Assembly (NCBI RefSeq): GCF_900172325.1
Contig: NZ_FWFR01000003.1
Location: 496,001 to 560,000 of the forward strand
Reading direction: 5' to 3'
Source: Oceanibacterium hippocampi
GTDB lineage: Bacteria > Pseudomonadota > Alphaproteobacteria > Sneathiellales > Sneathiellaceae
Length of the DNA: 64,000 nucleotides
The first letter of the stretch is position 1. Each line of letters begins with the position of its first letter. Shown here piece after piece: positions 1 through 64,000 of this stretch. The position numbers and the translations under genes are program-made. The notes beneath the pieces were generated by a model. The model was not told the DNA's origin. It saw only the letters and a program-made list of their open reading frames with translations, and ran no database searches.

Positions 1-374
1 CGAAGACCTTCCGGCGGATCAGCCAGGGCCGGCGGATCATTCTCCGCTACATCTTCCCCGGCTCGGACCTCGACCATATCGGCAATACGCTGGACGTCAT
101 GGAGACCGCCGGCTTCGAGATCCACGACGTGGAAGGCTGGCGGGAACATTACGCGCTCACCTGCCAGCACTGGTATGAACGGCTCACCGACAATGCCGAC
201 GCGGCGATCGACGAGATCGGGGCGGAACGCTACCGGATGTGGCTCGCCTACCTCGCGGGCGTCTCGGTCGGTTTCGAGGCGGGGCCGCTCCGCATCTTCC
301 AGGTCGTCGCCAGCAGCCAGGCGCGCAAGGGACCGTCGGAACTGCCGCCCACCCGGGCCGACCTCTACGCCTGA
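1..374 (+). CDS. Cyclopropane-fatty-acyl-phospholipid synthase family methyltransferase, C-terminal part
   Basis: The reading frame is open from base 3 and runs off the left edge, so only the last 123 codons are present. The peptide has the C-terminal signature of the SAM-dependent CFA synthase family: YIFPGSDLDHIG, then a WREHYALTCQHWYERL stretch, where HY and W are typical of the family. Members add a methylene bridge or methyl group to unsaturated acyl chains of membrane phospholipids. The N-terminal half, with the SAM-binding core, lies outside the window, so the exact subfamily cannot be told. Its stop overlaps the stop of the convergent threonine aldolase gene by about 10 bases, leaving no room for a separate terminator. 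Confidence 0.85.
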   Translation, partial: KTFRRISQGRRIILRYIFPGSDLDHIGNTLDVMETAGFEIHDVEGWREHYALTCQHWYERLTDNADAAIDEIGAERYRMWLAYLAGVSVGFEAGPLRIFQVVASSQARKGPSELPPTRADLYA

Positions 375-1441
375 ACGCCGGCGTGGGCGCGGGCCGAGGC
401 AATGAGCGCGGCGACGCTCTCCGCCTCGCTGTTCCAGGCGGTGACAAGACGGACCACCGGCGCCTCGGCGGTCCCCATCACGTAGAAACGGAAGCCGTCC
501 GCCTGCAGGCCCGCGATCACCGGCCCGGGCATCGCGAGGAACAGCTCGTTGGCCTCGACCGGCTGGAGCAGTTCGACACCCGGTATCGCGCCGAGGCCGT
601 CGGCCAGCCGCGCCGCCATGGCGTTCGCGTGCCGGGCGTTGCGGAGCCAGAGATCGTCGGTCACATAGGCGCGGAGCTGCGCCGAGATATAGCGCATCTT
701 TGAATAGAGCTGGCCGGCCCGCTTGCGCCGGAAGGCGAAATCGCCGGCCTTCCCAGGATCGAAGAAGATCACCGCCTCGGCGGCCATGGCGCCGTTCTTC
801 GTCGCGCCGAACGACAGCACGTCCACGCCGGCTTTCCAGGTGAGGTCCGCGGCGCTGCAATTCTGCGCCGCGACGGCATTCGCGAAGCGCGCGCCATCCA
901 TGTGCAACGGCAACCCGGCTGCCTTCGCGACGCCGGCAATGGCGGCAATCTCGTCGGCACTGTAGACCGTGCCGAGTTCGGTCGCCTGGGTGATGCTGAC
1001 CGCCGCCGGCTGGACGTGGTGGACGACACCGGCCCCGGCATTGGCGATCCGCGCTGCGAGGGCCGCCGGGTCGAGCTTGCCGCGCGGGCTCGGCAACGGC
1101 ACGATCTTGGCGCCGCCGGTGAAGAATTCCGGTCCGCCGCATTCATCGACGTCGATGTGGGCGTCCTCCTGGCAATAGATCGCGCCATAGGGCGGCACCA
1201 GCACCGAGAGTGCCAGCGCGTTGGCGACCCCGCCGGTCCCGACCGGGAAGGCCAGGACCTCGCGCTCGAACAGCTCCGAACAGAGGCGGGAAAAGGCCTG
1301 CGTCTCCTCGTCGTCGCCGTAGCCCATCGCGTTGCCGTGATTGGCGCGGGCCAGCGCCTCCATGATTTCCGGGCAGACGGGGGCGGTATTGTCGCTGGCG
1401 AAATTCACGGCACGTGCTCTCTGCTGGTTCCTGTTCGGCAT
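365..1441 (-). CDS. ltaE: Low-specificity L-threonine aldolase (PLP-dependent)
   Basis: A 358-residue fold-type I PLP enzyme of the threonine aldolase/beta-eliminating lyase family, which cleaves L-threonine or allo-threonine to glycine and acetaldehyde. The start FASDNTAPVCPEIMEAL and the HMDGARFANAVA motif are typical, and SFGATKNG carries the likely PLP lysine (Lys215). The ATG at 1441 is chosen because it lies just past the stop of the upstream JAMM gene and the family homology begins there; a longer frame to 1615 runs inside that gene and reads as low-complexity shadow. The two genes are probably co-transcribed. Length fits the family. Confidence 0.9.
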   Translation of the reverse strand: MPNRNQQRARAVNFASDNTAPVCPEIMEALARANHGNAMGYGDDEETQAFSRLCSELFEREVLAFPVGTGGVANALALSVLVPPYGAIYCQEDAHIDVDECGGPEFFTGGAKIVPLPSPRGKLDPAALAARIANAGAGVVHHVQPAAVSITQATELGTVYSADEIAAIAGVAKAAGLPLHMDGARFANAVAAQNCSAADLTWKAGVDVLSFGATKNGAMAAEAVIFFDPGKAGDFAFRRKRAGQLYSKMRYISAQLRAYVTDDLWLRNARHANAMAARLADGLGAIPGVELLQPVEANELFLAMPGPVIAGLQADGFRFYVMGTAEAPVVRLVTAWNSEAESVAALIASARAHAGVQA

Positions 1442-1443
1442 TA

Positions 1444-1878
1444 TCAGGCGGCGGCGCCCTCGGCAATGATCAGCGGCATCGGCGCGAAGCCGCCGCGCCG
1501 GTCGGGCCGGAAGGCGTTTGCGGCGATCATCTGGCCATCGAGAATGCCGGCAATCAGCCAGACCAGGTCCGGTTCGAAGATGTTGGCTGCGTCGGTCGCC
1601 GAGGGAAAGGCCCACCCGTCCGGATGGCTATGCCAGGCGCCGACCACCGCCGGTCCGCCCTGGCGATGCTGGCGTTCGAGACCGATGCGCAGGCCCGGAT
1701 CCACCTCGAAGCCGCGCACCGGGTCGTCCGCCAGGTTGGCGCTCGGCTCGACCGCGGTAACCCAGCGGGCGCCGCCCGGCCCCTTCCGTCCGACCAGCAG
1801 GCCGCAGGACTCCTCGGGCCACGCCGCCTCGCAGTTGTCGGCGATCCGCTTCATCAGTTCCGGCGGAATCACCAGCAT
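1444..1878 (-). CDS. M67 family (JAMM/MPN+) metallopeptidase
   Basis: A 144-residue stand-alone JAB/MPN domain protein. The zinc site is complete: Glu23 in the PEESCGLLVG segment, His83 and His85 in WHSHPDG, and Asp96 ten residues later, matching the JAMM pattern E...HxH-x10-D. Bacterial M67 proteins cleave after C-terminal glycines of ubiquitin-like sulfur carriers such as CysO, ThiS or MoaD, or act on siderophore-type amides, but no sulfur-carrier gene is adjacent, so the substrate is open. It lies directly upstream of ltaE (two bases between stop and start) and downstream of the DUF6476 gene, so a three-gene leftward unit is likely. Confidence 0.88.
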   Translation of the reverse strand: MLVIPPELMKRIADNCEAAWPEESCGLLVGRKGPGGARWVTAVEPSANLADDPVRGFEVDPGLRIGLERQHRQGGPAVVGAWHSHPDGWAFPSATDAANIFEPDLVWLIAGILDGQMIAANAFRPDRRGGFAPMPLIIAEGAAA

Positions 1879-1882
1879 CGGT

Positions 1883-2248
1883 TCAGTCTCCGGCCGATGG
1901 TACGAGCGTGACGATGCCGAGCCGCCGCCCGTTTGCCAGATCGAGCAGCCAGAGCTCGCTCCGGCCGTCCGCCAGCGCGATCGTCAGCACCAGCCTGCCG
2001 CCACCGACCGCGCTATCGACCAGCCGGGCGCCCGCCGGTAGATCGAGCAGTGGCGCGGTGAACGGCGTCCCCGGCGCGACCGGCGCGGGCTCGGCGGCGA
2101 CGGTCGGCGCGGCGTCTCCGGCGGTCATCTGCGACATCCGCTTGTAGACGGTGACGATCACCACGCCGAGGGAAACCACGATCAGCGCGCCGAGAACGAT
2201 GACGATCGTCTTGAGCAGGCGTATGTTCCCGGTCAATGGTTGTGTCAT
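1883..2248 (-). CDS. Small single-pass membrane protein, DUF6476-like
   Basis: A 121-residue protein with one transmembrane helix at about residues 11-33, a Pro/Ala-rich linker, and a small C-terminal beta-rich domain (RLVLTIALADGRSELWLLDLANGRRLG) predicted to be outside the cytoplasm. The pattern resembles the DUF6476 family of alphaproteobacteria, whose function is unknown. I chose the ATG at 2248 because the upstream frame overlaps the divergent rluD gene and is Arg/Pro-rich shadow. Only 20 bases separate this start from the rluD start, so the two promoters must overlap the neighbouring coding regions. It is probably the first gene of the unit with the JAMM protease and ltaE. Confidence 0.7.
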   Translation of the reverse strand: MTQPLTGNIRLLKTIVIVLGALIVVSLGVVIVTVYKRMSQMTAGDAAPTVAAEPAPVAPGTPFTAPLLDLPAGARLVDSAVGGGRLVLTIALADGRSELWLLDLANGRRLGIVTLVPSAGD

Positions 2249-2268
2249 TGCCTCATCCCGAAGCGCCC

Positions 2269-3255
2269 ATGGAAGTGCTGGAAACCGAATACCGTATCGC
2301 CGTCGCCGAAAGCGAGGCCGGCGACAGGCTCGACCGTGTCCTTGCGGCGCATCTCCCCGATCTCTCGCGCACCCGGGTGAAGGCACTGATCGAGGCGGAG
2401 AAGGTCCGCTCAGGCGCGCAGACGATAGCCGAGCCCTCCTACCGGGTCAAACCGCAGCAGATCTTCATACTCGCGGTTCCGGTGGCGGTCGATGCCGAGC
2501 CTGCGGCGCAGGAAATCCCGCTCGACATCGTCCACGAGGACGACGATCTGGTCATCGTCGACAAGCCGCCCGGGCTGGTCGTTCATCCGGCGCCGGGCAA
2601 CGCCGACCGGACCCTTGTGAATGCCCTGATCCATCATTGCGGCAGCAGCCTCAGCGGCATCGGCGGGGTGCGCCGGCCGGGCATCGTGCACCGCATCGAC
2701 AAGGACACTTCCGGCCTGCTCATCGTCGCCAAGAACGACATGGCCCATGCGGCCCTGGCGAAGCAATTCGCCGCGCACAGCCTCGAACGGCATTACCGCG
2801 CCATCGTCTGGGGCGTGCCGAGATCATCCAGCGGCGAGATCCGGGGCAATATCGGCCGCGATCCGCGCCACCGAAAACGCATGGCCGTGGTCGCCGACGG
2901 CGGCAAGGCGGCGATCACCCATTACCGGGTGCTCGAGCGCTTCGGCGAGCTCGCCAGCCTCGTCGAATGCCGGCTGGAGACAGGGCGGACGCACCAGATC
3001 CGCGTCCACATGACGCATATCGGCCATCCGCTGGTCGGCGATAGTCTCTACGGGCGCAATCGACGCGGCAGGCAATCCGCGTCCGATGCATCAATGCGCG
3101 AGGCACTGAACGCGTTTCCGCGCCAGGCGCTGCACGCCGCGAGCCTTGGAATCATCCATCCCAGAACCGGCAAGACCTTGAAATACCTCGCAGAAATACC
3201 AAATGACATGAAGACGCTCCTGGTAGTGCTGCGGAACGAGACGATGCGACCGTAA
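2269..3255 (+). CDS. rluD: RluA-family 23S rRNA pseudouridine synthase (RluD type)
   Basis: A 328-residue protein with an N-terminal S4 RNA-binding domain (about residues 15-75, GDRLDRVLAAHLPDLSRTRVKALIEAEKV) and the RluA catalytic domain. The catalytic aspartate is Asp144 in HRIDKDTSGLL, and the C-terminal ETGRTHQIRVHMTHIGHPLVGD motif is intact. RluD makes pseudouridines in helix 69 of 23S rRNA. The ATG at 2269 is preferred over an ATG at 2236 because the S4 homology begins shortly after it and the earlier one overlaps the divergent gene; neither has a strong ribosome binding site. Placement directly before rpoH is common in alphaproteobacteria. Confidence 0.88.
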   Translation: MEVLETEYRIAVAESEAGDRLDRVLAAHLPDLSRTRVKALIEAEKVRSGAQTIAEPSYRVKPQQIFILAVPVAVDAEPAAQEIPLDIVHEDDDLVIVDKPPGLVVHPAPGNADRTLVNALIHHCGSSLSGIGGVRRPGIVHRIDKDTSGLLIVAKNDMAHAALAKQFAAHSLERHYRAIVWGVPRSSSGEIRGNIGRDPRHRKRMAVVADGGKAAITHYRVLERFGELASLVECRLETGRTHQIRVHMTHIGHPLVGDSLYGRNRRGRQSASDASMREALNAFPRQALHAASLGIIHPRTGKTLKYLAEIPNDMKTLLVVLRNETMRP

Positions 3256-3393
3256 ATTCGTCACAATCCTTTCGCTCAATCGTCAACATGGAACCATCGG
3301 GGGCGAAAAGCGGTTATCCGCAAGGCAGACACGCCGAAAGACCCGTCAACTGCGAGACTCTCGCCGCTACCGGCCATTCGAGGGGAATTTGAG

Positions 3394-4284
3394 ATGAGCA
3401 CACCCAATTTGCCGTCCCTGACGCCGGAGGGAAGTCTTTCCCGCTATCTCCAGGAAATCCGCAAGTTCCCGATGCTGGAACCGGATCAGGAATACATGCT
3501 CGCCAAGAGCTGGGTCGAGCATGGCGACACCGACGCCGCGCACCAGCTCGTGACCAGTCACCTGCGGCTGGTCGCGAAGATCGCCATGGGCTACCGCGGC
3601 TACGGCCTTCCGGTCGGCGAACTGATCGCCGAAGGCAACGTCGGCATGATGCAGGCGGTCAAGCGCTTCGATCCGGAACGCGGCTTCCGCCTCGCCACCT
3701 ACGCGATGTGGTGGATTCGCGCCGCCATCCAGGAATATATCCTGCGCTCGTGGTCGCTGGTGAAGATCGGCACGACGGCGGCGCAGAAGAAGCTGTTCTT
3801 CAACCTTCGCAAGGTCAAGGGCCAGATCCAGGCCATCGAGGAGGGTGATCTTTCACCGCAGCAGGTGGAGACCATCGCGACCCGGCTTTCCGTGAGCGAA
3901 GACGACGTCATCAGCATGAACCGCCGCATGGCGGCTCCCGACCACAGCCTGAACGCCCCGATGCGCATCGATGGCGACGGCGAATGGCAGGACTGGCTGG
4001 AGGACGACACCCCGAGCCAGGAGACGGTTTATGCCGAACGCGAGGAGCTCGACAACCGCCGGCGCCTGCTGCATCAGGCGATGGAAGGGCTCAACGACCG
4101 TGAAAAGCACATCCTGGTCGAGCGCCGGCTCCGTGACGAACCGAAAACGCTCGAGGAACTGAGCCAGGAATACGACATCAGTCGCGAACGCGTGCGCCAG
4201 ATCGAGGTGCGCGCCTTCGAGAAGCTGCAGAAGTCGATGAAGACCAAGGCGCTCGACGAGCGGCTGGGCGGCGGTCCGGCCTGA
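3394..4284 (+). CDS. rpoH: RNA polymerase heat-shock sigma factor RpoH (sigma-32)
   Basis: A 296-residue sigma factor. Region 1.2/2 is clear (SRYLQEIRKFPML, HLRLVAKIAMGYRGYGLPVGELIAEGNVG, RFRLATYAMWWIRAAIQEYILRSWS). The RpoH box QKKLFFNLRKVK, which sets RpoH apart from housekeeping sigma factors and helps its turnover by FtsH, follows region 2. Region 4 ends with the helix-turn-helix TLEELSQEYDISRERVRQIEVRAFEKL. It directs transcription of chaperone and protease genes after heat or envelope stress. A strong ribosome binding site (GAGGGG) precedes the start. The 138-base gap upstream suggests its own promoter, but I cannot name a convincing one. ftsH, encoding the protease that degrades RpoH in E. 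coli, is about 20 kb away. Confidence 0.97.
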   Translation: MSTPNLPSLTPEGSLSRYLQEIRKFPMLEPDQEYMLAKSWVEHGDTDAAHQLVTSHLRLVAKIAMGYRGYGLPVGELIAEGNVGMMQAVKRFDPERGFRLATYAMWWIRAAIQEYILRSWSLVKIGTTAAQKKLFFNLRKVKGQIQAIEEGDLSPQQVETIATRLSVSEDDVISMNRRMAAPDHSLNAPMRIDGDGEWQDWLEDDTPSQETVYAEREELDNRRRLLHQAMEGLNDREKHILVERRLRDEPKTLEELSQEYDISRERVRQIEVRAFEKLQKSMKTKALDERLGGGPA

Positions 4285-4314
4285 CCGGAACCGAAGCGCC
4301 CGGATAAGGGAAGA

Positions 4315-4334
4315 GCGGCGCCTATTGGCGCCGC
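4315..4334. terminator. Hairpin between convergent rpoH and membrane-protein genes
   Basis: A perfect 8-bp GC stem (GCGGCGCC at 4315-4322 and GGCGCCGC at 4327-4334) with a TATT loop lies between the two convergent stops. It overlaps the TAG stop of the leftward membrane-protein gene. There is no T-tract on either side, so it may be a bidirectional hairpin that works with Rho or stabilises 3' ends rather than a classic intrinsic terminator. Confidence 0.45.
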
Positions 4335-4801
4335 GGTTCCTCGATAACGCGGTTTCCCCATTCCGCGACCAGGGCGGCCTTGCGCTTTTCCAGGACGGCC
4401 AGTTCGTGACGATAGCGGACACCCAGAACGGTGGCCGCGACATGCGGCATGAACCACATCAGGAACATCGCCAGCCCCGCGCCGCCGAGCATCAGCGCCC
4501 ACATGAAGGGGTCTGCGAGCATGATCGACGCGGTCGGCACCGAATGGCCGCGCGCCCAGAGAATCCCGAGAACCGGCAGGACGCCCGCCAGATTAAGCGA
4601 GAACATCGTCGCCAGCGCGCCGGAGGCACGGCGCGGCGCGGTGAAGAACAGGATGATCGTCGGCAACATGCCGCAGATCAGTATCATCACGCTCGGCAGC
4701 GCGACGAACGACAGCATGATCAGCATGATGCCGATCAGGCACGCCAGCAGGACCGGTGAGCCCCCGCCGCCCGCTGCTTTCGCCGCCGCCTTCTTAGCCA
4801 T
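4322..4801 (-). CDS. Uncharacterised four-helix membrane protein
   Basis: A 159-residue protein that I do not recognise. It begins with a Lys/Ala-rich cytoplasmic tail (MAKKAAAKAA), then about four hydrophobic segments: roughly residues 15-35, 37-55, 62-84 and 95-125. The C-terminal tail is charged and probably helical (RYRHELAVLEKRKAALVAEWG). The stop overlaps a strong hairpin shared with convergent rpoH. The gene begins nine bases after the stop of the pseudokinase-like gene, so the two are almost certainly one operon and may work together at the inner membrane. No catalytic motif is visible. Confidence 0.75.
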   Translation of the reverse strand: MAKKAAAKAAGGGGSPVLLACLIGIMLIMLSFVALPSVMILICGMLPTIILFFTAPRRASGALATMFSLNLAGVLPVLGILWARGHSVPTASIMLADPFMWALMLGGAGLAMFLMWFMPHVAATVLGVRYRHELAVLEKRKAALVAEWGNRVIEEPRRQ

Positions 4802-4810
4802 CGACCTCTC

Positions 4811-6874
4811 CTATGTCAGAAAGACGAAGAGCGTGCCCGCGGCGCTCGCCATCATCGCGATGAAGGCGGCGGACGAGGCCAGCCAGTCAGAGAGATCCTG
4901 GGTCGCGATGCTTTCCCGGGCCGGACGCGCGGCGAGCACCCGGCAACGCCGGTCGATCTGTCCGTAATACGCCACGGCGTCCTCGAACTCCGCCCGGTCG
5001 ATCCGCAGCTGCGCCGCCAGGTCGAGGCTGTCGTGCATGCGCGAAAGGTCCCCCTTCTCGGCCAGCGCGTCGATCTTGGCGACCAGCACCTCGCGCCGCG
5101 CCGTGGAGAAGATTTCGCTCATCTGGGAACGCAGCATCGCGGCAACGGCGCGGCTCAGCCCCGGCAGCGACTTCGCGTGGAAATGGTGCTGCAGGGTCGC
5201 GAGCAAGGACAGCACGGCGACCGCCCATTGGATATCGGTCGGTTGCCGGCTGCCGATCTCCTTCAGCACGCCATCGACATTCTCGACCCGGCTGGCGATG
5301 AAGGCCGCGACATGGCGATCGAAGATTCGCGATTTCTGGGAGATCTGGCTCGCCCGGACATCGAGTGCCGCGAGCAGTTCCCCGATCGTGCCCACATAGG
5401 CGTTGTCCAGAGTCGGACTGAGGCAGGGCAGGTCCGGATTGAGCTCGTAGAGAACGCGCTCCATGCCCTTTCCGTATTGCGTTGCGTCGTTCACGAAATG
5501 AGCGATCCGCACTGCGATCGGCTCGGTGATCGAGGTCCGCTCGGACTTGATCCGCTTCGCCTCGTGGGTGATCCATTCCCTCAGCAGCGGCCCCGCCAGA
5601 AACTCGGCGATGGTCGCAACCCGGGCGCCGTCGCCGGAACCCACCGCATCGACGATCGCGGCCGGAAGTCCGCCGCGGGCCAGTCGCAGGCCGCGATACC
5701 AGATCGGCCCGTCCGGATCGAGCGCGAGCGCTGTCCGTGACACCAGCATCGCCTCCAGCGCCGCCGGGCGGCCGCTCGACGCGCCGCCCCGCGCGACCGC
5801 TTCGGCAATCTCTACGGCCATGCGCTGGTCGCCGAGCGAGTTCCTAATCCAGCTCTCCAGCTTGCCGCTGGCGATGAAGCGCGCCGCCTTCGCCGGACTC
5901 TCGGTCAGGGCGACGGCCAGCGCGCGCGGGTGGACATGATCCTCGCCGGCGAACTGGCAGGGACTGGGGGCATGACGGTCACCGGCATGGACCACGGCCT
6001 CCTCGAGAAAGCCCTCGGTCCAGCGCTTGACGCGCTCGGCTGTCCAGCGACGCTCGATACTGTCGGACAGCAGGCCGGCAATCAGCACCCGCTTCCGGCT
6101 CGAACAACGCAGATTCCGTGTCAGGGCCTTGCAGGAACCCTCGCTCAGCCGGCGCCGGGTCGTGATCGTCGCCGCCTCGTCCGCGAAGGGTGTCTCGCCG
6201 CCCAGAATCGCGACGACCAGCACGCCGAGCGCGTAGAGATCGGCTTCACGGTTCGTCCAGCCGCGGGCAAACGGTTCGGCGATTGCCGATTCCACCTGTT
6301 CGTAGACGCTGTGACTGAGCGCTCCGGGTGGCGCGCTGACACATTCGCCGAGCACGATTCCCTCGGCCTTGTCGTTGCCGAAGAAGACATTGTCGAGCGA
6401 GATCGCCCGATGGGCGAAGCCGCGCTCGGCGAGGCCCGACAGCGCCTCCGCGATACGCGGAAGGAGCACGTTCGCCAGGAACTTCTCGAGATGATCGGGC
6501 TTCAGCGCCGAGAGATGCTCGCGAAGCGGCGGGCCCGGCCGATCGAAGATCAGGACACGCCGTGAGATACCCTTGACGCCGCTGCCGACCGGGCCGTCGG
6601 CAACCGGGCACAACAGGCTGGGAACGGGCTGCCGGATAAGCTTCGCGATCAGCGTCTTGCGGCAGGGTGTCGCCCGGTCGAGCGAAAGCGCGAAGAGCGG
6701 GCGGCCCGCATTGTCCCTGTCATGGGCGCGAAAGGCGCGGGCGCGGCCGCGGTCATAGGCCGGCAGCGGTGCGTTGAAATCGACACGATAGCGATCGCCG
6801 ATGGTACCGGCGGGCAAGCCGGTATCCGCGTCGTCTTCCGCTATCTCGTCCTCGAATTCGGCAATTGCCGCCAT
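4811..6874 (-). CDS. Pseudokinase-like protein with C-terminal membrane anchor
   Basis: A 687-residue protein whose first ~270 residues resemble a Hanks-type Ser/Thr kinase fold: hinge-like segments, FAHRAISLDNVFF in place of the catalytic loop, and TNREADLYALGVLVVAILGGETPF matching subdomains IX-X. The catalytic residues are missing. The HRD Asp is Ala157, the catalytic-loop Lys is Ser159 (Asn162 is kept), the DFG position reads LGE (about residues 175-177), and the VAIK-type Lys position reads FALS. This suggests a non-catalytic scaffold. The middle ~380 residues are helical with no known motif, and the last ~22 residues are a hydrophobic helix consistent with a tail anchor. It heads an operon with the four-helix protein. 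Function unknown. Confidence 0.7.
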   Translation of the reverse strand: MAAIAEFEDEIAEDDADTGLPAGTIGDRYRVDFNAPLPAYDRGRARAFRAHDRDNAGRPLFALSLDRATPCRKTLIAKLIRQPVPSLLCPVADGPVGSGVKGISRRVLIFDRPGPPLREHLSALKPDHLEKFLANVLLPRIAEALSGLAERGFAHRAISLDNVFFGNDKAEGIVLGECVSAPPGALSHSVYEQVESAIAEPFARGWTNREADLYALGVLVVAILGGETPFADEAATITTRRRLSEGSCKALTRNLRCSSRKRVLIAGLLSDSIERRWTAERVKRWTEGFLEEAVVHAGDRHAPSPCQFAGEDHVHPRALAVALTESPAKAARFIASGKLESWIRNSLGDQRMAVEIAEAVARGGASSGRPAALEAMLVSRTALALDPDGPIWYRGLRLARGGLPAAIVDAVGSGDGARVATIAEFLAGPLLREWITHEAKRIKSERTSITEPIAVRIAHFVNDATQYGKGMERVLYELNPDLPCLSPTLDNAYVGTIGELLAALDVRASQISQKSRIFDRHVAAFIASRVENVDGVLKEIGSRQPTDIQWAVAVLSLLATLQHHFHAKSLPGLSRAVAAMLRSQMSEIFSTARREVLVAKIDALAEKGDLSRMHDSLDLAAQLRIDRAEFEDAVAYYGQIDRRCRVLAARPARESIATQDLSDWLASSAAFIAMMASAAGTLFVFLT

Positions 6875-6976
6875 CGACGCAGGTGCTCACCGGACCCAGT
6901 GGAGAAATCCCGTCCGGAAATAACACCATATGGAGCGTTAATACGCGGTAAAGCCCCGTCCGGTAGCGAGCCGCCG

Positions 6977-8269
6977 TCAGCCGGCGAAGGGGTCGCGCAC
7001 CAGGATCGTGTCGTCGCGCTCCGGCGAGGTGGACAGCAGCGAGACCGGCGCCTCGATCAGTTCCTCCAGGCGGCGGATATACTTCACCGCGGTCGCCGGC
7101 AGGTCGGCCCAGCTGCGCGCGCCTTGGGTGCTCTCCTGCCAGCCTTCCATCTCTTCGTAGACGGGCTCGACCGCCGCCTGCCCCGGCATGTTCGCCGGCA
7201 GGTAATCTGTGATCGTCTCACCCAGCCGATAGCCGACGCAGACCTTGAGCGTCTCGAGCCCGTCGAGAACATCGAGCTTGGTCAGCGCGATGCCGTTGAT
7301 GCCGGACGTCTTGATCGCCTGGCGCACCATCACCGCGTCGAACCAGCCGCAGCGCCGGGCCCGCCCGGTGACGGTTCCGAACTCGCGCCCGCGCTCGCCA
7401 AGCCGGCGGCCGATATCGTCGCTGAGCTCGGTCGGGAACGGTCCCGATCCGACGCGCGTCGTGTAGGCCTTGGTGATGCCGAGCACGAAACCGACCTGGC
7501 CGGGGCCGACACCGCTGCCGACCGCCGCCTGTCCGGCCAGGGTGTTCGAAGAGGTCACGAACGGATAGGTGCCGTGATCGACGTCGAGCATCGCGCCCTG
7601 CGCGCCCTCGAAGAGGATCCGGCGGCCGCTCCGGCAGGCCTCGTCAAGAACCCGCCAGACGGGCGCGGCAAAGGGCAGGATCTCCGGCGCGACCGCCAGC
7701 AGCTGATCGACCAGCGCGGCGCCGTCGACCGGGGCCTGGCCGAGCCCCTTCAGCAGGGCGTCGTGGTGGGCAAGCAGTCGCCCGACCTTCATTTCCAGCG
7801 CGTCCCGGTCGGACAGGTCACAGATCCGGATGGCCCGGCGCGCGACCTTGTCCTCGTAGGCCGGGCCGATGCCGCGACGCGTCGTGCCGATCTTCTGGCC
7901 GGCGCTGGCGTCCTCGCGCAGGGCGTCGAGTTCCCGGTGCAGCGGCAGGATCAGGGTGGCGTTCTCGGCGATCTTGAGATTGTCGGGCGAGATCTCGACG
8001 CCCTTGCCGCGCTGTTCGGCGATTTCCTCGAGCAGGGCCCAGGGATCGATCACGACGCCATTGCCGATGACCGACAGCTTGCCCCCCCGGACGACACCGG
8101 ACGGCAGCAACCGAAGCTTGTAGGTCACCCCGTCGATGACCAGCGTGTGACCGGCGTTATGCCCGCCCTGGAAGCGCACCACGACGTCGGCGCGCTCCGA
8201 CAGCCAATCGACGATCTTGCCCTTGCCCTCGTCCCCCCATTGGGAACCGACCACGACGACATTAGTCAT
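6977..8269 (-). CDS. purA: Adenylosuccinate synthetase
   Basis: A 430-residue GTP-dependent enzyme that joins IMP and aspartate to adenylosuccinate, the first committed step to AMP. The N-terminal P-loop [16 protein letters not shown], the GHNAGHT motif, the [10 protein letters not shown] segment and the C-terminal [12 protein letters not shown] are all present, and length is normal. The start at 8269 gives the typical [18 protein letters not shown] beginning. It lies 48 bases downstream of hisZ on the same strand, a pairing usual in alphaproteobacteria, so it is probably the last gene of a serC-serA-hisZ-purA transcript or part of one. Confidence 0.97.
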
Positions 8270-8317
8270 TTCAACGACTGTCCTTCTACGGAATCGACGC
8301 GCGAATGCCCGTGCCGC

Positions 8318-9454
8318 CTAAAGCGGCGTGGGCGCTCCGCCCTGGAGGATATGGCTGCAGCCGTGGCGTTCCGCTTCCGCCTTCGGCTCCTGCTCGGGCA
8401 CCAGTCCGGCCCGCGTCCGCCAGCCCTGGCGGCGCAATTCGCGGGCCGCCGCGAAACCTGTCCCGTAGGGCAGGTAGATGCGCTCCGGCACCGCAGCCGC
8501 GGGCACCGCGCGGGCCAGCGAATCGAGATAGAGCGTGAAGCCGATCGCCGGCTCGCCGCTGCTCAGATGATAACGGCCGCCGCGGCCCAGTTCGCCGCGC
8601 ACGCCGCGGGCGAACAGCGTGAAGCTGACGCCGGTCTGGTACTCGAAGCCCCGATACTCGGTCGGATCGACGGTCAGCAGCACATCCGGCACGGCCGCCG
8701 CCAGCGTCGCGACAAGTTCGGCGAGTTCGCTGCGCATCGCCGCCGCCTCGTCCGGCAGCGACAGGCGTTCCAGCCTCGCGATCGCCTCGGCCGCCGGGCC
8801 GCCGGCGGCAAGCAGCGCGCGAAACACCTCGCCGGCGCCATTCTCGAAGCCGACGAGAGCGCCGGCATCCTTGCGGTCCAGCGCATCGCGCGCCCGGGCG
8901 GAGGCTTCGGCGTCGAGGCCGAGGCCGCGACAGACCGCGGGGACCAGGGTTGGCAGTGTCAGATCGACCGACAGCCGGGCGACCTCGACCCCCTGCAGTG
9001 CCTCGACGGCGAGCAGAACGACTTCGGCGTCGGCGGGAATGCCCTCGGCGCCGATCAACTCGACCCCGGCCTGGGCGAACTGCCGTTCCGGCCGTAGCTG
9101 GCTGCCGCGCACGCGCAGCACCTGGCCGGCATAGGAAAGCCGGAGCGGCCGGGCGGCGCGGGCCAACCGCGTCGTCGCGATTCGCGCCACCTGGGGCGTG
9201 ATGTCGGCGCGCAGCCCCATCATTCGCTGCGAGACCGGGTCCATCACACGGAACATCTGCGGCGCCAGGGCGACGCCCGGCCCGTCCAGAAGGCTGTCCT
9301 CGAACTCGATGAGGGGCGGCTTGACCCGGTCATAGCCGTTGGCATCGAAGGCGGCGACCAGCCGTTCGACCAGGATCGCCTCGCCCTTGGCCTGCGGCGG
9401 CAGACCATCGGCGAGACCGGCGGGAAGCAGTCCCTTGCGCGTCGTATCATTCAT
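8318..9454 (-). CDS. hisZ: ATP phosphoribosyltransferase regulatory subunit HisZ
   Basis: A 378-residue paralogue of class II histidyl-tRNA synthetase that lacks the tRNA-charging function and is required for short-form HisG to make phosphoribosyl-ATP in histidine synthesis. Recognisable segments are LLPAGLADGLPPQAKGEAILVERLVAAFDANGYDRVKPPLIEFEDSLL, the RADITPQVARIATTRL motif 2-like region and GRYHLSSGEPAIGFTLYLDSL. The ATG at 9454 is chosen because the family homology begins there; the upstream frame to 9493 is poor. No hisG is in the window, so it must be encoded elsewhere. Confidence 0.92.
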   Translation of the reverse strand: MNDTTRKGLLPAGLADGLPPQAKGEAILVERLVAAFDANGYDRVKPPLIEFEDSLLDGPGVALAPQMFRVMDPVSQRMMGLRADITPQVARIATTRLARAARPLRLSYAGQVLRVRGSQLRPERQFAQAGVELIGAEGIPADAEVVLLAVEALQGVEVARLSVDLTLPTLVPAVCRGLGLDAEASARARDALDRKDAGALVGFENGAGEVFRALLAAGGPAAEAIARLERLSLPDEAAAMRSELAELVATLAAAVPDVLLTVDPTEYRGFEYQTGVSFTLFARGVRGELGRGGRYHLSSGEPAIGFTLYLDSLARAVPAAAVPERIYLPYGTGFAAARELRRQGWRTRAGLVPEQEPKAEAERHGCSHILQGGAPTPL

Positions 9455-9511
9455 GGCGTGCGGAGTTAAAGCACAGATAGCCGACGTCGCCAATGCTTCC
9501 TTGAAGCGGTC

Positions 9512-9539
9512 CCGGCGCCGGCCCGAAAGCCGGCGCCGG
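9512..9539. other. Perfect 11-bp GC hairpin between serA and hisZ
   Basis: CCGGCGCCGGC (9512-9522) pairs perfectly with GCCGGCGCCGG (9529-9539) around a six-base loop. It starts within the 91-base gap just after the serA stop. No T-run follows on the minus strand, so it is not a standard intrinsic terminator. It could stabilise the serC-serA message end or act as a partial terminator before hisZ. Confidence 0.55.
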
Positions 9540-9545
9540 CAACCC

Positions 9546-11129
9546 TCAACCCGGAAAGGCGAGCGGCTTCACCTGCTTGACATGGTCGAGCCCGGAAACC
9601 GTCTTCATGACCTCGTCAGACAAGGTCTCGTCGATCTCGAGCAGCGCCAGCGCATCGCCGCCCGGCGCCGCGCGGCCGAGGTTGAAGGTCGCGATATTGA
9701 CCCCGCCCTTCGCCAGCGTGGTACCGAGGGCGCCGATCAGGCCCGGCTTGTCGTCGTTGGTGATCAGCAGCATGTGCGGGCGGAGAACCGCCTCGATGCC
9801 GATGCCGTTGATCTCGACGACGCGCGGATGATGGTCGGCGAACAGCGTGCCGGTGACGCTGCGCTGCCGCTTCTCCGTCGTGACCGTCAGGCGGATCGCC
9901 GTCTGGTAGGGATCGGCGCGCTCGTTCGTCGCGATGGTGAGGTCGATGTTGCGCTGCTGCGCGACCACGACCGCGTTGACCATGTTGACCGAATCGAGCA
10001 GCGGCTTGAGCAGTCCCTGCAACATGACCGCCGTCAGCGGCTTGGTGTTGAGCATCGCGACATGGCCCTGGTATTCGATCAGGACCTTCTTCAGGACATG
10101 CTCGGTGACCTGGCCGGCGAAACTTCCGAGCTGCTGGGCAAGCGCCATGTAGGGCTTGAGGCGCGGCGCCTCCTCGGCCGTGACCGAGGCCATGTTGAGC
10201 GCGTTGGTGACCGCGCCGAGCAACAGGAAGTCGGACATCTGCTCGGCCACCTGGATCGCGACATTCTCCTGCGCCTCAAGCGTCGAGGCGCCGAGATGCG
10301 GGGTCGCGACGACATTCTCCATGCCGAACAGGATGTTGTTCTCGGCCGGCTCCTCGGCGAATACGTCCATCGCCGCGCCGGCGACATGGCCGCTCTCCAG
10401 CGCCGCCTTGAGATCGGCCTCGACGATAAGGCCGCCACGCGCGCAATTGACGATCCGGACGCCCTTCTTCGTCTTGGCGATCGACTCCTTGTTCAGCATG
10501 CCTCGGGTCTGGTCGGTCAGCGGCGTGTGGAACGAGATGAAGTCGGCGCGGGCCAGGAGGTCGTCGAGTTCGACCCGCTCGACGCCGAGATCCGCGGCCC
10601 GCTCGGCGGAGAGGAACGGATCGTAGGCGACCACCTTCATCGAGAGGCCGAGGGCCCGTTCGGCGACGATCGAGCCGATGTTGCCGCAGCCGACGATGCC
10701 GAGCGTCTTGCCGTACAGTTCGACACCCATGAAACGGGACTTCTCCCACTTGCCGGCGTGCGTCGAGGCGTTCGCCGTCGGGATCTGCCGGGCCAGCGAG
10801 AAGAGCAGCGCGATGGCGTGCTCCGCCGTCGTGATGGCGTTGCCGAACGGCGTGTTCATCACGCAGACGCCGGCCTCGGTCGCCGCGGTGACATCGACAT
10901 TGTCGACGCCGATCCCGGCCCGGCCGACCACCTTCAGGTTCTTGGCCGCCTTCAGCACCTTGTCGCTGACCTTGGTGGCGGAACGGATCGCGAGCCCGTC
11001 ATACTCGCCGATACAGGCAAGCAGCTCTTCCTTGCTCATCCCCGGCTTCTCGTCGACCTCGATGCCGCGAGCCCGGAAGATACGCGCCGCGTTGGGGCTC
11101 ATCTTGTCGGAAATCAGTACCTTGACCAT
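9546..11129 (-). CDS. serA: D-3-phosphoglycerate dehydrogenase (long, ACT-domain form)
   Basis: A 527-residue NAD-dependent dehydrogenase for the first step of serine synthesis, oxidising 3-phosphoglycerate to 3-phosphohydroxypyruvate. It has the 2-hydroxyacid dehydrogenase fold with the Rossmann motif LGIVGCGNIGSIVAERALGL, the INCARGGL segment and the GAAMDVFAEEPAENNILF active-site region. An intervening substrate-binding domain and a C-terminal ACT domain (HMLLITNDDKPGLIGALGTTLAKGGVNIATFNLGR) make this the type 1 long form, probably controlled by an effector such as serine. It starts 11 bases after the serC stop, so both enzymes are made from one message. Confidence 0.97.
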   Translation of the reverse strand: MVKVLISDKMSPNAARIFRARGIEVDEKPGMSKEELLACIGEYDGLAIRSATKVSDKVLKAAKNLKVVGRAGIGVDNVDVTAATEAGVCVMNTPFGNAITTAEHAIALLFSLARQIPTANASTHAGKWEKSRFMGVELYGKTLGIVGCGNIGSIVAERALGLSMKVVAYDPFLSAERAADLGVERVELDDLLARADFISFHTPLTDQTRGMLNKESIAKTKKGVRIVNCARGGLIVEADLKAALESGHVAGAAMDVFAEEPAENNILFGMENVVATPHLGASTLEAQENVAIQVAEQMSDFLLLGAVTNALNMASVTAEEAPRLKPYMALAQQLGSFAGQVTEHVLKKVLIEYQGHVAMLNTKPLTAVMLQGLLKPLLDSVNMVNAVVVAQQRNIDLTIATNERADPYQTAIRLTVTTEKRQRSVTGTLFADHHPRVVEINGIGIEAVLRPHMLLITNDDKPGLIGALGTTLAKGGVNIATFNLGRAAPGGDALALLEIDETLSDEVMKTVSGLDHVKQVKPLAFPG

Positions 11130-11140
11130 GTCCAGTATCC

Positions 11141-12307
11141 TTACGCGGCGGGGGCGCCGAAGCGCGCCTTGATGTCTTCGAAAGCCCAGTCGAGCCAGCC
11201 GGTGAGCGCCTTCAGATCCGATGCCTCGACCGTCGAGCCGGCCCAGATCCGAAGCCCCGGAGGGGCGTCACGATAGGCGCCGATGTCATAGGCGACAGTC
11301 TCGGCCTCGAGCAGTGCCGCGATTTCCTTCGGCACCGCCGCCTGCTTGTCGGCGTCGAGCGCGGTGAACCACGGATCGACGATCTTCAGGCAGACCGAGG
11401 TGTTCGAACGAACAGCCGGCCGCACGGCCAGGTAATCGATCCAGAGAGTCGCCGCGACCCAGTCGGACAGCACCTTCGCATTGGCATCGGCGCGGGCCCT
11501 GGTGGCCTTCAGGCCGCCGATCTCCTCGACCCATTTGAGCGCATCGAGGACATCCTCGACAGCCAGCATCGACGGCGTGTTGATCGTCTCGCCCTTGAAG
11601 ATGCCTTCGTTGAGCTTGCCGCCCTTGGTCATGCGGAACAGCTTCGGCATCGGCCAGGCCGGCACGTGACTTTCCAGCCGCGCGACGGCGCGCGGGCTGA
11701 GCACGAGCATGCCATGCGCCGCCTCGCCGCCCAGGACTTTCTGCCAGGACCAGGTGACGACGTCGAGCTTGTCCCACGGCAGATCCTGCGCGAACACCGC
11801 CGAGGTCGCGTCGCAGATCGCGAGGCCCTCGCGGTCGGCAGCGATCCAGTCGCCGTCCGGGACGCGCACGCCGGAGGTGGTGCCGTTCCAGGTGAACACG
11901 ACGTCATGCGTCCAGTCGACGGCACCGAGGTCGGGGAGGTCGCCGTAGTCGGCCTTGAGCACCCGGGCGTCGTCGAGCTTGAGCTGCTTCACGACATCGG
12001 TGACCCAGCCCTCGCCGAAGCTTTCCCAGGCCAGCAGGTCGACGGGCCGGGGCCCGAGCAGCGACCAGAGCGCCATTTCCACGGCGCCGGTATCGGAGGC
12101 CGGCACGATGCCGACGCGATAGTCGGCCGGAATGCCGAGGATCGACCGGTGGCGGTCGATGACCTCTTTCAGCTTGGCCTTGCCGATCTTCGCGCGATGC
12201 GAACGGCCGAGGCAGGCGTCATTGAGATTTTGGAGGGTCCAGCCCGGCCGCTTGGCACAGGGACCGGACGAGAAATGGGGCGCCTCTGGGCGCGCCAGTG
12301 CGGTCAT
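11141..12307 (-). CDS. serC: Phosphoserine aminotransferase
   Basis: A 388-residue fold-type I PLP enzyme that turns 3-phosphohydroxypyruvate and glutamate into phosphoserine. It matches the alphaproteobacterial SerC subtype ([23 protein letters not shown] start, [20 protein letters not shown], and the PLP lysine in [14 protein letters not shown]). It is the first gene of the serC-serA operon. The ribosome binding site GGAAGG sits in the loop of a hairpin whose 3' arm includes the A of the start codon, suggesting control of translation. The serB phosphatase for the last step is not in this window. Confidence 0.96.
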
Positions 12308-12349
12308 AGTCTAATCCTTCCAGACTAGTAGCACCCCGGTGGGGGGGTG
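12307..12349 (-). promoter_or_regulatory. Structured 5' leader of serC (candidate serC RNA motif)
   Basis: Reading the minus strand toward serC, two hairpins fill the short leader. The first pairs CACCCC with GGGGTG (12349-12344 and 12337-12332, six-base loop). The second pairs TAGTCT with AGACTA (12327-12322 and 12312-12307) around a nine-base loop that holds the GGAAGG ribosome binding site; its last base is the A of the serC ATG. A conserved RNA named the serC motif has been described upstream of serC-serA operons in alphaproteobacteria; position and size fit, but I could not check against its covariance model. Confidence 0.55.
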
Positions 12350-12362
12350 TGGCCCGCGCCGG

Positions 12363-12390
12363 ATATTATGCCTGTTCAAACCCGTGTCAA
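12363..12390 (-). promoter_or_regulatory. Sigma-70-type promoter of serC-serA
   Basis: On the minus strand a consensus -35 box TTGACA (12390-12385) is followed, after 16 bases, by a good -10 box TAATAT (12368-12363). Transcription would begin near 12356, about 49 bases before the serC start codon, so that the leader consists almost entirely of the two hairpins described there. Confidence 0.75.
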
Positions 12391-12599
12391 CGGCAATTCG
12401 CTGCGCTGCGGAATTTTCGACCGGTGCACCAAGTAGTTATTTCATAAGCGAAATTTCCTGCATGCGCCCCTCCGGCTCACGGCGACGCGCTGCGCTGCGG
12501 ACCAATCATGGCGGGGCGCGGACCCGGCCGGCCTCTTGCCGGGCGGGCGCTGGCGGGGAAAGATGGCCGTTCGCAGTATCCCTCTCCGGAGTCCGCACC

Positions 12600-13742
12600 A
12601 TGATCCCGAATCAACGGCATCTCTTCGAGATCCCCGAGGATGTCGCCTACCTGAACTGCGCCTACATGGCGCCGCTGATGCGCTCGGTCCGGACCGCCGG
12701 CGAACGCGGGGTCGCGCTCAAGTCATCGCCTTGGGAGTTGACGCCGGGCGATTTCTTCAGCCAGTCGGAAACCGCCCGGGGCCTGTTCGCGACCCTGATC
12801 GGCGCCACCGCCGACGACGTCGCCATTATCCCATCCGCCTCCTACGGGATCGAGATCGCCGCCCGCAACCTGCCGCTGGCACGCGGCACGACGATCCTGA
12901 TGCTGGCCGACCAGTTTCCCTCCAACGTCTATCCCTGGCAGGCGCGGGCGCGGGAAACCGGGGCGGCGATCCATTCCGTGGCGCGGCCTGCCGACGGCGA
13001 CTGGACGGCGGCGATCCTCGCCGCCCTGGAGAGCGTCCCGGCCGGCGGGCTTGCCGTCGCCGCGCTGCCCCATTGTCACTGGACCGATGGCGGCCTGGTC
13101 GATCTCGCCCTTATCGCCCCCGCCGTCCGCGACCGGGGCGGCCGCCTCGTCCTCGACGTCACGCAGTCGCTCGGCGCATTGCCGCTCGATGTCGGGGAGA
13201 TTCGTCCGGATTACCTGGTTGCCGCCAGCTACAAGTGGCTGCTCGGCCCCTACAGCCTCGGGTTCGCCTATGTCGCGCCGGAACACCAGGGCGGCCGGCC
13301 CCTTGAACAGACCTGGATCGGGCGGGCCGGGTCCGAGGACTTCGCCGGCCTGGTCGCCTATCGGGAGGACAGGCAGCCGGGCGCCCGGTCTTTCGATGTC
13401 GGGGAGCGTGCCAATTTCGCGCTGATGCCGATGGCGATCGCGGCGCTCCGGCAGATCCTCGACTGGGGCACGGCCGAGATCCAGGCGACCTTGCGAGCGA
13501 TGACAGACAGCATCGCGGAAGGGGCCCGATCGCACGGCCTGATCGCCGCCGACGGGTCGAATCGGGCGGGGCATTTCCTCGGGCTGCGGTTCCCGGACGG
13601 GCCGCCGGACGGCCTGCTAGCACGGCTCGCGGCGGAGAAGATCTTCGTCAGCCAGCGGGGCGACGCGATGCGGGTGACGCCGCATCTTTACAACAATCAG
13701 CGCGACATCGACCGCCTGCTCGCGGCGATCGGCCGGCTCTGA
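12600..13742 (+). CDS. Class V aminotransferase family PLP enzyme
   Basis: A 380-residue PLP enzyme of the class V (cysteine desulfurase/kynureninase-like) group. The N-terminal YLNCAYMAPL motif, the LVLDVTQSLGALPLDV segment with the PLP-binding Asp, and ASYKWLLGPYSLGFAYV with the Schiff-base lysine (Lys212) are all present. Substrate cannot be told; family members include isopenicillin-N-epimerase-like and selenocysteine-lyase-like proteins. There is no conserved sulfur-relay Cys loop, so I do not call it a cysteine desulfurase. The ATG at 12600 is the start of homology; the frame upstream to 12339 is non-coding in character. An aldo/keto reductase begins 20 bases downstream, likely in the same transcript. 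Confidence 0.85.
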   Translation: MIPNQRHLFEIPEDVAYLNCAYMAPLMRSVRTAGERGVALKSSPWELTPGDFFSQSETARGLFATLIGATADDVAIIPSASYGIEIAARNLPLARGTTILMLADQFPSNVYPWQARARETGAAIHSVARPADGDWTAAILAALESVPAGGLAVAALPHCHWTDGGLVDLALIAPAVRDRGGRLVLDVTQSLGALPLDVGEIRPDYLVAASYKWLLGPYSLGFAYVAPEHQGGRPLEQTWIGRAGSEDFAGLVAYREDRQPGARSFDVGERANFALMPMAIAALRQILDWGTAEIQATLRAMTDSIAEGARSHGLIAADGSNRAGHFLGLRFPDGPPDGLLARLAAEKIFVSQRGDAMRVTPHLYNNQRDIDRLLAAIGRL

Positions 13743-13762
13743 ACCACTCGGGAGTGCGAACC

Positions 13763-14746
13763 ATGGACTATGTACGCTTCGGCCGGACCGGCATGAAGGT
13801 TTCCCGCCTCTGCCTCGGCGCGATGACCTACGGCACCCCGGAATGGCGCGACTGGGTGCTCGACGAGGAACGAAGCCGGCCCTTCCTGAAGCAGGCCTTC
13901 GAGCTGGGGATCAATTTCATCGACAGCTCGAACATCTATTCCCTCGGCCGCTCGGAAGAGATCGTCGGTCGGGCGATCCGCGACTTCTCGCGACGCGAGG
14001 ACGTGGTACTCGCGACCAAGGTCGGGCTGCCGATGGGCAAGGGACCGAACCAGTCGGGCCTGTCGCGGAAACATATCCTGCATTCGATCGACAAATCCCT
14101 CGCCCGGCTCGGCACCGATCATGTCGACCTCTACATCATCCATCGCTGGGATTACGGCACACCGATCGAGGAAACCCTCGAAGCCTTGAACGACGTCGTC
14201 CGGAGCGGCAAGGCACGCTATATCGGCGCCTCTTCCGGCTATGCCTGGCAGATGGCCGAAGCGATCGGCATTTCCCGCCGTAACGGCTGGGCCGAATTCG
14301 TCTCGATGCAGAATCTCTACAACCTGCTGTATCGCGAGGAGGAGCGCGAAATGCTGCCCTATTGCGCGCATGAGAATATCGCTGTGACGCCATGGAGCCC
14401 GCTTGCGCGGGGCTTCCTCGCGGGCACCATGCCGAAGGGCGCGGACGGGGCGACGACACGGGCGCGGACGACCGACAAGCTCGCCGCCGCGATGGTCGGC
14501 AGCGATACCGACTATGATATCCTGGCGGCCGTCCAGGGGGTTGCGAAGAAGCGCGGCGTCAGCCCGGCCCGGATCGCCTGCGCCTGGCTTTATGGCAAGC
14601 CGGTCGTTACCTCGACGATCATCGGGGCGAGCAAGCCCGGCCATCTGGAGGACGCGGTCGCGGCCTTCGACATCGTGCTCGAGGCGGACGAGATCGCGGC
14701 GCTCGAGGCCCCCTACCGGCCGCGCGCGGTGGTCGGCCATCAATAG
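13763..14746 (+). CDS. Aldo/keto reductase
   Basis: A 327-residue NADPH-dependent oxidoreductase with a TIM-barrel fold. The catalytic tetrad is readable: Asp and Tyr in FIDSSNIYSLGRSEEIVG, Lys in VVLATKVGLP, and His in LYIIHRWDYGTPIEETLEAL. The cofactor-binding end (TPWSPLARGFLAGT and STIIGASKPGHLEDAV) is intact. It resembles the YajO/voltage-gated-channel beta-subunit-like group; the physiological carbonyl substrate is unknown. The ATG at 13763 is chosen since GGGAG lies about nine bases before it; a GTG at 13754 in frame is possible but overlaps that ribosome binding site. Confidence 0.9.
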   Translation: MDYVRFGRTGMKVSRLCLGAMTYGTPEWRDWVLDEERSRPFLKQAFELGINFIDSSNIYSLGRSEEIVGRAIRDFSRREDVVLATKVGLPMGKGPNQSGLSRKHILHSIDKSLARLGTDHVDLYIIHRWDYGTPIEETLEALNDVVRSGKARYIGASSGYAWQMAEAIGISRRNGWAEFVSMQNLYNLLYREEEREMLPYCAHENIAVTPWSPLARGFLAGTMPKGADGATTRARTTDKLAAAMVGSDTDYDILAAVQGVAKKRGVSPARIACAWLYGKPVVTSTIIGASKPGHLEDAVAAFDIVLEADEIAALEAPYRPRAVVGHQ

Positions 14747-14760
14747 CCCGGCCCGGCCCC

Positions 14761-14785
14761 GGTAACGTTTTGGTGTAGCGACGTG
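14761..14785 (+). promoter_or_regulatory. Possible ECF-sigma-type promoter before the YHS/bufferin genes
   Basis: GGTAAC at 14761-14766 is followed after 15 bases by CGTG (14782-14785). This resembles a GGAAC/GTAAC -35 and CGT -10 pattern of extracytoplasmic-function sigma factors. Bufferin operons in Caulobacter have been tied to the ECF factor SigF, as I recall it. The match is short and no sigF-like gene is in the window, so this is tentative. Confidence 0.3.
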
Positions 14786-14871
14786 ATTTGAAGCGAAGGG
14801 GGATCTGTCGCCATTTCTACGCCTATCGGACGATGTCCGTTCAGGCAACGAGACTGAAGGAGAGCTCCTCC

Positions 14872-15414
14872 ATGATCAGATCGCTCCTCCTGGCATCGGC
14901 GTTCTCGCTGATCGCCATGGCCAGTGCGCAGGCCGGTGCGCAATATGTCGACAAGTCCGGATTCGCCATCGGCGGCTACGACCCGGTCGCCTATTTCGAT
15001 CTCGCGCAGTCCCCGGTGGGCCAGCGGCAGGCGCCCGCCGTTCCCGGCAAGGCCAGCATCACGGCCGAATACAACGGCGCCACCTGGGCCTTCGCCTCGG
15101 AAGCGCATCGTGACCGTTTCCTCGCCGATCCGGCGAAATACGCGCCGGCCTATGACGGACATTGCGCCTATGGCATCGCCCAGGGCGGCAAGGTCCCGGG
15201 CAACCCGAACCTCTGGCGAATCGTCGACGGCACGCTCTACCTCAACATCACGCCGACGGTGGTCGGGTTCTGGGAAGCGGACATCCCGGACAACCTCTCG
15301 AAATCCCGGGCCAACTGGGCCGAGCTCGAATCGAAGCCCGCCTCGGAAAGCAGCTGGAAGGCGCTCGACGACAACAAGGGTACCTACAGCGGCGAGGCGC
15401 CGATCACCGACTGA
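14872..15414 (+). CDS. Exported YHS-domain protein
   Basis: A 180-residue protein with a clear signal peptide (MIRSLLLASAFSLIAMASAQAG, cleavage near residue 20) followed by a YHS-type domain: FAIGGYDPVAYFDLAQ, YNGATWAFASEAHRDRFLADPAKYAPAYDGHCAYGIAQGG. YHS domains occur in metal-handling proteins, including copper transporters and oxygenase-associated factors, and are small putative metal-binding modules. This one keeps a single Cys in DGHCAYG. The start at 14872 has a strong site (GAAGGAGAG) and fits the signal peptide. A bufferin operon begins 72 bases downstream on the same strand with no clear terminator between, so a shared role in periplasmic metal handling is plausible but inferred. Confidence 0.8.
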   Translation: MIRSLLLASAFSLIAMASAQAGAQYVDKSGFAIGGYDPVAYFDLAQSPVGQRQAPAVPGKASITAEYNGATWAFASEAHRDRFLADPAKYAPAYDGHCAYGIAQGGKVPGNPNLWRIVDGTLYLNITPTVVGFWEADIPDNLSKSRANWAELESKPASESSWKALDDNKGTYSGEAPITD

Positions 15415-15486
15415 GGCCTGGCGGCCGGTTGCCACCGGCCGGAGCGGTGCAAGGTCAGTCATATTCATCAGCAGAAGGAGAAAGAC

Positions 15487-15819
15487 ATGGCAGACAACGG
15501 AAAGATCCTCGGCGCGGCAGCGATTGCCGGGGCGGTGGCCCTCGCGGTCTCGGCGACAGCAATCGTGAGCCCGGCTTCGGCCGCGGCCAAGGAGAAGTGT
15601 TTCGGCATTGCCCTCGCCGGCCAGAACGATTGCGCCGCGGGCGCCGGAACGACCTGCGCCGGCACGTCCAAGGTCGACTACCAGGGCAATGCCTGGAAGC
15701 TCGTCCCCGCCGGTGACTGCATGAAGTTCGGCGTCGAGGAAACGCAGGCCCAGTTCGAGCTTCCGGGCGACCGCAAGGGATCGCTCGAGGCACTCACGCG
15801 CGATCTTCCGAGCGCCTGA
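15487..15819 (+). CDS. bufA: Bufferin-type precursor peptide (DUF2282, BufA1-like)
   Basis: A 110-residue secreted protein of the DUF2282 family. A Sec signal peptide ends near residue 33 ([10 protein letters not shown]), and four cysteines follow at 38, 49, 57 and 78 in the family pattern [15 protein letters not shown]...TTCAGTS...WKLVPAGDC. Recent work, as I recall it, identified such proteins as bufferins, copper-binding RiPPs whose central cysteines are turned into thiooxazoles by a DUF692 enzyme before export. Here the DUF692, DUF2063 and DoxX genes follow directly. About 30 residues extend past the fourth Cys (to LTRDLPSA), longer than I expect for the family. The ribosome binding site AGAAGGAGA is strong. 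Confidence 0.88.
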
Positions 15820-15887
15820 CCCCGTTGGGCCCGATCCCGCCGGAAGCCAGCAGGCTTTCGGCGGGACGGTGCCCGGGAACGCCTGCC

Positions 15888-16805
15888 ATGACCGCCCCAA
15901 CCCCGACCCGGAGTACACGCATGCCGGTGCCCTCGCGCGCCGGCGTCGGCCTGAAGGCGGACCATGTCGACGCCATCCTCGACACTCGGCCCGATGTGGG
16001 CTGGTTCGAGGTCCATGCCGAGAACTACATGGGCGCCGGCGGCCCGCCCCATCGCTGGCTGACCGCGATATGCCGGGTCTACCCCCTTTCCGTTCACGGG
16101 GTCGGCCTCTCGATCGGCAGTGCAGGGTCGCTCGACAAGGCGCACCTGGCGCGATTGCGAGCGCTCGTCCGCCGTTACGAGCCCGGCCTGGTCAGCGAGC
16201 ATCTCGCCTGGTCGAGCCATGCCGGCATCCATTACAATGATCTGCTGCCGCTTCCCTATTCCGCCGAGACGCTGGACCGCGTGGCCGACCATGTCGACCT
16301 GCTGCAGGAGACGCTAGCCCGGCCGGTCCTGATCGAGAATCCCGCGACTTACGTCGCTTTCGAGGCGAGCGACATGAGCGAGCTCGATTTCCTGCGGGCG
16401 CTCGTGGCGCGGACCGGTTGCGGCCTGCTGCTCGACGTCAACAACGTGCTGGTCTCCGCGACCAACGGCGCTTTCAGCGCGGAGGACTATCTCGACAGCT
16501 TTCCGCTGGAAGCCGTCGGCGAACTCCATCTTGCCGGCCATGCCCGCGAACGCGACGGGCGCGGTGCCGAGATCCTGATCGATGCTCATGACCGGGCGGT
16601 TCCGGACACGGTCTGGACGCTCTATGAGCGCACCCTCGGGCGGTCAGGACCGCTGCCGACGCTGATCGAATGGGACAATGACCTGCCGGACTGGACGACG
16701 CTCCTGGCGGAAGCCGGCGCGGCCGAACGGCGGCTCCGCGCCGCGCATGGCCTGTCCGGCGCGGCCGCGCCTTCCGGGAGGCAGTCTCATGCGCGGGCTC
16801 GCTGA
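15888..16805 (+). CDS. bufB: DUF692 multinuclear non-heme iron oxidative enzyme (MNIO, BufB)
   Basis: A 305-residue TIM-barrel protein of the DUF692/MNIO family, which uses two or three irons to modify cysteine residues of ribosomal peptides. Family segments with likely metal ligands are VGWFEVHAENYMG, LSVHGVGLSIG, VSEHLAWSSHAG, VLIENPATYV, LLLDVNNVLVSATN, GELHLAGH and DAHDRAVPDTVW. It would act in the cytoplasm on the neighbouring DUF2282 precursor together with the DUF2063 protein. The ATG at 15888 is taken as start; an ATG at 15921 nearer the first conserved strand is possible. Its 3' end overlaps the next gene by 17 bases, so translation is coupled. Confidence 0.92.
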   Translation: MTAPTPTRSTRMPVPSRAGVGLKADHVDAILDTRPDVGWFEVHAENYMGAGGPPHRWLTAICRVYPLSVHGVGLSIGSAGSLDKAHLARLRALVRRYEPGLVSEHLAWSSHAGIHYNDLLPLPYSAETLDRVADHVDLLQETLARPVLIENPATYVAFEASDMSELDFLRALVARTGCGLLLDVNNVLVSATNGAFSAEDYLDSFPLEAVGELHLAGHARERDGRGAEILIDAHDRAVPDTVWTLYERTLGRSGPLPTLIEWDNDLPDWTTLLAEAGAAERRLRAAHGLSGAAAPSGRQSHARAR

Positions 16806-17589
16806 CATCCAGGCAAGCTTCGCCGCCGCGCTGGCCGATCCCGAACGGCCGGCGCCACCCGCCTTGCGCGCCGGTGCCGAGACAGCCGACAGCACCCGCT
16901 TCGACATCTACCGCAACAACATCATGGTCGGCCTGATCGAGGGCCTGGAGCGCAATTTTCCGGTGGTGCGCCGGCTCGTCGGAGACGCTTTCTTCCGCCA
17001 TGCCGCCCGGACTTACGCCCGGCACAACCCGCCCCGCTCGCCGGTCCTGCTGCTCTACGGGCGCGGTTTCGGCGACTTCCTCGACCAATTCGAGGCGGCG
17101 CGCTCGGTACCCTATCTCGGGGACGTGGCCCGCCTCGAATGGGCCCGGCTCGACGCCTATCACGCCGCCGACGCGGACCCGCTCGCGATCGATCGGCTGG
17201 CGGCGGTCGCGGCCCCGGATCTCGACGGCCTGCGCCTTACCCTGCACCCGTCGCTGCATCTTCTCGGCTCCCGCTTTCCGGTGGGCTCGATCTGGGCCGC
17301 GACGAGCGGCGCCGATCCGGCAACGGCGGTGGACATGGCACGCGGCGAGGATGTCGCCGTGCTGCGCCCCGGCCCGACCGTCGAGCTTCGCATCCTGCCG
17401 GCGGCCGGGCGGACCTTCATCGAAGGGCTTGCCGCCGGCCGCAGCCTCGGTGCCGCCGCCCGTGCCGCCGCCGAGGCGCATGCCGATTTCGATCTCTCCA
17501 GCCACCTTTCGGGTCTCTTCGGACTCGGCGCAGTCATCGCCCTCGAGACCGGCCTCCCGGTCGACAACCAGCCACAGGCAGAAAAATGA
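16789..17589 (+). CDS. bufC: DUF2063 DNA-binding-fold partner protein (BufC)
   Basis: A 266-residue protein with the N-terminal DUF2063 domain (LADIQASFAAAL... RFDIYRNNIMVGLIEGLERNFPVVRRLVGDAFFRHAARTYA) and a C-terminal helical/beta region (about residues 140-265). Despite its annotation as putative DNA-binding, this family is the usual partner of DUF692 enzymes and likely recruits the precursor peptide through its C-terminal RRE-like domain. The start at 16789 has GGGAGG upstream and lies inside the end of bufB. Its TGA overlaps the ATG of the DoxX gene (ATGA), so all three are translationally coupled. Confidence 0.9.
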   Translation: MRGLADIQASFAAALADPERPAPPALRAGAETADSTRFDIYRNNIMVGLIEGLERNFPVVRRLVGDAFFRHAARTYARHNPPRSPVLLLYGRGFGDFLDQFEAARSVPYLGDVARLEWARLDAYHAADADPLAIDRLAAVAAPDLDGLRLTLHPSLHLLGSRFPVGSIWAATSGADPATAVDMARGEDVAVLRPGPTVELRILPAAGRTFIEGLAAGRSLGAAARAAAEAHADFDLSSHLSGLFGLGAVIALETGLPVDNQPQAEK

Positions 17590-18155
17590 TATCGCGAACG
17601 ATTTTGACACTGACCGACCTGCATGGCCGGTTCTTCGATCGCCTCGACGCAATGCTCGGCCCTTGGCTGCCGGGCCTGCTCGCCCGCCTGGTCTTTGCCG
17701 GCGTGCTGCTCGTCTACTACCTGAAATCGGCGGGCACGAAGGTCGGCGACGGTATCGCCGGTTTCTTCAGCATTGCCGACAACGCCTATTTCCAGATCCT
17801 GCCGAAGGTCGTCGAGGCGCATGGCTACGACGCCTCGCAGGTACCGTTCTTTCCCTACGACATCATCGTCGCGGCCGGGACCTATGCCGAGTTCGCGCTG
17901 CCGCTGCTGATCGTCGCCGGGCTGTTCACCCGGCTGGCAGCACTCGGCATGATCGGATTCGTGATCATCCAGAGCTATGTCGACATCACCGCCCATGGCG
18001 TCGACGCGGCAACCATCGGGCACTGGTTCGACGCGGCACCGGATTCGGCCATTCTCGACCAGCGGGCACTCTGGGTCTTCCTGCTGCTCATCCTCGTCCT
18101 GCGAGGCGCCGGGGCGATTTCGCTCGACCGCCTGTTCGCCCGGGGGCGCGGCTGA
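17586..18155 (+). CDS. bufD: DoxX-family inner-membrane protein (BufD)
   Basis: A 189-residue membrane protein with about four helices (LLARLVFAGVLLVYYLKSAG; IIVAAGTYAEFALPLLIVAGLFTRLAALGMIGFVIIQSYVDI; ALWVFLLLILVLRGAGAISLD) and the DoxX hallmark RLVFAGVLL... GLFTRLAALG. DoxX proteins often close bufferin operons; their exact part (quinone or redox link, export or re-oxidation) is not settled. The start at 17586 overlaps the bufC stop, which fixes it as the operon's last gene. The longer frame upstream is shadow of bufC. Confidence 0.9.
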   Translation: MISRTILTLTDLHGRFFDRLDAMLGPWLPGLLARLVFAGVLLVYYLKSAGTKVGDGIAGFFSIADNAYFQILPKVVEAHGYDASQVPFFPYDIIVAAGTYAEFALPLLIVAGLFTRLAALGMIGFVIIQSYVDITAHGVDAATIGHWFDAAPDSAILDQRALWVFLLLILVLRGAGAISLDRLFARGRG

Positions 18156-18174
18156 TCCATCGCCCGGTGGATGT

Positions 18175-18963
18175 TCAGGGAAGCGTGATGGCCCCGGTCA
18201 GATAAAGCACGGCACGTCCCCGCAATTGCACGCGGTCGCCGGCCAGACCGCAGCGCAGTTGTCCGCCCCGGCCCGAGGCCTGGAAAGCCACGAGTTCGGT
18301 CTTGCCGAGACGTTCCGCCCAGTAGGGCGTGAGCGCACAATGGGCGGAGCCGGTCACCGGGTCTTCGTCGATGCCGTCGCCGGGGGCGAAGAAGCGGGAG
18401 ACAAAATCGAATTCCGGCTCGCCTGGCGCGGTCGCGATCACCGCCTGCTTCGTCGCCGCCAGCAAGGCCCGGAAATCGGGCCGGAGGGCGCGGACTGCCG
18501 TGGCATTGTCATAGACGGCCATGAGGTCGCGGCCGCAGTCGCGGACCTCGCGCGGCGCGATGCCGAGCGCCGCGGCAAGGCCTTCGGGCGCTTCAATCGC
18601 GCGCCCCGGCCAGGCCGGGAAGTCCATTCGCAGCCAGTCGCCATCGCGACTCACGACCAGTCGCCCGCTCTGCGTCTCGAAGCGGATTTCCTGCGCCGCA
18701 TGGCCGAGTTCGGTGAACAGGATGAAGGCCGAGGCAAGCGTCGCATGTCCGCAAAGATCGATCTCGCAGGCCGGGGTGAACCAGCGCAGCCGGAAGCCCG
18801 CGCCTTCGGGCGCGAAATAGGCGGTTTCCGATAGATTGTTCTCGGCCGCGATCGCCTGCAGAACCGAGTCCGCCGGCCACGCGTCGAGCGGGCAGACGGC
18901 GGCCGGGTTGCCGCTGAACAGCCGATCGGTGAAGGCATCGACCTGATAGATCGGGATGGTCAT
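18175..18963 (-). CDS. PhzF-family isomerase/epimerase-like protein
   Basis: A 262-residue protein of the PhzF/diaminopimelate-epimerase-like fold. Family signatures are YQVDAFTDRLFSGNPAAVCPLD, the catalytic-glutamate segment AAENNLSETAYFAPEGAGFRLRWFTPACEIDLCGHATLASA, and DEDPVTGSAHCALTPYW. True PhzF isomerises a phenazine precursor, but no phenazine genes are here, so the substrate is unknown. The ATG at 18963 begins the family homology. It lies 13 bases downstream of the DUF1127 gene on the same strand, and both are divergent from a MocR-type regulator, their likely controller. Confidence 0.9.
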   Translation of the reverse strand: MTIPIYQVDAFTDRLFSGNPAAVCPLDAWPADSVLQAIAAENNLSETAYFAPEGAGFRLRWFTPACEIDLCGHATLASAFILFTELGHAAQEIRFETQSGRLVVSRDGDWLRMDFPAWPGRAIEAPEGLAAALGIAPREVRDCGRDLMAVYDNATAVRALRPDFRALLAATKQAVIATAPGEPEFDFVSRFFAPGDGIDEDPVTGSAHCALTPYWAERLGKTELVAFQASGRGGQLRCGLAGDRVQLRGRAVLYLTGAITLP

Positions 18964-18976
18964 CGCGAACACTCCA

Positions 18977-19210
18977 TCAGGCTTGCCAGAAGGGCTTTCT
19001 CGCCTCGCGCTCCACGTCGGCGGCGGACAGCCCGATATCGCGCAAGGCACGCGCATCGAGGCTGCTCAGATGAACCCGTTCCGAGGCCCGGGTCTGCCAG
19101 AGATAGAACAGCGAGAAGAGGCCGGCCACAACACGGCGAACACTCCCGGGATGGAAGACCGGACGACCCAGCGGGGACATTGACCCCCTCAAACGCCATG
19201 CATCGAACAT
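18977..19210 (-). CDS. Small DUF1127-domain protein
   Basis: A 77-residue protein ending in a DUF1127 (YjiS-like) domain: RRVVAGLFSLFYLWQTRASERVHLSSLDARALRDIGLSAADVEREARKPFW. In alphaproteobacteria short Arg-rich DUF1127 proteins have been tied to phosphate, RNA turnover and stress. This one has an added N-terminal stretch of about 25 residues. The start at 19210 is backed by AAAAGGGG just upstream. It is the first gene of a likely two-gene transcript with the PhzF-like gene. Confidence 0.8.
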   Translation of the reverse strand: MFDAWRLRGSMSPLGRPVFHPGSVRRVVAGLFSLFYLWQTRASERVHLSSLDARALRDIGLSAADVEREARKPFWQA

Positions 19211-19288
19211 GATTGAACCCCTTTTGGATAGTGTCGCGGCCAATTGAACGATGACATTGACAATTGACCCTCCACTATGGGAATAAGA

Positions 19289-19332
19289 TTGGAACTCATA
19301 AGTTTCAATCGGTATATTGTCACAATGACAAT
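19289..19332 (+). promoter_or_regulatory. Promoter and overlapping operator of the MocR-type gene
   Basis: A -35-like TTGGAA (19289-19294), an 18-base spacer and a -10 TATATT (19313-19318) would place the transcription start at about 19325, the first base of the ATG, so the message may be leaderless. The inverted repeat ATTGTCA-CAA-TGACAAT (19316-19332) covers the -10 edge and the start. A further TGACAAT copy lies at 19258-19264, next to the start of the divergent DUF1127 gene. This is a reasonable operator set for a self-regulating divergent switch. Confidence 0.55.
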
Positions 19333-20710
19333 TTGGCAGCCCACGCACATCCCCGACATCTCGCCCCGCTATCGCGCAATCGCCGAGGCGGTCATCGATG
19401 CCGTCGCACGCGGCGAACTGCCGGGCGGCAGCCAGTTGCCGCCGCAACGCCAGCTTGCGTGGAAACTCGGGGTAACGGTCGGCACGATCAGCCGGGCCTA
19501 TTCACTGCTGCAGGAACTCGGCATGCTGAGCGGCGAGGTCGGCCGCGGCAGTTTCATCCGCGACGAAGCCGCACGAGCCGAGAGCGCCCGCCTGGCGCCA
19601 GCCGAGGACGGCCTGATCGACCTTACCCGCGCCGTGCCCATTCTCGAACAGCAAGGCCCGCTGTTGGCCAAGACCCTTCGGCGGATTGCCGACCAGCCCG
19701 ACCTGGCCGCCATGCTTGCCTATCCGCCCGGCGACGGGCATCGGCCCTTCCGCGAGGCCGGTGCTGCCTGGATGAAACGGGTCGGCGTCGATGCCGAGCC
19801 CGATCTGATGGCGCTCGCCAACGGCAACCAGCAGGGCTTCTCCGTTGCGATCGGCATGCTGGCGCGTCCCGGCGACACGATTCTCAGTGAAGGCATGACC
19901 TGGCCGGGCTTCGCCGGTGCGGCACGGATGTTCGGTGTCCGCCTTGGCGGCGTCGATTTCGACGAACATGGCATGCGCCCGGATGCGCTGGAACGTGCCG
20001 TATCGCGGACCGGCGCCCGTGTCGTCGTCGTCGTCCCGGCCCTGCATAACCCCACCTCGGCCGTGATGCCGGAAGAGCGTCGCCGCGCCATCGTCGAGGT
20101 TGCCCGCCGTCATGACCTGATGCTGATCGAGGACGCGGTCTATGCCCACCAGATCGCCGAGCCGGTGGTCGCCCTGGCCTCCCTGGCCCCGGAGCGGACG
20201 GTCTACCTGTCATCGCTTTCCAAATCGATCAGCGGCGGTCTGCGGGTGGCCTGGGTCAAGGCGCCGGAGCAACTGCGCGGCGCCCTGACCGACGCCGTCC
20301 ATTCGCTCTACATCCAGCCACCCCCGCTGACCTTCCAGGTCGCCCGCCAGTGGATCGACGACGGCACGGCCGACCGGCTCTGCGCCGACCAGCGACGCGC
20401 CGCCGAACGACGCCAGCGGATCGCCCGCGAACTCCTCGACGGGCTCGACTATCTCGCCCATCCGCAAAGCTTCAACATACTGCTGTCGCTGCCGCAGGCC
20501 TGGCGGGCCGAGGACTTCGTTCGCGCCGCGCGGTCGCGCGGCGTTTCCATCCTGGCGGCGGAGGAATTCGTCGTCGGAGGCTATCGCCCCCCGGAAGCGG
20601 TCCGGATCTCGGTCAGCGGCGCCCGCGACGACATGCTGGCCCGGCGTGGGATCGGCATCGTCGCCGGCCTTGCCCGCGAGATACCGCCGTCCCGCGGCAC
20701 GGTGATCTGA
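19325..20710 (+). CDS. MocR-type transcriptional regulator (GntR HTH fused to class I aminotransferase)
   Basis: A 461-residue fusion. Residues ~10-75 form a GntR winged helix (RYRAIAEAVIDAVARGELPGGSQLPPQRQLAWKLGVTVGTISRAYSLLQELGML). Residues ~100-450 form a fold-type I aminotransferase with ANGNQQGFSVAI, the PLP-ring Asp in LMLIEDAVYAHQ and the PLP lysine in SSLSKSISGGLRVAWV. Such proteins sense PLP or an amino compound and usually control the divergent gene, here DUF1127-phzF. The ATG at 19325 is favoured because the HTH homology begins soon after it; no ribosome binding site precedes it, in line with a leaderless message. An in-frame ATG at 19277 is the alternative. Confidence 0.9.
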   Translation: MTIWQPTHIPDISPRYRAIAEAVIDAVARGELPGGSQLPPQRQLAWKLGVTVGTISRAYSLLQELGMLSGEVGRGSFIRDEAARAESARLAPAEDGLIDLTRAVPILEQQGPLLAKTLRRIADQPDLAAMLAYPPGDGHRPFREAGAAWMKRVGVDAEPDLMALANGNQQGFSVAIGMLARPGDTILSEGMTWPGFAGAARMFGVRLGGVDFDEHGMRPDALERAVSRTGARVVVVVPALHNPTSAVMPEERRRAIVEVARRHDLMLIEDAVYAHQIAEPVVALASLAPERTVYLSSLSKSISGGLRVAWVKAPEQLRGALTDAVHSLYIQPPPLTFQVARQWIDDGTADRLCADQRRAAERRQRIARELLDGLDYLAHPQSFNILLSLPQAWRAEDFVRAARSRGVSILAAEEFVVGGYRPPEAVRISVSGARDDMLARRGIGIVAGLAREIPPSRGTVI

Positions 20711-20723
20711 GCCGTCCCCTCGG

Positions 20724-21557
20724 TCAGGCCCTGCGGACGGCCAGCCGATCGGTCCGGGGATAGGGCGGTATCGCGTGGCCGTGGGCAAGCGGCCCGTGCC
20801 CCTTGCCGAGCGCCGGCGCCTGGCGGATGCCCTCGGTCACATACTCGATGCCGCGCAGCACCGCGTCGCGCAGCGTCAGGCCCTGGGCGATCCCGGTGGC
20901 GATCGCCGAGGCAAGCGTGCAGCCGGTGCCGTGCGTGTTGCCGTGGCTGAAGCGCTCATGCTCGATCAATTCCATGCCATCATGGTCGAACAGCATGTCG
21001 ACGACATGTTCGTCCGCCATGTGGCCGCCCTTGAGCAGCACCGCCTCCGGCCCGAGATCGAGCAGGATACCTGCCGCGACCTTCATGCTGTCGAGATCGG
21101 TGATCCGCATCCCCGTCAGCATCTCGGCCTCCGGGATGTTCGGCGTCAGCACGGTCGCGAGGCCGGGCAGCAGGCGGGTCTTGAGCGCCTCGTTGGCCTC
21201 GGGCGAGAGCAGCGCCGAGCCACCCTTCGAGACCATCACCGGGTCGACGACCAGCGGCGCCCGCGGGTGCGCCTCCTCGAGCACCTCGACGACCGCCTCG
21301 ATGACACGGCCGTTGCTGAGCATCCCGGTCTTCACGCAATCGACACCGATATCGTCGATGCAAACCCGCATCTGCTGCTGGATGAAGTCGAGGGGTACCT
21401 CGTGGATGGCATGTACCCGGACGGTATCCTGCGCGGTCAGCGCGGTGATCGCCGTCATCGCATAGCCGCCCAGGGCGGTAACCGTCTTGATGTCCGCCTG
21501 AATGCCGGCGCCGCCGCCGGAATCCGAACCGGCGACGATCAGTACTCTTCCTGCCAC
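20724..21557 (-). CDS. thiD: Hydroxymethylpyrimidine/phosphomethylpyrimidine kinase
   Basis: A 277-residue ribokinase-like enzyme that phosphorylates HMP and HMP-P for thiamine pyrophosphate synthesis. Signatures are VLIVAGSDSGGGAGIQADIKT at the start, VVDPVMVSKGGSALL, TPNIPEAEMLTG and the anion hole HGTGCTLASAIA. I take the GTG at 21557 as start because GGAG lies eight bases before it and homology begins at once; the ATG at 21614 would overlap the glmM 3' end and add a 19-residue unrelated stretch. It follows glmM closely. thiE lies far off at 45.9 kb with no TPP riboswitch seen before either gene. Confidence 0.92.
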   Translation of the reverse strand: MAGRVLIVAGSDSGGGAGIQADIKTVTALGGYAMTAITALTAQDTVRVHAIHEVPLDFIQQQMRVCIDDIGVDCVKTGMLSNGRVIEAVVEVLEEAHPRAPLVVDPVMVSKGGSALLSPEANEALKTRLLPGLATVLTPNIPEAEMLTGMRITDLDSMKVAAGILLDLGPEAVLLKGGHMADEHVVDMLFDHDGMELIEHERFSHGNTHGTGCTLASAIATGIAQGLTLRDAVLRGIEYVTEGIRQAPALGKGHGPLAHGHAIPPYPRTDRLAVRRA

Positions 21558-21579
21558 GTCGAACTCCGTCGCTGGGGTC

Positions 21580-22926
21580 TCAGATCGCCGCGACCCGCGC
21601 GATCTCGCCGGCAATATCGCCCACCACCTGGTTGACCAGTCCCGAATCCAGGCCCTCGCCCATCACCCGGATCAGCGGCTCGGTTCCGGACGGGCGTATG
21701 ACCAGCCGCCCCTCCTTGCCAAGACGAATGCGGCCGTCCTCGATGATCTGGCGGACGGTCGGCTGTTCGAGCGGCGAACCGTTGCTGTAGCGGACATTCT
21801 GCAGGACCTGCGGGTAGGGCTCGAAGCAGCGGCAGACCTCGCTGACCGGCTTTCCCGTCTCGACGATGACGGCGAGGACCTGCAGCGCCGCGATCAGCCC
21901 GTCACCGGTCGTGACATAGTCGCTCAGGATCACGTGACCGGACTGCTCGCCGCCGACATTGAAGCCGTGCTGGCGCATGTGCTCAAGCACGTAGCGGTCG
22001 CCGACACTGGTCCGCGCCAGCGACAGCCCCTGGCCCTCGAGATAGCGCTCCAGGCCGAGGTTGGACATCACCGTCGCGACGATCCCGTCGCCGCGCAACC
22101 GACCCTGGCGTTTCCAGCTCTGCCCGATCAGGGCCATCAGCTGGTCACCGTCGACGATCTGCCCCTTCTCGTCGCAGATCAGCACCCGGTCGGCGTCGCC
22201 ATCCAGCGCAATGCCGAGATCGGCGCCCTGCTTCACGACTTCCCGGCGGAGCGTGTCCGTCGCGGTCGAGCCGCAATCCTTATTGATGTTGAAGCCATCC
22301 GGCGTGACCCCGATCGGGATCACTTCGGCTTCGAGTTCCCACAGGACCGTCGGCGCCACCTGGTAGGCGGCACCATTGGCGCAATCGATGACGATCTTGA
22401 GCCCGCCGAGACGCAGATGCTTCGGGAAGGTACTCTTGGCCGCTTCGATATAGCGGCCCCGGGCATCCTCGAAGCGTTTCGCGCGGCCGAGCTTCGCCGG
22501 CCCGGCGAGCGGGACGTCGTCATGCTCCAGCAGGGCCTCTATGTCATGCTCGACGCTGTCGGACAGCTTGAAGCCATCCGGGCCGAACAGCTTGATGCCG
22601 TTGTCCTCGAAATGATTGTGCGACGCCGAGATCATCACGCCGAGGTCGGCGCGCAGCGAGCGCGTCAGCATGGCCACCGCCGGCGTCGGCATCGGCCCGA
22701 CCAGCATCACGTCCATGCCGACCGAGAGGAACCCGGCGGTGAGCGCGTTCTCGATCATGTAGCCGGACAGGCGCGTATCCTTGCCGATGACGACACGGTG
22801 CCGATGGTTGCCGCGCGTGAAGATATGACCGGCGGCCTTGCCGACCTTGAGCGCCGTGCCGGCCGTCATCGGCTCGGAATTCGCGGCGCCCCGTATGCCA
22901 TCTGTCCCGAAATACTTGCGGGTCAT
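21580..22926 (-). CDS. glmM: Phosphoglucosamine mutase
   Basis: A 448-residue phosphohexomutase that converts glucosamine-6-phosphate to glucosamine-1-phosphate for UDP-GlcNAc, feeding peptidoglycan and [16 protein letters not shown] opens the protein, the phospho-serine is Ser102 in [17 protein letters not shown], the metal loop is [12 protein letters not shown] and the sugar/phosphate loops include [12 protein letters not shown] and [16 protein letters not shown]. All are intact and length is standard. The folP-glmM order downstream of ftsH is common among proteobacteria and suggests one transcript. Confidence 0.97.
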
Positions 22927-23021
22927 CCCGTTCCCTCAATGACTGCCATGTAGCGTGCCGGAATTCTAAACCCGGCTCCCTTTCCGTGATCCTAACATAT
23001 GCGCCCGCCTGTCCGCTGCTC

Positions 23022-23900
23022 TCACGCATCGGCCGGGCGGGCGGCGTCGACCGCCCGCCAGACCTGCAATGCCTGGCGGGTTTCCGAAACGTCATGCACA
23101 CGAATGACGCGGGCGCCGTGAGCGGCACACCACAAGGCCCCGGCGAGCGAGCCCCCGAGGCGCTCGCCGGCGTCGGTCGCGCCGGAGAGCCGGCCGATGA
23201 ACGACTTTCGCGAGAGCCCGACGAGTATCGGGACGCCCAGCCCGGCGAAAGCGTCGAGCCGTGCCAGCAGTTCCAGGTTGTGGGCGACGGTCTTGCCGAA
23301 GCCGATTCCCGGATCGGCGATCAGGCGGTCACGCGCGATGCCGGCAGCCACCGCCACATCGATCCGGGCGGCGAGATAATCGCGCACCTCGGCAACGACA
23401 TCGTCATAGGCCGGGGCATCCTGCATCGTCCGCGGATCGCCAAGGGCATGCATCAGCACCACGGGCACGCCGAGACCGGCGGCGGTCGCGAGGCTGTCCG
23501 GGGAATGGGAAAGCGCGCTGATATCGTTGATCCAGGCCGCCCCGGCGGCGACGGCCGCCCGCATCACCTCCGGGTTGCGGGTGTCGATCGAGATCGTCGC
23601 GCCGGAATCCGCCAGCGCCTCGATGACCGGCAGGACGCGATCCAGTTCTTCCGCGACCGACACCGGCTCGGCCCCCGGCCGGGTCGATTCCCCACCGATA
23701 TCGAGGATGTCCGCCCCGGCATCGACCAGACGCCGGCCGTGGGCAAGCGCATCCGCGAGCCGGAAATGCCGGCCGCCGTCGGAAAAGCTGTCGGGGGTGG
23801 TGTTGAGGATTCCCATGATCGCCGGGCGATCCGCCGGCAGGCCAAGGGGCGGCCCGAGAGCCGCCCCTGTGTCCATGTCGGATTCTGGCGTCACCATCAT
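23022..23900 (-). CDS. folP: Dihydropteroate synthase
   Basis: A 292-residue TIM-barrel enzyme joining p-aminobenzoate with dihydropterin pyrophosphate in folate synthesis; it is the sulfonamide target. The motifs IMGILNTTPDSFSDGG, DILDIGGESTRPGA, ISIDTRNPEVM, WINDISAL and the C-terminal GLSRKSFIGRLSG and VIRVHDVSETRQA are present. The ATG at 23900 is provisional, since ATG codons at 23897 and 23876 also precede the conserved core and none has a strong site. It starts 37 bases downstream of ftsH. Confidence 0.95.
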   Translation of the reverse strand: MMVTPESDMDTGAALGPPLGLPADRPAIMGILNTTPDSFSDGGRHFRLADALAHGRRLVDAGADILDIGGESTRPGAEPVSVAEELDRVLPVIEALADSGATISIDTRNPEVMRAAVAAGAAWINDISALSHSPDSLATAAGLGVPVVLMHALGDPRTMQDAPAYDDVVAEVRDYLAARIDVAVAAGIARDRLIADPGIGFGKTVAHNLELLARLDAFAGLGVPILVGLSRKSFIGRLSGATDAGERLGGSLAGALWCAAHGARVIRVHDVSETRQALQVWRAVDAARPADA

Positions 23901-23937
23901 CGTCCGGGCCCTGCGGCCGGCCGTTCGGGCACCCGGA

Positions 23938-25869
<1,932 letters not shown>

Positions 25870-25953
25870 TGATCAGCCTCTCTCGAGCTTCCGGTCCGGG
25901 CGCAGCAGCAACAGGCGGAGCGCGCACCGTCCGACCATCGTTCGCCTTGCTCT

Positions 25954-27333
25954 TTAAGATAGTGTCAACTTGCGGTGAAGCAACGCGCAAAAAGCGGCGT
26001 TTTCCGCGGCGTATCCGAATTCGGGCATGTAGATTGCGCGAATTCCGCTCGTCGCGCGAAAACCGGGGAGCACGGGAACCTCGACAAGCCGCCCGGCCCG
26101 CCAGATCCCGGGAAGGCCCTGGCCGACGACCGCCGGGAGGCCGCGCGCCGCCCGGTCGTCCGTCCCCCGACGGGCCTCTGCCCAGCCTGCGCGCCCCAGG
26201 CGTCGAACGGTCCATTGGTCCCGTTCGCCCGGCGCCGTAGCGAAGCCAGGCGGAATCGCGATCCGGAAACGGCCGTCCCAGCGGAGCGCCCGTTCCCGGT
26301 CATCCTTCTCGCCGCCGACCGGATCGCCGGCCGCGGCCGTACAATCGATCTCGTCGGTAATCCGGCCCGCTTCCCGGCAGAGCATGAGACGGCCGCGCCA
26401 CGGCACGAGCCGGGCGCCCCCGATGGTCGCGCCACGGAACGCGGGCCAGTCCGCGAGTCCGCCCAGCAAGGCCTCGACCTGCCCGGCCGCCGACGGATAG
26501 GTGGCCCCGGAAACGATCTGCAGAAGGCGGCGAAGCGTCAGCAGCGTCGCCGGCGGCGGCGCGGAAAGCAGGGCCCCGGGGCGGACGATCAGCCAGCCCT
26601 CCGGCCGGGCCGTGACCGAACTGGCGATCAGCAGGGCCGCCGCCCGGTAGAGCGCGGCGCGCGCGACAACGGCCCGGCCCGCCAGCGCCGTCAGCGGTTC
26701 GTCAAGCGGAGCCCCGGCCGGCCCGAGCAGGGCAGCCTCCGCCCAGGTCCGGCTGAATGCCTCCGAACGGTTGCTCGGATCCTCGATCCACGCCTGCCCG
26801 CGAGCCCGCAGGAAGTCGCGGAGCCGGGCCGGGTCGACATCGAGAAGGGGGCGGAGCAGACGCAGGCCGTGAACGCTCGCGACCGGGGCGAGTGCCGCCA
26901 GTCCCTCCACTCCGCTCCGGCGGGCATGGCGCATGACGGCTGTCGCCGCGACATCGCCCCGATGATGGGCGACCAGCAGATGCAACGCCCCCTCGGCGCG
27001 GGCCGCCCGGGCCAGCAGCCGGTAACGGGCTCGGCGCGCCTGGGCCTGGAGATTGCCGCGGCCCGGGCCTGCCGTCCAACGGAGTGTGCGATGCGCGATG
27101 CCCTGCGCGGCGCACCAGCGAGCGACCGTGCGGGCCTCGTCGGCCGCTTCTGCGCGCAGGCCGTGATCGACCGTGAGCGCGAACGCCGCGCCGCCACGTT
27201 GCCGGGCCCAGCGATCGGCGAGTATCAGCAGCGCCATGCTGTCCGGCCCGCCGGAAACCGCCACGGCCAGCAGCGGCTCGGGCTCGAACGGCCCGAGCGG
27301 CGACATCAGGTCCGCGAATTCCCCCGCCTGCAA
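25954..27333 (-). CDS. tilS: tRNA(Ile)-lysidine synthetase
   Basis: A 459-residue enzyme that changes C34 of the tRNA(Ile) CAU anticodon to lysidine so that it reads AUA. The PP-loop ATP site SGGPDS is at residues 27-32, followed by LTVDHGLRAEAADEA and VAHHRGDVAATAVMRHARRSG. The C-terminal part, usually involved in tRNA contacts, is diverged and Arg-rich. Length and position between cpoB and ftsH are typical. The start is ten bases from the cpoB stop, so co-transcription is likely. Confidence 0.95.
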   Translation of the reverse strand: MQAGEFADLMSPLGPFEPEPLLAVAVSGGPDSMALLILADRWARQRGGAAFALTVDHGLRAEAADEARTVARWCAAQGIAHRTLRWTAGPGRGNLQAQARRARYRLLARAARAEGALHLLVAHHRGDVAATAVMRHARRSGVEGLAALAPVASVHGLRLLRPLLDVDPARLRDFLRARGQAWIEDPSNRSEAFSRTWAEAALLGPAGAPLDEPLTALAGRAVVARAALYRAAALLIASSVTARPEGWLIVRPGALLSAPPPATLLTLRRLLQIVSGATYPSAAGQVEALLGGLADWPAFRGATIGGARLVPWRGRLMLCREAGRITDEIDCTAAAGDPVGGEKDDRERALRWDGRFRIAIPPGFATAPGERDQWTVRRLGRAGWAEARRGTDDRAARGLPAVVGQGLPGIWRAGRLVEVPVLPGFRATSGIRAIYMPEFGYAAENAAFCALLHRKLTLS

Positions 27334-27343
27334 CGGGGTGTCC

Positions 27344-28366
27344 TCAGGAGCAGCCAGCCTTGCCGCGCTCGCGGGTCGCCAGTTGCTTCAGCCCGCCGGG
27401 GGCATCGGGGAACTCGGCGCGGAACTGGTCAAAGACGACGCAGGACTGTTCGCGCTCGCCCATCAGATTGAGCGTCATCGCCAGCTTCAGCAGGCTTGCA
27501 GACGCCTTCGGGCTGTCCGGATAGTTCTGGTGCCCGGCCAGGAACGCGGCGGCGGCGTTCGGATAGTCCTGCCGCACATAATAGGTTTCGCCGAGCCAGT
27601 ATTGCGCGTTGCCGGCCAGTTCGCCCTCCCGGTTGTTCGCCAGGAAATCGTTGAGCGCGACCTCCGCCCGGTCGTAATCGCCGCGCTTGAGCAGCGAAAG
27701 CGCCTGCTGATACTGCTCTTCGGGCGTGCCACCGGAAAGATTGGCGACCGTCGACTGGGCGCCCGACAACGGCGTGCTCTCGGCAGATTCACGCGGCGCG
27801 GCCCGGCCGGCATCCGGGTTTTCGAGCTGTCCCGGCGAAATCGTGCCGAGCGTTCCCGGCGCCGAGCCTTGCTGGCCGCTGGCGGTACCGCCCACAGCGC
27901 CCATGCCGCCACCGCCACCGGCCGCCATGTTCCGTTCGATCGCCGTCAGCCGGAAATCGACGTCCTCGACCAGCTTGTCGACCCGCGTCGTCACCTGTGA
28001 CAGCCGGAAGCTGTTCTCCTCGACGCGCCCGGTCAGGTCGCGGATCAGTTGCTCGAGCACGTCGAGCCGCTGGGAAAGCATCGCCCCCGCCGGCAATTGC
28101 CCGCCGCCGCTCGCGGTCAGACCGCTGGGCGCCGGGGCCGTTACCTGCGACGAGGCCGGCGGCGGATTGCCGCCATACAGCTGCCGCTGCACGTCGGCCA
28201 GATCGCGGTCAAGCCGGTTCAGTCGATCGGTCAGCGCCCGCAACTCGCTCGACTGCGCAGCGGCCGGACTGATCTGGCCGTCGACGACGACGGCCAGCGC
28301 GAAGGCCAGTAGAAGTGCAAGAATCCGGATCGGGCGATTTCGTGCCGACAAGGTGCGACAAGGCAT
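27344..28366 (-). CDS. cpoB: Cell division coordinator CpoB (YbgF), Tol-Pal partner
   Basis: A 340-residue periplasmic protein. A signal peptide (ILALLLAFALAVVVDGQISPAAAQ) is followed by a short coiled coil (SELRALTDRLNRLDRDLADVQRQL, then a second near residues 100-140), a Gly/Pro-rich linker, and C-terminal TPR repeats (PEEQYQQALSLLKRGDYDRAEVALNDFLANN, NAQYWLGETYYVRQDYPNAAAAF). It links Tol-Pal-driven outer-membrane constriction with peptidoglycan synthesis. A GAAGGAG site precedes the start. A strong terminator lies between it and pal, so it may have its own promoter. Confidence 0.94.
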   Translation of the reverse strand: MPCRTLSARNRPIRILALLLAFALAVVVDGQISPAAAQSSELRALTDRLNRLDRDLADVQRQLYGGNPPPASSQVTAPAPSGLTASGGGQLPAGAMLSQRLDVLEQLIRDLTGRVEENSFRLSQVTTRVDKLVEDVDFRLTAIERNMAAGGGGGMGAVGGTASGQQGSAPGTLGTISPGQLENPDAGRAAPRESAESTPLSGAQSTVANLSGGTPEEQYQQALSLLKRGDYDRAEVALNDFLANNREGELAGNAQYWLGETYYVRQDYPNAAAAFLAGHQNYPDSPKASASLLKLAMTLNLMGEREQSCVVFDQFRAEFPDAPGGLKQLATRERGKAGCS

Positions 28367-28469
28367 CGGCAGGCTCCTTCACGGCGTCAGGGACGTGTTG
28401 GCGGTGGCTCGGCATCCTTGGCCGGGAAGGTGGCGGAAATATGATGGCGACCACCCCGCCCGGCGGAAA

Positions 28470-28525
28470 AGGAAAAGCCGCCCGCAGTTACGCCGGAGAA
28501 TATCCGGCGGCTGAACGGGCGGCTT
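28470..28525 (-). terminator. Intrinsic terminator downstream of pal
   Basis: On the minus strand a long hairpin pairs GCCGCCCG with CGGGCGGC (28516-28523 and 28477-28484) with an inner CGCCGG/CCGGCG stem (28504-28509 and 28491-28496), separated by a symmetric six-base internal loop. It is followed at once by TTTT-CC-TTTT. It sits 27 bases past the pal stop and should end most tol-pal transcripts before cpoB. Confidence 0.8.
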
Positions 28526-28550
28526 CCGGCCTCGGGTAACGTAATCGTGT

Positions 28551-29087
28551 TTAGTTGACGACCGCCACGCCACGACGGTTCTGGGCCCAGGCGGCTTCGT
28601 TCGAGCCCAGCGCCACCGGACGCTCCTTACCGTAGGAGATCGTCGAGAGACGGGCCGGGTCGACGCCCAGGTTCACGAGGTAGTTCTTGACAGACGTGGC
28701 CCGGCGATCACCCAGCGCGAGGTTGTACTCGCGCGTGCCGCGCTCGTCGGCATGGCCTTCGACAGTCAGCGTGACCTGCGGGTTGGCAGCAAGCCAGGCA
28801 GCCTGCCGCTGAAGCGTGTCGCGTGCTTCCGGCGTCAGGTCGTAACGGTCGAGATCGAAGAAAACACGATCGCCGACGTTCAGAACCAGATCTTCCTGGG
28901 TGCCCGGCCGCGGGCCAGCCGGCTCGGTCGCCGTGGTAGTGGTGGACTGCGTCGCGGTACCCGAACCTTGCGTCGAGGCCCCCTCGCCCGATGCACCGGC
29001 GGAGTCCGTCGGAGCGGTTTCGCAGGCAGCCACAAGTAGCAGCGCTGCGACCGCCCCAATGATTTTGATGCCTAAGTCGAGGCGCAT
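28551..29087 (-). CDS. pal: Peptidoglycan-associated lipoprotein Pal
   Basis: A 178-residue outer-membrane lipoprotein. The lipobox is in VAALLLVAACETAP, giving an acylated Cys near residue 21. A Ser/Thr/Gly-rich linker leads to an OmpA-type domain (DRVFFDLDRYDLTPEARDTLQRQAAWLAANPQVTLTVEGHADERGTREYNLALGDRRATSVKNYLVNLGV) that binds peptidoglycan through its Asp and Arg residues. I choose the ATG at 29087, with GGGAG eight bases before it, over the ATG at 29102. With TolQRAB it keeps the outer membrane tethered during division. A terminator follows. Confidence 0.95.
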   Translation of the reverse strand: MRLDLGIKIIGAVAALLLVAACETAPTDSAGASGEGASTQGSGTATQSTTTTATEPAGPRPGTQEDLVLNVGDRVFFDLDRYDLTPEARDTLQRQAAWLAANPQVTLTVEGHADERGTREYNLALGDRRATSVKNYLVNLGVDPARLSTISYGKERPVALGSNEAAWAQNRRGVAVVN

Positions 29088-29240
29088 AAACTTGACTCCC
29101 ATTTGCGGAGAACTTTCATCTTGAGGCGTAACTAGACGCCGCTCTTTGACTTGCCATAGTGTCCGGCAAAGTATTGCCGAAACTCGCCCGGATCACCCGT
29201 TTTTTAACGCGTGGGAATATACTGGCCTTACTATTGCAAT

Positions 29241-30590
29241 TCAAGGGCTTCGCGGAGACCACGCGGGGTCCGACGCGTCCATCGGCGTCACCATCATCCG
29301 TTCGTTGTGCCCGGTGAGGTCGACTGACCACAGGCGCGCGTCGCCGCCCTTGCCCCCCGCGGTGAAGGGTGTCTGGCGGAAGAACATCAGCACCCGGCCG
29401 TTCGGCGCCCAGGTCGGCCCCTCGTCCAGGTAGCTCTCGGTGAGCAGTCTTTCACCCGACCCGTCGGGTCGCACCACGCCGATGTAGAACTTGCCTTTCC
29501 AGATCTTCGTGAAAGCGATCAGGTCGCCGCGCGGCGACCAGACCGGGGTCGCGTAACGTCCCTCGCCGAAGCTGATACGGCGCACGTTTCCGCCATCGGC
29601 GTCCATCACATAGAGCTGCTGGGTGCCGCCCCTGTCCGAGTTGAAAACGATGGAACGGCCGTCGGGAGAAAAGCAGGGCGAGGTGTCGATCGCCGGGTGA
29701 TCGGTGAGCCGCTTGCTGACCCGGGTCCGCAGATCGAGCACGTAGACATCGCTGTTCCCGTTCGTGGCCAGGCTCATCGCGACCCGGTTCCCGGTTGGCG
29801 AGAAGCGCGGCGCGAAAGTCATGCCGGGGAATTCGCCGAGCACTTCCTGCTGTCCGGTATCGATGTTGTAGAGATAGACCCTGGGCTTGTCGTTGAAGTA
29901 GGAGAGATAGGTGATTTCCTGCTGCGTCGGCGAGAAGCGCGGCGTCAGCACGAGACTGGACCCGTTCGTCAGGAACCGGTGATTGGCGCCGTCCTGGTCC
30001 ATGATCGCCAGCCGCTTGACGCGCCGGTCACCCGGTCCGGATTCGGCGATATAGACGATCCGGGTATCGAAATAACCCTCCTCGCCGGTCATCCGCTTGT
30101 AGATCGCGTCGGCAATCTTGTGCGCGATCCGGCGCCAGTTGTCGGGCGTCGTGGTGATCCGCAGACCGACCATGTGCTGTTCGGCGAAGACGTCCCAGAG
30201 CCGGAAGTTGGCCTGCAGGCGGCCATCCGGCAGCAGCGAGGTCTGGCCGCTGACCAGCGCCTGGGCATCGAGAATCCGCCAGTCGCCGAAACGGGGAATG
30301 TTGACCAAATCGGCCGGCTTCTGGATGAAGGCGCGCGGATCGATCGGCCGGAACAGGCCGGAGCGCTCCAGATCCGCCCGGATCACGCCGGCGATCTCCT
30401 GCCCGGTCTGGCGCATTGTGTCGCTGTCGCCGTGAAAATCGGAAACGGCGATCGGCAACGGGTCCACATTACCCTGGGTGATATCGATTTCCAGCACCGC
30501 ATGGGCCGGAATCGCGGAAACGGCGACGGCCAGGAAGGCGATGAGCCCGCCCAGCGCGCGCGTAACGCCACTGAATCGCTTCTCGGTCAT
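29241..30590 (-). CDS. tolB: Tol-Pal system beta-propeller protein TolB
   Basis: A 449-residue periplasmic protein. The signal peptide (residues 1 to ~32, ending PAHAVLE) is followed by an alpha/beta domain (IAVSDFHGD... [25 protein letters not shown]) and a six-bladed beta-propeller with repeated SPDG/RFSPT blades ([63 protein letters not shown]). It binds Pal and TolA. The ATG at 30590 overlaps the tolA stop (ATGA). The frame continues upstream through tolA but as shadow only. Confidence 0.96.
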
Positions 30591-31621
30591 CCGCCAAGCA
30601 TCTCCTTTGGGTTGAACGTCATCTCGATGTCCCGCCAGCGGTCGTATTTTTCCGCCGGCAGTTTGAATGGCTGGCATTTCAATACCGCGCGCAGCGCGCT
30701 CTCGGCCGCGATGCGGTGGAACTCGTCCTGCAGATCGCCCAGGTTCGCGATGGACGGCGAACCGCGCACGCTGCCGTCCGGGTTGAGCGAGAAGCGGATC
30801 TTCACGATCAGATTCTCCGCATCGCGGGCCCCGGCGGGGACGATCCAGCAGCGCTGCACCTGCTGGCGCAGGGCATCGATCTCGCTGATCGTCATGCGCT
30901 GCGGCATCTGGTTCGACTGAGAGGAACTCGCCTCCAGATGCTTTTGCACGGTGTCCTCGACCGAGCGCTTCTTCGGCTGCTCCTTGAGCTTCTTGTCGAG
31001 CAGCGCGGCAAGCTGGCCGGGATCGAATTTCTTCTTGTCCGGCACCGGCTTCGGCGCGGGCTGCGGCTTTGCTGCCGGCTTCGGCTTCGGCGCGGGCAGC
31101 GGCGCGGGCTTCGGCGGCACCGCGGCAACCTCGGGCTTCTCCGGCTCGGCCGGCTTCGATTCGACGGTCTCGGGCTTCAGCGCGGGCGCCGGAACCGGGA
31201 CGGGCGGCGGAGCTTCGGCGGCCGGCACGGGCTCGGGCGGCGTTTCCGGCTGAACGGCGGGCTTCGCGGCAGGGACCGGTTCGGACGGCGGCTCGGGCGG
31301 CAGGGCGGCGACAGTCGTCGGTGCCGGGTCCGGCTCGGCCGGTGCCGGCTCGCTCGGCGCGGGCTCGACCTGGGTCGGCTCGGGCTGGGTCGCGGCCTCG
31401 GGCGCGGAGGCGGTTTCCGCCGGCGCGACTTCCTCCTCGGACTGCTCGGGCGGCGGCAGGTTGGTGACGTCCTCGATCGGCACGACGATGTCGAGCTGGA
31501 TCACCGGCGGAGATTCGAGAAGCTCGGGGTCGGAAAAGATCGGCAGCCCCGAATAGAGCAGCACCACGACAGCGGCGTGCAGCACCCCGGACAACAGCAA
31601 TGGCAGCCGCATTCCGTGCAC
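30587..31621 (-). CDS. tolA: TolA envelope-spanning protein
   Basis: A 344-residue protein with one N-terminal helix ([24 protein letters not shown]), a long Pro/Ala/Glu-rich middle (about residues 45-215; instead of the Lys/Ala helix of E. coli TolA) and a TonB/TolA-like C-terminal domain ([49 protein letters not shown]). It carries force from the TolQR motor to TolB-Pal. The start at 31621 is a GTG with AGGGGAAG upstream; an ATG at 31612 is an alternative. It lies between tolR and tolB. Confidence 0.93.
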
Positions 31622-31632
31622 GCCACTTCCCC

Positions 31633-32091
31633 TTAGCGAGCCGCCGCGGCGGGCGACTTGGCGTCCGGGTCGCGGGCAACCAGCGCGACGCGCGTATAGC
31701 CGGCGGCGGTGATCAGGCCCATCACGTCGAGAACCCGGCCATAATTGATCTGGGAATCGCCGCGAACGAAGATCCGCGCCGTCGTCGAGGCCTGGGTGAT
31801 CGCCTGCAGTCGCGGAACCAGTTCCTCGCGCGTCACCGGCGTGTCCTGGATATACAGCCCGCCTGCCTTGTCGATGGTGATCGCAAGCGGCTCGTCGGTG
31901 CCGGGCAGCGCCGGCGCCTTGCTCTTCGGCAAGTCGACCTGCACGCCGACCGTCAGGAGCGGTGCCGTGACCATGAACACGATGAGCAGCACCAGCATGA
32001 CGTCGACGAACGGCGTCACGTTGATTTCAGCCATACGGGCGTAGCGGGCCTTGACCCCGCTCCGATAGTTGCCGCCTGCCTTGATGGCCAT
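31633..32091 (-). CDS. tolR: TolR/ExbD-type motor subunit
   Basis: A 152-residue protein with one N-terminal helix and a periplasmic domain. [38 protein letters not shown] carries the conserved proton-path Asp in FVDVMLVLL. The C-terminal half ([35 protein letters not shown]) is the ExbD/TolR fold that docks on peptidoglycan. It works with TolQ as the proton-driven motor of the Tol-Pal system. It starts two bases past the tolQ stop. Confidence 0.96.
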
Positions 32092-32093
32092 GA

Positions 32094-32813
<720 letters not shown>

Positions 32814-32814
32814 T

Positions 32815-33276
32815 TCAGGCAGTCCCGACCCTCTTCGGTTGCATCAGTCCGCTCAGACCGTCGCGGATGGCATCTGGTAGCCGGCGCGGTCGTCCCCCAC
32901 GATCGACGCAGGCGATCCGTACCTGGCTGCGAACGAGTTCCTCGGCCCCGCGCCGGACGATCTGCTCCGCCCGGACCGTGGCGCCGCCGACCTCGAGAAC
33001 GCGGGAATGCACCGCAATCCCGTCGTCGAGCCGGGCCGGCTTCAGATATTCGATCGCGCAGTCACGGACAACGAGCGCGAGCCCGGTTCGTTCCAGCATT
33101 TCCCGCTGGTCGATCCCCAGCCCGCGCAGCAGGTCGCTCCGGCCACGCTCGCAGAACTTTAGATAGTTGGCGAAATAGACGATGCCACCGCCATCGGTGT
33201 CTTCCCAGTAGACAACGAGAGGCAAGACATGGACGTCGCCGCATATTTCGCCCTGCATGCCGGCAATCCCGCTCAT
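32815..33276 (-). CDS. ybgC: Tol-Pal-associated acyl-CoA thioesterase YbgC
   Basis: A 153-residue hot-dog-fold thioesterase. [34 protein letters not shown] contains the catalytic Asp (YWEDTD) of the 4-hydroxybenzoyl-CoA thioesterase group. It hydrolyses acyl-CoA or acyl-ACP esters and accompanies tol genes throughout proteobacteria, though its link to Tol function is loose. The start overlaps the ruvB stop by four bases and its stop almost touches the tolQ start. Confidence 0.92.
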
Positions 33277-34322
33277 GCGTCGTCGCCCTCGTCGAACAGC
33301 GGCACCTCGCCCGAAGTTGCCGGGCGAACGAGACCGATATGATCGAACGCGGCGCCGGTCAGCATGCGGCCGCGCGGGGTCCGCTGAAGCAGTCCCTGCT
33401 GTATCAGGAACGGCTCGATGATGTCCTCGATCGCGTCACGCGGCTCCGACAGGGCGGCCGCCATGGTCTCGACGCCGACCGGGCCGCCACCGTAATTCCG
33501 GGCGATGCAATCGAGATAGCGCCGGTCCATGGCATCGAGACCCAGGCCGTCGACTTCCAGCCGCTGCAAGGCCGCGTCGGCCTGGATACGGTCCACGGTC
33601 GTCGCGCCCGCGACCGCCGCGAAGTCGCGTACGCGGCGGAGCAGACGGCCCGCGACGCGCGGCGTCCCCCGGCTGCGACGGGCGATTTCGAAGGCGCCGT
33701 CGGCGGTCAGCGCGAAGTCGAACAGCCGGGCGCCGCGGCGGACCACCTCGACCAGTTCCTCGGCCGCGTAGAAATTGAGCCGCAGCGGAATGCCGAAGCG
33801 ATCGCGAAGCGGCGTCGTGATCAGTCCGGAACGGGTTGTCGCCCCGATCAGTGTGAAGGGCGGAAGGTCGATACGGACCGAACGGGCGGCCGGTCCCTCG
33901 CCGATGATCAGGTCGAGCTGGAAATCCTCCATCGCCGGATAGAGGATTTCCTCGACCGCCGGGTTCAGGCGATGGATCTCGTCGATAAACAGGACGTCGC
34001 GGGGTTCCAGGTTGGTCAGCAACGCGGCCAGATCGCCGGCCTTCGCGACCACCGGTCCCGACGTGGCCCGAAAGCCGACGCCGAGTTCGCGGGAAACGAT
34101 CTGCGCCAGCGTCGTCTTGCCGAGCCCCGGGGGACCGAACAGCAGCACGTGATCGAGCGCCTCGCCGCGCCGGCTTGCCGCCTTCACGAAAACCTCGAGG
34201 TTCTCGCAGACCTGGCGCTGGCCGATGAAATCGGCGAGGCGTTGCGGCCGGAGCTGGTTCTCGATCATGTCGCCGACGGCGAGGTCGGCTGCGACCACCC
34301 GCTCGTGCCCGGTGCCGCTCAT
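33273..34322 (-). CDS. ruvB: Holliday junction branch migration helicase RuvB
   Basis: A 349-residue AAA+ motor. Walker A is [15 protein letters not shown], Walker B is [10 protein letters not shown], sensor 1 is IGATTRSG and the arginine finger region is [14 protein letters not shown]. The start [12 protein letters not shown] and the winged-helix C-terminus ([29 protein letters not shown]) are standard. With RuvA it moves Holliday junctions for RuvC. It overlaps ruvA and ybgC by four bases each. Confidence 0.98.
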
Positions 34323-34939
34323 CGGGCAAGCTCCTTCAGGCTGCGGGTGATCAGCGCCTCAACCGTGGCGTTGCTGCCGAGAGCGCGGGCGGCGGCGGCA
34401 ACCGCACCATGCGCGTCAGTCGGGCGATAGCCGAGATTGCCGAGCGCCGACAGCGCATCCTGAACCGCGCCGCCGGTTTGCCAGTCGGCGGAAAGTGGCG
34501 CCTCGGCGCCGGCCGCCCCGACCCGGCCGAGAGCCAGCGCGCCGGCCTTGTCCTTCAGTTCGCTCGCGATCCGCGTGGCGAGACGCGGGCCGACGCCGTT
34601 GGCACGACCGAGCGCCGCCTTGTCGCCGGCAGCCAGCACCGCGATCAGTTCGTCGGGCGCGAGGATCGAGAGGATGGCCAGAGCGACCCGCGCGCCGACC
34701 CCCTGCACGCCCTGAAGGATGCGGAACCATTCGCGTTCCGACCCGTCGCCGAAGCCGTAGAGATGGATATGATCCTCGCGGACATGGGTATCGACGAGCA
34801 GCGACGCATCGCCGCCCCGCTCGGGGAGCGAGCGCAGCGTCCGGCTCGAACAGAAAACCAGGTACCCGACGCCGCCGACATCCAGCACCACGTGGTCGTC
34901 CCCGATCCCGTCGACGATGCCGCGAAGCTTGGCGATCAT
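34319..34939 (-). CDS. ruvA: Holliday junction DNA-binding protein RuvA
   Basis: A 206-residue protein with an N-terminal OB fold ([31 protein letters not shown]), a tandem helix-hairpin-helix region ([44 protein letters not shown]) and a C-terminal RuvB-contacting domain ([20 protein letters not shown]). The tetramer holds the open four-way junction. The ATG at 34939 overlaps the ruvC stop; a longer frame upstream is shadow of ruvC. Confidence 0.97.
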
Positions 34940-35457
34940 CGGAGCGCCGCCGCGAGACCGGCCGCAGCCACCTGGCGCGGGCCGCGATGATGGGCATGGC
35001 AGATCGCGACCGCGAGCGCGTCGGCCGCGTGTTCGTTGTCGATCCGCGCGCCGGGCAGGAGGACCGCCATCATCGCGCGGATCTGCTCCTTGCCGGCGTG
35101 ACCGCTGCCGACCACGGTCTTCTTGATGAGGTTCGGCGCATACTCGGCGACCGGCAGGCCGGCAGCCGCCGGCACCAGGAGGGCGATGCCGCGCGCCTGG
35201 CCGAGTTTCAGCGTCGATACCGGGTTCTTGTTCACGAACGTCTCTTCCACCGCCGCCTGGTCGGGGGACCAAGCCTCCACAACCTCGACCAGGCCCCGGT
35301 AAAGCTGCAGGAGGCGCTGGGCGAGTTCATCGTTGCCGTCCGAACCGACGACCCCGTGCCCGAGATGCCGCAGACGATAACCGTCCGTCTCGATCACGCC
35401 CCAGCCGGTATGGCGAAGGCCCGGGTCGAGGCCCAGTACACGCTGCACTCCTGCCAT
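34936..35457 (-). CDS. ruvC: Crossover junction endodeoxyribonuclease RuvC
   Basis: A 173-residue RNase H-fold resolvase. The catalytic acids are in [14 protein letters not shown] (first Asp), [22 protein letters not shown] (Glu) and the C-terminal [17 protein letters not shown] (two Asp). It cuts Holliday junctions symmetrically. It is the first gene of the ruvCAB block and lies 22 bases downstream of yebC. The ATG at 35457 begins the homology ([13 protein letters not shown]). Confidence 0.97.
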
Positions 35458-35479
35458 TCGGCCTTGGCTCCCGCCGGTG

Positions 35480-36232
35480 CTAGAGGTCGAGCTGCTGCAT
35501 GATGTCGTCGGCGATGTCGAAATTCGCCGACACCCGCTGCACATCGTCATTGTCGTCGAGGGCGTCGAGCAGCTTGAGAAGCGAACCCGCCTTGTCGGCG
35601 TCGTCGACCGCGACGGTGTTCTGCGGTTTCCAGACGAGGCCGGAGGAACGCGGCTCGCCGAAACGCTCCTCGAGCGCCTCGCGGACCTCGTGGAACGATT
35701 CGACCGCACAGGTGATCTCGTGCGTCTCGTCGCCGGATTCGACATTCTCCGCACCGGCCTCCAGCGCCGCCTCGAACATGTCGCCCTCGTCCGCAACGGA
35801 GGCTTCGTAGATGATCTGGCCGACGCGATCGAACATGAAGGCGACCGAGCCGGTTTCGCCGAGCGATCCGCCGTGCTTGGTGAAGGCCGAACGGATGTCG
35901 CCCGCGGTCCGGTTGCGATTGTCGGTCAGTGTCTCCACGATCACCGCAATGCCGCTCGGCCCGTAGCCCTCGTAACGGATCTCCTCGAAGTTGGCCGCGC
36001 CGTCGGCACCGGTCGCCCGCTTGATCGCCCGGTCGATATTGTCCTTCGGCATGTTCGCCTGGCGTGCCGCCGCGATGGCGCTGCGCAGGCGCGGATTCAT
36101 GGCCGGGTCGGGCAAGCCGCTGCGTGCCGCGACCATCAGTTCCTTGATCAGCTTCGTGAAGACCTTGGCCCGCTTGGCGTCCTGTGCGCCCTTGCGGTAC
36201 ATGATGTTCTTGAATTGTGAATGGCCCGCCAT
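35480..36232 (-). CDS. yebC: YebC/PmpR-family protein
   Basis: A 250-residue protein of the widespread YebC family ([90 protein letters not shown]). It was named as a transcription regulator, but recent work ties members to relief of ribosome stalling at proline-rich runs. The Met at 36232 gives the standard MAGHS start; an 11-residue upstream extension to 36265 is rejected. It precedes ruvC, the usual order. Confidence 0.95.
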
Positions 36233-36382
36233 AGACGCGTCTCTTGTCTTCCCTAGTGACTGCAATTAGAAGTAGGTACCACATCTTGTGGTAGGCCGCA
36301 GCCTATATCGCTAACCTGCAATTACGGCGATATTTTGGCGCGGCCGGTCGCTCGCGCGGCTTTATAACGCCAGAGGCAGGCA

Positions 36383-36407
36383 GGGGGAAACCCCCGTCGG
36401 GCGGGGG
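36383..36407. other. Overlapping G/C-tract hairpins
   Basis: GGGGG (36383-36387), CCCCC (36391-36395) and a second GGGGG (36403-36407) form two mutually exclusive stems. They lie in the 211-base gap between yebC and the uncharacterised gene, just past the latter's stop. On the minus strand the outer stem is followed by TTT, so a weak terminator for the uncharacterised gene is possible. Nothing else is evident in this gap. Confidence 0.35.
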
Positions 36408-36443
36408 ATGCAATCAGGCGGCGGAATCCGGCCCGATCGGGCG

Positions 36444-38135
36444 TCAGGAGGCGTCGATCTTGGCGGCGGCCAGCAGGCCCTGGAATTCCTTCAGGCCCTG
36501 GGCCATTGCCGCCTCGCCGTCGTAGCTGCCCATCAGGCCAGACAGGAAGCCCGGTTTCTTCAGATAGACGAGCGTGCGCTGCTTGGCCATCCGCTTGGCA
36601 TTGCCGTCGGTCAACAGGCCGGAGGCGCAGAACCGGAGCAGCGCGAGCCCGGTCTCGACGAAATTGTCGCCCTTGCCCTCGAGCCGCGCGAGCAGCTTCT
36701 CGCTTGCGAGGATCTTGACGGCGATCTCGTCGAGCCGATCGCACAGATGGCGACGGTTCAGTTCGTCGAAACCGGAATCGACCACCGCGGCCTCGGCCCG
36801 GCACAGCCAACGCAGCCGGTCGAAAACGTTGCCGTTCTCCTTGACGAAGAAGATCTCGTTGTCGGCCGAACCGATCAGCGGCTTGATATAGCCCGCCAGC
36901 GTCCGCTTGTTCGTGCCGCCGACGATCCCGGGCTCGATCTGCAGCAGGCGCTCGGCCCGCTGCGCCGGATTCTCGCATTCGCCGAGCAGCCGTTCGATGG
37001 CGAAAGCGGTGATCAGCCGTTCGGAGCGCTCCTTGAGCACCTCCATGAGCTTCTCGCCGCCGGCATACTCGCCGTCGTCGAGGCGGAGGCGGTCGAGCAT
37101 CTCGGAATTGAACAGGATGTCGTCGACGACGCCGGCGCGCATTTCCTTTTTGCCCCGGAGAGCCGCATAGACGCGCCCGAGCAGGGCATCACGGGTATGG
37201 TTCATGCCGCCATCGGCGATCCGCTCGGCGAGCTGGGTGATGCCGGGAAGCATCTCACCGCCACCCTCGTCGGTCCGCCCCTTGCCGATCGCGATATCCG
37301 CCAGGCCAAGGACCGCGGTACCGAGTTCCCCTTCCTGGCCGAACAGTTCCGACAGGTTCGACATGCCGTCGAAGAACTCGGCCAGCAACATGTCGAAGAA
37401 CGGATAGGCTTCCTTCCGGTCACACCGGGCGAAGAGGGAGAGCACCCGGTTCAGCTTCGTCCTGACGCCCTTGATCTCGAACAGCTCGATCGCCATCGCG
37501 CACTGGAACAGGTAGCCGCGCCGGCTGTCGCCCGCCAGGGCATCGACGAGGCCGTTGATGTCGTCGCCCTGGAGCTTCTTCAGGTCGCCCTTCTTGAAAT
37601 CCTTGCGCAGGATGTCGGCGGCCGCGTTGATGAGATTGTAGATCTCGAGCATGCGCTTGCGCAGATCCTGGCCCGACTCGCGGGCCTGAGCGATCGCCGC
37701 CCGCTGTACGGCGCCCTGCATGATGGTGCCGGTATCCTCGAGACGTTCGAAATGCTCGATATGATGCAGCAGCTCGAGCGGGATGATGCCCCAGCGGTCG
37801 AGCGACTCCTTCAGGTAGCGGCGGATCGAATCGCGGCCGGTGATGGAATAGAAGTCGTCGGGCTTCCAGCAGGCGACGCCGGCATCCTCATCGTCGTGCT
37901 TGGAGGCCTTGCGCTTGTCGCCCTCGAAGAAGACCTCGGTCTCCTTGAAGATGTTCTCGGTCTCGTCGAAACTCGTCTTGACGACCCGGACGGCCTTGAA
38001 ACGGCCCTGGGTACGGCGCGCCTTCGCGTCGGCGATCGCCGCTTCCTTGTCTCGTAGCGTATTGACGAGCGTCCAGTTCGTACCGCTCTGCGCCAACACC
38101 TCGAAGCTGAATTTCTGACTCGACAATGCTACCAC
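36444..38135 (-). CDS. Uncharacterised conserved-looking protein
   Basis: About 563 residues, soluble and mostly helical; I do not recognise the family. The first ~80 residues form a small alpha/beta unit (FSFEVLAQSGTNWTLVNTLRDKEAAIADAKARRTQGRFKAVRVVKTSFDE), then a Cys-containing linker (DAGVACWKPDDFYSITGRDSIRRYL) leads to a long helical region with no transmembrane segment, no nucleotide loop and no clear catalytic motif. The start is unsure: no in-frame ATG exists, and candidates are GTG at 38204, GTG at 38135 and TTG at 38126. Codon use and length argue strongly that it is real. It stands alone between yebC and the folate cyclo-ligase gene. Confidence 0.75.
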   Translation of the reverse strand: MVALSSQKFSFEVLAQSGTNWTLVNTLRDKEAAIADAKARRTQGRFKAVRVVKTSFDETENIFKETEVFFEGDKRKASKHDDEDAGVACWKPDDFYSITGRDSIRRYLKESLDRWGIIPLELLHHIEHFERLEDTGTIMQGAVQRAAIAQARESGQDLRKRMLEIYNLINAAADILRKDFKKGDLKKLQGDDINGLVDALAGDSRRGYLFQCAMAIELFEIKGVRTKLNRVLSLFARCDRKEAYPFFDMLLAEFFDGMSNLSELFGQEGELGTAVLGLADIAIGKGRTDEGGGEMLPGITQLAERIADGGMNHTRDALLGRVYAALRGKKEMRAGVVDDILFNSEMLDRLRLDDGEYAGGEKLMEVLKERSERLITAFAIERLLGECENPAQRAERLLQIEPGIVGGTNKRTLAGYIKPLIGSADNEIFFVKENGNVFDRLRWLCRAEAAVVDSGFDELNRRHLCDRLDEIAVKILASEKLLARLEGKGDNFVETGLALLRFCASGLLTDGNAKRMAKQRTLVYLKKPGFLSGLMGSYDGEAAMAQGLKEFQGLLAAAKIDAS

Positions 38136-38234
38136 CGTTTTCGTGCGTCGACATTCGGGCTGCTGGTCCGAAACTAGGGCGAAAACGGTTAAAAATGTAT
38201 GCACCCGGGCGCGCCGCGCCGCAGACGCGCGCCA

Positions 38235-38816
38235 TTACAAGAATTGCGCGAACTCTTCGGTAACGATGCAATCCAGCGCGATATCGTGGGATTCCGCCGG
38301 CAGCGCGGGGAACATCTGGGCGCTGTAGGCGAGACCGACCGCCATGACAGGGGCGGTCGCCCGTAGGTGTTCGAGCGTGCGATCGTAGAAGCCGCCGCCA
38401 TAGCCGAGACGATGTCCCGCCGGATCGAATGCCAGCAGCGGCAACACAACGATCGCGGGTATCACTTCGGGGGCGGATGGCGGCGGTTCGAGAATCCCCC
38501 AGCGTCCCGGCATCATCCCGGTTTCCGGCGACCAGCGACGGAACACCAGGGGCGCCTGCGGGGCGACGACAACCGGCAGGGCGACCACCGCCCCCGCAGC
38601 CAGCAACGCGTCGCGAAGCGGGCCGGTATCGAGTTCACCCCGGAAACTGGAAAAGACCGAGACCACCGTCCCGGGCGGAATGGCGATCGCCGCCATGAAA
38701 TTCCGCGCCGCCGCTTCCGCGGCAGCCCGTGCGGCCGCCGGGTCGCCGCCGGCAATCGCATCCCGTCGCGCCCGCGCTTCGGCGCGGAGCATCGCCTTGT
38801 TCGGCGCGGCTGTCAT
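38235..38816 (-). CDS. fau: 5-formyltetrahydrofolate cyclo-ligase
   Basis: A 193-residue enzyme converting 5-formyl-THF to 5,10-methenyl-THF with ATP. The KAMLRAEARARRDAI start, the VSVFSSFRGELDTGPL segment and the family signature LLAFDPAGHRLGYGGGFYDRTLEHLR are present. Its place downstream of 6S RNA and zapA mirrors the zapA-ssrS-fau(ygfA) order of many proteobacteria and supports the RNA call. Confidence 0.95.
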   Translation of the reverse strand: MTAAPNKAMLRAEARARRDAIAGGDPAAARAAAEAAARNFMAAIAIPPGTVVSVFSSFRGELDTGPLRDALLAAGAVVALPVVVAPQAPLVFRRWSPETGMMPGRWGILEPPPSAPEVIPAIVVLPLLAFDPAGHRLGYGGGFYDRTLEHLRATAPVMAVGLAYSAQMFPALPAESHDIALDCIVTEEFAQFL

Positions 38817-38869
38817 GACGCAGGTCGGACGGCGTTCGCGGTCCGGTCTGTCGGGGTCTTGAGGGGGAA

Positions 38870-39035
38870 GTTGGCGGGACCACCAGAGCCGTGGAAATGA
38901 AATGAACCTCTGTGGCCTGACAAAGTCAGGTGGGCACCGTGTGTCCGGAACCAGGGTTCCGGCCAGGGACAGCTCCCTAGGTTCTCTTTATTGGCCCCAG
39001 GGTCATGATTTCTCACGCGATCGGCAGTACCCGCC
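38870..39035 (-). ncRNA. ssrS: 6S RNA
   Basis: The gap between zapA and fau, where ssrS sits in proteobacteria, folds as a 6S RNA on the minus strand. A closing stem pairs 39004-38993 with 38890-38878 (12 pairs with one bulge, several G-U). Inside, GAACCT (38984-38979) pairs with AGGTTC (38909-38904) across a large bubble. Three small hairpins follow: AGGGA/TCCCT (38978-38965), CCGGAACC/GGTTCCGG (38962-38945) and CCTGAC/GTCAGG (38930-38916). The bubble mimics an open promoter and sequesters housekeeping RNA polymerase in stationary phase. Ends are estimated to within about 10 bases. Confidence 0.8.
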
Positions 39036-39045
39036 AGCCCTATAG

Positions 39046-39372
39046 TTAGGCGCGCTCGAGCCGGGCCGCAATAGCGTCGATGCGCCGGGCGACATCGTCG
39101 ATGAGCGCCGCGTCGAACGGTTCGGCCGTGATCGGGTCGGGATCGTTCGCCCGGCTCTTCTCGAGTTCTTCGTAGGCGTCGGCCAGATCGTCCGAGACCA
39201 GCAACGCCGCCATCAGCAGGAGTTGCGCCTCGCCCACGTTGCCGACCCCGCGGGCCAGACTCGTCACACGCTCGTCGAGATAACGCGCGAGATAGGAGAC
39301 ATGCTCCTCCTCGCCATCGTCACAGCCAAGCGTGTAGCTCCGGTTATTGATGGAAACGGTGACGCGCGCCAT
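39046..39372 (-). CDS. zapA: Cell division protein ZapA
   Basis: A 108-residue FtsZ-bundling protein: an N-terminal beta-rich head (VTVSINNRSYTLGCDDGEEEHVSYLARYLDERVTSLARGVGNVGEAQLLLMAALLVSDDLADAYEEL) followed by a short helical coiled coil (DALIDDVARRIDAIAARLERA). It stabilises the Z-ring at midcell. It starts immediately after the stop of the DUF4164-like gene, and 6S RNA follows, matching the typical alphaproteobacterial arrangement. Confidence 0.93.
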   Translation of the reverse strand: MARVTVSINNRSYTLGCDDGEEEHVSYLARYLDERVTSLARGVGNVGEAQLLLMAALLVSDDLADAYEELEKSRANDPDPITAEPFDAALIDDVARRIDAIAARLERA

Positions 39373-39675
39373 TTATTGCCCCATCGCGAGCTTGATTCTG
39401 TCGATCGTCCCGTCCAGCCGGTCGGACACGACCTCGGTGGCGGCACGCAGACGGGCGATTTCCTCGTCGCGCTCCCTGACCCGACGTTCGAGTTCCCGCC
39501 GCGCCAGGCGCTGCATCTCGACTTCCTCGGTCAGCTCGTCGCGCTCGCGTCGCAACTCCTCGAGCTCGGCGATGTCATCGTCTTCGACACCGGCCGATGC
39601 CCGGCTTTCCACCGCACGCTCCAGGCGCCGCAATGCAGCGGTCAACCTTTCGCGGGCCGATTCCCCATCCGTCAT
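39373..39675 (-). CDS. Coiled-coil protein, DUF4164-like, beside zapA
   Basis: A 100-residue, highly charged protein that is nearly one continuous coiled coil (residues ~8-80: ERLTAALRRLERAVESRA, LEELRRERDELTEEVEMQRLARRELERRVRERDEEIARLRAATEVV). It resembles DUF4164 proteins found next to zapA in alphaproteobacteria, where a ZapB-like role in Z-ring structure has been proposed by position. The two genes abut with no gap, so translation is probably coupled. Confidence 0.75.
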   Translation of the reverse strand: MTDGESARERLTAALRRLERAVESRASAGVEDDDIAELEELRRERDELTEEVEMQRLARRELERRVRERDEEIARLRAATEVVSDRLDGTIDRIKLAMGQ

Positions 39676-40036
39676 GCGTTCACTGTTCCTCGACGCTACA
39701 CGCCGGTTCTCTGTTCGCCAAACCGGGACAGTATGGCGGGCGGTAAAAATCCGTCAACCGCAACCTGATCGCCCGCCCAACGCCCTCAATAGACCATTTC
39801 GGCGTAAAGAAGCGGTTGACGTTCAGGGGATTGACCGGCATTTTCCGCCCCGGATCGGCCAGCGTCCTCGGGTTCGATATCCAAGCAGCATTGCGCCAGC
39901 AACCCTGATCCAGGGGCCGGCCCCGTCGGGCGACGGCCAAGGGGCGCCAGCGCGCATGTCCGGTTACGGCGCGCGGGACCGACAAGACGATGTCGGCACC
40001 GGAGGGCGCGGCCAGCATTCTAAGTGAGTTGAAGTC
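39676..40036. other. Intergenic region between divergent zapA unit and tkt
   Basis: These 361 bases hold no convincing gene. They must carry both divergent promoters. A TTGACG box at 39816-39821 is a possible -35 for tkt, but the matching -10 (CATTTT near 39839) is poor. A 12-base palindrome GGGGCCGGCCCC lies at 39913-39924. The tkt start has only a weak ribosome binding site. Confidence 0.4.
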
Positions 40037-42043
40037 ATGAACGACACTGGCGTCGCGGCCGTGGCCGACGAGATCACCGAGCAGGATATGGCCAACGCCA
40101 TCCGGGCCCTGGCCATGGACGCGGTCCAGAAGGCCAACTCCGGCCATCCCGGCATGCCGATGGGCATGGCGGACGTGGCCACGGTCCTGTTCAACCGGTT
40201 CCTGAAATTCGACCCGGCGGAGCCCGGCTGGGCCGACCGCGACCGTTTCGTGCTCTCCGCCGGGCACGGCTCGATGCTGCTCTACAGCCTGCTGCACCTG
40301 ACCGGCTACGAGGCGGTGACGCTCGACCAGCTCCGGAATTTCCGCCAACTCGGCAGCCTCACCCCCGGCCATCCGGAATACGGCCATACGCCGGGCGTCG
40401 AGACCACGACCGGCCCGCTCGGCCAGGGTCTCACGACCGCGGTCGGCATGGCGCTCGGCGAGCGGCTGCTCAACGCCCGCTTCGGCGACCTCGTCGATCA
40501 CCGCACCTATGTGATTGCCGGCGACGGCTGCCTGATGGAAGGGATCAGCCACGAGGCGATCTCGCTCGCCGGGCATCTCAGGCTCGGCAAGCTGATCGTC
40601 CTCTGGGACGACAACGAGATTACCATCGACGGCGGCACCGACCTCTCGGTCTCCGACAACCAGGGCGACCGCTTCGCGGCCCAGGGCTGGCATGTCCAGC
40701 GCGTCGACGGCCATGATCCGGAAGCGATCGCGGTCGCGATCGAACTGGCCCAGGCGAGCGAGGAGCCGTCGCTGATCGCCTGCCGCACGGTGATCGGCTA
40801 CGGCGCCCCCAACAAGCAGGGCACCTCGGCGACCCACGGCGCGCCGCTCGGCGATGCCGAGATCGCCGCCGCCCGCGAGACGCTCGGCTGGCCCTACCCG
40901 CCGTTCGAGATTCCGCAGCCGATCCGCAAGCTCTGGCTGAAAGCCGGCCGCAAGGGTGCCAGGGCACGGGCGGCCTGGGAGAAGGCCCTCGGCGAGGCGC
41001 CGGCGGCGACCCGCACCGCCTTCGAGGCCGCGCTCTCCGGCAAGCTTCCGGCAGCCTTCGCCGAACAGATGGCCGCCTACAAGGCCGAACTCGCGGCCAA
41101 GGCGCCGCGAGTGGCGACCCGCAAGGCCTCGCAGATGGCGCTCGAGGTAATCAACGGCGCAATCGTCGAAACCGTCGGCGGCTCGGCCGACCTGACCGGC
41201 TCGAACAACACCAAGACCTCGCAGACCCTGCCCGTCACGGCCGACGACTTCAGCGGCCGCTACATTTACTACGGCGTGCGCGAGCATGGCATGGCGGCGG
41301 TCATGAACGGGCTGGCGCTGCACGGCGGCGTCATTCCCTACGGCGGCACCTTCCTGGTCTTTACCGACTATGCCCGGCCGGCGATCCGGCTGTCGGCGCT
41401 GATGGGCCTGCGCGTGATCTACGTGATGACGCACGATTCGATCGGTCTCGGCGAGGACGGCCCGACCCACCAGCCGGTCGAGCATCTTGCCGCGCTCCGC
41501 GCCATCCCCAACCTCGCGGTCTACCGTCCGGCCGACGCGATGGAGACCGCGGAATGCTGGGAAGCGGCATTGCAGAGCGATTCCATGCCGTCGGTGATCG
41601 CGCTCAGCCGCCAGGACCTGACCGCCTACCGTACCGAGGTCCCGACCGAGAATCTCTGCGCCCGCGGCGCCTATGAACTGCGCGCCGCCGACGGCGACGC
41701 GAAGGTGACGCTGATCGCCAGCGGCTCGGAAGTCGAACTGGTCTGCGAAGCCCGTGATCGCCTGCAGCAGGCCGGGATCCCGACGCGCGTCGTCTCGATG
41801 CCGTCCTGGGAGGCGTTCGAGCGGCAGAGCGACGCCTATCGTCGCGACACGCTCCGTCCCGACACCCTGCGGATCGCGGTCGAGGCTGCAACCATGCTGG
41901 GCTGGGAGCGTTATGTGGGTGACACGGGCGTGACCATCGGCATGACCGCTTTCGGTGCCTCGGCACCCTATAAGGAACTCTATAACCATTTCGGCCTGAC
42001 TGTGGAGGCGATCGTCGAAGCGGCGAAATCGCGCCTCGGCTGA
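40037..42043 (+). CDS. tkt: Transketolase
   Basis: A 668-residue thiamine-diphosphate enzyme that moves two-carbon units between sugar phosphates in the pentose phosphate pathway. The N-terminal [28 protein letters not shown], the TPP motif [38 protein letters not shown], the pyrimidine-binding region [19 protein letters not shown] and the TYxxF-like [28 protein letters not shown] are intact. It leads a rightward central-carbon cluster with gap, pgk and fba; the 56-base gap to gap fits one operon. Confidence 0.97.
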
Positions 42044-42099
42044 GTCGGAAAACAAGCAACAGGGCCGCACGGGCGGCCGCAGGATAGGAGTTTGACGAG

Positions 42100-43113
42100 A
42101 TGACGGTTCGCGTTGCCATCAACGGTTTTGGTCGGATCGGGCGGTTGGTGCTGCGCGCCATTCACGAGCAGGGGCGCGACGACATCGAGGTCGTGGCTAT
42201 CAACGACCTCGGCTCGGTCGAAACCAACGCCCACCTGCTGCGCTACGATTCGGTCCATGGTCGCTTCAACGGCACCGTCACCGTCGGAGACAACAGCATG
42301 GATATCGGCCGCGGCCCGATGCGGGTCACCGCCGAGCGCGATCCTGCGAAACTGCCCTGGCGCGAACTGAACGTCGATGTCGCGCTCGAATGCACCGGCT
42401 TCTTCGCCAGCAAGGAAGCCGCGTCGAAGCATCTCGAAGCGGGCGCCAAACGCGTCCTGGTCTCGGCCCCGGCGAGCGGCGCCGACATGACCGTCGTCTT
42501 TGGCGTCAACCACGACAAGCTGACGGCCGATCACAGGGTGGTCTCGAACGCCTCCTGCACGACCAACTGCCTGGCGCCGGTCGCCAAGGTGCTGAACGAC
42601 GCGATCGGCATCGATCGCGGTTTCATGACCACGGTGCATTCCTATACCGGCGACCAGCCGGTGCTGGACACGCTGCACAAGGACCTGCGCCGAGCCCGCG
42701 CCGCGGCGACCTCGATGATCCCGACCTCGACGGGCGCCGCCCGCGCCGTCGCCCTCGTCCTGCCGGAACTCGACGGCAAGCTCGACGGCACGTCGATCCG
42801 GGTCCCGACCCCGAACGTCTCGCTGATCGACCTCACCTTCTCGGCCAAGCGCGCGACCACGGTCGAGGAAGTGAACGAGGCGATCAGGAAGGCCAGCCAG
42901 GGCAACAGCCCGCTGGCCGGCATCTTGATGACCAACGACCAGCCGCTGGTTTCCACCGACTTTAACCACAATGCCGCCAGCTCGACCTTCGACCTCACCC
43001 AGACCCAGGTGATCGACGGCACCTTCGTCCGCGTGCTCTCGTGGTACGATAACGAATGGGGCTTCTCGAACAGGATGTCGGATACGGCGGTGGCGATGGG
43101 CAAGCTCGGCTGA
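42100..43113 (+). CDS. gap: Glyceraldehyde-3-phosphate dehydrogenase, type I
   Basis: A 337-residue NAD(P)-dependent enzyme of glycolysis and gluconeogenesis. The Rossmann start [19 protein letters not shown] and the active-site [17 protein letters not shown], with catalytic Cys153, are standard, and the [12 protein letters not shown] end is present. The NAD-choosing Asp near residue 35 is replaced by Asn in VVAINDLGS, as in most GAPDHs where D follows; both cofactors remain possible. It has an AGGAG site and lies between tkt and pgk. Confidence 0.97.
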
Positions 43114-43134
43114 GCGGCCGGGGTTCCCGTCACA

Positions 43135-44337
43135 ATGGCTGACTTCCGGACTCTCGACGACGCGGCGGTCAAGGGCCGCCGCGTTCTCGTCCGCGTCGAT
43201 CTGAACGTTCCCATGAAGGACGGCCGCGTCACCGACGCGACCCGGATCGACCGCATCCTGCCGACCCTGCGGGAACTTGCCGCCTCTGGCGCGCGGATCG
43301 GCATTCTTGCCCATTTCGGCCGCCCGAAGGGCGAGCCCGTGCCGGAGATGTCGCTTCGGCCGGTGGTCGGACCGCTCGCCGAACGGCTCGGCGTGCCGGT
43401 CGCCTTCGCCGACGATTGCATCGGCGACGAGGCCGAGGCCGCGATGGCGGCGCTCGGCGACGGCCAGGCAGTGCTTCTCGAGAATACCCGCTTCCACAAG
43501 GGAGAGGAGAGGAACGACCCGGATTTCGTCGCCCGACTGGCGAAACTCGGCGAGATCTACGTCAACGACGCCTTTTCCTGCGCCCACCGCGCGCACGCCT
43601 CGTCCGAGGGGCTGGCCCACCGGTTGCCGGCCTACGCGGGTCGGAACATGGAAGCCGAACTGAAGGCGCTCGGCAACGCGCTCGAACGGCCTGAACGGCC
43701 GCTCACGGCAATCGTCGGCGGCGCCAAAGTCTCGACCAAGCTGGCGCTGCTCGGTAATCTCGTGACCAGGGTCGACAACCTGATCATCGGCGGCGGAATG
43801 GCCAATACCTTCCTGCACGCGCAGGGCATCAAGGTCGGCGCCTCGCTCTGCGAACCCGACCTGGCCGACACGGCACGCGAAATCCTCGCCAAGGCCGACA
43901 AGGCGGGGTGCCGGATCGTGCTGCCGACGGACGCCATCGTCGCCCGGGAGTTCGCCGCCAACGCGGCCCACCGCGCGGTCTCGATCGACGCCGTTGCCGA
44001 CGACGACATGATTCTCGATGTCGGACCGGAGAGCGTCATGGCGGTGAACACGCTGCTCGAGGTCAGCAAGACCCTGGTCTGGAACGGCCCGCTCGGCGCC
44101 TTCGAGACGCCGCCCTTCGAGGCCGGGACCGTTGCCGTCGCCGATCATGCGGCAAATCTCTGCGCGGACGGCCGTCTGCTCGCCGTTGGCGGCGGAGGCG
44201 ATACGGTCGCGGCGCTGGCGATGGCCAACGCGGCCGACCGCTTCACCTATGTATCGACCGCCGGCGGTGCCTTTCTCGAATGGATCGAGGGACGCGAACT
44301 GCCCGGGGTCAAGGCATTGTCAACAACTGTCTGTTAG
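43135..44337 (+). CDS. pgk: Phosphoglycerate kinase
   Basis: A 400-residue two-domain kinase making ATP from 1,3-bisphosphoglycerate. The signature [30 protein letters not shown], the GRPKGE loop, [14 protein letters not shown], the hinge [15 protein letters not shown] and the C-terminal nucleotide site GGGDTVAAL are present. It starts 21 bases after gap. The following fba starts about 46 bases on. Confidence 0.97.
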
Positions 44338-44383
44338 AGAGCCTCGACCCTGGAGAGGTTTTCACGAACTGGAGATGAGAAAT

Positions 44384-45406
44384 ATGGCGTCGCACGACAT
44401 GGCTAGCATCGCGCAGGCGTTGGTCGCGAAGAGCAAGGGCATCCTGGCCGCCGACGAAAGCACGGGCACGATCGCCAAGCGCCTGACACTGATCGGCATG
44501 CCCTCGACCGAGGAGAATCGCCGCGACTGGCGGGAGCTTCTGTTCACCGCCGACGGCTTCGCCGACTATATCAGCGGCGTGATCCTCTACGACGAGACGA
44601 TCCGCCAGAAAGCGAAGGACGGCACGCCGTTCGTCGACCTCCTGAACAAGGCCGGCGTCATCCCGGGCATCAAGGTCGACATGGGCGCGAAGCCGCTTGC
44701 CGGTTCCCCGGACGAGAAGGTCACCGAAGGCCTGGACGGGTTGCGCGAAAGGCTGGCCGAGTACCGCAAGATCGGCGCCCGCTTCGCGAAATGGCGGGCG
44801 GTCATCGACATCGCCGCCGACCAGCCGAGTAACTATTGCCTCGACGTCAACGCCCATGCGCTGGCCCGCTACGCGGCGCTCTGCCAGGAAGCGGACATCG
44901 TGCCGATCGTCGAGCCGGAAGTGCTGATGGACGGCGACCACGACATCGACCGCTGCTACGAGGTCACGAGTGCCGCGCTCAGGACCGTCTTCGCGGCCCT
45001 CGATACCCAGCGCGTCGTTCTGGAAGAGATGCTGCTGAAGCCGAACATGGTGATTTCCGGGAAGAAGTGCCCGACCCAGGCGAGCGCCGCCGAGATCGCC
45101 GAGAAGACCGTCCGCTGCTTCCGCAATACCGTTCCAGCGGCGGTGCCCGGCATCGTCTTCCTGTCGGGCGGGCAGTCGGACGAGGACGCGACGGCCAATC
45201 TCGACGCCATCAACCGGATCGGCAACCTGCCATGGGAAGTGAGCTATTCCTACGGCCGGGCGCTGCAGCATGGCGCCCTGATGGCCTGGGGCGGCAAGCC
45301 GGGGAATGTCGGCGCCGGCCAGCGTGCCTTCGCCCATCGTGCGCGGCTTGTTTCCGCCGCCCGCGACGGCCGTTACAGCGCGAAGATGGAAAGCGAGGCC
45401 GCCTGA
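44384..45406 (+). CDS. fba: Class I fructose-bisphosphate aldolase
   Basis: A 340-residue Schiff-base aldolase of the eukaryote-like class I family. [34 protein letters not shown] opens the barrel, [16 protein letters not shown] is the family signature and [10 protein letters not shown] contains the Schiff-base lysine. The end [22 protein letters not shown] matches bacterial class I forms. The ATG at 44384 is nine bases past GGAG; an in-frame ATG at 44375 overlaps that site. Together with tkt, gap and pgk it covers the central triose/hexose steps. Confidence 0.95.
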
Positions 45407-45417
45407 AGCCGAAGGCG

Positions 45418-45855
45418 ATGACGACGGCGCCTGCCCCACCGGGGTGCGCCGTCGTCTTCCACGATCTAGACGAGGCCCGGACGATCCTCGCTGCCGGCCT
45501 CCGGGCCGACCGCCCGGTCCTCCTGGTGACGCCGAAGAACGCCACCGCTATGGTCGGCGCGCTGCCGTTCCAGGAGATCTTCGCCGAGGCCAGCAGGACG
45601 CATCCCGGGGCCCGGGCGCGCCTGCTGATCGATTGCGGCGACGATGCCGCATTGGCGCACGCGCTCATTGCCAACGACGCCACGGACATCGTATTCAGCG
45701 GACCGGACGGCCAGTTGCGGCGGCTGCGGAACCTTGCCGCCGCGCGCGGCGACGCCACGTCGATCGCGACCTGCCGGCCCGCGGCCTGGTCGGCGGCGGC
45801 CGGCGCGCTCGACGAGGAAAGACTGGTCCGCCGCTTTGCCGCGACGCCGGCCTGA
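45418..45855 (+). CDS. Small uncharacterised protein between fba and thiE
   Basis: A 145-residue protein that I do not recognise. It looks like one alpha/beta domain ([77 protein letters not shown]) without signal peptide or membrane segment. The start has GAAGG just upstream and lies 12 bases after fba, so it is part of the same transcript. The order fba - small protein - thiE suggests a link with sugar phosphate or thiamine metabolism, but nothing in the sequence shows it. Confidence 0.75.
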
Positions 45856-45920
45856 GATCATGGAACAATCCGGACCGCCCGCCCCGGCGCGCGGCCACTT
45901 TCGAGGATGACGACCCCAGC

Positions 45921-46589
45921 ATGAGCAACGACAAGGGCAAGAACGACACGCAGCCGCGCTGCCGCGTCTATCTGTTGACGCCGCCGGCAATCTCGCTCGA
46001 CCGGTTCGGCGACGATCTTGCCCGCGCGCTCGACGGCGGCGATGTCGCCTGCATGCAGCTCCGCCTGAAGGACGCGCCGGACGACGACGTCCGTCGCGCC
46101 TGCGAGACCCTGATGCCCATCGCCATCGCGCGCGACGTCGCTTTCCTGGTCAACGACCGGCCCGACCTGGCGCATGAAATGGGCGCCGACGGCTGCCACG
46201 TGGGGCAGGACGATATGCCCTATCGCCAGGCCCGGGCCCTGATGGGACCGGAGGCGATCGTCGGCGTGACCTGCCATGCCTCCCGCCATCTCGCCATGAC
46301 GGCGGCGGATGCCGGCGCGGACTATGTCGCTTTCGGTGCCTTCTACGACACCGCGACCAAGACGCCGAAGGACCGCGCCGAACCGGAGATACTGGAATGG
46401 TGGTCCGGCCTGATGGAGATTCCCTGTGTCGCGATCGGCGGCATCAACGCCGCGAATGCCGCCCCGCTGGTCGCCGCGGGCGCCGATTTCATCTGCGTTT
46501 CGGCCGGCATCTGGTCCGCCCCGGAAGGGCCGGCGGCGGCGGTCGCGGCATTGAACGAGGCGATTGATCGCGCCGGATCAAGCTGCTAG
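45921..46589 (+). CDS. thiE: Thiamine phosphate synthase
   Basis: A 222-residue TIM-barrel enzyme coupling HMP-pyrophosphate with hydroxyethylthiazole phosphate. [65 protein letters not shown] and [15 protein letters not shown] trace the family; the usual GPVF is replaced by GAFY as in alphaproteobacterial members. The ATG at 45921 is taken where a long overlapping frame first becomes ThiE-like. No thiamine riboswitch is seen; it rides on the sugar-metabolism operon. Confidence 0.9.
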
Positions 46590-46634
46590 GTTCCGCGCGC
46601 GTTTGCGAACCATCCCAACAATGCAGTTCAGATC

Positions 46635-47198
46635 ATGAAAATCAGCGGTAACGCCATCCGCCCGGGGAACGTGGTGGAGCACAAGGGCGGCCTTTGGGTC
46701 GCGGTGCGAATCCAGCATACCCAGCCCGGCAAGGGCGGCGCCTATCTTCAGGTCGAACTGAAGAATCTGCGCGACGGCTCGAAACTCAACGAACGCTTCC
46801 GGTCGGCGGAAACCGTCGAACGCGTTCGCCTGGAACAGAAGCCGTACCAGTTCCTGTTCGACAATGACGGCCTGCTCACCTTCATGAACAACGAGAATTA
46901 CGAGCAGGTCGAGATCAACCGCGAGCTTGTTGGCGACCAGGCGATCTTCCTGCAGGACGGCATGGAAGTAACGATCGAGTTCCACGAGGAGTCGCCGCTC
47001 GCCGTGGTCCTGCCGGAGCACGTGACCCTCGAGGTCGTCGAGACCGAGCCGACCGTGAAGGGCCAGACCGCCTCGTCGTCCTACAAACCGGCAACCATGA
47101 GCAACGGCATGCGGCTGATGGTCCCGCCGTTCATTTCGTCCGGCGAGAAGGTCGTCGTCTCGACGGCCGAATCAACCTATGTGAAGCGTACCGACTGA
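46635..47198 (+). CDS. efp: Elongation factor P
   Basis: A 187-residue three-domain tRNA mimic that rescues ribosomes stalled on polyproline. [58 protein letters not shown] is domain I with Lys33 at the tip (PGKGG), the residue beta-lysylated by EpmA/EpmB in many bacteria; those genes are not in the window. Domains II and III ([43 protein letters not shown]) are complete. A yebC-family gene, also tied to proline stalls, lies 10 kb away. Confidence 0.97.
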
Positions 47199-47270
47199 CC
47201 CGGCCCGACCGGATCGATCAGCGCAGCCGTAACCCGCAAGGCCGCCCGTGCAAACGGACGGAGCCAGGTC

Positions 47271-48071
47271 ATGAACAGAAAGTCCGCCCTCATCAATGTC
47301 ATGGAAGCGGCGGCGCGCCGTGCGTCGCGCGCCCTGCTTCGCGACTTTAACGAGGTCGAACATCTCCAGGTCTCCCGGAAGGGGCCGGCCGATTTCGTGA
47401 GCGCCGCCGATCTCCGGGCCGAGGAGACGCTGCGCCGCGAGCTCGGTAAGGCGCGCCCGTCGTTCGGCTTCCGCGGCGAGGAAGGCGAGGACGTCGCGGC
47501 GCCGGACGGCCAGAGCTACTGGATCGTCGATCCCCTCGACGGCACGACCAACTTCCTGCACGGCATCCCCCATTTCGCGATCTCGATCGGTGTCGAGGTC
47601 CGGGGCGAGATCGTCGCCGGCCTGATCCTCGAGCCGACGCGGGACGAACTGTTCTTCGCCGAAAAGGGCCAAGGCGCCTTCATGAACGGCCGCCGGCTGC
47701 GGGTTTCGGCCCGCGCCAAGCTGCCGGAGGCCCTGCTCGCCACAGGCATCCCCTTTCTCGGCCGCGACGGTCATGACCGCTTTTCCGCCGAACTGAACCA
47801 CGTCATGGACAAGGTCGCCGGCATTCGCCGCTTCGGCTCCGCCGCGCTCGACCTCGCCTATGTCGCGGCCGGACGCTACGAGGCATTCTGGGAGCGCGGC
47901 CTGTCCCCTTGGGACATCGCCGCCGGCATCATCCTGGTACGCGAGGCGGGCGGCATGGTGAGCCAGCTCGACGGCGGCGAGAAGATGATGGAAAAGGGCG
48001 ACATCCTCGCCGCCAATTCCGAACTCTACGATTCCGTCGCCCGCCTGCTCCGGGAAGCACGGAAGTCGTGA
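47271..48071 (+). CDS. suhB: Inositol monophosphatase family protein (SuhB)
   Basis: A 266-residue magnesium-dependent phosphatase. The metal motif DPLDGTTNFLHGIPHFAISIGV, the upstream FGFRGEEGED glutamates and the C-terminal WERGLSPWDIAAGIILVREAGG (second metal-site motif) are intact. SuhB hydrolyses inositol-1-phosphate and, in E. coli, is an rRNA transcription antitermination factor with NusA. It follows efp by 72 bases, the usual alphaproteobacterial pairing. Confidence 0.95.
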   Translation: MNRKSALINVMEAAARRASRALLRDFNEVEHLQVSRKGPADFVSAADLRAEETLRRELGKARPSFGFRGEEGEDVAAPDGQSYWIVDPLDGTTNFLHGIPHFAISIGVEVRGEIVAGLILEPTRDELFFAEKGQGAFMNGRRLRVSARAKLPEALLATGIPFLGRDGHDRFSAELNHVMDKVAGIRRFGSAALDLAYVAAGRYEAFWERGLSPWDIAAGIILVREAGGMVSQLDGGEKMMEKGDILAANSELYDSVARLLREARKS

Positions 48072-48184
48072 CCCGCGGGCCTGGGGCGCGCGCCCGCGGG
48101 CTTGTTCGCGTTCCACCCGTTGGTTATTGTGAGCGCCGAAAAACCATCTGGTTCGTAAACCCTGATACAGCGAGGTTCGCCGGC

Positions 48185-49252
48185 GTGGCGACACGGCTTG
48201 GCAACGCAATCGGCATACTCCGAATCGCCGGATATTCGGTTCTTTCGCTCGGGGTTTTGTCCGCCGTGGCGGTCGAGCGGGCATCGGCCCAGGACACCGT
48301 GGTCATCGGCGGCAGCGGACAGCCGTCCGTCGAGGTGAATCTCGACGCCGTCGAACACTCAGGATCGCTGGGCCGTGGCCCGGGCCTGCCCGGCGGCTCG
48401 GGTGTCGGACCGATCAACGATCCCGCCGGCGGGATCACGCTGCGTCCGCCCGCCGGCGTCGCCGGCAACCCGGTCGCGATCCCGGGTACGGCGCCGTCAC
48501 CGGCCGCCGTTGGCACGCTGAGGCCGCCCGTACCGGCGCAACGCCCGATGGTCGCGACGACACCGGCGCCCGCCCCGGCACCTGTCGCAACGGCGAAGAC
48601 GACCCCGACGGCAACACCCACCGGCACGGTAGCAACCGCCCGTCCGGCGGTTCCGGTTCCCCCGGCGCCGAAGATACCCGCCAAGCCCAGCGAGAATGCG
48701 ACCGTCGCGCCGAAGCCGCCGGCCCCGAAGCCCGCCACCGGGATGTCCGCTCCCGCGACCGGCACCGGAACGGCGCCCACGCCCACTGCCCCGCCGGCGC
48801 CGACACCGGCCCCCGTCGTTACGGCGCCGTCCGCCCCCGAACCGGCCCCGGCACCGGCCAGGCCCGAGACCGCCCCGGCCACCTTGGCGAAAGCCGATCC
48901 CGGCTCCGCCGCAATCGCCAGCGCGCGGCCAGCGGCGCCGATCGGCGAGGCGGTCACGATTGCCTTCGCGGGCGACGCGGTCGAACTCGGCTCTGACGCC
49001 CGTGCCGCACTGGATGGTGTCGTCGGCGCGCTCAAGGACAACGACCAGCGTGTCCAGCTCAAGGCCTTCGCCGCCGACACCGGCGAGGGCGCGAATTCCG
49101 CCCGCCGGGTCTCGCTCAGCCGCGCGCTCGCGGTCCGCGCCTACATGATCGACGGCGGCGTCCGCTCGACCCGGATCGACGTCCGCGCCCTCGGCGATGC
49201 CGACGACGGCGGCGATGCCGACCGCGTCGATATCGTGATGTTGCAGCAATGA
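48185..49252 (+). CDS. Exported OmpA-like protein with Pro/Ala linker
   Basis: A 355-residue secreted protein starting at a GTG (48185) with GAGG upstream. A signal peptide (about residues 1-34, ending ERASAQ) is followed by a short N-terminal region, a long Pro/Ala/Thr-rich linker (about residues 65-240), and a C-terminal OmpA-like domain (VTIAFAGDAVELGSDARAALDGVVGALKDNDQRVQLKAFAADTGEGANSARRVSLSRALAVRAYMIDGGV). The OmpA domain lacks the usual HTD/Gly signature, so peptidoglycan binding may be changed. Its stop overlaps the start of the MotA-like gene (ATGA), so the two are translationally coupled. Confidence 0.75.
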   Translation: MATRLGNAIGILRIAGYSVLSLGVLSAVAVERASAQDTVVIGGSGQPSVEVNLDAVEHSGSLGRGPGLPGGSGVGPINDPAGGITLRPPAGVAGNPVAIPGTAPSPAAVGTLRPPVPAQRPMVATTPAPAPAPVATAKTTPTATPTGTVATARPAVPVPPAPKIPAKPSENATVAPKPPAPKPATGMSAPATGTGTAPTPTAPPAPTPAPVVTAPSAPEPAPAPARPETAPATLAKADPGSAAIASARPAAPIGEAVTIAFAGDAVELGSDARAALDGVVGALKDNDQRVQLKAFAADTGEGANSARRVSLSRALAVRAYMIDGGVRSTRIDVRALGDADDGGDADRVDIVMLQQ

Positions 49253-50436
49253 GGGCGGAAGCGCAGGGAGAAGGCCGCCGCAGCGCCGCGTCCGAGATGA
49301 CGCGGCCGAGGCGCTATATCGTCCGGATGTCGCTGTTCGTCGCCGCGGTGCTGATCGTCGCCGGGGTTCTTGCCGGGCCGATCCAGATGGCGTTCATGAG
49401 CAATCCCTGGCTCAACGGGATCATCATCGGCGTCGCCCTGATCGGCTGCCTCTACACCTTCCGCCAGGTCCTCATCCTCGGCCCGGAAGTGCGCTGGATG
49501 GAAAGCATGCGGCGGAACGATCCGTCGCTCTCGGTACAGCGGCCGCCGATCCTGCTTGCCCCGATCGCCAAGATCCTCGGTGACCGCAGCAAGCCACTCC
49601 GGCTATCGACCCTGTCGCTCAGTTCGCTGCTCGATTCGATCAGCCTGCGGCTCGACGAGGGGCACGAGATCTCCCGTTACATGATCAACCTGCTGATCTT
49701 TCTCGGGCTGCTCGGAACCTTTTACGGCCTGCTCATCACGATCGGCTCGGTCGGCGCCGCGATCAACGCGCTCAGCGTCGCGAGCGGCGATTTCACGACT
49801 ATCTTCGACGACCTGAAGACCGGTCTCGAGGGGCCGCTCGACGGCATGGGCACGGCCTTTTCCTCGTCATTGTTCGGCCTCGCCGGCTCACTCGTCCTCG
49901 GCTTCCTCGACCTGCAGGCCAACCAGGCGCAGAACCGCTTCTATCGCGACCTCGAGGAATGGCTGACCTCGGTCACCAAGTTCTCGTCCGGCTCGGCCAT
50001 GGGCGACGGCGACCAGTCGGTCCCCGCTTACGTCCAGGCCCTGCTGGAACAGACTGCCGACAGTCTCGACAACCTGCAGCGCACGCTGTCGCGTTCCGAG
50101 GAGGGGCGCGGCTCCGCCCAGGCCGGCATGTACCGGCTGATCGAGCGGCTGACGACCCTGACCGACCAGATGCGGAGCGAGCAGGAGCTGATGGTGAAAC
50201 TGGCGGAGAACCAGATGGAGCTCCGGCCGGTCCTGCAACGGCTGAACAGCAGCCTGGACGAGATGGGCCTCGATCAGGCCTCGCGCAACCATATCCGCAA
50301 TCTCGACGTCTACGTGATGCGCATCCTGGAAGAATCCGCGGCCGGCCGTGAGCAGTTGGTGCAGGAAGTGCGGAGCGAGATCAAGCTCCTCGCCCGCACC
50401 ATCGCCGCGATCGCCGAGGACGACCGGCGCGGCTGA
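49249..50436 (+). CDS. MotA/TolQ/ExbB-like proton channel protein
   Basis: A 395-residue inner-membrane protein with four helices at about residues 27-45, 52-72, 144-166 and 203-225. The latter two have the MotA/TolQ signatures LIFLGLLGTFYGLLITIGSVG and GMGTAFSSSLFGLAGSLVLGFL. Its tail (about residues 250-395) is a long cytoplasmic helical region with coiled-coil character. It pairs with the MotB-like gene just downstream, so the two likely form a 5:2 ion-driven motor. No flagellar gene is nearby. It is distinct from the tolQ gene at 32 kb. Confidence 0.85.
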   Translation: MRAEAQGEGRRSAASEMTRPRRYIVRMSLFVAAVLIVAGVLAGPIQMAFMSNPWLNGIIIGVALIGCLYTFRQVLILGPEVRWMESMRRNDPSLSVQRPPILLAPIAKILGDRSKPLRLSTLSLSSLLDSISLRLDEGHEISRYMINLLIFLGLLGTFYGLLITIGSVGAAINALSVASGDFTTIFDDLKTGLEGPLDGMGTAFSSSLFGLAGSLVLGFLDLQANQAQNRFYRDLEEWLTSVTKFSSGSAMGDGDQSVPAYVQALLEQTADSLDNLQRTLSRSEEGRGSAQAGMYRLIERLTTLTDQMRSEQELMVKLAENQMELRPVLQRLNSSLDEMGLDQASRNHIRNLDVYVMRILEESAAGREQLVQEVRSEIKLLARTIAAIAEDDRRG

Positions 50437-50447
50437 GGGGCCCGCCG

Positions 50448-52064
50448 ATGGCTCGGAAGCGCGCCCGCAATTCGCACAGTTCGAGCGAGATCTGGCCGGG
50501 CTTCGTCGATGCGCTGTCCTCGCTCCTGCTCGTCATCATCTTCCTGCTCGTCGTCTTCGTCCTGGCGCAGTTCTTCCTGTCGCAGGCGCTGTCCGGCCGT
50601 GACGAGGCGCTCGCCCGGCTCAGCCAGCAGGTTGACGAGCTTGCCGATCTGCTGGCGCTCGAACGACGCGCCAATTCGGAACTGCGCGGCAATGTCGCCG
50701 AACTGTCGGCCTCGCTCCAGACATCCAACCGGGAACGCGATTCGCTGATCATCCGGCTCGACGAGCTGAGCCAGCGCGTCGAGGTGGCGGAGAGCGAACG
50801 CGACAGGCTTGTCCTGCAATTGCAGCGGGCCGACGCCGACCGGAAGGAACTGGAAGAGAAGATCGCCGCCGCGGAGAATGCCGCCGAGGCCGACAAGGAG
50901 ACGATCCGCGTCTACCTCTCCGAGGCGGAGAGCCTGCGCCGCGACATCGCGACGCTCAAGGAAACCCGGGCCAGGCTCGAAAGCGATCTCGCCGACCTGC
51001 TCGCCACGCTCAAGGCGGCGCAGGAGAAGGTCGCGGATCTCGATCGGCAATACAGCGAGAGCGAGAAGGCCCGCGCCGCGCTCAGCGAAACCCTGGCGAG
51101 GCGCGAGGCCCGGATCGAGGATCTCGCCGCCGCCCTGCTGGCAGAGCAGGAGAAGGCCGGCAAGCAGGAAGCGGACATCGCCGAACTCCTCGACGACGCG
51201 GAGAAGCGCAAGGCGCTGCTGGCCGAGCTGCGGGCCAGCCTCGCCGACAGGGAGAACGATCTCGGGGCGCTTCGCGACCGCTCGAAGGAGCTCGAGGCGA
51301 AGCTCGCGGACGAGCAGGAGCGGACACAGCTCGCGCAGAAGGAGATCGCCGACCGGAAGGTCGAGCTTTCGGAACTGCAGGCGCTTTATTTCCAGACCGA
51401 GGAATCGCTGAACCGCGAGGAGAAGGCGAGCGCCGCGGCGAACGCGCAGGTGACCGCACTGAACGTCCAGATCGCGGCCTTGCGCGGGCAACTCGCCAGC
51501 CTGCAGGAGGCCCTCGACGCGGCCGAGGCGCGCGACAAGGACCAGAAGGTCCAGATTGCCGACCTCGGCAAGCGGCTCAACCAGGCGCTCGCCCAGAAGG
51601 TCCAGGAACTGCAGCGCTACCGTTCCGAATTCTTCGGCCGCCTGCGCGCCGTTCTGCAGAATCGCCCCGGCATTACCGTGGTCGGCGACCGTTTCGTCTT
51701 CCAGTCCGAGATCCTGTTCGCCCAGGGCAGCGCGGTGCTCGGCGAACTGGGCCAGGACCAGATGCAGCGCTTCGCCGAAACCCTGCTCGAGATCGCCGCC
51801 GACATTCCGCCGGATATCGACTGGATCCTGCGTGTCGATGGCCATACCGACGCCTTGCCGATCTCGACGGCGCAATTCCCCTCCAACTGGGAACTGTCGA
51901 CCGCGCGCGCCGTCTCGGTAGTCAAGTTCCTGGTCGCACAGGGCGTGCCGGCGCGCCGCCTCGCGGCCACCGGATTCGGCCAGTTCCAGCCGCTCGATTC
52001 CGGATCGGACGAGATCGCCTTCCGCCGCAACCGGCGGATCGAGCTCAAGCTTACCGAACGCTAG
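50448..52064 (+). CDS. MotB/OmpA-like protein with long coiled coil
   Basis: A 538-residue protein with one N-terminal helix (FVDALSSLLLVIIFLLVVFVLAQFFL, conserved proton-path Asp21), then about 330 residues of heptad-rich coiled coil (residues ~45-385), and a C-terminal OmpA domain (VVGDRFVFQSEILFAQGSAVLGE, DIDWILRVDGHTDALPI, NWELSTARAVSVVKFLVAQGVPARRLAATGFGQFQP, RRNRRIEL) complete with the peptidoglycan-binding Asp and Arg. The coiled coil would span the periplasm far beyond flagellar MotB. The gene follows the MotA-like gene by 11 bases. Target and force output are unknown. Confidence 0.85.
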   Translation: MARKRARNSHSSSEIWPGFVDALSSLLLVIIFLLVVFVLAQFFLSQALSGRDEALARLSQQVDELADLLALERRANSELRGNVAELSASLQTSNRERDSLIIRLDELSQRVEVAESERDRLVLQLQRADADRKELEEKIAAAENAAEADKETIRVYLSEAESLRRDIATLKETRARLESDLADLLATLKAAQEKVADLDRQYSESEKARAALSETLARREARIEDLAAALLAEQEKAGKQEADIAELLDDAEKRKALLAELRASLADRENDLGALRDRSKELEAKLADEQERTQLAQKEIADRKVELSELQALYFQTEESLNREEKASAAANAQVTALNVQIAALRGQLASLQEALDAAEARDKDQKVQIADLGKRLNQALAQKVQELQRYRSEFFGRLRAVLQNRPGITVVGDRFVFQSEILFAQGSAVLGELGQDQMQRFAETLLEIAADIPPDIDWILRVDGHTDALPISTAQFPSNWELSTARAVSVVKFLVAQGVPARRLAATGFGQFQPLDSGSDEIAFRRNRRIELKLTER

Positions 52065-52094
52065 GGCGACATCCGACCGGGCCGAACCGCCCGC

Positions 52095-53165
52095 TCAGGG
52101 CAGACGACAGTCGAGGAACCGCGTTTCGAAGACCGCGCCGACCAGCAGCCGCGTCCCGTCGCGGACCGCGACCGAGGCGCCGGAAAGCCGGTCGCCGGCA
52201 TCGAGGAAGACCTGGTCCCTGACGAAGGCGCCGCTTGCCCCCTTCTTCAGTTCCAGGATCTCGCTCGGCGACAGCTTGTTGCCGTTGAAGGAATGGCCGA
52301 CGAAGCTCAGCAACTGCGGATGACCGGCGACCCAGAGCGCACCGTCCGAATCGACGCTGATATTGTCGACGCCGGTGCCAGCGTCATATTCGCGGGCGGG
52401 CCGCAGGCCGCCATCGGCAAGGCGCCGGTAGACGTTGATCTTGCGCCCGACGGTGGCCGCCACGTAAACCTCTGCCCCGTCCTTCGACAGCGCGATGCCG
52501 TTCGCGTAGGCAAGGTCGTCTGCGACGATCCGGAAGGTGCCGTGGTCATAACGCACGACGTTCGACAGGGGCAGCTGCAGATACTCCTCCGCCAGCCGCA
52601 GCAGCCCCATTGGGTTGCCATGGTCGTTGGTCGCGTAGAAGCTCTCCGGCCCGGTTGCGGCAATGTCGTTGGGGCTGATCAGGGACGGCCCGGTGATCGT
52701 CTTCAGATGGCGAAGCTTCCGGTCCTCGAAGGCAAACAGCTCGACCGTATGGCGATAACCGGTGCCTTCGGCGCCGGCCTCGGGATGGTTGACCACGAAC
52801 AGCCGGGCCTTGCCGTCGGGTCCGACCCAGAGGTCGATGCCATGCGGATGGAAGTCGTCGCCGAGCCCGTCGTCCAGCCGTATCGGCTCGGCATTCGGCT
52901 GGTCGAGGGCATAGAGATAGAGACCGCCCTTGATCGCCTCGCCGCGCATCTGCGCGCGGCGATCGTCACCGGAAATGATCGCGACCTCGCCGCCCGGCGC
53001 GATGACGATATCCTCGGCCCCGGTTATGCCCTGGACCGCCCGGCAGACACCGGCGAAATGCGGTTCGATGGTGCGGAACTGGCCGGCCGACCAGAAGGTG
53101 TAGATCACGAAGCCGACCGCCAGAGCGATCAGGGTGACGCAAATGACGAACAGCGAGCGGATCAA
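52095..53165 (-). CDS. Paraoxonase/arylesterase-like beta-propeller protein
   Basis: A 356-residue protein with an N-terminal membrane helix (residues ~5-27, LFVICVTLIALAVGFVIYTFW) and a six-bladed propeller of the serum paraoxonase group. Family-specific motifs are FHPHGIDLW (active-site His dyad region), ISPNDIAATGPESFYATNDHG (calcium-binding Asn and Asp), YANGIALSKDG and VDNISVDSDGALWVAGHP. Paraoxonases hydrolyse lactones, and bacterial ones may act on quorum-sensing or other lactones. The natural substrate here is unknown. It is anchored at the periplasmic face. It is convergent with the MotB-like gene. Confidence 0.85.
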   Translation of the reverse strand: MIRSLFVICVTLIALAVGFVIYTFWSAGQFRTIEPHFAGVCRAVQGITGAEDIVIAPGGEVAIISGDDRRAQMRGEAIKGGLYLYALDQPNAEPIRLDDGLGDDFHPHGIDLWVGPDGKARLFVVNHPEAGAEGTGYRHTVELFAFEDRKLRHLKTITGPSLISPNDIAATGPESFYATNDHGNPMGLLRLAEEYLQLPLSNVVRYDHGTFRIVADDLAYANGIALSKDGAEVYVAATVGRKINVYRRLADGGLRPAREYDAGTGVDNISVDSDGALWVAGHPQLLSFVGHSFNGNKLSPSEILELKKGASGAFVRDQVFLDAGDRLSGASVAVRDGTRLLVGAVFETRFLDCRLP

Positions 53166-53194
53166 GCCCCGCCTCCTTCAGCGACGGGGCCGGA

Positions 53195-55021
53195 TCATTG
53201 CGCGGCCTCCCCGGACAGTCCCGCCATGCCGTTCTCGAACTGCAGCTTGGCCAGCCGGGCATAGAGGCCGCCGCCGCGCATCAGCTCGTCATGCCTGCCG
53301 AGCGCGACAACGCGACCATTCTCAATCACCGCGATCCGGTCGGCCTTGAGCACGGTCGCCAGCCGGTGGGCGATGACGAGCGTCGTGCGGCCCTCGCGGA
53401 GCCGGTCGAGGGCGCCCTGCACCAGCCTCTCGCTTTCCGCGTCGAGCGCCGAGGTCGCCTCGTCGAGCAGCAGGACCGAGGGATTCCGCAGAACCGCCCT
53501 GGCGATCGCCACGCGCTGCTTCTGGCCGCCGGACAGGCGCACGCCGCGCTCGCCGAGCTCGCTCTGGAACCCCTCCGGCATGGCGTCGATGAAATCCGCC
53601 GCGGCAGCCGCATCGGCGGCCGCGCGCACGGCCCGGTCGTCGGCCTCGGGCCGCCCGTAGCGAATGTTCTCCAGCGCCGTCGCGGCGAACATCACCGGCT
53701 CCTGCGGCACCAGTCCGAAGACCTGCCGCAGCGCTTCCGGTTCCGTCTCGTCGATCGGCACGTCGTCGAGCGTGATCCGCCCCGACTGCGGATCGTAGAA
53801 GCGGAGCAGGGTCTGGAACACCGTCGTCTTGCCGGCGCCCGACGGGCCGACCAGGGCAACCGTCTCGCCGGGCTCGACGGTCAGAGAGAAGCCGTTCAGC
53901 GCGGCGACGTCCGGGCGTGTCGGATAGTGAAAGGTGACGTTGTCGAAGACGATCCGGCCGGCGGTCGGACTGGGCAGCGCGGCCGGCACCTCCGGCGCGC
54001 GAATGTCCGGCTCGGCCGCGAGCAGTTCGAGCAGCCGTTCTGCGGCGCCCGCCGCGCGTTGCAACTCGCCCCAGACCTCGCTCAGCGCGCCGACCGCGCC
54101 GGCGACGAAGACCGCGTAGAGCACGAAGGCACTCAGCACGCCTCCCGACATCTCGCCCGCGACCACCGCACGCGCGCCGATCCAGAGAACCAGCACGACG
54201 GATCCGAAGATCAGGCTGATGACGATCCCGGTCAGCCAAGAGCGGGCACGGATCCGCAGCAGCGCCGCCTCGAAGGCCGCCTCGACGGTTCCGCCGAAAC
54301 GGCTTTGTTCGAATCGCTCGTGGGTGAATGCCTGGACCGTCTGGATGGCGCCCAGTACCTCGCCGGCTCGCGCGCTCAGGTCGGCGACCCGGTCCTGGCT
54401 GTCGCGGCTCAGGCGACGGACCCGGCGGCCGAAAAAGACGATCGGGACGACGACGAAAGGGACCACCAGGCAGACAGTGCCGGCAAGCTTCGGGCTCGTC
54501 ACCACCATCATTGCCAGCCCGCCGATCAGCAGCAGGATGTTGCGGAGCGCGATCGAGATCGACGAGCCGACCACCGTCTGGATCACCGTCGTGTCGGTGG
54601 TCAGGCGGGAAAGCACCTCGCCGGTCCGGGTCGTCTCGAAAAATGCCGGGTTCAGCGTGACGATATGGTCGAACACCGCCTTGCGGATATCGGCGATGAC
54701 CCGTTCGCCAAGCCAGGTGACAAGGTAGAAGCGGGCGACCGTCGCCGCGGCCAGAATCAGCGCGACACCGAGCAAGGCGAGGAAATAGAGGTCGACGAAT
54801 CCGCCGTCGTCGCCGGAAAACCCGTGGTCGATCACCCGGCGAAGCGCCTGCGGAATGGCGAGCGTCGCCCCTGCCGCGACTACCAGCGCCACGCCGGCGC
54901 CGGCGATCACCCCGCGATAGGGCAAGGCGAAAATCATGAGTCGGCGCAGCTTCGCCAGGTCGCGGCTTTTCGGCCGTTCGTCCGTCGCGCCCGCCCCGGC
55001 GTTGCTGTTTTTCTCGCTCAC
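53195..55021 (-). CDS. MsbA-type ABC exporter (fused membrane and ATPase domains)
   Basis: A 608-residue half-transporter. Six membrane helices span about residues 25-330 (GVIAGAGVALVVAAGATLAI, YFLALLGVALILAAATVARFYL, ILLLIGGLAMMVV, VVLVLWIGARAV). The ATPase domain has Walker A VGPSGAGKTTVFQTLLRFYDP, the Q-loop GLVPQEPVMF, the signature VRLSGGQKQRVAIARAVLRNP and Walker B LLLDEATSALDAESE. The pattern fits lipid or drug exporters of the MsbA/LmrA group. Substrate cannot be read from sequence. It is divergent from rpmE. Confidence 0.93.
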   Translation of the reverse strand: MSEKNSNAGAGATDERPKSRDLAKLRRLMIFALPYRGVIAGAGVALVVAAGATLAIPQALRRVIDHGFSGDDGGFVDLYFLALLGVALILAAATVARFYLVTWLGERVIADIRKAVFDHIVTLNPAFFETTRTGEVLSRLTTDTTVIQTVVGSSISIALRNILLLIGGLAMMVVTSPKLAGTVCLVVPFVVVPIVFFGRRVRRLSRDSQDRVADLSARAGEVLGAIQTVQAFTHERFEQSRFGGTVEAAFEAALLRIRARSWLTGIVISLIFGSVVLVLWIGARAVVAGEMSGGVLSAFVLYAVFVAGAVGALSEVWGELQRAAGAAERLLELLAAEPDIRAPEVPAALPSPTAGRIVFDNVTFHYPTRPDVAALNGFSLTVEPGETVALVGPSGAGKTTVFQTLLRFYDPQSGRITLDDVPIDETEPEALRQVFGLVPQEPVMFAATALENIRYGRPEADDRAVRAAADAAAAADFIDAMPEGFQSELGERGVRLSGGQKQRVAIARAVLRNPSVLLLDEATSALDAESERLVQGALDRLREGRTTLVIAHRLATVLKADRIAVIENGRVVALGRHDELMRGGGLYARLAKLQFENGMAGLSGEAAQ

Positions 55022-55158
55022 CCCGATCGACCCGTCTCGCCTACAATGACACCCTGCTCGACGCGTTTGCGCGAGAGCCGGGTATAACAGGCGGCCCGAT
55101 CCACAACAAGGCCGAGGGGCGCCGCCGGAAGGTCAGGCCCGCGCTGGCGATTCCCGAC

Positions 55159-55187
55159 TTGCGCCGCGACCGGCAAATGACTATAAG
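55159..55187 (+). promoter_or_regulatory. Promoter of rpmE
   Basis: TTGCGC (55159-55164) and TATAAG (55182-55187) are separated by an ideal 17-base spacer. Transcription would begin near 55195, about 20 bases before the rpmE ATG, with AGGAG ahead of the start. This fits a strong ribosomal-protein promoter. Confidence 0.75.
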
Positions 55188-55214
55188 ACCGGCTCGCCGA
55201 CTAGGAGATGCGAG

Positions 55215-55436
55215 ATGAAGAAGGACATTCACCCCGACTATCACGAGATCGTCGTCGAGATGACCGACGGCACGACCTACAAGACGCGGTCGACGTGGGG
55301 CAAGGAGGGCGACGTTCTGAAGCTGGATATCGACAGCAAGAGCCACCCGGCATGGACCGGCGGGTCGCAGCGCGTCCGCGACGCTGGTCAGGTCGCGAAG
55401 TTCAACAAGCGTTTCGCCAGTTTCGGCCTCAAGTAA
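55215..55436 (+). CDS. rpmE: 50S ribosomal protein L31
   Basis: A 73-residue ribosomal protein: [49 protein letters not shown], ending KRFASFGLK. It lacks the zinc-binding cysteines of the C+ form, so it belongs to the C- type that does not need zinc. A clear promoter and a strong terminator bracket it, so it is a monocistronic unit. Confidence 0.97.
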
Positions 55437-55465
55437 TCGCTGCACCCGTCCGCTTCGGCGGATCG

Positions 55466-55497
55466 GAAAAAGGCGCCCGTACGGGCGCCTTTTTTGT
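55466..55497 (+). terminator. Intrinsic terminator of rpmE
   Basis: A perfect GGCGCCCGT/ACGGGCGCC stem is followed by a run of seven T and preceded by AAAAA, so it can end transcription in both directions: rightward from rpmE and leftward from the far side if needed. It lies 30 bases past the rpmE stop. Confidence 0.9.
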
Positions 55498-55523
55498 TGG
55501 CCGGATGCTGTGCCGCGCGCGGA

Positions 55524-55943
55524 CTAGCCGGGCATCGTATAGAGATCGGCCTCTTCACGGATCATCGCGTCGAGACGGGCAAGCCGGCGATAGAGCAACT
55601 CGCTCCGACGCAGCAGCTCGCGCATCTGGCGCGGCAGCTTCTCATGGTCGATCAGGGGCTCGGCAAGACACGTCTCGTCGTTGCCCAGCCGGTATTCCTC
55701 GGTGAACAGGAATTCCGCGTCGAGCGTGCCCTCGTGCCGGGCCCGAAGTATCGTCAGCCAGGCCATCGCCTCGGTCAGAAGCGTGGTCAGCTTCAACGTC
55801 TCGGCGCTGTAGGCCAGGCTGTCGACCGGTTCTAGCGTAGCCGTGAAGCCAGCGCCGGGGCCTTCGAAATACTCGCGCGCATCCTCGACCAGGCTGACCG
55901 CTTCGTCATAGGTCTTCGTGAAAAATACTGAGCCTTGCACCAC
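55524..55943 (-). CDS. rcdA: RcdA-like DUF1465 protein
   Basis: A 139-residue helical protein of the DUF1465 family: FFTKTYDEAVSLVEDAREYFEG, ETLKLTTLLTEAMAWLTILRARHEGTLDAEF, LPRQMRELLRRSELLYRRLARLDAMI. In Caulobacter the family member RcdA is an adaptor that helps ClpXP degrade the master regulator CtrA. This copy is shorter than Caulobacter RcdA but covers the core three helices. CpdR, PopA and CtrA genes are not in the window. The assignment as RcdA rests on family memory. Confidence 0.7.
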   Translation of the reverse strand: MVQGSVFFTKTYDEAVSLVEDAREYFEGPGAGFTATLEPVDSLAYSAETLKLTTLLTEAMAWLTILRARHEGTLDAEFLFTEEYRLGNDETCLAEPLIDHEKLPRQMRELLRRSELLYRRLARLDAMIREEADLYTMPG

Positions 55944-56069
55944 ACACCTCTGTCCGCCCCGCCGGGCGGGATGATCGATCCCTCCCGCTACAAATCGGGA
56001 TGACCGACCCTAGATCCAAGATGCTAAGAATTGGTGAGGGCGAACTGTCGGCGCATGTTTCGTTATCGC

Positions 56070-56513
56070 TCAGCCATCCTGCAACGCCCGTTGCTCGAAC
56101 GCCTCGATCCGGCGCACCAGTCCGGCCGGCACCGGCACCGTCTTGCGGGTCGTCTGGTCGGTGTTCACCCAGACGATCTCTCCCGTGGCCAGCAGCGTCT
56201 CGCCGCCCTTCGGATAGACGCCGAGCAGGAACTGGATCGACGAGCGGCCGATCCGCCCGGTCCGGCAGCAGCAGTCGATTTCGTCATCGAAGCGGATCGG
56301 TGCCTTGTACTCGACAAGCGAGCGGACGAGGTGGAAATCCGTTCCCGTCTCCTCCGGCATCGTCTGGTAGGAAAAGCCGAGCGCCCGGAGATACTCGGTG
56401 ATCGCGGTATCGTAATAGGTCAGGTAGTGGGCATTGAAGACCACGCCCTGGCCGTCGATCTCGGAATAGCGGACGCGAAGCGGAAACGAGAAGCGGTAGT
56501 CGGACCTCGACAT
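56070..56513 (-). CDS. 4HBT-family acyl-CoA thioesterase
   Basis: A 147-residue hot-dog protein: FPLRVRYSEIDGQGVVFNAHYLTYYDTAITEYLRALGF has the catalytic Asp in the EIDGQGVV loop of the 4-hydroxybenzoyl-CoA thioesterase group, and VRSLVEYKAPIRFDDEID continues the fold. The ATG at 56513 has GGGGGA just upstream. It follows the rhamnose genes by 17 bases and may share their transcript, but its substrate is unknown. A second such enzyme (YbgC) lies in the tol cluster. Confidence 0.88.
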   Translation of the reverse strand: MSRSDYRFSFPLRVRYSEIDGQGVVFNAHYLTYYDTAITEYLRALGFSYQTMPEETGTDFHLVRSLVEYKAPIRFDDEIDCCCRTGRIGRSSIQFLLGVYPKGGETLLATGEIVWVNTDQTTRKTVPVPAGLVRRIEAFEQRALQDG

Positions 56514-56530
56514 TTTTCCCCCTGGGACAA

Positions 56531-57388
56531 TCACGGGCGGTGCAGCAGACCTTCCAGATAGCGGCCATAGGCGGAGTTCGCCATCGCGCGTGCCAGTGTG
56601 GCAAGCGCCGCGTCATCGACATAGCCGAGGCGCCAGGCGATTTCTTCCGGGCAGGCGATCTTGAGACCCTGGCGAACCTCGACGGTCTCGATGAACTCGG
56701 CCGCCCGCAGCAGGCTTTCCGGCGTTCCCGTATCGAGCCAGGCGACGCCGCGCCCGAGGATCTCGACCGTCAGCCCGCGCTCCGCCAGGTAGGCGTTGTT
56801 GACGTCGGTGATCTCGAGTTCCCCGCGGGCCGAAGGCTTCAGGCCGCGGGCGATCCCGACGACCGATGAATCGTAGAAATAGAGCCCGGTGACCGCATAG
56901 TTCGACGGCGGTTTCTTCGCCTTCTCGACGATCCCCCGCACGCTGCCGTCGGCGGCGAAATCGACGACGCCGTATCGCTCCGGGTCGGCGACCCAGTAGG
57001 CGAAGATGCGGGCGCCCTTGCCGGTAAAATCGGCGACGGAAAAATCCGGACCATGAAAGACATTGTCGCCGAGCACGAGGGCGACCGGCTCGTCAGCGAT
57101 GAAGTCCTCGGCAATCAGGAAGGCCTGCGCGATCCCTTCCGGCGCCGGCTGGACGTCGTAGCGGAGCGTGAGCCCCCATTGCCCGCCATCGCCGAGCAGC
57201 GCCTCGAAAAGCGGCCGGTCGCCCGGCGTCGAGATCACCAGGATCTCGCGGATCCCGGCCGCCATGAGCGTCGCCAGCGGGTAATAGATCAGCGGCTTGT
57301 CGTAGACCGGCAGGAGCTGCTTGCTGACCACGCGGGTCATCGGATGCATCCGGGTGCCGGTCCCGCCGGCCAGAATGATGCCCTTCAT
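56531..57388 (-). CDS. rfbA: Glucose-1-phosphate thymidylyltransferase
   Basis: A 285-residue nucleotidyltransferase that makes dTDP-glucose, the first step to dTDP-L-rhamnose. MKGIILAGGTGTRMHPMTRVVSKQLLPVYDKPLIYYPLATLM is the standard start with the GGxGTR loop, and ALVLGDNVFHGPDF, GVVDF and GLYFYDSSVVGIARGLKPSARGELEITDVNNAYL are family segments. The ATG at 57388 overlaps the rfbD stop. It is the last gene of the rfbC-rfbB-rfbD-rfbA order here. Confidence 0.96.
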   Translation of the reverse strand: MKGIILAGGTGTRMHPMTRVVSKQLLPVYDKPLIYYPLATLMAAGIREILVISTPGDRPLFEALLGDGGQWGLTLRYDVQPAPEGIAQAFLIAEDFIADEPVALVLGDNVFHGPDFSVADFTGKGARIFAYWVADPERYGVVDFAADGSVRGIVEKAKKPPSNYAVTGLYFYDSSVVGIARGLKPSARGELEITDVNNAYLAERGLTVEILGRGVAWLDTGTPESLLRAAEFIETVEVRQGLKIACPEEIAWRLGYVDDAALATLARAMANSAYGRYLEGLLHRP

Positions 57389-58272
57389 GCGCCGTTGTCC
57401 GCCCCTGCCCCGCCGCCGATCGCCTGCTGCGCGAGGAGCGCCGCAAGGGCCACCCGCCAGTCGGGACGGACGATACCAAAGACCTCCCGGATATGCGAGC
57501 AGTCGAGCCGCGAATTGGCCGGCCGGGCCGCCGCCGAGGGCCATTCCGCGCTGCCGATCGGACGGATCCGGGGGCCGGCGACATGGCGGAAGATCTCGCG
57601 CGCGAAACCGCACCAGGTAACGTCCGGCGCGCCGGAGAAATGATAGATGCCGAAATCGGCGAAGTCAGCCGCCGCCGCCTGCCGGGCCATCGCGACCAGC
57701 ACCTCGCCGAGCGCGGCGGCCGGCGTCGGCCCGCCGGTCTGATCATCGACGACGCCGATCTCCCCGCGCCAGCGCAGGCTCAGCATCGCGGACAGGAAAT
57801 TGCCCTCGCCGGGACCGAAAAGCCAGGAACTGCGCACGATCAGGTGACGCCGCGCGATTGTCGCGACTGCCGCCTCTCCGGCCGCCTTGCTTTCGCCGTA
57901 GCGATTGACCGGGGCGACCGGGTCGCCCTCGACATAGGGCCCGGCCTCGACGCCGTCGAACACGTAATCGGTCGAGAGGTGCAGCAGGAGTGCATTCCCG
58001 GCGGCGGCCGCGCGGGCGACATTCGCCGCTCCGTCCCGATTCACCGCGAAGGCGCGTCCGGGATCCGCCTCGGCCCCGTCGACGTCCGCATCGGCGGCAG
58101 CGTTGACGATCGCCGCGGGCTTCAGCCGGGCGACCGCGGCCGTCAGCCGGTCGGCATCGGTGATGTCGAGCGTCCGCCGGTCGAAGGCCCGGCAGGGCAC
58201 GCCGGCTGCAGCGGCGGCACGGACCGTCGCCCGGCCGACCTGTCCGCCCGCCCCCAGCACCATCAGCGTCAC
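57385..58272 (-). CDS. rfbD: dTDP-4-dehydrorhamnose reductase
   Basis: A 295-residue short-chain-dehydrogenase-like reductase for the last step of dTDP-L-rhamnose. The Rossmann start MVLGAGGQVGRAT, LLHLSTDYVFDG and the YGESKAAGE catalytic Tyr-Lys pair are present, as is IVRSSWLFGPGEGNFLSAML. The GTG at 58272 overlaps the rfbB TGA (GTGA); an ATG at 58263 is the alternative. Poor ribosome binding suggests coupled translation. Confidence 0.94.
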   Translation of the reverse strand: MTLMVLGAGGQVGRATVRAAAAAGVPCRAFDRRTLDITDADRLTAAVARLKPAAIVNAAADADVDGAEADPGRAFAVNRDGAANVARAAAAGNALLLHLSTDYVFDGVEAGPYVEGDPVAPVNRYGESKAAGEAAVATIARRHLIVRSSWLFGPGEGNFLSAMLSLRWRGEIGVVDDQTGGPTPAAALGEVLVAMARQAAAADFADFGIYHFSGAPDVTWCGFAREIFRHVAGPRIRPIGSAEWPSAAARPANSRLDCSHIREVFGIVRPDWRVALAALLAQQAIGGGAGADNGA

Positions 58273-59327
58273 GAGGAGGCCCGCTGCGCGAGACCGAGCC
58301 GCTCCTGCCGGTAGCGCCGCTGGGCGCCGGCAATCCATTCGTCCCGATCGAGGTACCAATCGACGGTGGCGGCGAGCCCCGTCGCGAGATCGTGGCGGGG
58401 CCGCCAGCCGAGCTCGCGTTCCAGCGCGTCGGGCGCCAGCGCATAGCGGCGGTCGTGGCCCGGCCGGTCGGCGACGAACTCGATCAGCTTCTCGTGCGGC
58501 GCCCCGGCCGGCAGACGCGCGTCGAGCAGCCGGCAGATCGCCCCGACAATGTCGCGGTTGCTTCGTTCGGTCCGGCTGCCGACCAGGTAGCGCCGGCCCG
58601 GCTCCCCCGCTTCGGCGATCCGCCGCAGGGCGGCCGCATGATCGTCGACATGGATCCAGTCCCGCACGTTGGCGCCGTCGCCATAGACCGGCAGGGGCCT
58701 TCCGGCGGCGCCGCGCAGGATCATCAGGGGAATGAGCTTCTCGGGAAACTGGTAGGGGCCGTAGGTGTTCGAGCCGTTGCTGACCAGCACCGGCAGCCCG
58801 TAGGTCCGGTGGAAGGCGCGGGCCAGATGATCGCCCGCCGCCTTGCTGGCGGCATAGGGCGACGAGGGATCGCTCGGGCTGTCCTCCGTGAAGGTCCCGT
58901 CGGGACCGAGCGAGCCGAACACCTCGTCGGTCGAGACCTGCAGGAAGCGGAACCGTGCCGCCGCGGCAAAGTCGAGCGCCCGCCAGTATTCGAGGGCCGC
59001 CTCCAGAAGCACCTCCGTGCCGACGACATTCGTCCGGACGAAGACCGCCGGGCCGTCGATCGAGCGGTCCACATGGCTCTCCGCCGCCAGGTGATAGACC
59101 ACGGATGGCCGTTCCTCGGCGAACAGCGCGGCCATCGCTGCGCTGTCGGTGATGTCGGCGACCGCCAGCCGATGGCGCGGGTTGCCCTCGACCGCTGCCA
59201 GGTTGGCCGGGTTGCCCGCATAGGTCAGGCTGTCGATGGTGACCACCCGTCCGGCCCCATCGTCGATCAAGGAACGGACCAGCGCCGAGCCGATGAAGCC
59301 GGCCCCGCCGGTAACGAATGCCGTCAT
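58269..59327 (-). CDS. rfbB: dTDP-glucose 4,6-dehydratase
   Basis: A 352-residue extended SDR enzyme converting dTDP-glucose to the 4-keto-6-deoxy sugar. TAFVTGGAGFIGSALVRSLI binds NAD, YHLAAESHVDRSIDGP, FLQVSTDEVFGSLG and SPYAASKAAGDHLARAFHRTYGLPVLVSNGSNTYGPYQFPEKLIPLMI are textbook motifs with the YxxxK pair. It overlaps rfbC and rfbD by a few bases. Confidence 0.97.
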   Translation of the reverse strand: MTAFVTGGAGFIGSALVRSLIDDGAGRVVTIDSLTYAGNPANLAAVEGNPRHRLAVADITDSAAMAALFAEERPSVVYHLAAESHVDRSIDGPAVFVRTNVVGTEVLLEAALEYWRALDFAAAARFRFLQVSTDEVFGSLGPDGTFTEDSPSDPSSPYAASKAAGDHLARAFHRTYGLPVLVSNGSNTYGPYQFPEKLIPLMILRGAAGRPLPVYGDGANVRDWIHVDDHAAALRRIAEAGEPGRRYLVGSRTERSNRDIVGAICRLLDARLPAGAPHEKLIEFVADRPGHDRRYALAPDALERELGWRPRHDLATGLAATVDWYLDRDEWIAGAQRRYRQERLGLAQRASS

Positions 59328-59893
59328 CAGGTCGGGCCCGGTTCGAATAGTCGCGTCTGTTCGGCCAGTGGCGGCAATGCCCGGTCACGGCCGGAGATCT
59401 CGGCCCAGGCCGCGCCGACCGGCCAGTCGATGGCGAGCGCCGCGTCGTTCCAGAGAATCCCGGCCTCGTCGTCGGGGCTGTAGAAGTCGGTCACCTTGTA
59501 GAGCAACTCGCAATCATCCTCGAGCGTGCAATAGCCATGCGCGAAACCGGGCGGGATCCAGAGCTGGTTTCCCTCCGCGGCGTCGAGCGTCGCGGCCACG
59601 TGGCGGCCGAAATCGGGCGAGCCCCGTCGGACATCGACGGCAACATCGTAGACCCGGCCGCGCACGACCCGGACCAGTTTTCCCTGGGCGCGCGGCGGCA
59701 ACTGGTAATGCAGGCCGCGCACCGTGCCGGCGCGTCGGCTGAGCGCATGATTGTCCTGCACGAAGGGTCCGGGAATGCCGGCCTCGGCGAACCGGTCCTG
59801 GCGCCAGACCTCGGCGAAATAGCCGCGCTCGTCCTCGTGCCGCTGGGGCGTCAGGATCTTGATCCCGGGAATGGCGGTGTCGGCGATACGCAT
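59327..59893 (-). CDS. rfbC: dTDP-4-dehydrorhamnose 3,5-epimerase
   Basis: A 188-residue cupin-fold epimerase. IPGIKILTPQRHEDERGYFAEVWRQDRF, FVQDNHALSRRAGTVRGLHYQLPPRAQGKLVRVVRGRVYDVAVDVRRGSPDFGR and LWIPPGFAHGYCTLEDDCELLYKVTDFY are complete, with the catalytic His in GLHYQ. It is the first gene of the rhamnose operon, divergent from an MFS gene across a 124-base gap that must hold both promoters. Rhamnose probably feeds O-antigen or other surface glycans encoded elsewhere. Confidence 0.96.
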   Translation of the reverse strand: MRIADTAIPGIKILTPQRHEDERGYFAEVWRQDRFAEAGIPGPFVQDNHALSRRAGTVRGLHYQLPPRAQGKLVRVVRGRVYDVAVDVRRGSPDFGRHVAATLDAAEGNQLWIPPGFAHGYCTLEDDCELLYKVTDFYSPDDEAGILWNDAALAIDWPVGAAWAEISGRDRALPPLAEQTRLFEPGPT

Positions 59894-60017
59894 CGCCCGC
59901 GAGCATATCCAGACTACCGATCACCAACAAGTCGCGACACTGGCGGCGACCGGACGGCCCGCCTATAGTGGCCACGTTCCCGGGGCCGCTGGCCCGCGTC
60001 GCTTATCCGGTTGCTCC

Positions 60018-61223
60018 GTGACTTTCCGAACCCAGACTCACTGGCCCACCGTCGTCCTCGCCGTCGGCGCCGGCATCGTCGCCTCGATGCAGGTCGGCAA
60101 GGTTGCCGCGGCACTCCCCCAGATTCGCCCGGAACTCGGCGTTTCGCTGGTCGTCGCAGGCCTGATCGCCTCGATCTTCAACGCCAACAGCGCCGCGCTC
60201 GGCGTCGCGACGGGGATCGTCACCGATCGCGCGGGCCATGTCCGCATGATCACCGCCGGTCTGATCCTGATGGCGGCCGGCGGTCTGGCCGGGGCGTTTG
60301 CCGCCGATGGCGCCGTGCTGCTGGCGTGCCGTTTCGTCGAGGGGCTCGGTTTCGTCGCCACGGTGATCGCCGCGCCCTCGATCATCGCCGGCGCGACGGC
60401 GACCGGCGACCTCCGCCTCGCGCTCGGTCTCTGGAGCACCTACATGCCGACCGGCTTCGCGATCATGCTGGTGGCGAGCGCGCCGCTGCTCTCGCTGATC
60501 GGCTGGCGCGGAATCTGGATCGCCAACGGCCTGTTGACGCTTGTACTGGCCGCCTTCTTCGTTGCCTTCCGTCAACGGCTCGACGTCCATGCGATCGCCG
60601 GCCAACGCTCCTGGGCCGGCATGCGCCGGGCGCTCGCCCTGCCCGGCCCGTGGCTGCTCGCAGCCTGCTTCGCCACCTATACCGTGCAGTGGTTCGCGGT
60701 GATGGCGTGGCTCCCGACCTTCCTGACCGAGGCGCTCGGCTACAGCGCCGCGGCCGCGGTCACCATCGCCGGGCTCGTCGTCTTCGCCAATGCGCCGGGC
60801 AACATGTTCGGCGGCTGGCTACTCCATCGGGGTGCGCCGCGCTGGCTGTTGATGGCGACCGCGCAGGCCTCGATGGCGATCTTCGGCCTCGGGATCTTCG
60901 CCGCCGGCGTGCCCGATCTCGCCAAGATAGCACTCGCGATCTGCTTCTCGCTGGTCGCCGGGTTGCTGCCCTCATCGGCGCTGGCCGGCGCCCCGGCACA
61001 CAGCCCGAGCCCGGGCGAGATCGGCATCGTCAACGGCATTATCGTGCAGGGTTCGAACCTCGGCGTCCTGGTCGGCCCGCCGCTGGTCGCCGCCTCCATC
61101 GCGGTTCACGGCGACTGGCAGGATGCGACGCCGATCCTGCTCGCCGCCGCCATCGCCGGCATCGCCATCGCCTTCGGCATCCGCTGGGTCGAGCGCCATC
61201 GCCTCACGGGCGGGGCACAATGA
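60018..61223 (+). CDS. MFS transporter
   Basis: A 401-residue major facilitator with about twelve helices. It begins at a GTG (60018), where homology starts (WPTVVLAVGAGIVASMQVGKVAAALPQI). The loop between helices 2 and 3 (GIVTDRAGHVRM) shows the MFS motif D-R-x-G-x-R/H. It resembles CynX/NimT-type and other small-anion carriers, but substrate is not readable. It is followed in an ATGA overlap by an EamA transporter gene. Confidence 0.85.
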   Translation: MTFRTQTHWPTVVLAVGAGIVASMQVGKVAAALPQIRPELGVSLVVAGLIASIFNANSAALGVATGIVTDRAGHVRMITAGLILMAAGGLAGAFAADGAVLLACRFVEGLGFVATVIAAPSIIAGATATGDLRLALGLWSTYMPTGFAIMLVASAPLLSLIGWRGIWIANGLLTLVLAAFFVAFRQRLDVHAIAGQRSWAGMRRALALPGPWLLAACFATYTVQWFAVMAWLPTFLTEALGYSAAAAVTIAGLVVFANAPGNMFGGWLLHRGAPRWLLMATAQASMAIFGLGIFAAGVPDLAKIALAICFSLVAGLLPSSALAGAPAHSPSPGEIGIVNGIIVQGSNLGVLVGPPLVAASIAVHGDWQDATPILLAAAIAGIAIAFGIRWVERHRLTGGAQ

Positions 61224-62101
61224 AGAAACTCAAGGTCGACCCCGGCGATTTCCTGCTGTTCGTGACCACTGTCGTCTGGGGCGTGAGCTTCCCTCTCGGC
61301 AAGATCGTGCTCGCCGAGATGGGGCCGCTCGGCTACAGCTCGAGCCGTTTCCTGATCGCCGGGCTGCTCCTGGCGCTCTGGTCTCGACTCCGGGAGGGAC
61401 CGATCCGCCTGCCCCGCAAGGATCTCCTGACGACCATCGGCCTCGGAATCATGGGCTATTTCTTCTTCACCGGGATCTGGGCGGTCGGCCTGACGATGAC
61501 GACCTCGGCGAAGGCCTCGATCCTGATCTCGACCTCGCCCGTCTTCGCGCTGCTGATGTCGGCGATCATCGGAAAGAGCCCCAAGCCGCTTGCCTGGCTC
61601 GGCGTCGGCATCTCGTTTCTCGGCACCTACCTGCTGATCACCGGCGCGGCTGCGGCGGAAGGGCTTTCCGGCGGCTCGCTGATCGGCGACCTGATATTCC
61701 TCGTCGCGGCGCTTTGCTGGGCGCTCTACAACATGATTTCGGTGCCGCTGATCGCCCGCCACGGCCCGCTCAAACCGACCGCGGTTGCGATGATCATCGG
61801 ATCGACGCTGCTGCTCATACCGGGATTTGGCGAGATCGTCGCCGTTCCCTACGCGGATCTCGACGCGGAGATTTACGGGGCCTATTTCATCACCGCCGTC
61901 ATCGGAGGCACCTTCGGCTTCGTCTGGTGGCTCGCCGGCATCGGCCGGCTCGGCGTTGCCCGGGCAATCCCCTACATGTACCTGGTTCCGGTTTTCGGCG
62001 TGCTCGGCGGGATCTATCTGCTCGACGAGCACCTGACCCTGGTGCAACTCGGCGGTGCGGCGATCACGCTGGTCGGCGTCGCATTGGCGAGGCGCGGATG
62101 A
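61220..62101 (+). CDS. EamA-family (DMT) transporter
   Basis: A 293-residue membrane protein with ten helices in two repeated EamA halves (FLLFVTTVVWGVSFPLGKIVLAEMGPLGYSSSRFLIAG and LIFLVAALCWALYNMISVPLIARHGPL). Family members export amino acids, nucleosides and other small metabolites. The start overlaps the MFS stop (ATGA) and its stop overlaps the MaoC start, so three genes are coupled. Confidence 0.88.
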   Translation: MKKLKVDPGDFLLFVTTVVWGVSFPLGKIVLAEMGPLGYSSSRFLIAGLLLALWSRLREGPIRLPRKDLLTTIGLGIMGYFFFTGIWAVGLTMTTSAKASILISTSPVFALLMSAIIGKSPKPLAWLGVGISFLGTYLLITGAAAAEGLSGGSLIGDLIFLVAALCWALYNMISVPLIARHGPLKPTAVAMIIGSTLLLIPGFGEIVAVPYADLDAEIYGAYFITAVIGGTFGFVWWLAGIGRLGVARAIPYMYLVPVFGVLGGIYLLDEHLTLVQLGGAAITLVGVALARRG

Positions 62102-62559
62102 CGAAAAGCCGCTATTTCGAGGATTTCACCCTCGGCGACCGCTTCGAGACGGTCGCCATGACGGTGACGGAGGCGGAGATCCTCGGCTTCGCCCTGAAAT
62201 ACGATCCGCAATACTTCCATCTCGACGCCGCGCGCGCCGCCGATGGCCCGTTCGGCGGGCTGATCGCCTCCGGCTTCCAGACGCTGTCGCTTTCCTTCAG
62301 CCTGTTCCTGCGCCAGGGCTGGGTCGAGGAGGCCAATCTCGGTTCGCCCGGCCTCGACGCGACACGCTGGCTGCGCCCGCTGCGACCCGGCGACACCATC
62401 CGTGTGACGGCAACGGTGACCGAACTGAAACCCAGCGTCTCGAAGCCGGACCGCGGCATCGTCCGCATGCTGCACGAGACCTGGAACCAGCATCAGGCGG
62501 TCATCATGACCGTCGACTGCATGCATATGCTCAGGCGTCGTCCGGACTCGGCGGGCTGA
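62098..62559 (+). CDS. MaoC-family hydratase
   Basis: A 153-residue hot-dog hydratase: RYFEDFTLGDRFETVAMTVTEAEILGFALKYDPQYFHLDAARAADGPFGGLIASGFQTLSL carries the R-hydratase motif with Asp and His of the active site (DPQYFHLD). Members hydrate enoyl-CoA or act on related thioesters. With two transporters upstream it could belong to a small acid-use unit, but that is speculation. It overlaps the convergent gene by 29 bases. Confidence 0.88.
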   Translation: MTKSRYFEDFTLGDRFETVAMTVTEAEILGFALKYDPQYFHLDAARAADGPFGGLIASGFQTLSLSFSLFLRQGWVEEANLGSPGLDATRWLRPLRPGDTIRVTATVTELKPSVSKPDRGIVRMLHETWNQHQAVIMTVDCMHMLRRRPDSAG

Positions 62560-63079
62560 ACCGCTGAATGGCGGCCGCGAACTCGTCCGCGCGGGCGTCG
62601 AGCGGGTTGAGCGCGATGTTGATCCGTGACTGCCCGCGCCGGGCGTTCGCGCGATAGAACATCCGGTCGATGAAGCCCGGCTCGACGAGGAAGCGCTCCG
62701 GCTGCTCGACATCGAGACCGATGAAGGCGTCCCGCTTGACGTGATGCAGATCGATGCCGTCGATCGCCGCCCAGGGAATCGTCGCCGGCCCGAGGCGGCG
62801 GTCGGAGATCCCCTCCGGACCGATCCGGACGACCGGACGTTGATCGCGAAGCTCGCCGATCCCCTTCAGCGCCACGGCGCCGAACAGCGCCGCGAGCGCG
62901 GCACCGATCAGGCGCGCCGCGATCGGCTGGCTGGCCTCGACCGGCTGGCCGACCAGCAGCACCACCCCGACCCCGGCGAAGACAAGGGCGCCCGCCGTGA
63001 CGAACAGCATCCGGCCGCGGCGATAGCGGAACAACGCCTCGCCGTCGTCGCCGTGCCGGTCGCTGGAGGCCTCGGCCAT
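62531..63079 (-). CDS. STM3941-like two-helix membrane protein
   Basis: A 182-residue protein with two adjacent helices (MLFVTAGALVFAGVGVVLLVG and IAARLIGAALAALFGAVALKGI, about residues 23-75) and a C-terminal PH-like beta domain (VVRIGPEGISDRRLGPATIPWAAIDGIDLHHVKRDAFIGLDVEQPERFL). This layout fits the STM3941 family of unknown function. The start at 63079 sits eight bases after the ettA stop. The 3' end overlaps the convergent MaoC gene. Confidence 0.7.
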   Translation of the reverse strand: MAEASSDRHGDDGEALFRYRRGRMLFVTAGALVFAGVGVVLLVGQPVEASQPIAARLIGAALAALFGAVALKGIGELRDQRPVVRIGPEGISDRRLGPATIPWAAIDGIDLHHVKRDAFIGLDVEQPERFLVEPGFIDRMFYRANARRGQSRINIALNPLDARADEFAAAIQRFSPPSPDDA

Positions 63080-63087
63080 GCGCGTCC

Positions 63088-64000
63088 TCAGCGGCTGATC
63101 GGCTTGTAGCGGATGCGATGAGGCTCGGTCGCCTCGGCGCCCAGCCGGCGACGCTTGTCTTCCTCGTAGTCCTGGAAGTTGCCCTCGAACCATTCGACGT
63201 GGCTGTCGCCCTCGAAGGACAGGATATGGGTCGCGATCCGGTCGAGGAACCAGCGGTCATGGCTGATCACCACGGCGCAGCCGGCAAAGTCGAGCAGGGC
63301 CTCCTCGAGCGCGCGCAGGGTATCGACGTCCAGATCGTTGGTCGGTTCGTCGAGCAGCAGCACGTTGGCGCCGGATTTCAGCAGCTTGGCCAGGTTGACC
63401 CGGTTCCGCTCGCCACCGGAAAGCTGGCCGACGCGCTTCTGCTGGTCCGCGCCCTTGAAGTTGAAGTCCGAGACATAGGCCCGGCTCGGCACTTCGCGCT
63501 TGCCCAGCAGGATGACCTCGTTGCCCTCGGAGATCTCCTCCCAGACGGTCTTCTTCGGATCGAGCGTCTCGCGCGACTGGTCGACATGGCCGATCTGCAC
63601 CGTCGGGCCGATCTTGAGGCTGCCGGCGTCGGGCGTCTCGTCACCGGTCAGCATGCGGAACAGCGTCGTCTTGCCGGCGCCGTTCGGGCCGATCACGCCG
63701 ACGATGCCGCCGGGCGGCAGGCGGAAGTTGAGATCGTCGATCAGCAGCCGCTCGCCGAACCCCTTGCTCAGATGCTCGGCCTCGATCACCAGGTCGCCGA
63801 GCCGCTGCCCGGCCGGAATGACGATCTGGGCCCGTTCGTCTCGCTTCTCCGCATCCTGGGAGAGCAGGTCCTCGTAAGCCGAGATGCGCGCCTTCGACTT
63901 GGCCTGGCGGGCTCGCGGCGACTGCTGGATCCATTCAAGCTCGCGCTTGAGGGTCCGGCGCCGCGCGTCTTCCTGGCGTCCCTCCGCCTCGAGCCGCTTC
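63088..64000 (-). CDS. ettA: Energy-dependent translational throttle protein EttA (ABC-F), C-terminal part
   Basis: The frame is open to the right edge, so the N-terminal half lies outside. The visible part begins in the linker between the ABC domains (RELEWIQQSPRARQAKSKARISAYEDLLSQDAEKRDE), with the toeprint-like arm, then ABC domain 2: Walker A GVIGPNGAGKTTLFRMLTGDE, signature QLSGGERNRVNLAKLLKSG and Walker B NVLLLDEPTNDLDVDTL. The tail HVEWFEGNFQDYEEDKRRRLGAEATEPHRIRYKPI is EttA-type. EttA gates the ribosome into elongation according to ATP/ADP ratio. Confidence 0.93.
   Translation of the reverse strand, partial: KRLEAEGRQEDARRRTLKRELEWIQQSPRARQAKSKARISAYEDLLSQDAEKRDERAQIVIPAGQRLGDLVIEAEHLSKGFGERLLIDDLNFRLPPGGIVGVIGPNGAGKTTLFRMLTGDETPDAGSLKIGPTVQIGHVDQSRETLDPKKTVWEEISEGNEVILLGKREVPSRAYVSDFNFKGADQQKRVGQLSGGERNRVNLAKLLKSGANVLLLDEPTNDLDVDTLRALEEALLDFAGCAVVISHDRWFLDRIATHILSFEGDSHVEWFEGNFQDYEEDKRRRLGAEATEPHRIRYKPISR

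Follow-up and report, generated by a model that had tools for sequence, protein, structure and literature searches.

In Oceanibacterium hippocampi, a gene for an exported protein of the YHS (seleno)protein family heads an apparently complete Buf1 bufferin operon; because many other bacteria keep the five genes in this order, the YHS protein is probably a real part of the bufferin system. The four-gene bufferin core is known, whereas the exported YHS protein as a recurrent fifth component is probably new and so far undescribed. Within the window (the whole 64,000-nucleotide stretch of DNA analysed), profile searches place the YHS gene and the bufferin genes behind it at 14872-18155, and every gene that the original prediction had listed for this locus was recovered in its place. 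The features discussed below are as follows.

14762-14791, + strand: conserved regulatory element GTAACGTTTTGGTGTAGCGACGTGATTTGA, 81-110 bases 5' of the YHS start codon
14788-14816, + strand: tentative promoter, -35 (TTGAAG)/-10 region, weak by consensus
14872-15414, + strand: exported YHS_seleno-family protein, 180 aa, with Cys98 (not Sec) and a Sec signal peptide
15415-15486, + strand: YHS-bufA spacer, 72 bases, with no conserved promoter-like element
15487-15819, + strand: bufA, Buf1 (DUF2282) bufferin precursor, 110 aa (PF10048, 84 bits; alignment with relatives)
15821-15877, + strand: strong stem-loop in the bufA-bufB gap, -47.4 kcal/mol, z -5.5, inner stem 15835-15866
15888-16805, + strand: bufB, MNIO bufferin maturase (NF050167 MNIO_BufB, 378 bits, cut-off 310)
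16789-17589, + strand: bufC, DUF2063 partner protein (PF09836, 87.6 bits, cut-off 27.2)
17586-18155, + strand: putative DoxX-family membrane protein (PF07681, 20.3 bits against a Pfam cut-off of 23.6; homologous to the DoxX proteins of relatives)

The YHS protein scores above the curated cut-off of NCBIfam NF041384 (123 against 70 bits) and that of Pfam YHS (33.2 against 30.3 bits). It matches the former over the whole domain, with the GYDPVAYF, GxC and LYLN motifs and a signal peptide ending AQA/G, and differs from it in having Cys for Sec, in an insertion of about nine residues typical of the window-type clade and in being encoded with a bufferin. The bufA product carries the signal peptide and four Cys of a Buf1 precursor. 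As predicted, the signal-peptide YHS gene lies on the same strand 72 bases 5' of bufA, which is preceded by a Shine-Dalgarno sequence (GAAGGAG), and no terminator-like site was found in the spacer between them. The claim that the bufferin genes overlap or nearly touch holds for bufB-bufC (17 bases) and bufC-doxX (4 bases), but bufA and bufB are separated by a gap of 68 bases.

The closest described counterpart is the Buf1 (gig) operon of Caulobacter (CC3254-3257). In both, genes for the BufB MNIO, the DUF2063 partner and a DoxX protein (putative in the window) come in the same order after a DUF2282 precursor that has four Cys and a signal peptide; the window operon differs by the extra exported YHS gene at its head. 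Bufferins make up the largest families of MNIO RiPPs. Their published core consists of precursor, MNIO, DUF2063 and DoxX, with other conserved genes described as very rare (Antoine et al., PMC12452194). The main text of that study does not mention YHS, although a supplementary listing is possible, and in the main texts covered by our literature search no paper joined YHS with bufferin, DUF692, DUF2282 or DoxX. A fifth gene would offer a handle on the fate of bufferin and copper after export. For the YHS (seleno)protein family, which is common in Pseudomonadota but has no function described in the texts searched, the bufferin link would supply a first functional setting.

Whether the YHS gene is conserved beside bufferin operons, a question raised by the original prediction, was addressed by neighbourhood surveys at several taxonomic depths, and the link survived. 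When DUF2282 and YHS_seleno genes were located separately in 61 relatives, 9 of 11 DUF2282 loci in the window's family had a YHS gene immediately upstream in the same orientation. In one genus of this family, those genomes that lack DUF2282 retain other YHS genes, and the one strong YHS match among them that seemed an exception (genome G015) belongs to another subtype, adjoining other genes. Across the class (289 genomes), nine adjacent YHS-DUF2282 pairs from four families were found against 0.012 expected, a value computed from 91 possible pairs in 43 genomes, and about 109 of 118 DUF2282 loci lacked YHS. The phylum survey added four adjacent pairs in one family outside the class, two of them in a single genome; the order of the genes was read in the loci retrieved. 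A plasmid search returned mostly distant YHS matches.

The closest YHS proteins were aligned and used as the query against 84,980 genomes; of the 80 loci retrieved, 28 have BufA-BufB-BufC-(DoxX) immediately downstream on the same strand, DoxX being present in all except one locus at a contig end. The linked taxa include Pelagibius, Kiloniellaceae, Rhodovibrionaceae, Geminicoccaceae, Tepidamorphaceae, Rhodobiaceae, Minwuia, Kordiimonadales and the gammaproteobacterial Granulosicoccaceae; the genes flanking the unit vary between loci, and the YHS-bufA spacer ranges from 25 to 200 bases. At one further locus (L195) a broken bufferin operon, its bufB split into several frames, is inverted and faces YHS. 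For the remaining 51 genes, most of them from Thalassospira or Rhodobacteraceae, no bufferin gene lies within about 5 kb, and among the unlinked loci inspected by eye no common partner was seen. Since most bufferin operons lack YHS and these 51 YHS genes lack a bufferin, neither requires the other. YHS is probably a recurrent but minority accessory gene of bufferin operons.

Several loci depart from this arrangement or extend it. Two (L082 and L110) hold YHS-BufA-DoxX units in which no MNIO or DUF2063 gene was recognised within the stretch examined. At L092 a second YHS paralogue (9135-9638) lies about 2 kb 3' of the bufferin operon, next to an AraC-family regulator bearing a cupin domain. At L092 and L100, in the sister genus, the YHS-bufferin unit has cation-efflux (CDF) genes at its flanks, one of them adjoining a MerR regulator; metals besides copper may be involved in such units. 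The record behind locus L181 is titled as a Mesoflavibacter MAG and bears an alphaproteobacterial-type YHS-bufferin unit; its label is probably wrong.

In a tree of 122 YHS proteins, the bufferin-adjacent members fall in several lineages, with at least three changes forced by supported branches. The window protein groups there with the f82 pair, and in the window-type tree with Pelagibius and L181. Over 29 linked loci, the pairwise YHS distances show correlations of 0.74 with BufB distances and 0.82 with BufC distances (0.70 and 0.78 after near-duplicates were dropped), values matched by none of 2000 permutations; for BufA-BufC the value is 0.75. Such parallel divergence fits a long joint inheritance of YHS with BufB and BufC, though shared species history contributes to the correlation.

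In Caulobacter the cysteines of the Buf1 precursor are oxidised and the product is exported as a thiooxazole copper chelator. For the window we lean, on balance, towards a five-gene bufferin operon expressed from a promoter 5' of YHS, in which the exported YHS protein is a thiol-redox partner beside BufA. Gene content, recurrence, parallel divergence, the upstream element and the hairpin after bufA are observed, and the single transcript, the periplasmic location and the redox role are inferred. The five genes, YHS-bufA-bufB-bufC-doxX, would be read as one unit. By analogy with Caulobacter, the BufA cysteines would be oxidised by BufB with BufC before export of the chelator, while YHS, exported by its own signal peptide, would share the periplasm with BufA and act beside it under the same envelope stress. 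Its most probable task there is thiol-redox chemistry at the single conserved Cys98, by which thiols of the periplasm or of bufferin would be protected or reset when copper or oxidants cause stress, with direct copper binding as a second choice.

The residues of the protein bear on this choice. Cys98 occupies the GxU/C position, where NF041384 members have Sec or Cys, and is conserved in 95 of 97 homologues; Sec is known to replace Cys at GxU in some YHS homologues (PMC13188914). Conservation across YHS lineages extends to G35, D37, G59, F74, F83, P87, P92, G96 and W149. A redox role can be proposed with modest confidence from this one conserved Cys and the Sec-containing homologues.

The original prediction had instead suggested that the YHS protein delivers or removes copper. 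A chaperone that uses Cys98 and His97 to give copper to mature bufferin or take it back would suit a gene tied to the operon of a copper-binding RiPP; the His97-Cys98 pair is conserved in the window-type clade, and the same genome encodes a P-type-ATPase-like protein (L108) in which a YHS domain occurs. Against this, the mature protein contains a single Cys, two His and no Met; in other bufferin-linked lineages Tyr, Phe or Trp takes the place of His97, leaving only the Cys conserved across them, and no metal site was seen in solved structures of the YHS family. A copper chaperone is thus rather unlikely, and delivery or removal of copper is not favoured by the sequence; the scarcity of ligands, together with Sec in the place of Cys in homologues, is why a redox role is preferred. 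An AlphaFold model built with 97 homologous sequences and used in place of a poor one built with ten (pLDDT 62) is a single confident domain (pLDDT 91.7, 97-98 in the block around Cys98). A fold search against solved structures found no relative beyond the short YHS core; no solved metal protein could be accepted as a fold relative, the best E being 0.29 and the close toluene monooxygenase matches spanning only 27 residues.

A stronger form of the redox reading is put forward only tentatively: YHS would belong to a bufferin subtype as a dedicated component, acting in the periplasm as a thiol/selenol redox partner by which modified bufferin, or its copper, is kept in a working state. If true, it would give the YHS (seleno)protein family its first function, and it would explain an upstream element common to bufferin, MsrP, DUF3179 and YHS genes.

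This element, at 14762-14791, is found with 0-3 mismatches at the same position in the linked relatives L180-L184 and L252. An upstream alignment of the window and five relatives shows the conserved block GTNACNTTTTNGTGNNNNNNCGTGATTTGA 81-110 bases before YHS, and little conserved in the YHS-bufA spacer except the Shine-Dalgarno sequence. At up to three mismatches the element has a single site in the whole genome, and none was found in 100 shuffles of the window. The promoter assignment is weaker: a TTGATC-N17-ATATCTC-like spacing is common to the Pelagibius relatives, but the window copy is poor, and a consensus promoter scan did not detect it at 14788-14816.

A matrix made from the element also scores ahead of unlinked Thalassospira YHS genes and before bufA of the YHS-less operons L056 (z 8.5), L069 (z 6.9), L063, L067 and L078, but most loci lack a match, and the element is clear in some lineages only (at p<=0.05 in 4 of the 20 linked loci outside the seed set). 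A shorter exact form of the motif has nine sites in 289 genomes, against none for the reversed control. One is at the window operon and another at a bufferin operon without YHS; an MsrP gene and two DUF3179 genes have one each, a single genome has three, and the ninth, in mnmA, is apparently there by chance. The DUF3179 genes (L265 and L266, in G217 and G309) represent another family with Sec members, and the MsrP gene (L261, in G075) is followed by an MsrQ-like frame. One of the three sites in the single genome (G205) precedes, at L260 (1617-1904), an exported GK(F/Y)G-repeat (KYG-repeat) peptide without Cys that is reminiscent of EGKCG bufferin-like precursors.

From these motif matches, bufferin, YHS, DUF3179 and MsrP genes could possibly belong to one envelope-stress regulon. 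In Caulobacter, bufferins and YedY/MsrPQ form a sigmaF regulon induced by copper, chromate and cadmium (PMC3511200, PMC8224329); the window-type element occurs at target genes of these classes too, although the motif differs and YHS is added. Control of the window operon by sigmaF was rejected: NrsF is absent from the genome, neither sigF nor NrsF lies near the operon, unlike in Caulobacter, and the element mismatches the sigmaF motif GTAACC-N16-CGAA. Another regulator therefore probably acts, and the shared element allows a common regulator to be tested for in genomes that lack sigF/NrsF. In a sister genus, a TetR-family gene is divergent to YHS, with the palindrome GTACCAATTGG between them.

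The same motif data could be read as co-regulation and nothing further, with YHS and bufferin sharing one envelope-stress regulon and lying side by side for convenience, without joint work. The related element retained by unlinked YHS genes and its likeness at some YHS-less bufferin operons and an MsrP gene would be expected on this account; it is nevertheless improbable, as the exact five-gene order is kept among unlike flanks and has arisen in more than one YHS lineage.

It is very doubtful that YHS is a second MNIO substrate, oxidised at Cys98 before export. The protein is exported, contains Cys and is encoded next to BufB, and MNIOs have been proposed to modify proteins as well (PMC12452194), but Cys98 sits inside the confidently folded domain, and many close YHS homologues have no MNIO nearby. 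That the adjacency is accidental or merely inherited in one clade is hardly credible given the excess of pairs in the 289 genomes and their spread over several families and two classes, even though most bufferin operons lack YHS and the close clade is partly one lineage.

Returning to the proposed five-gene operon with a thiol-redox YHS protein, RNA structure may modulate its output. The 7-bp GC hairpin predicted at 15423-15440 exists, but it is no stabler than shuffled sequence (z 0.01, the composition expectation) and was rejected as a terminator or attenuator in the window. Only 18 of 46 YHS-bufA spacers have z under -1.5, so a spacer hairpin is not a general feature; that of L099 is T-rich, hairpins also occur in the spacers of some other relatives, and these could partly uncouple YHS from bufA. 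The stem-loop between bufA and bufB, by comparison, reaches z values below -1.5 at 21 of the 29 linked loci and likely sets the ratio of peptide to enzyme, in that a hairpin after bufA would let exported YHS and BufA exceed the enzymes. Elsewhere in the window, Rfam matches correspond to 6S RNA and a serC leader, at 38873-39033 (- strand) and 12306-12359 (- strand).
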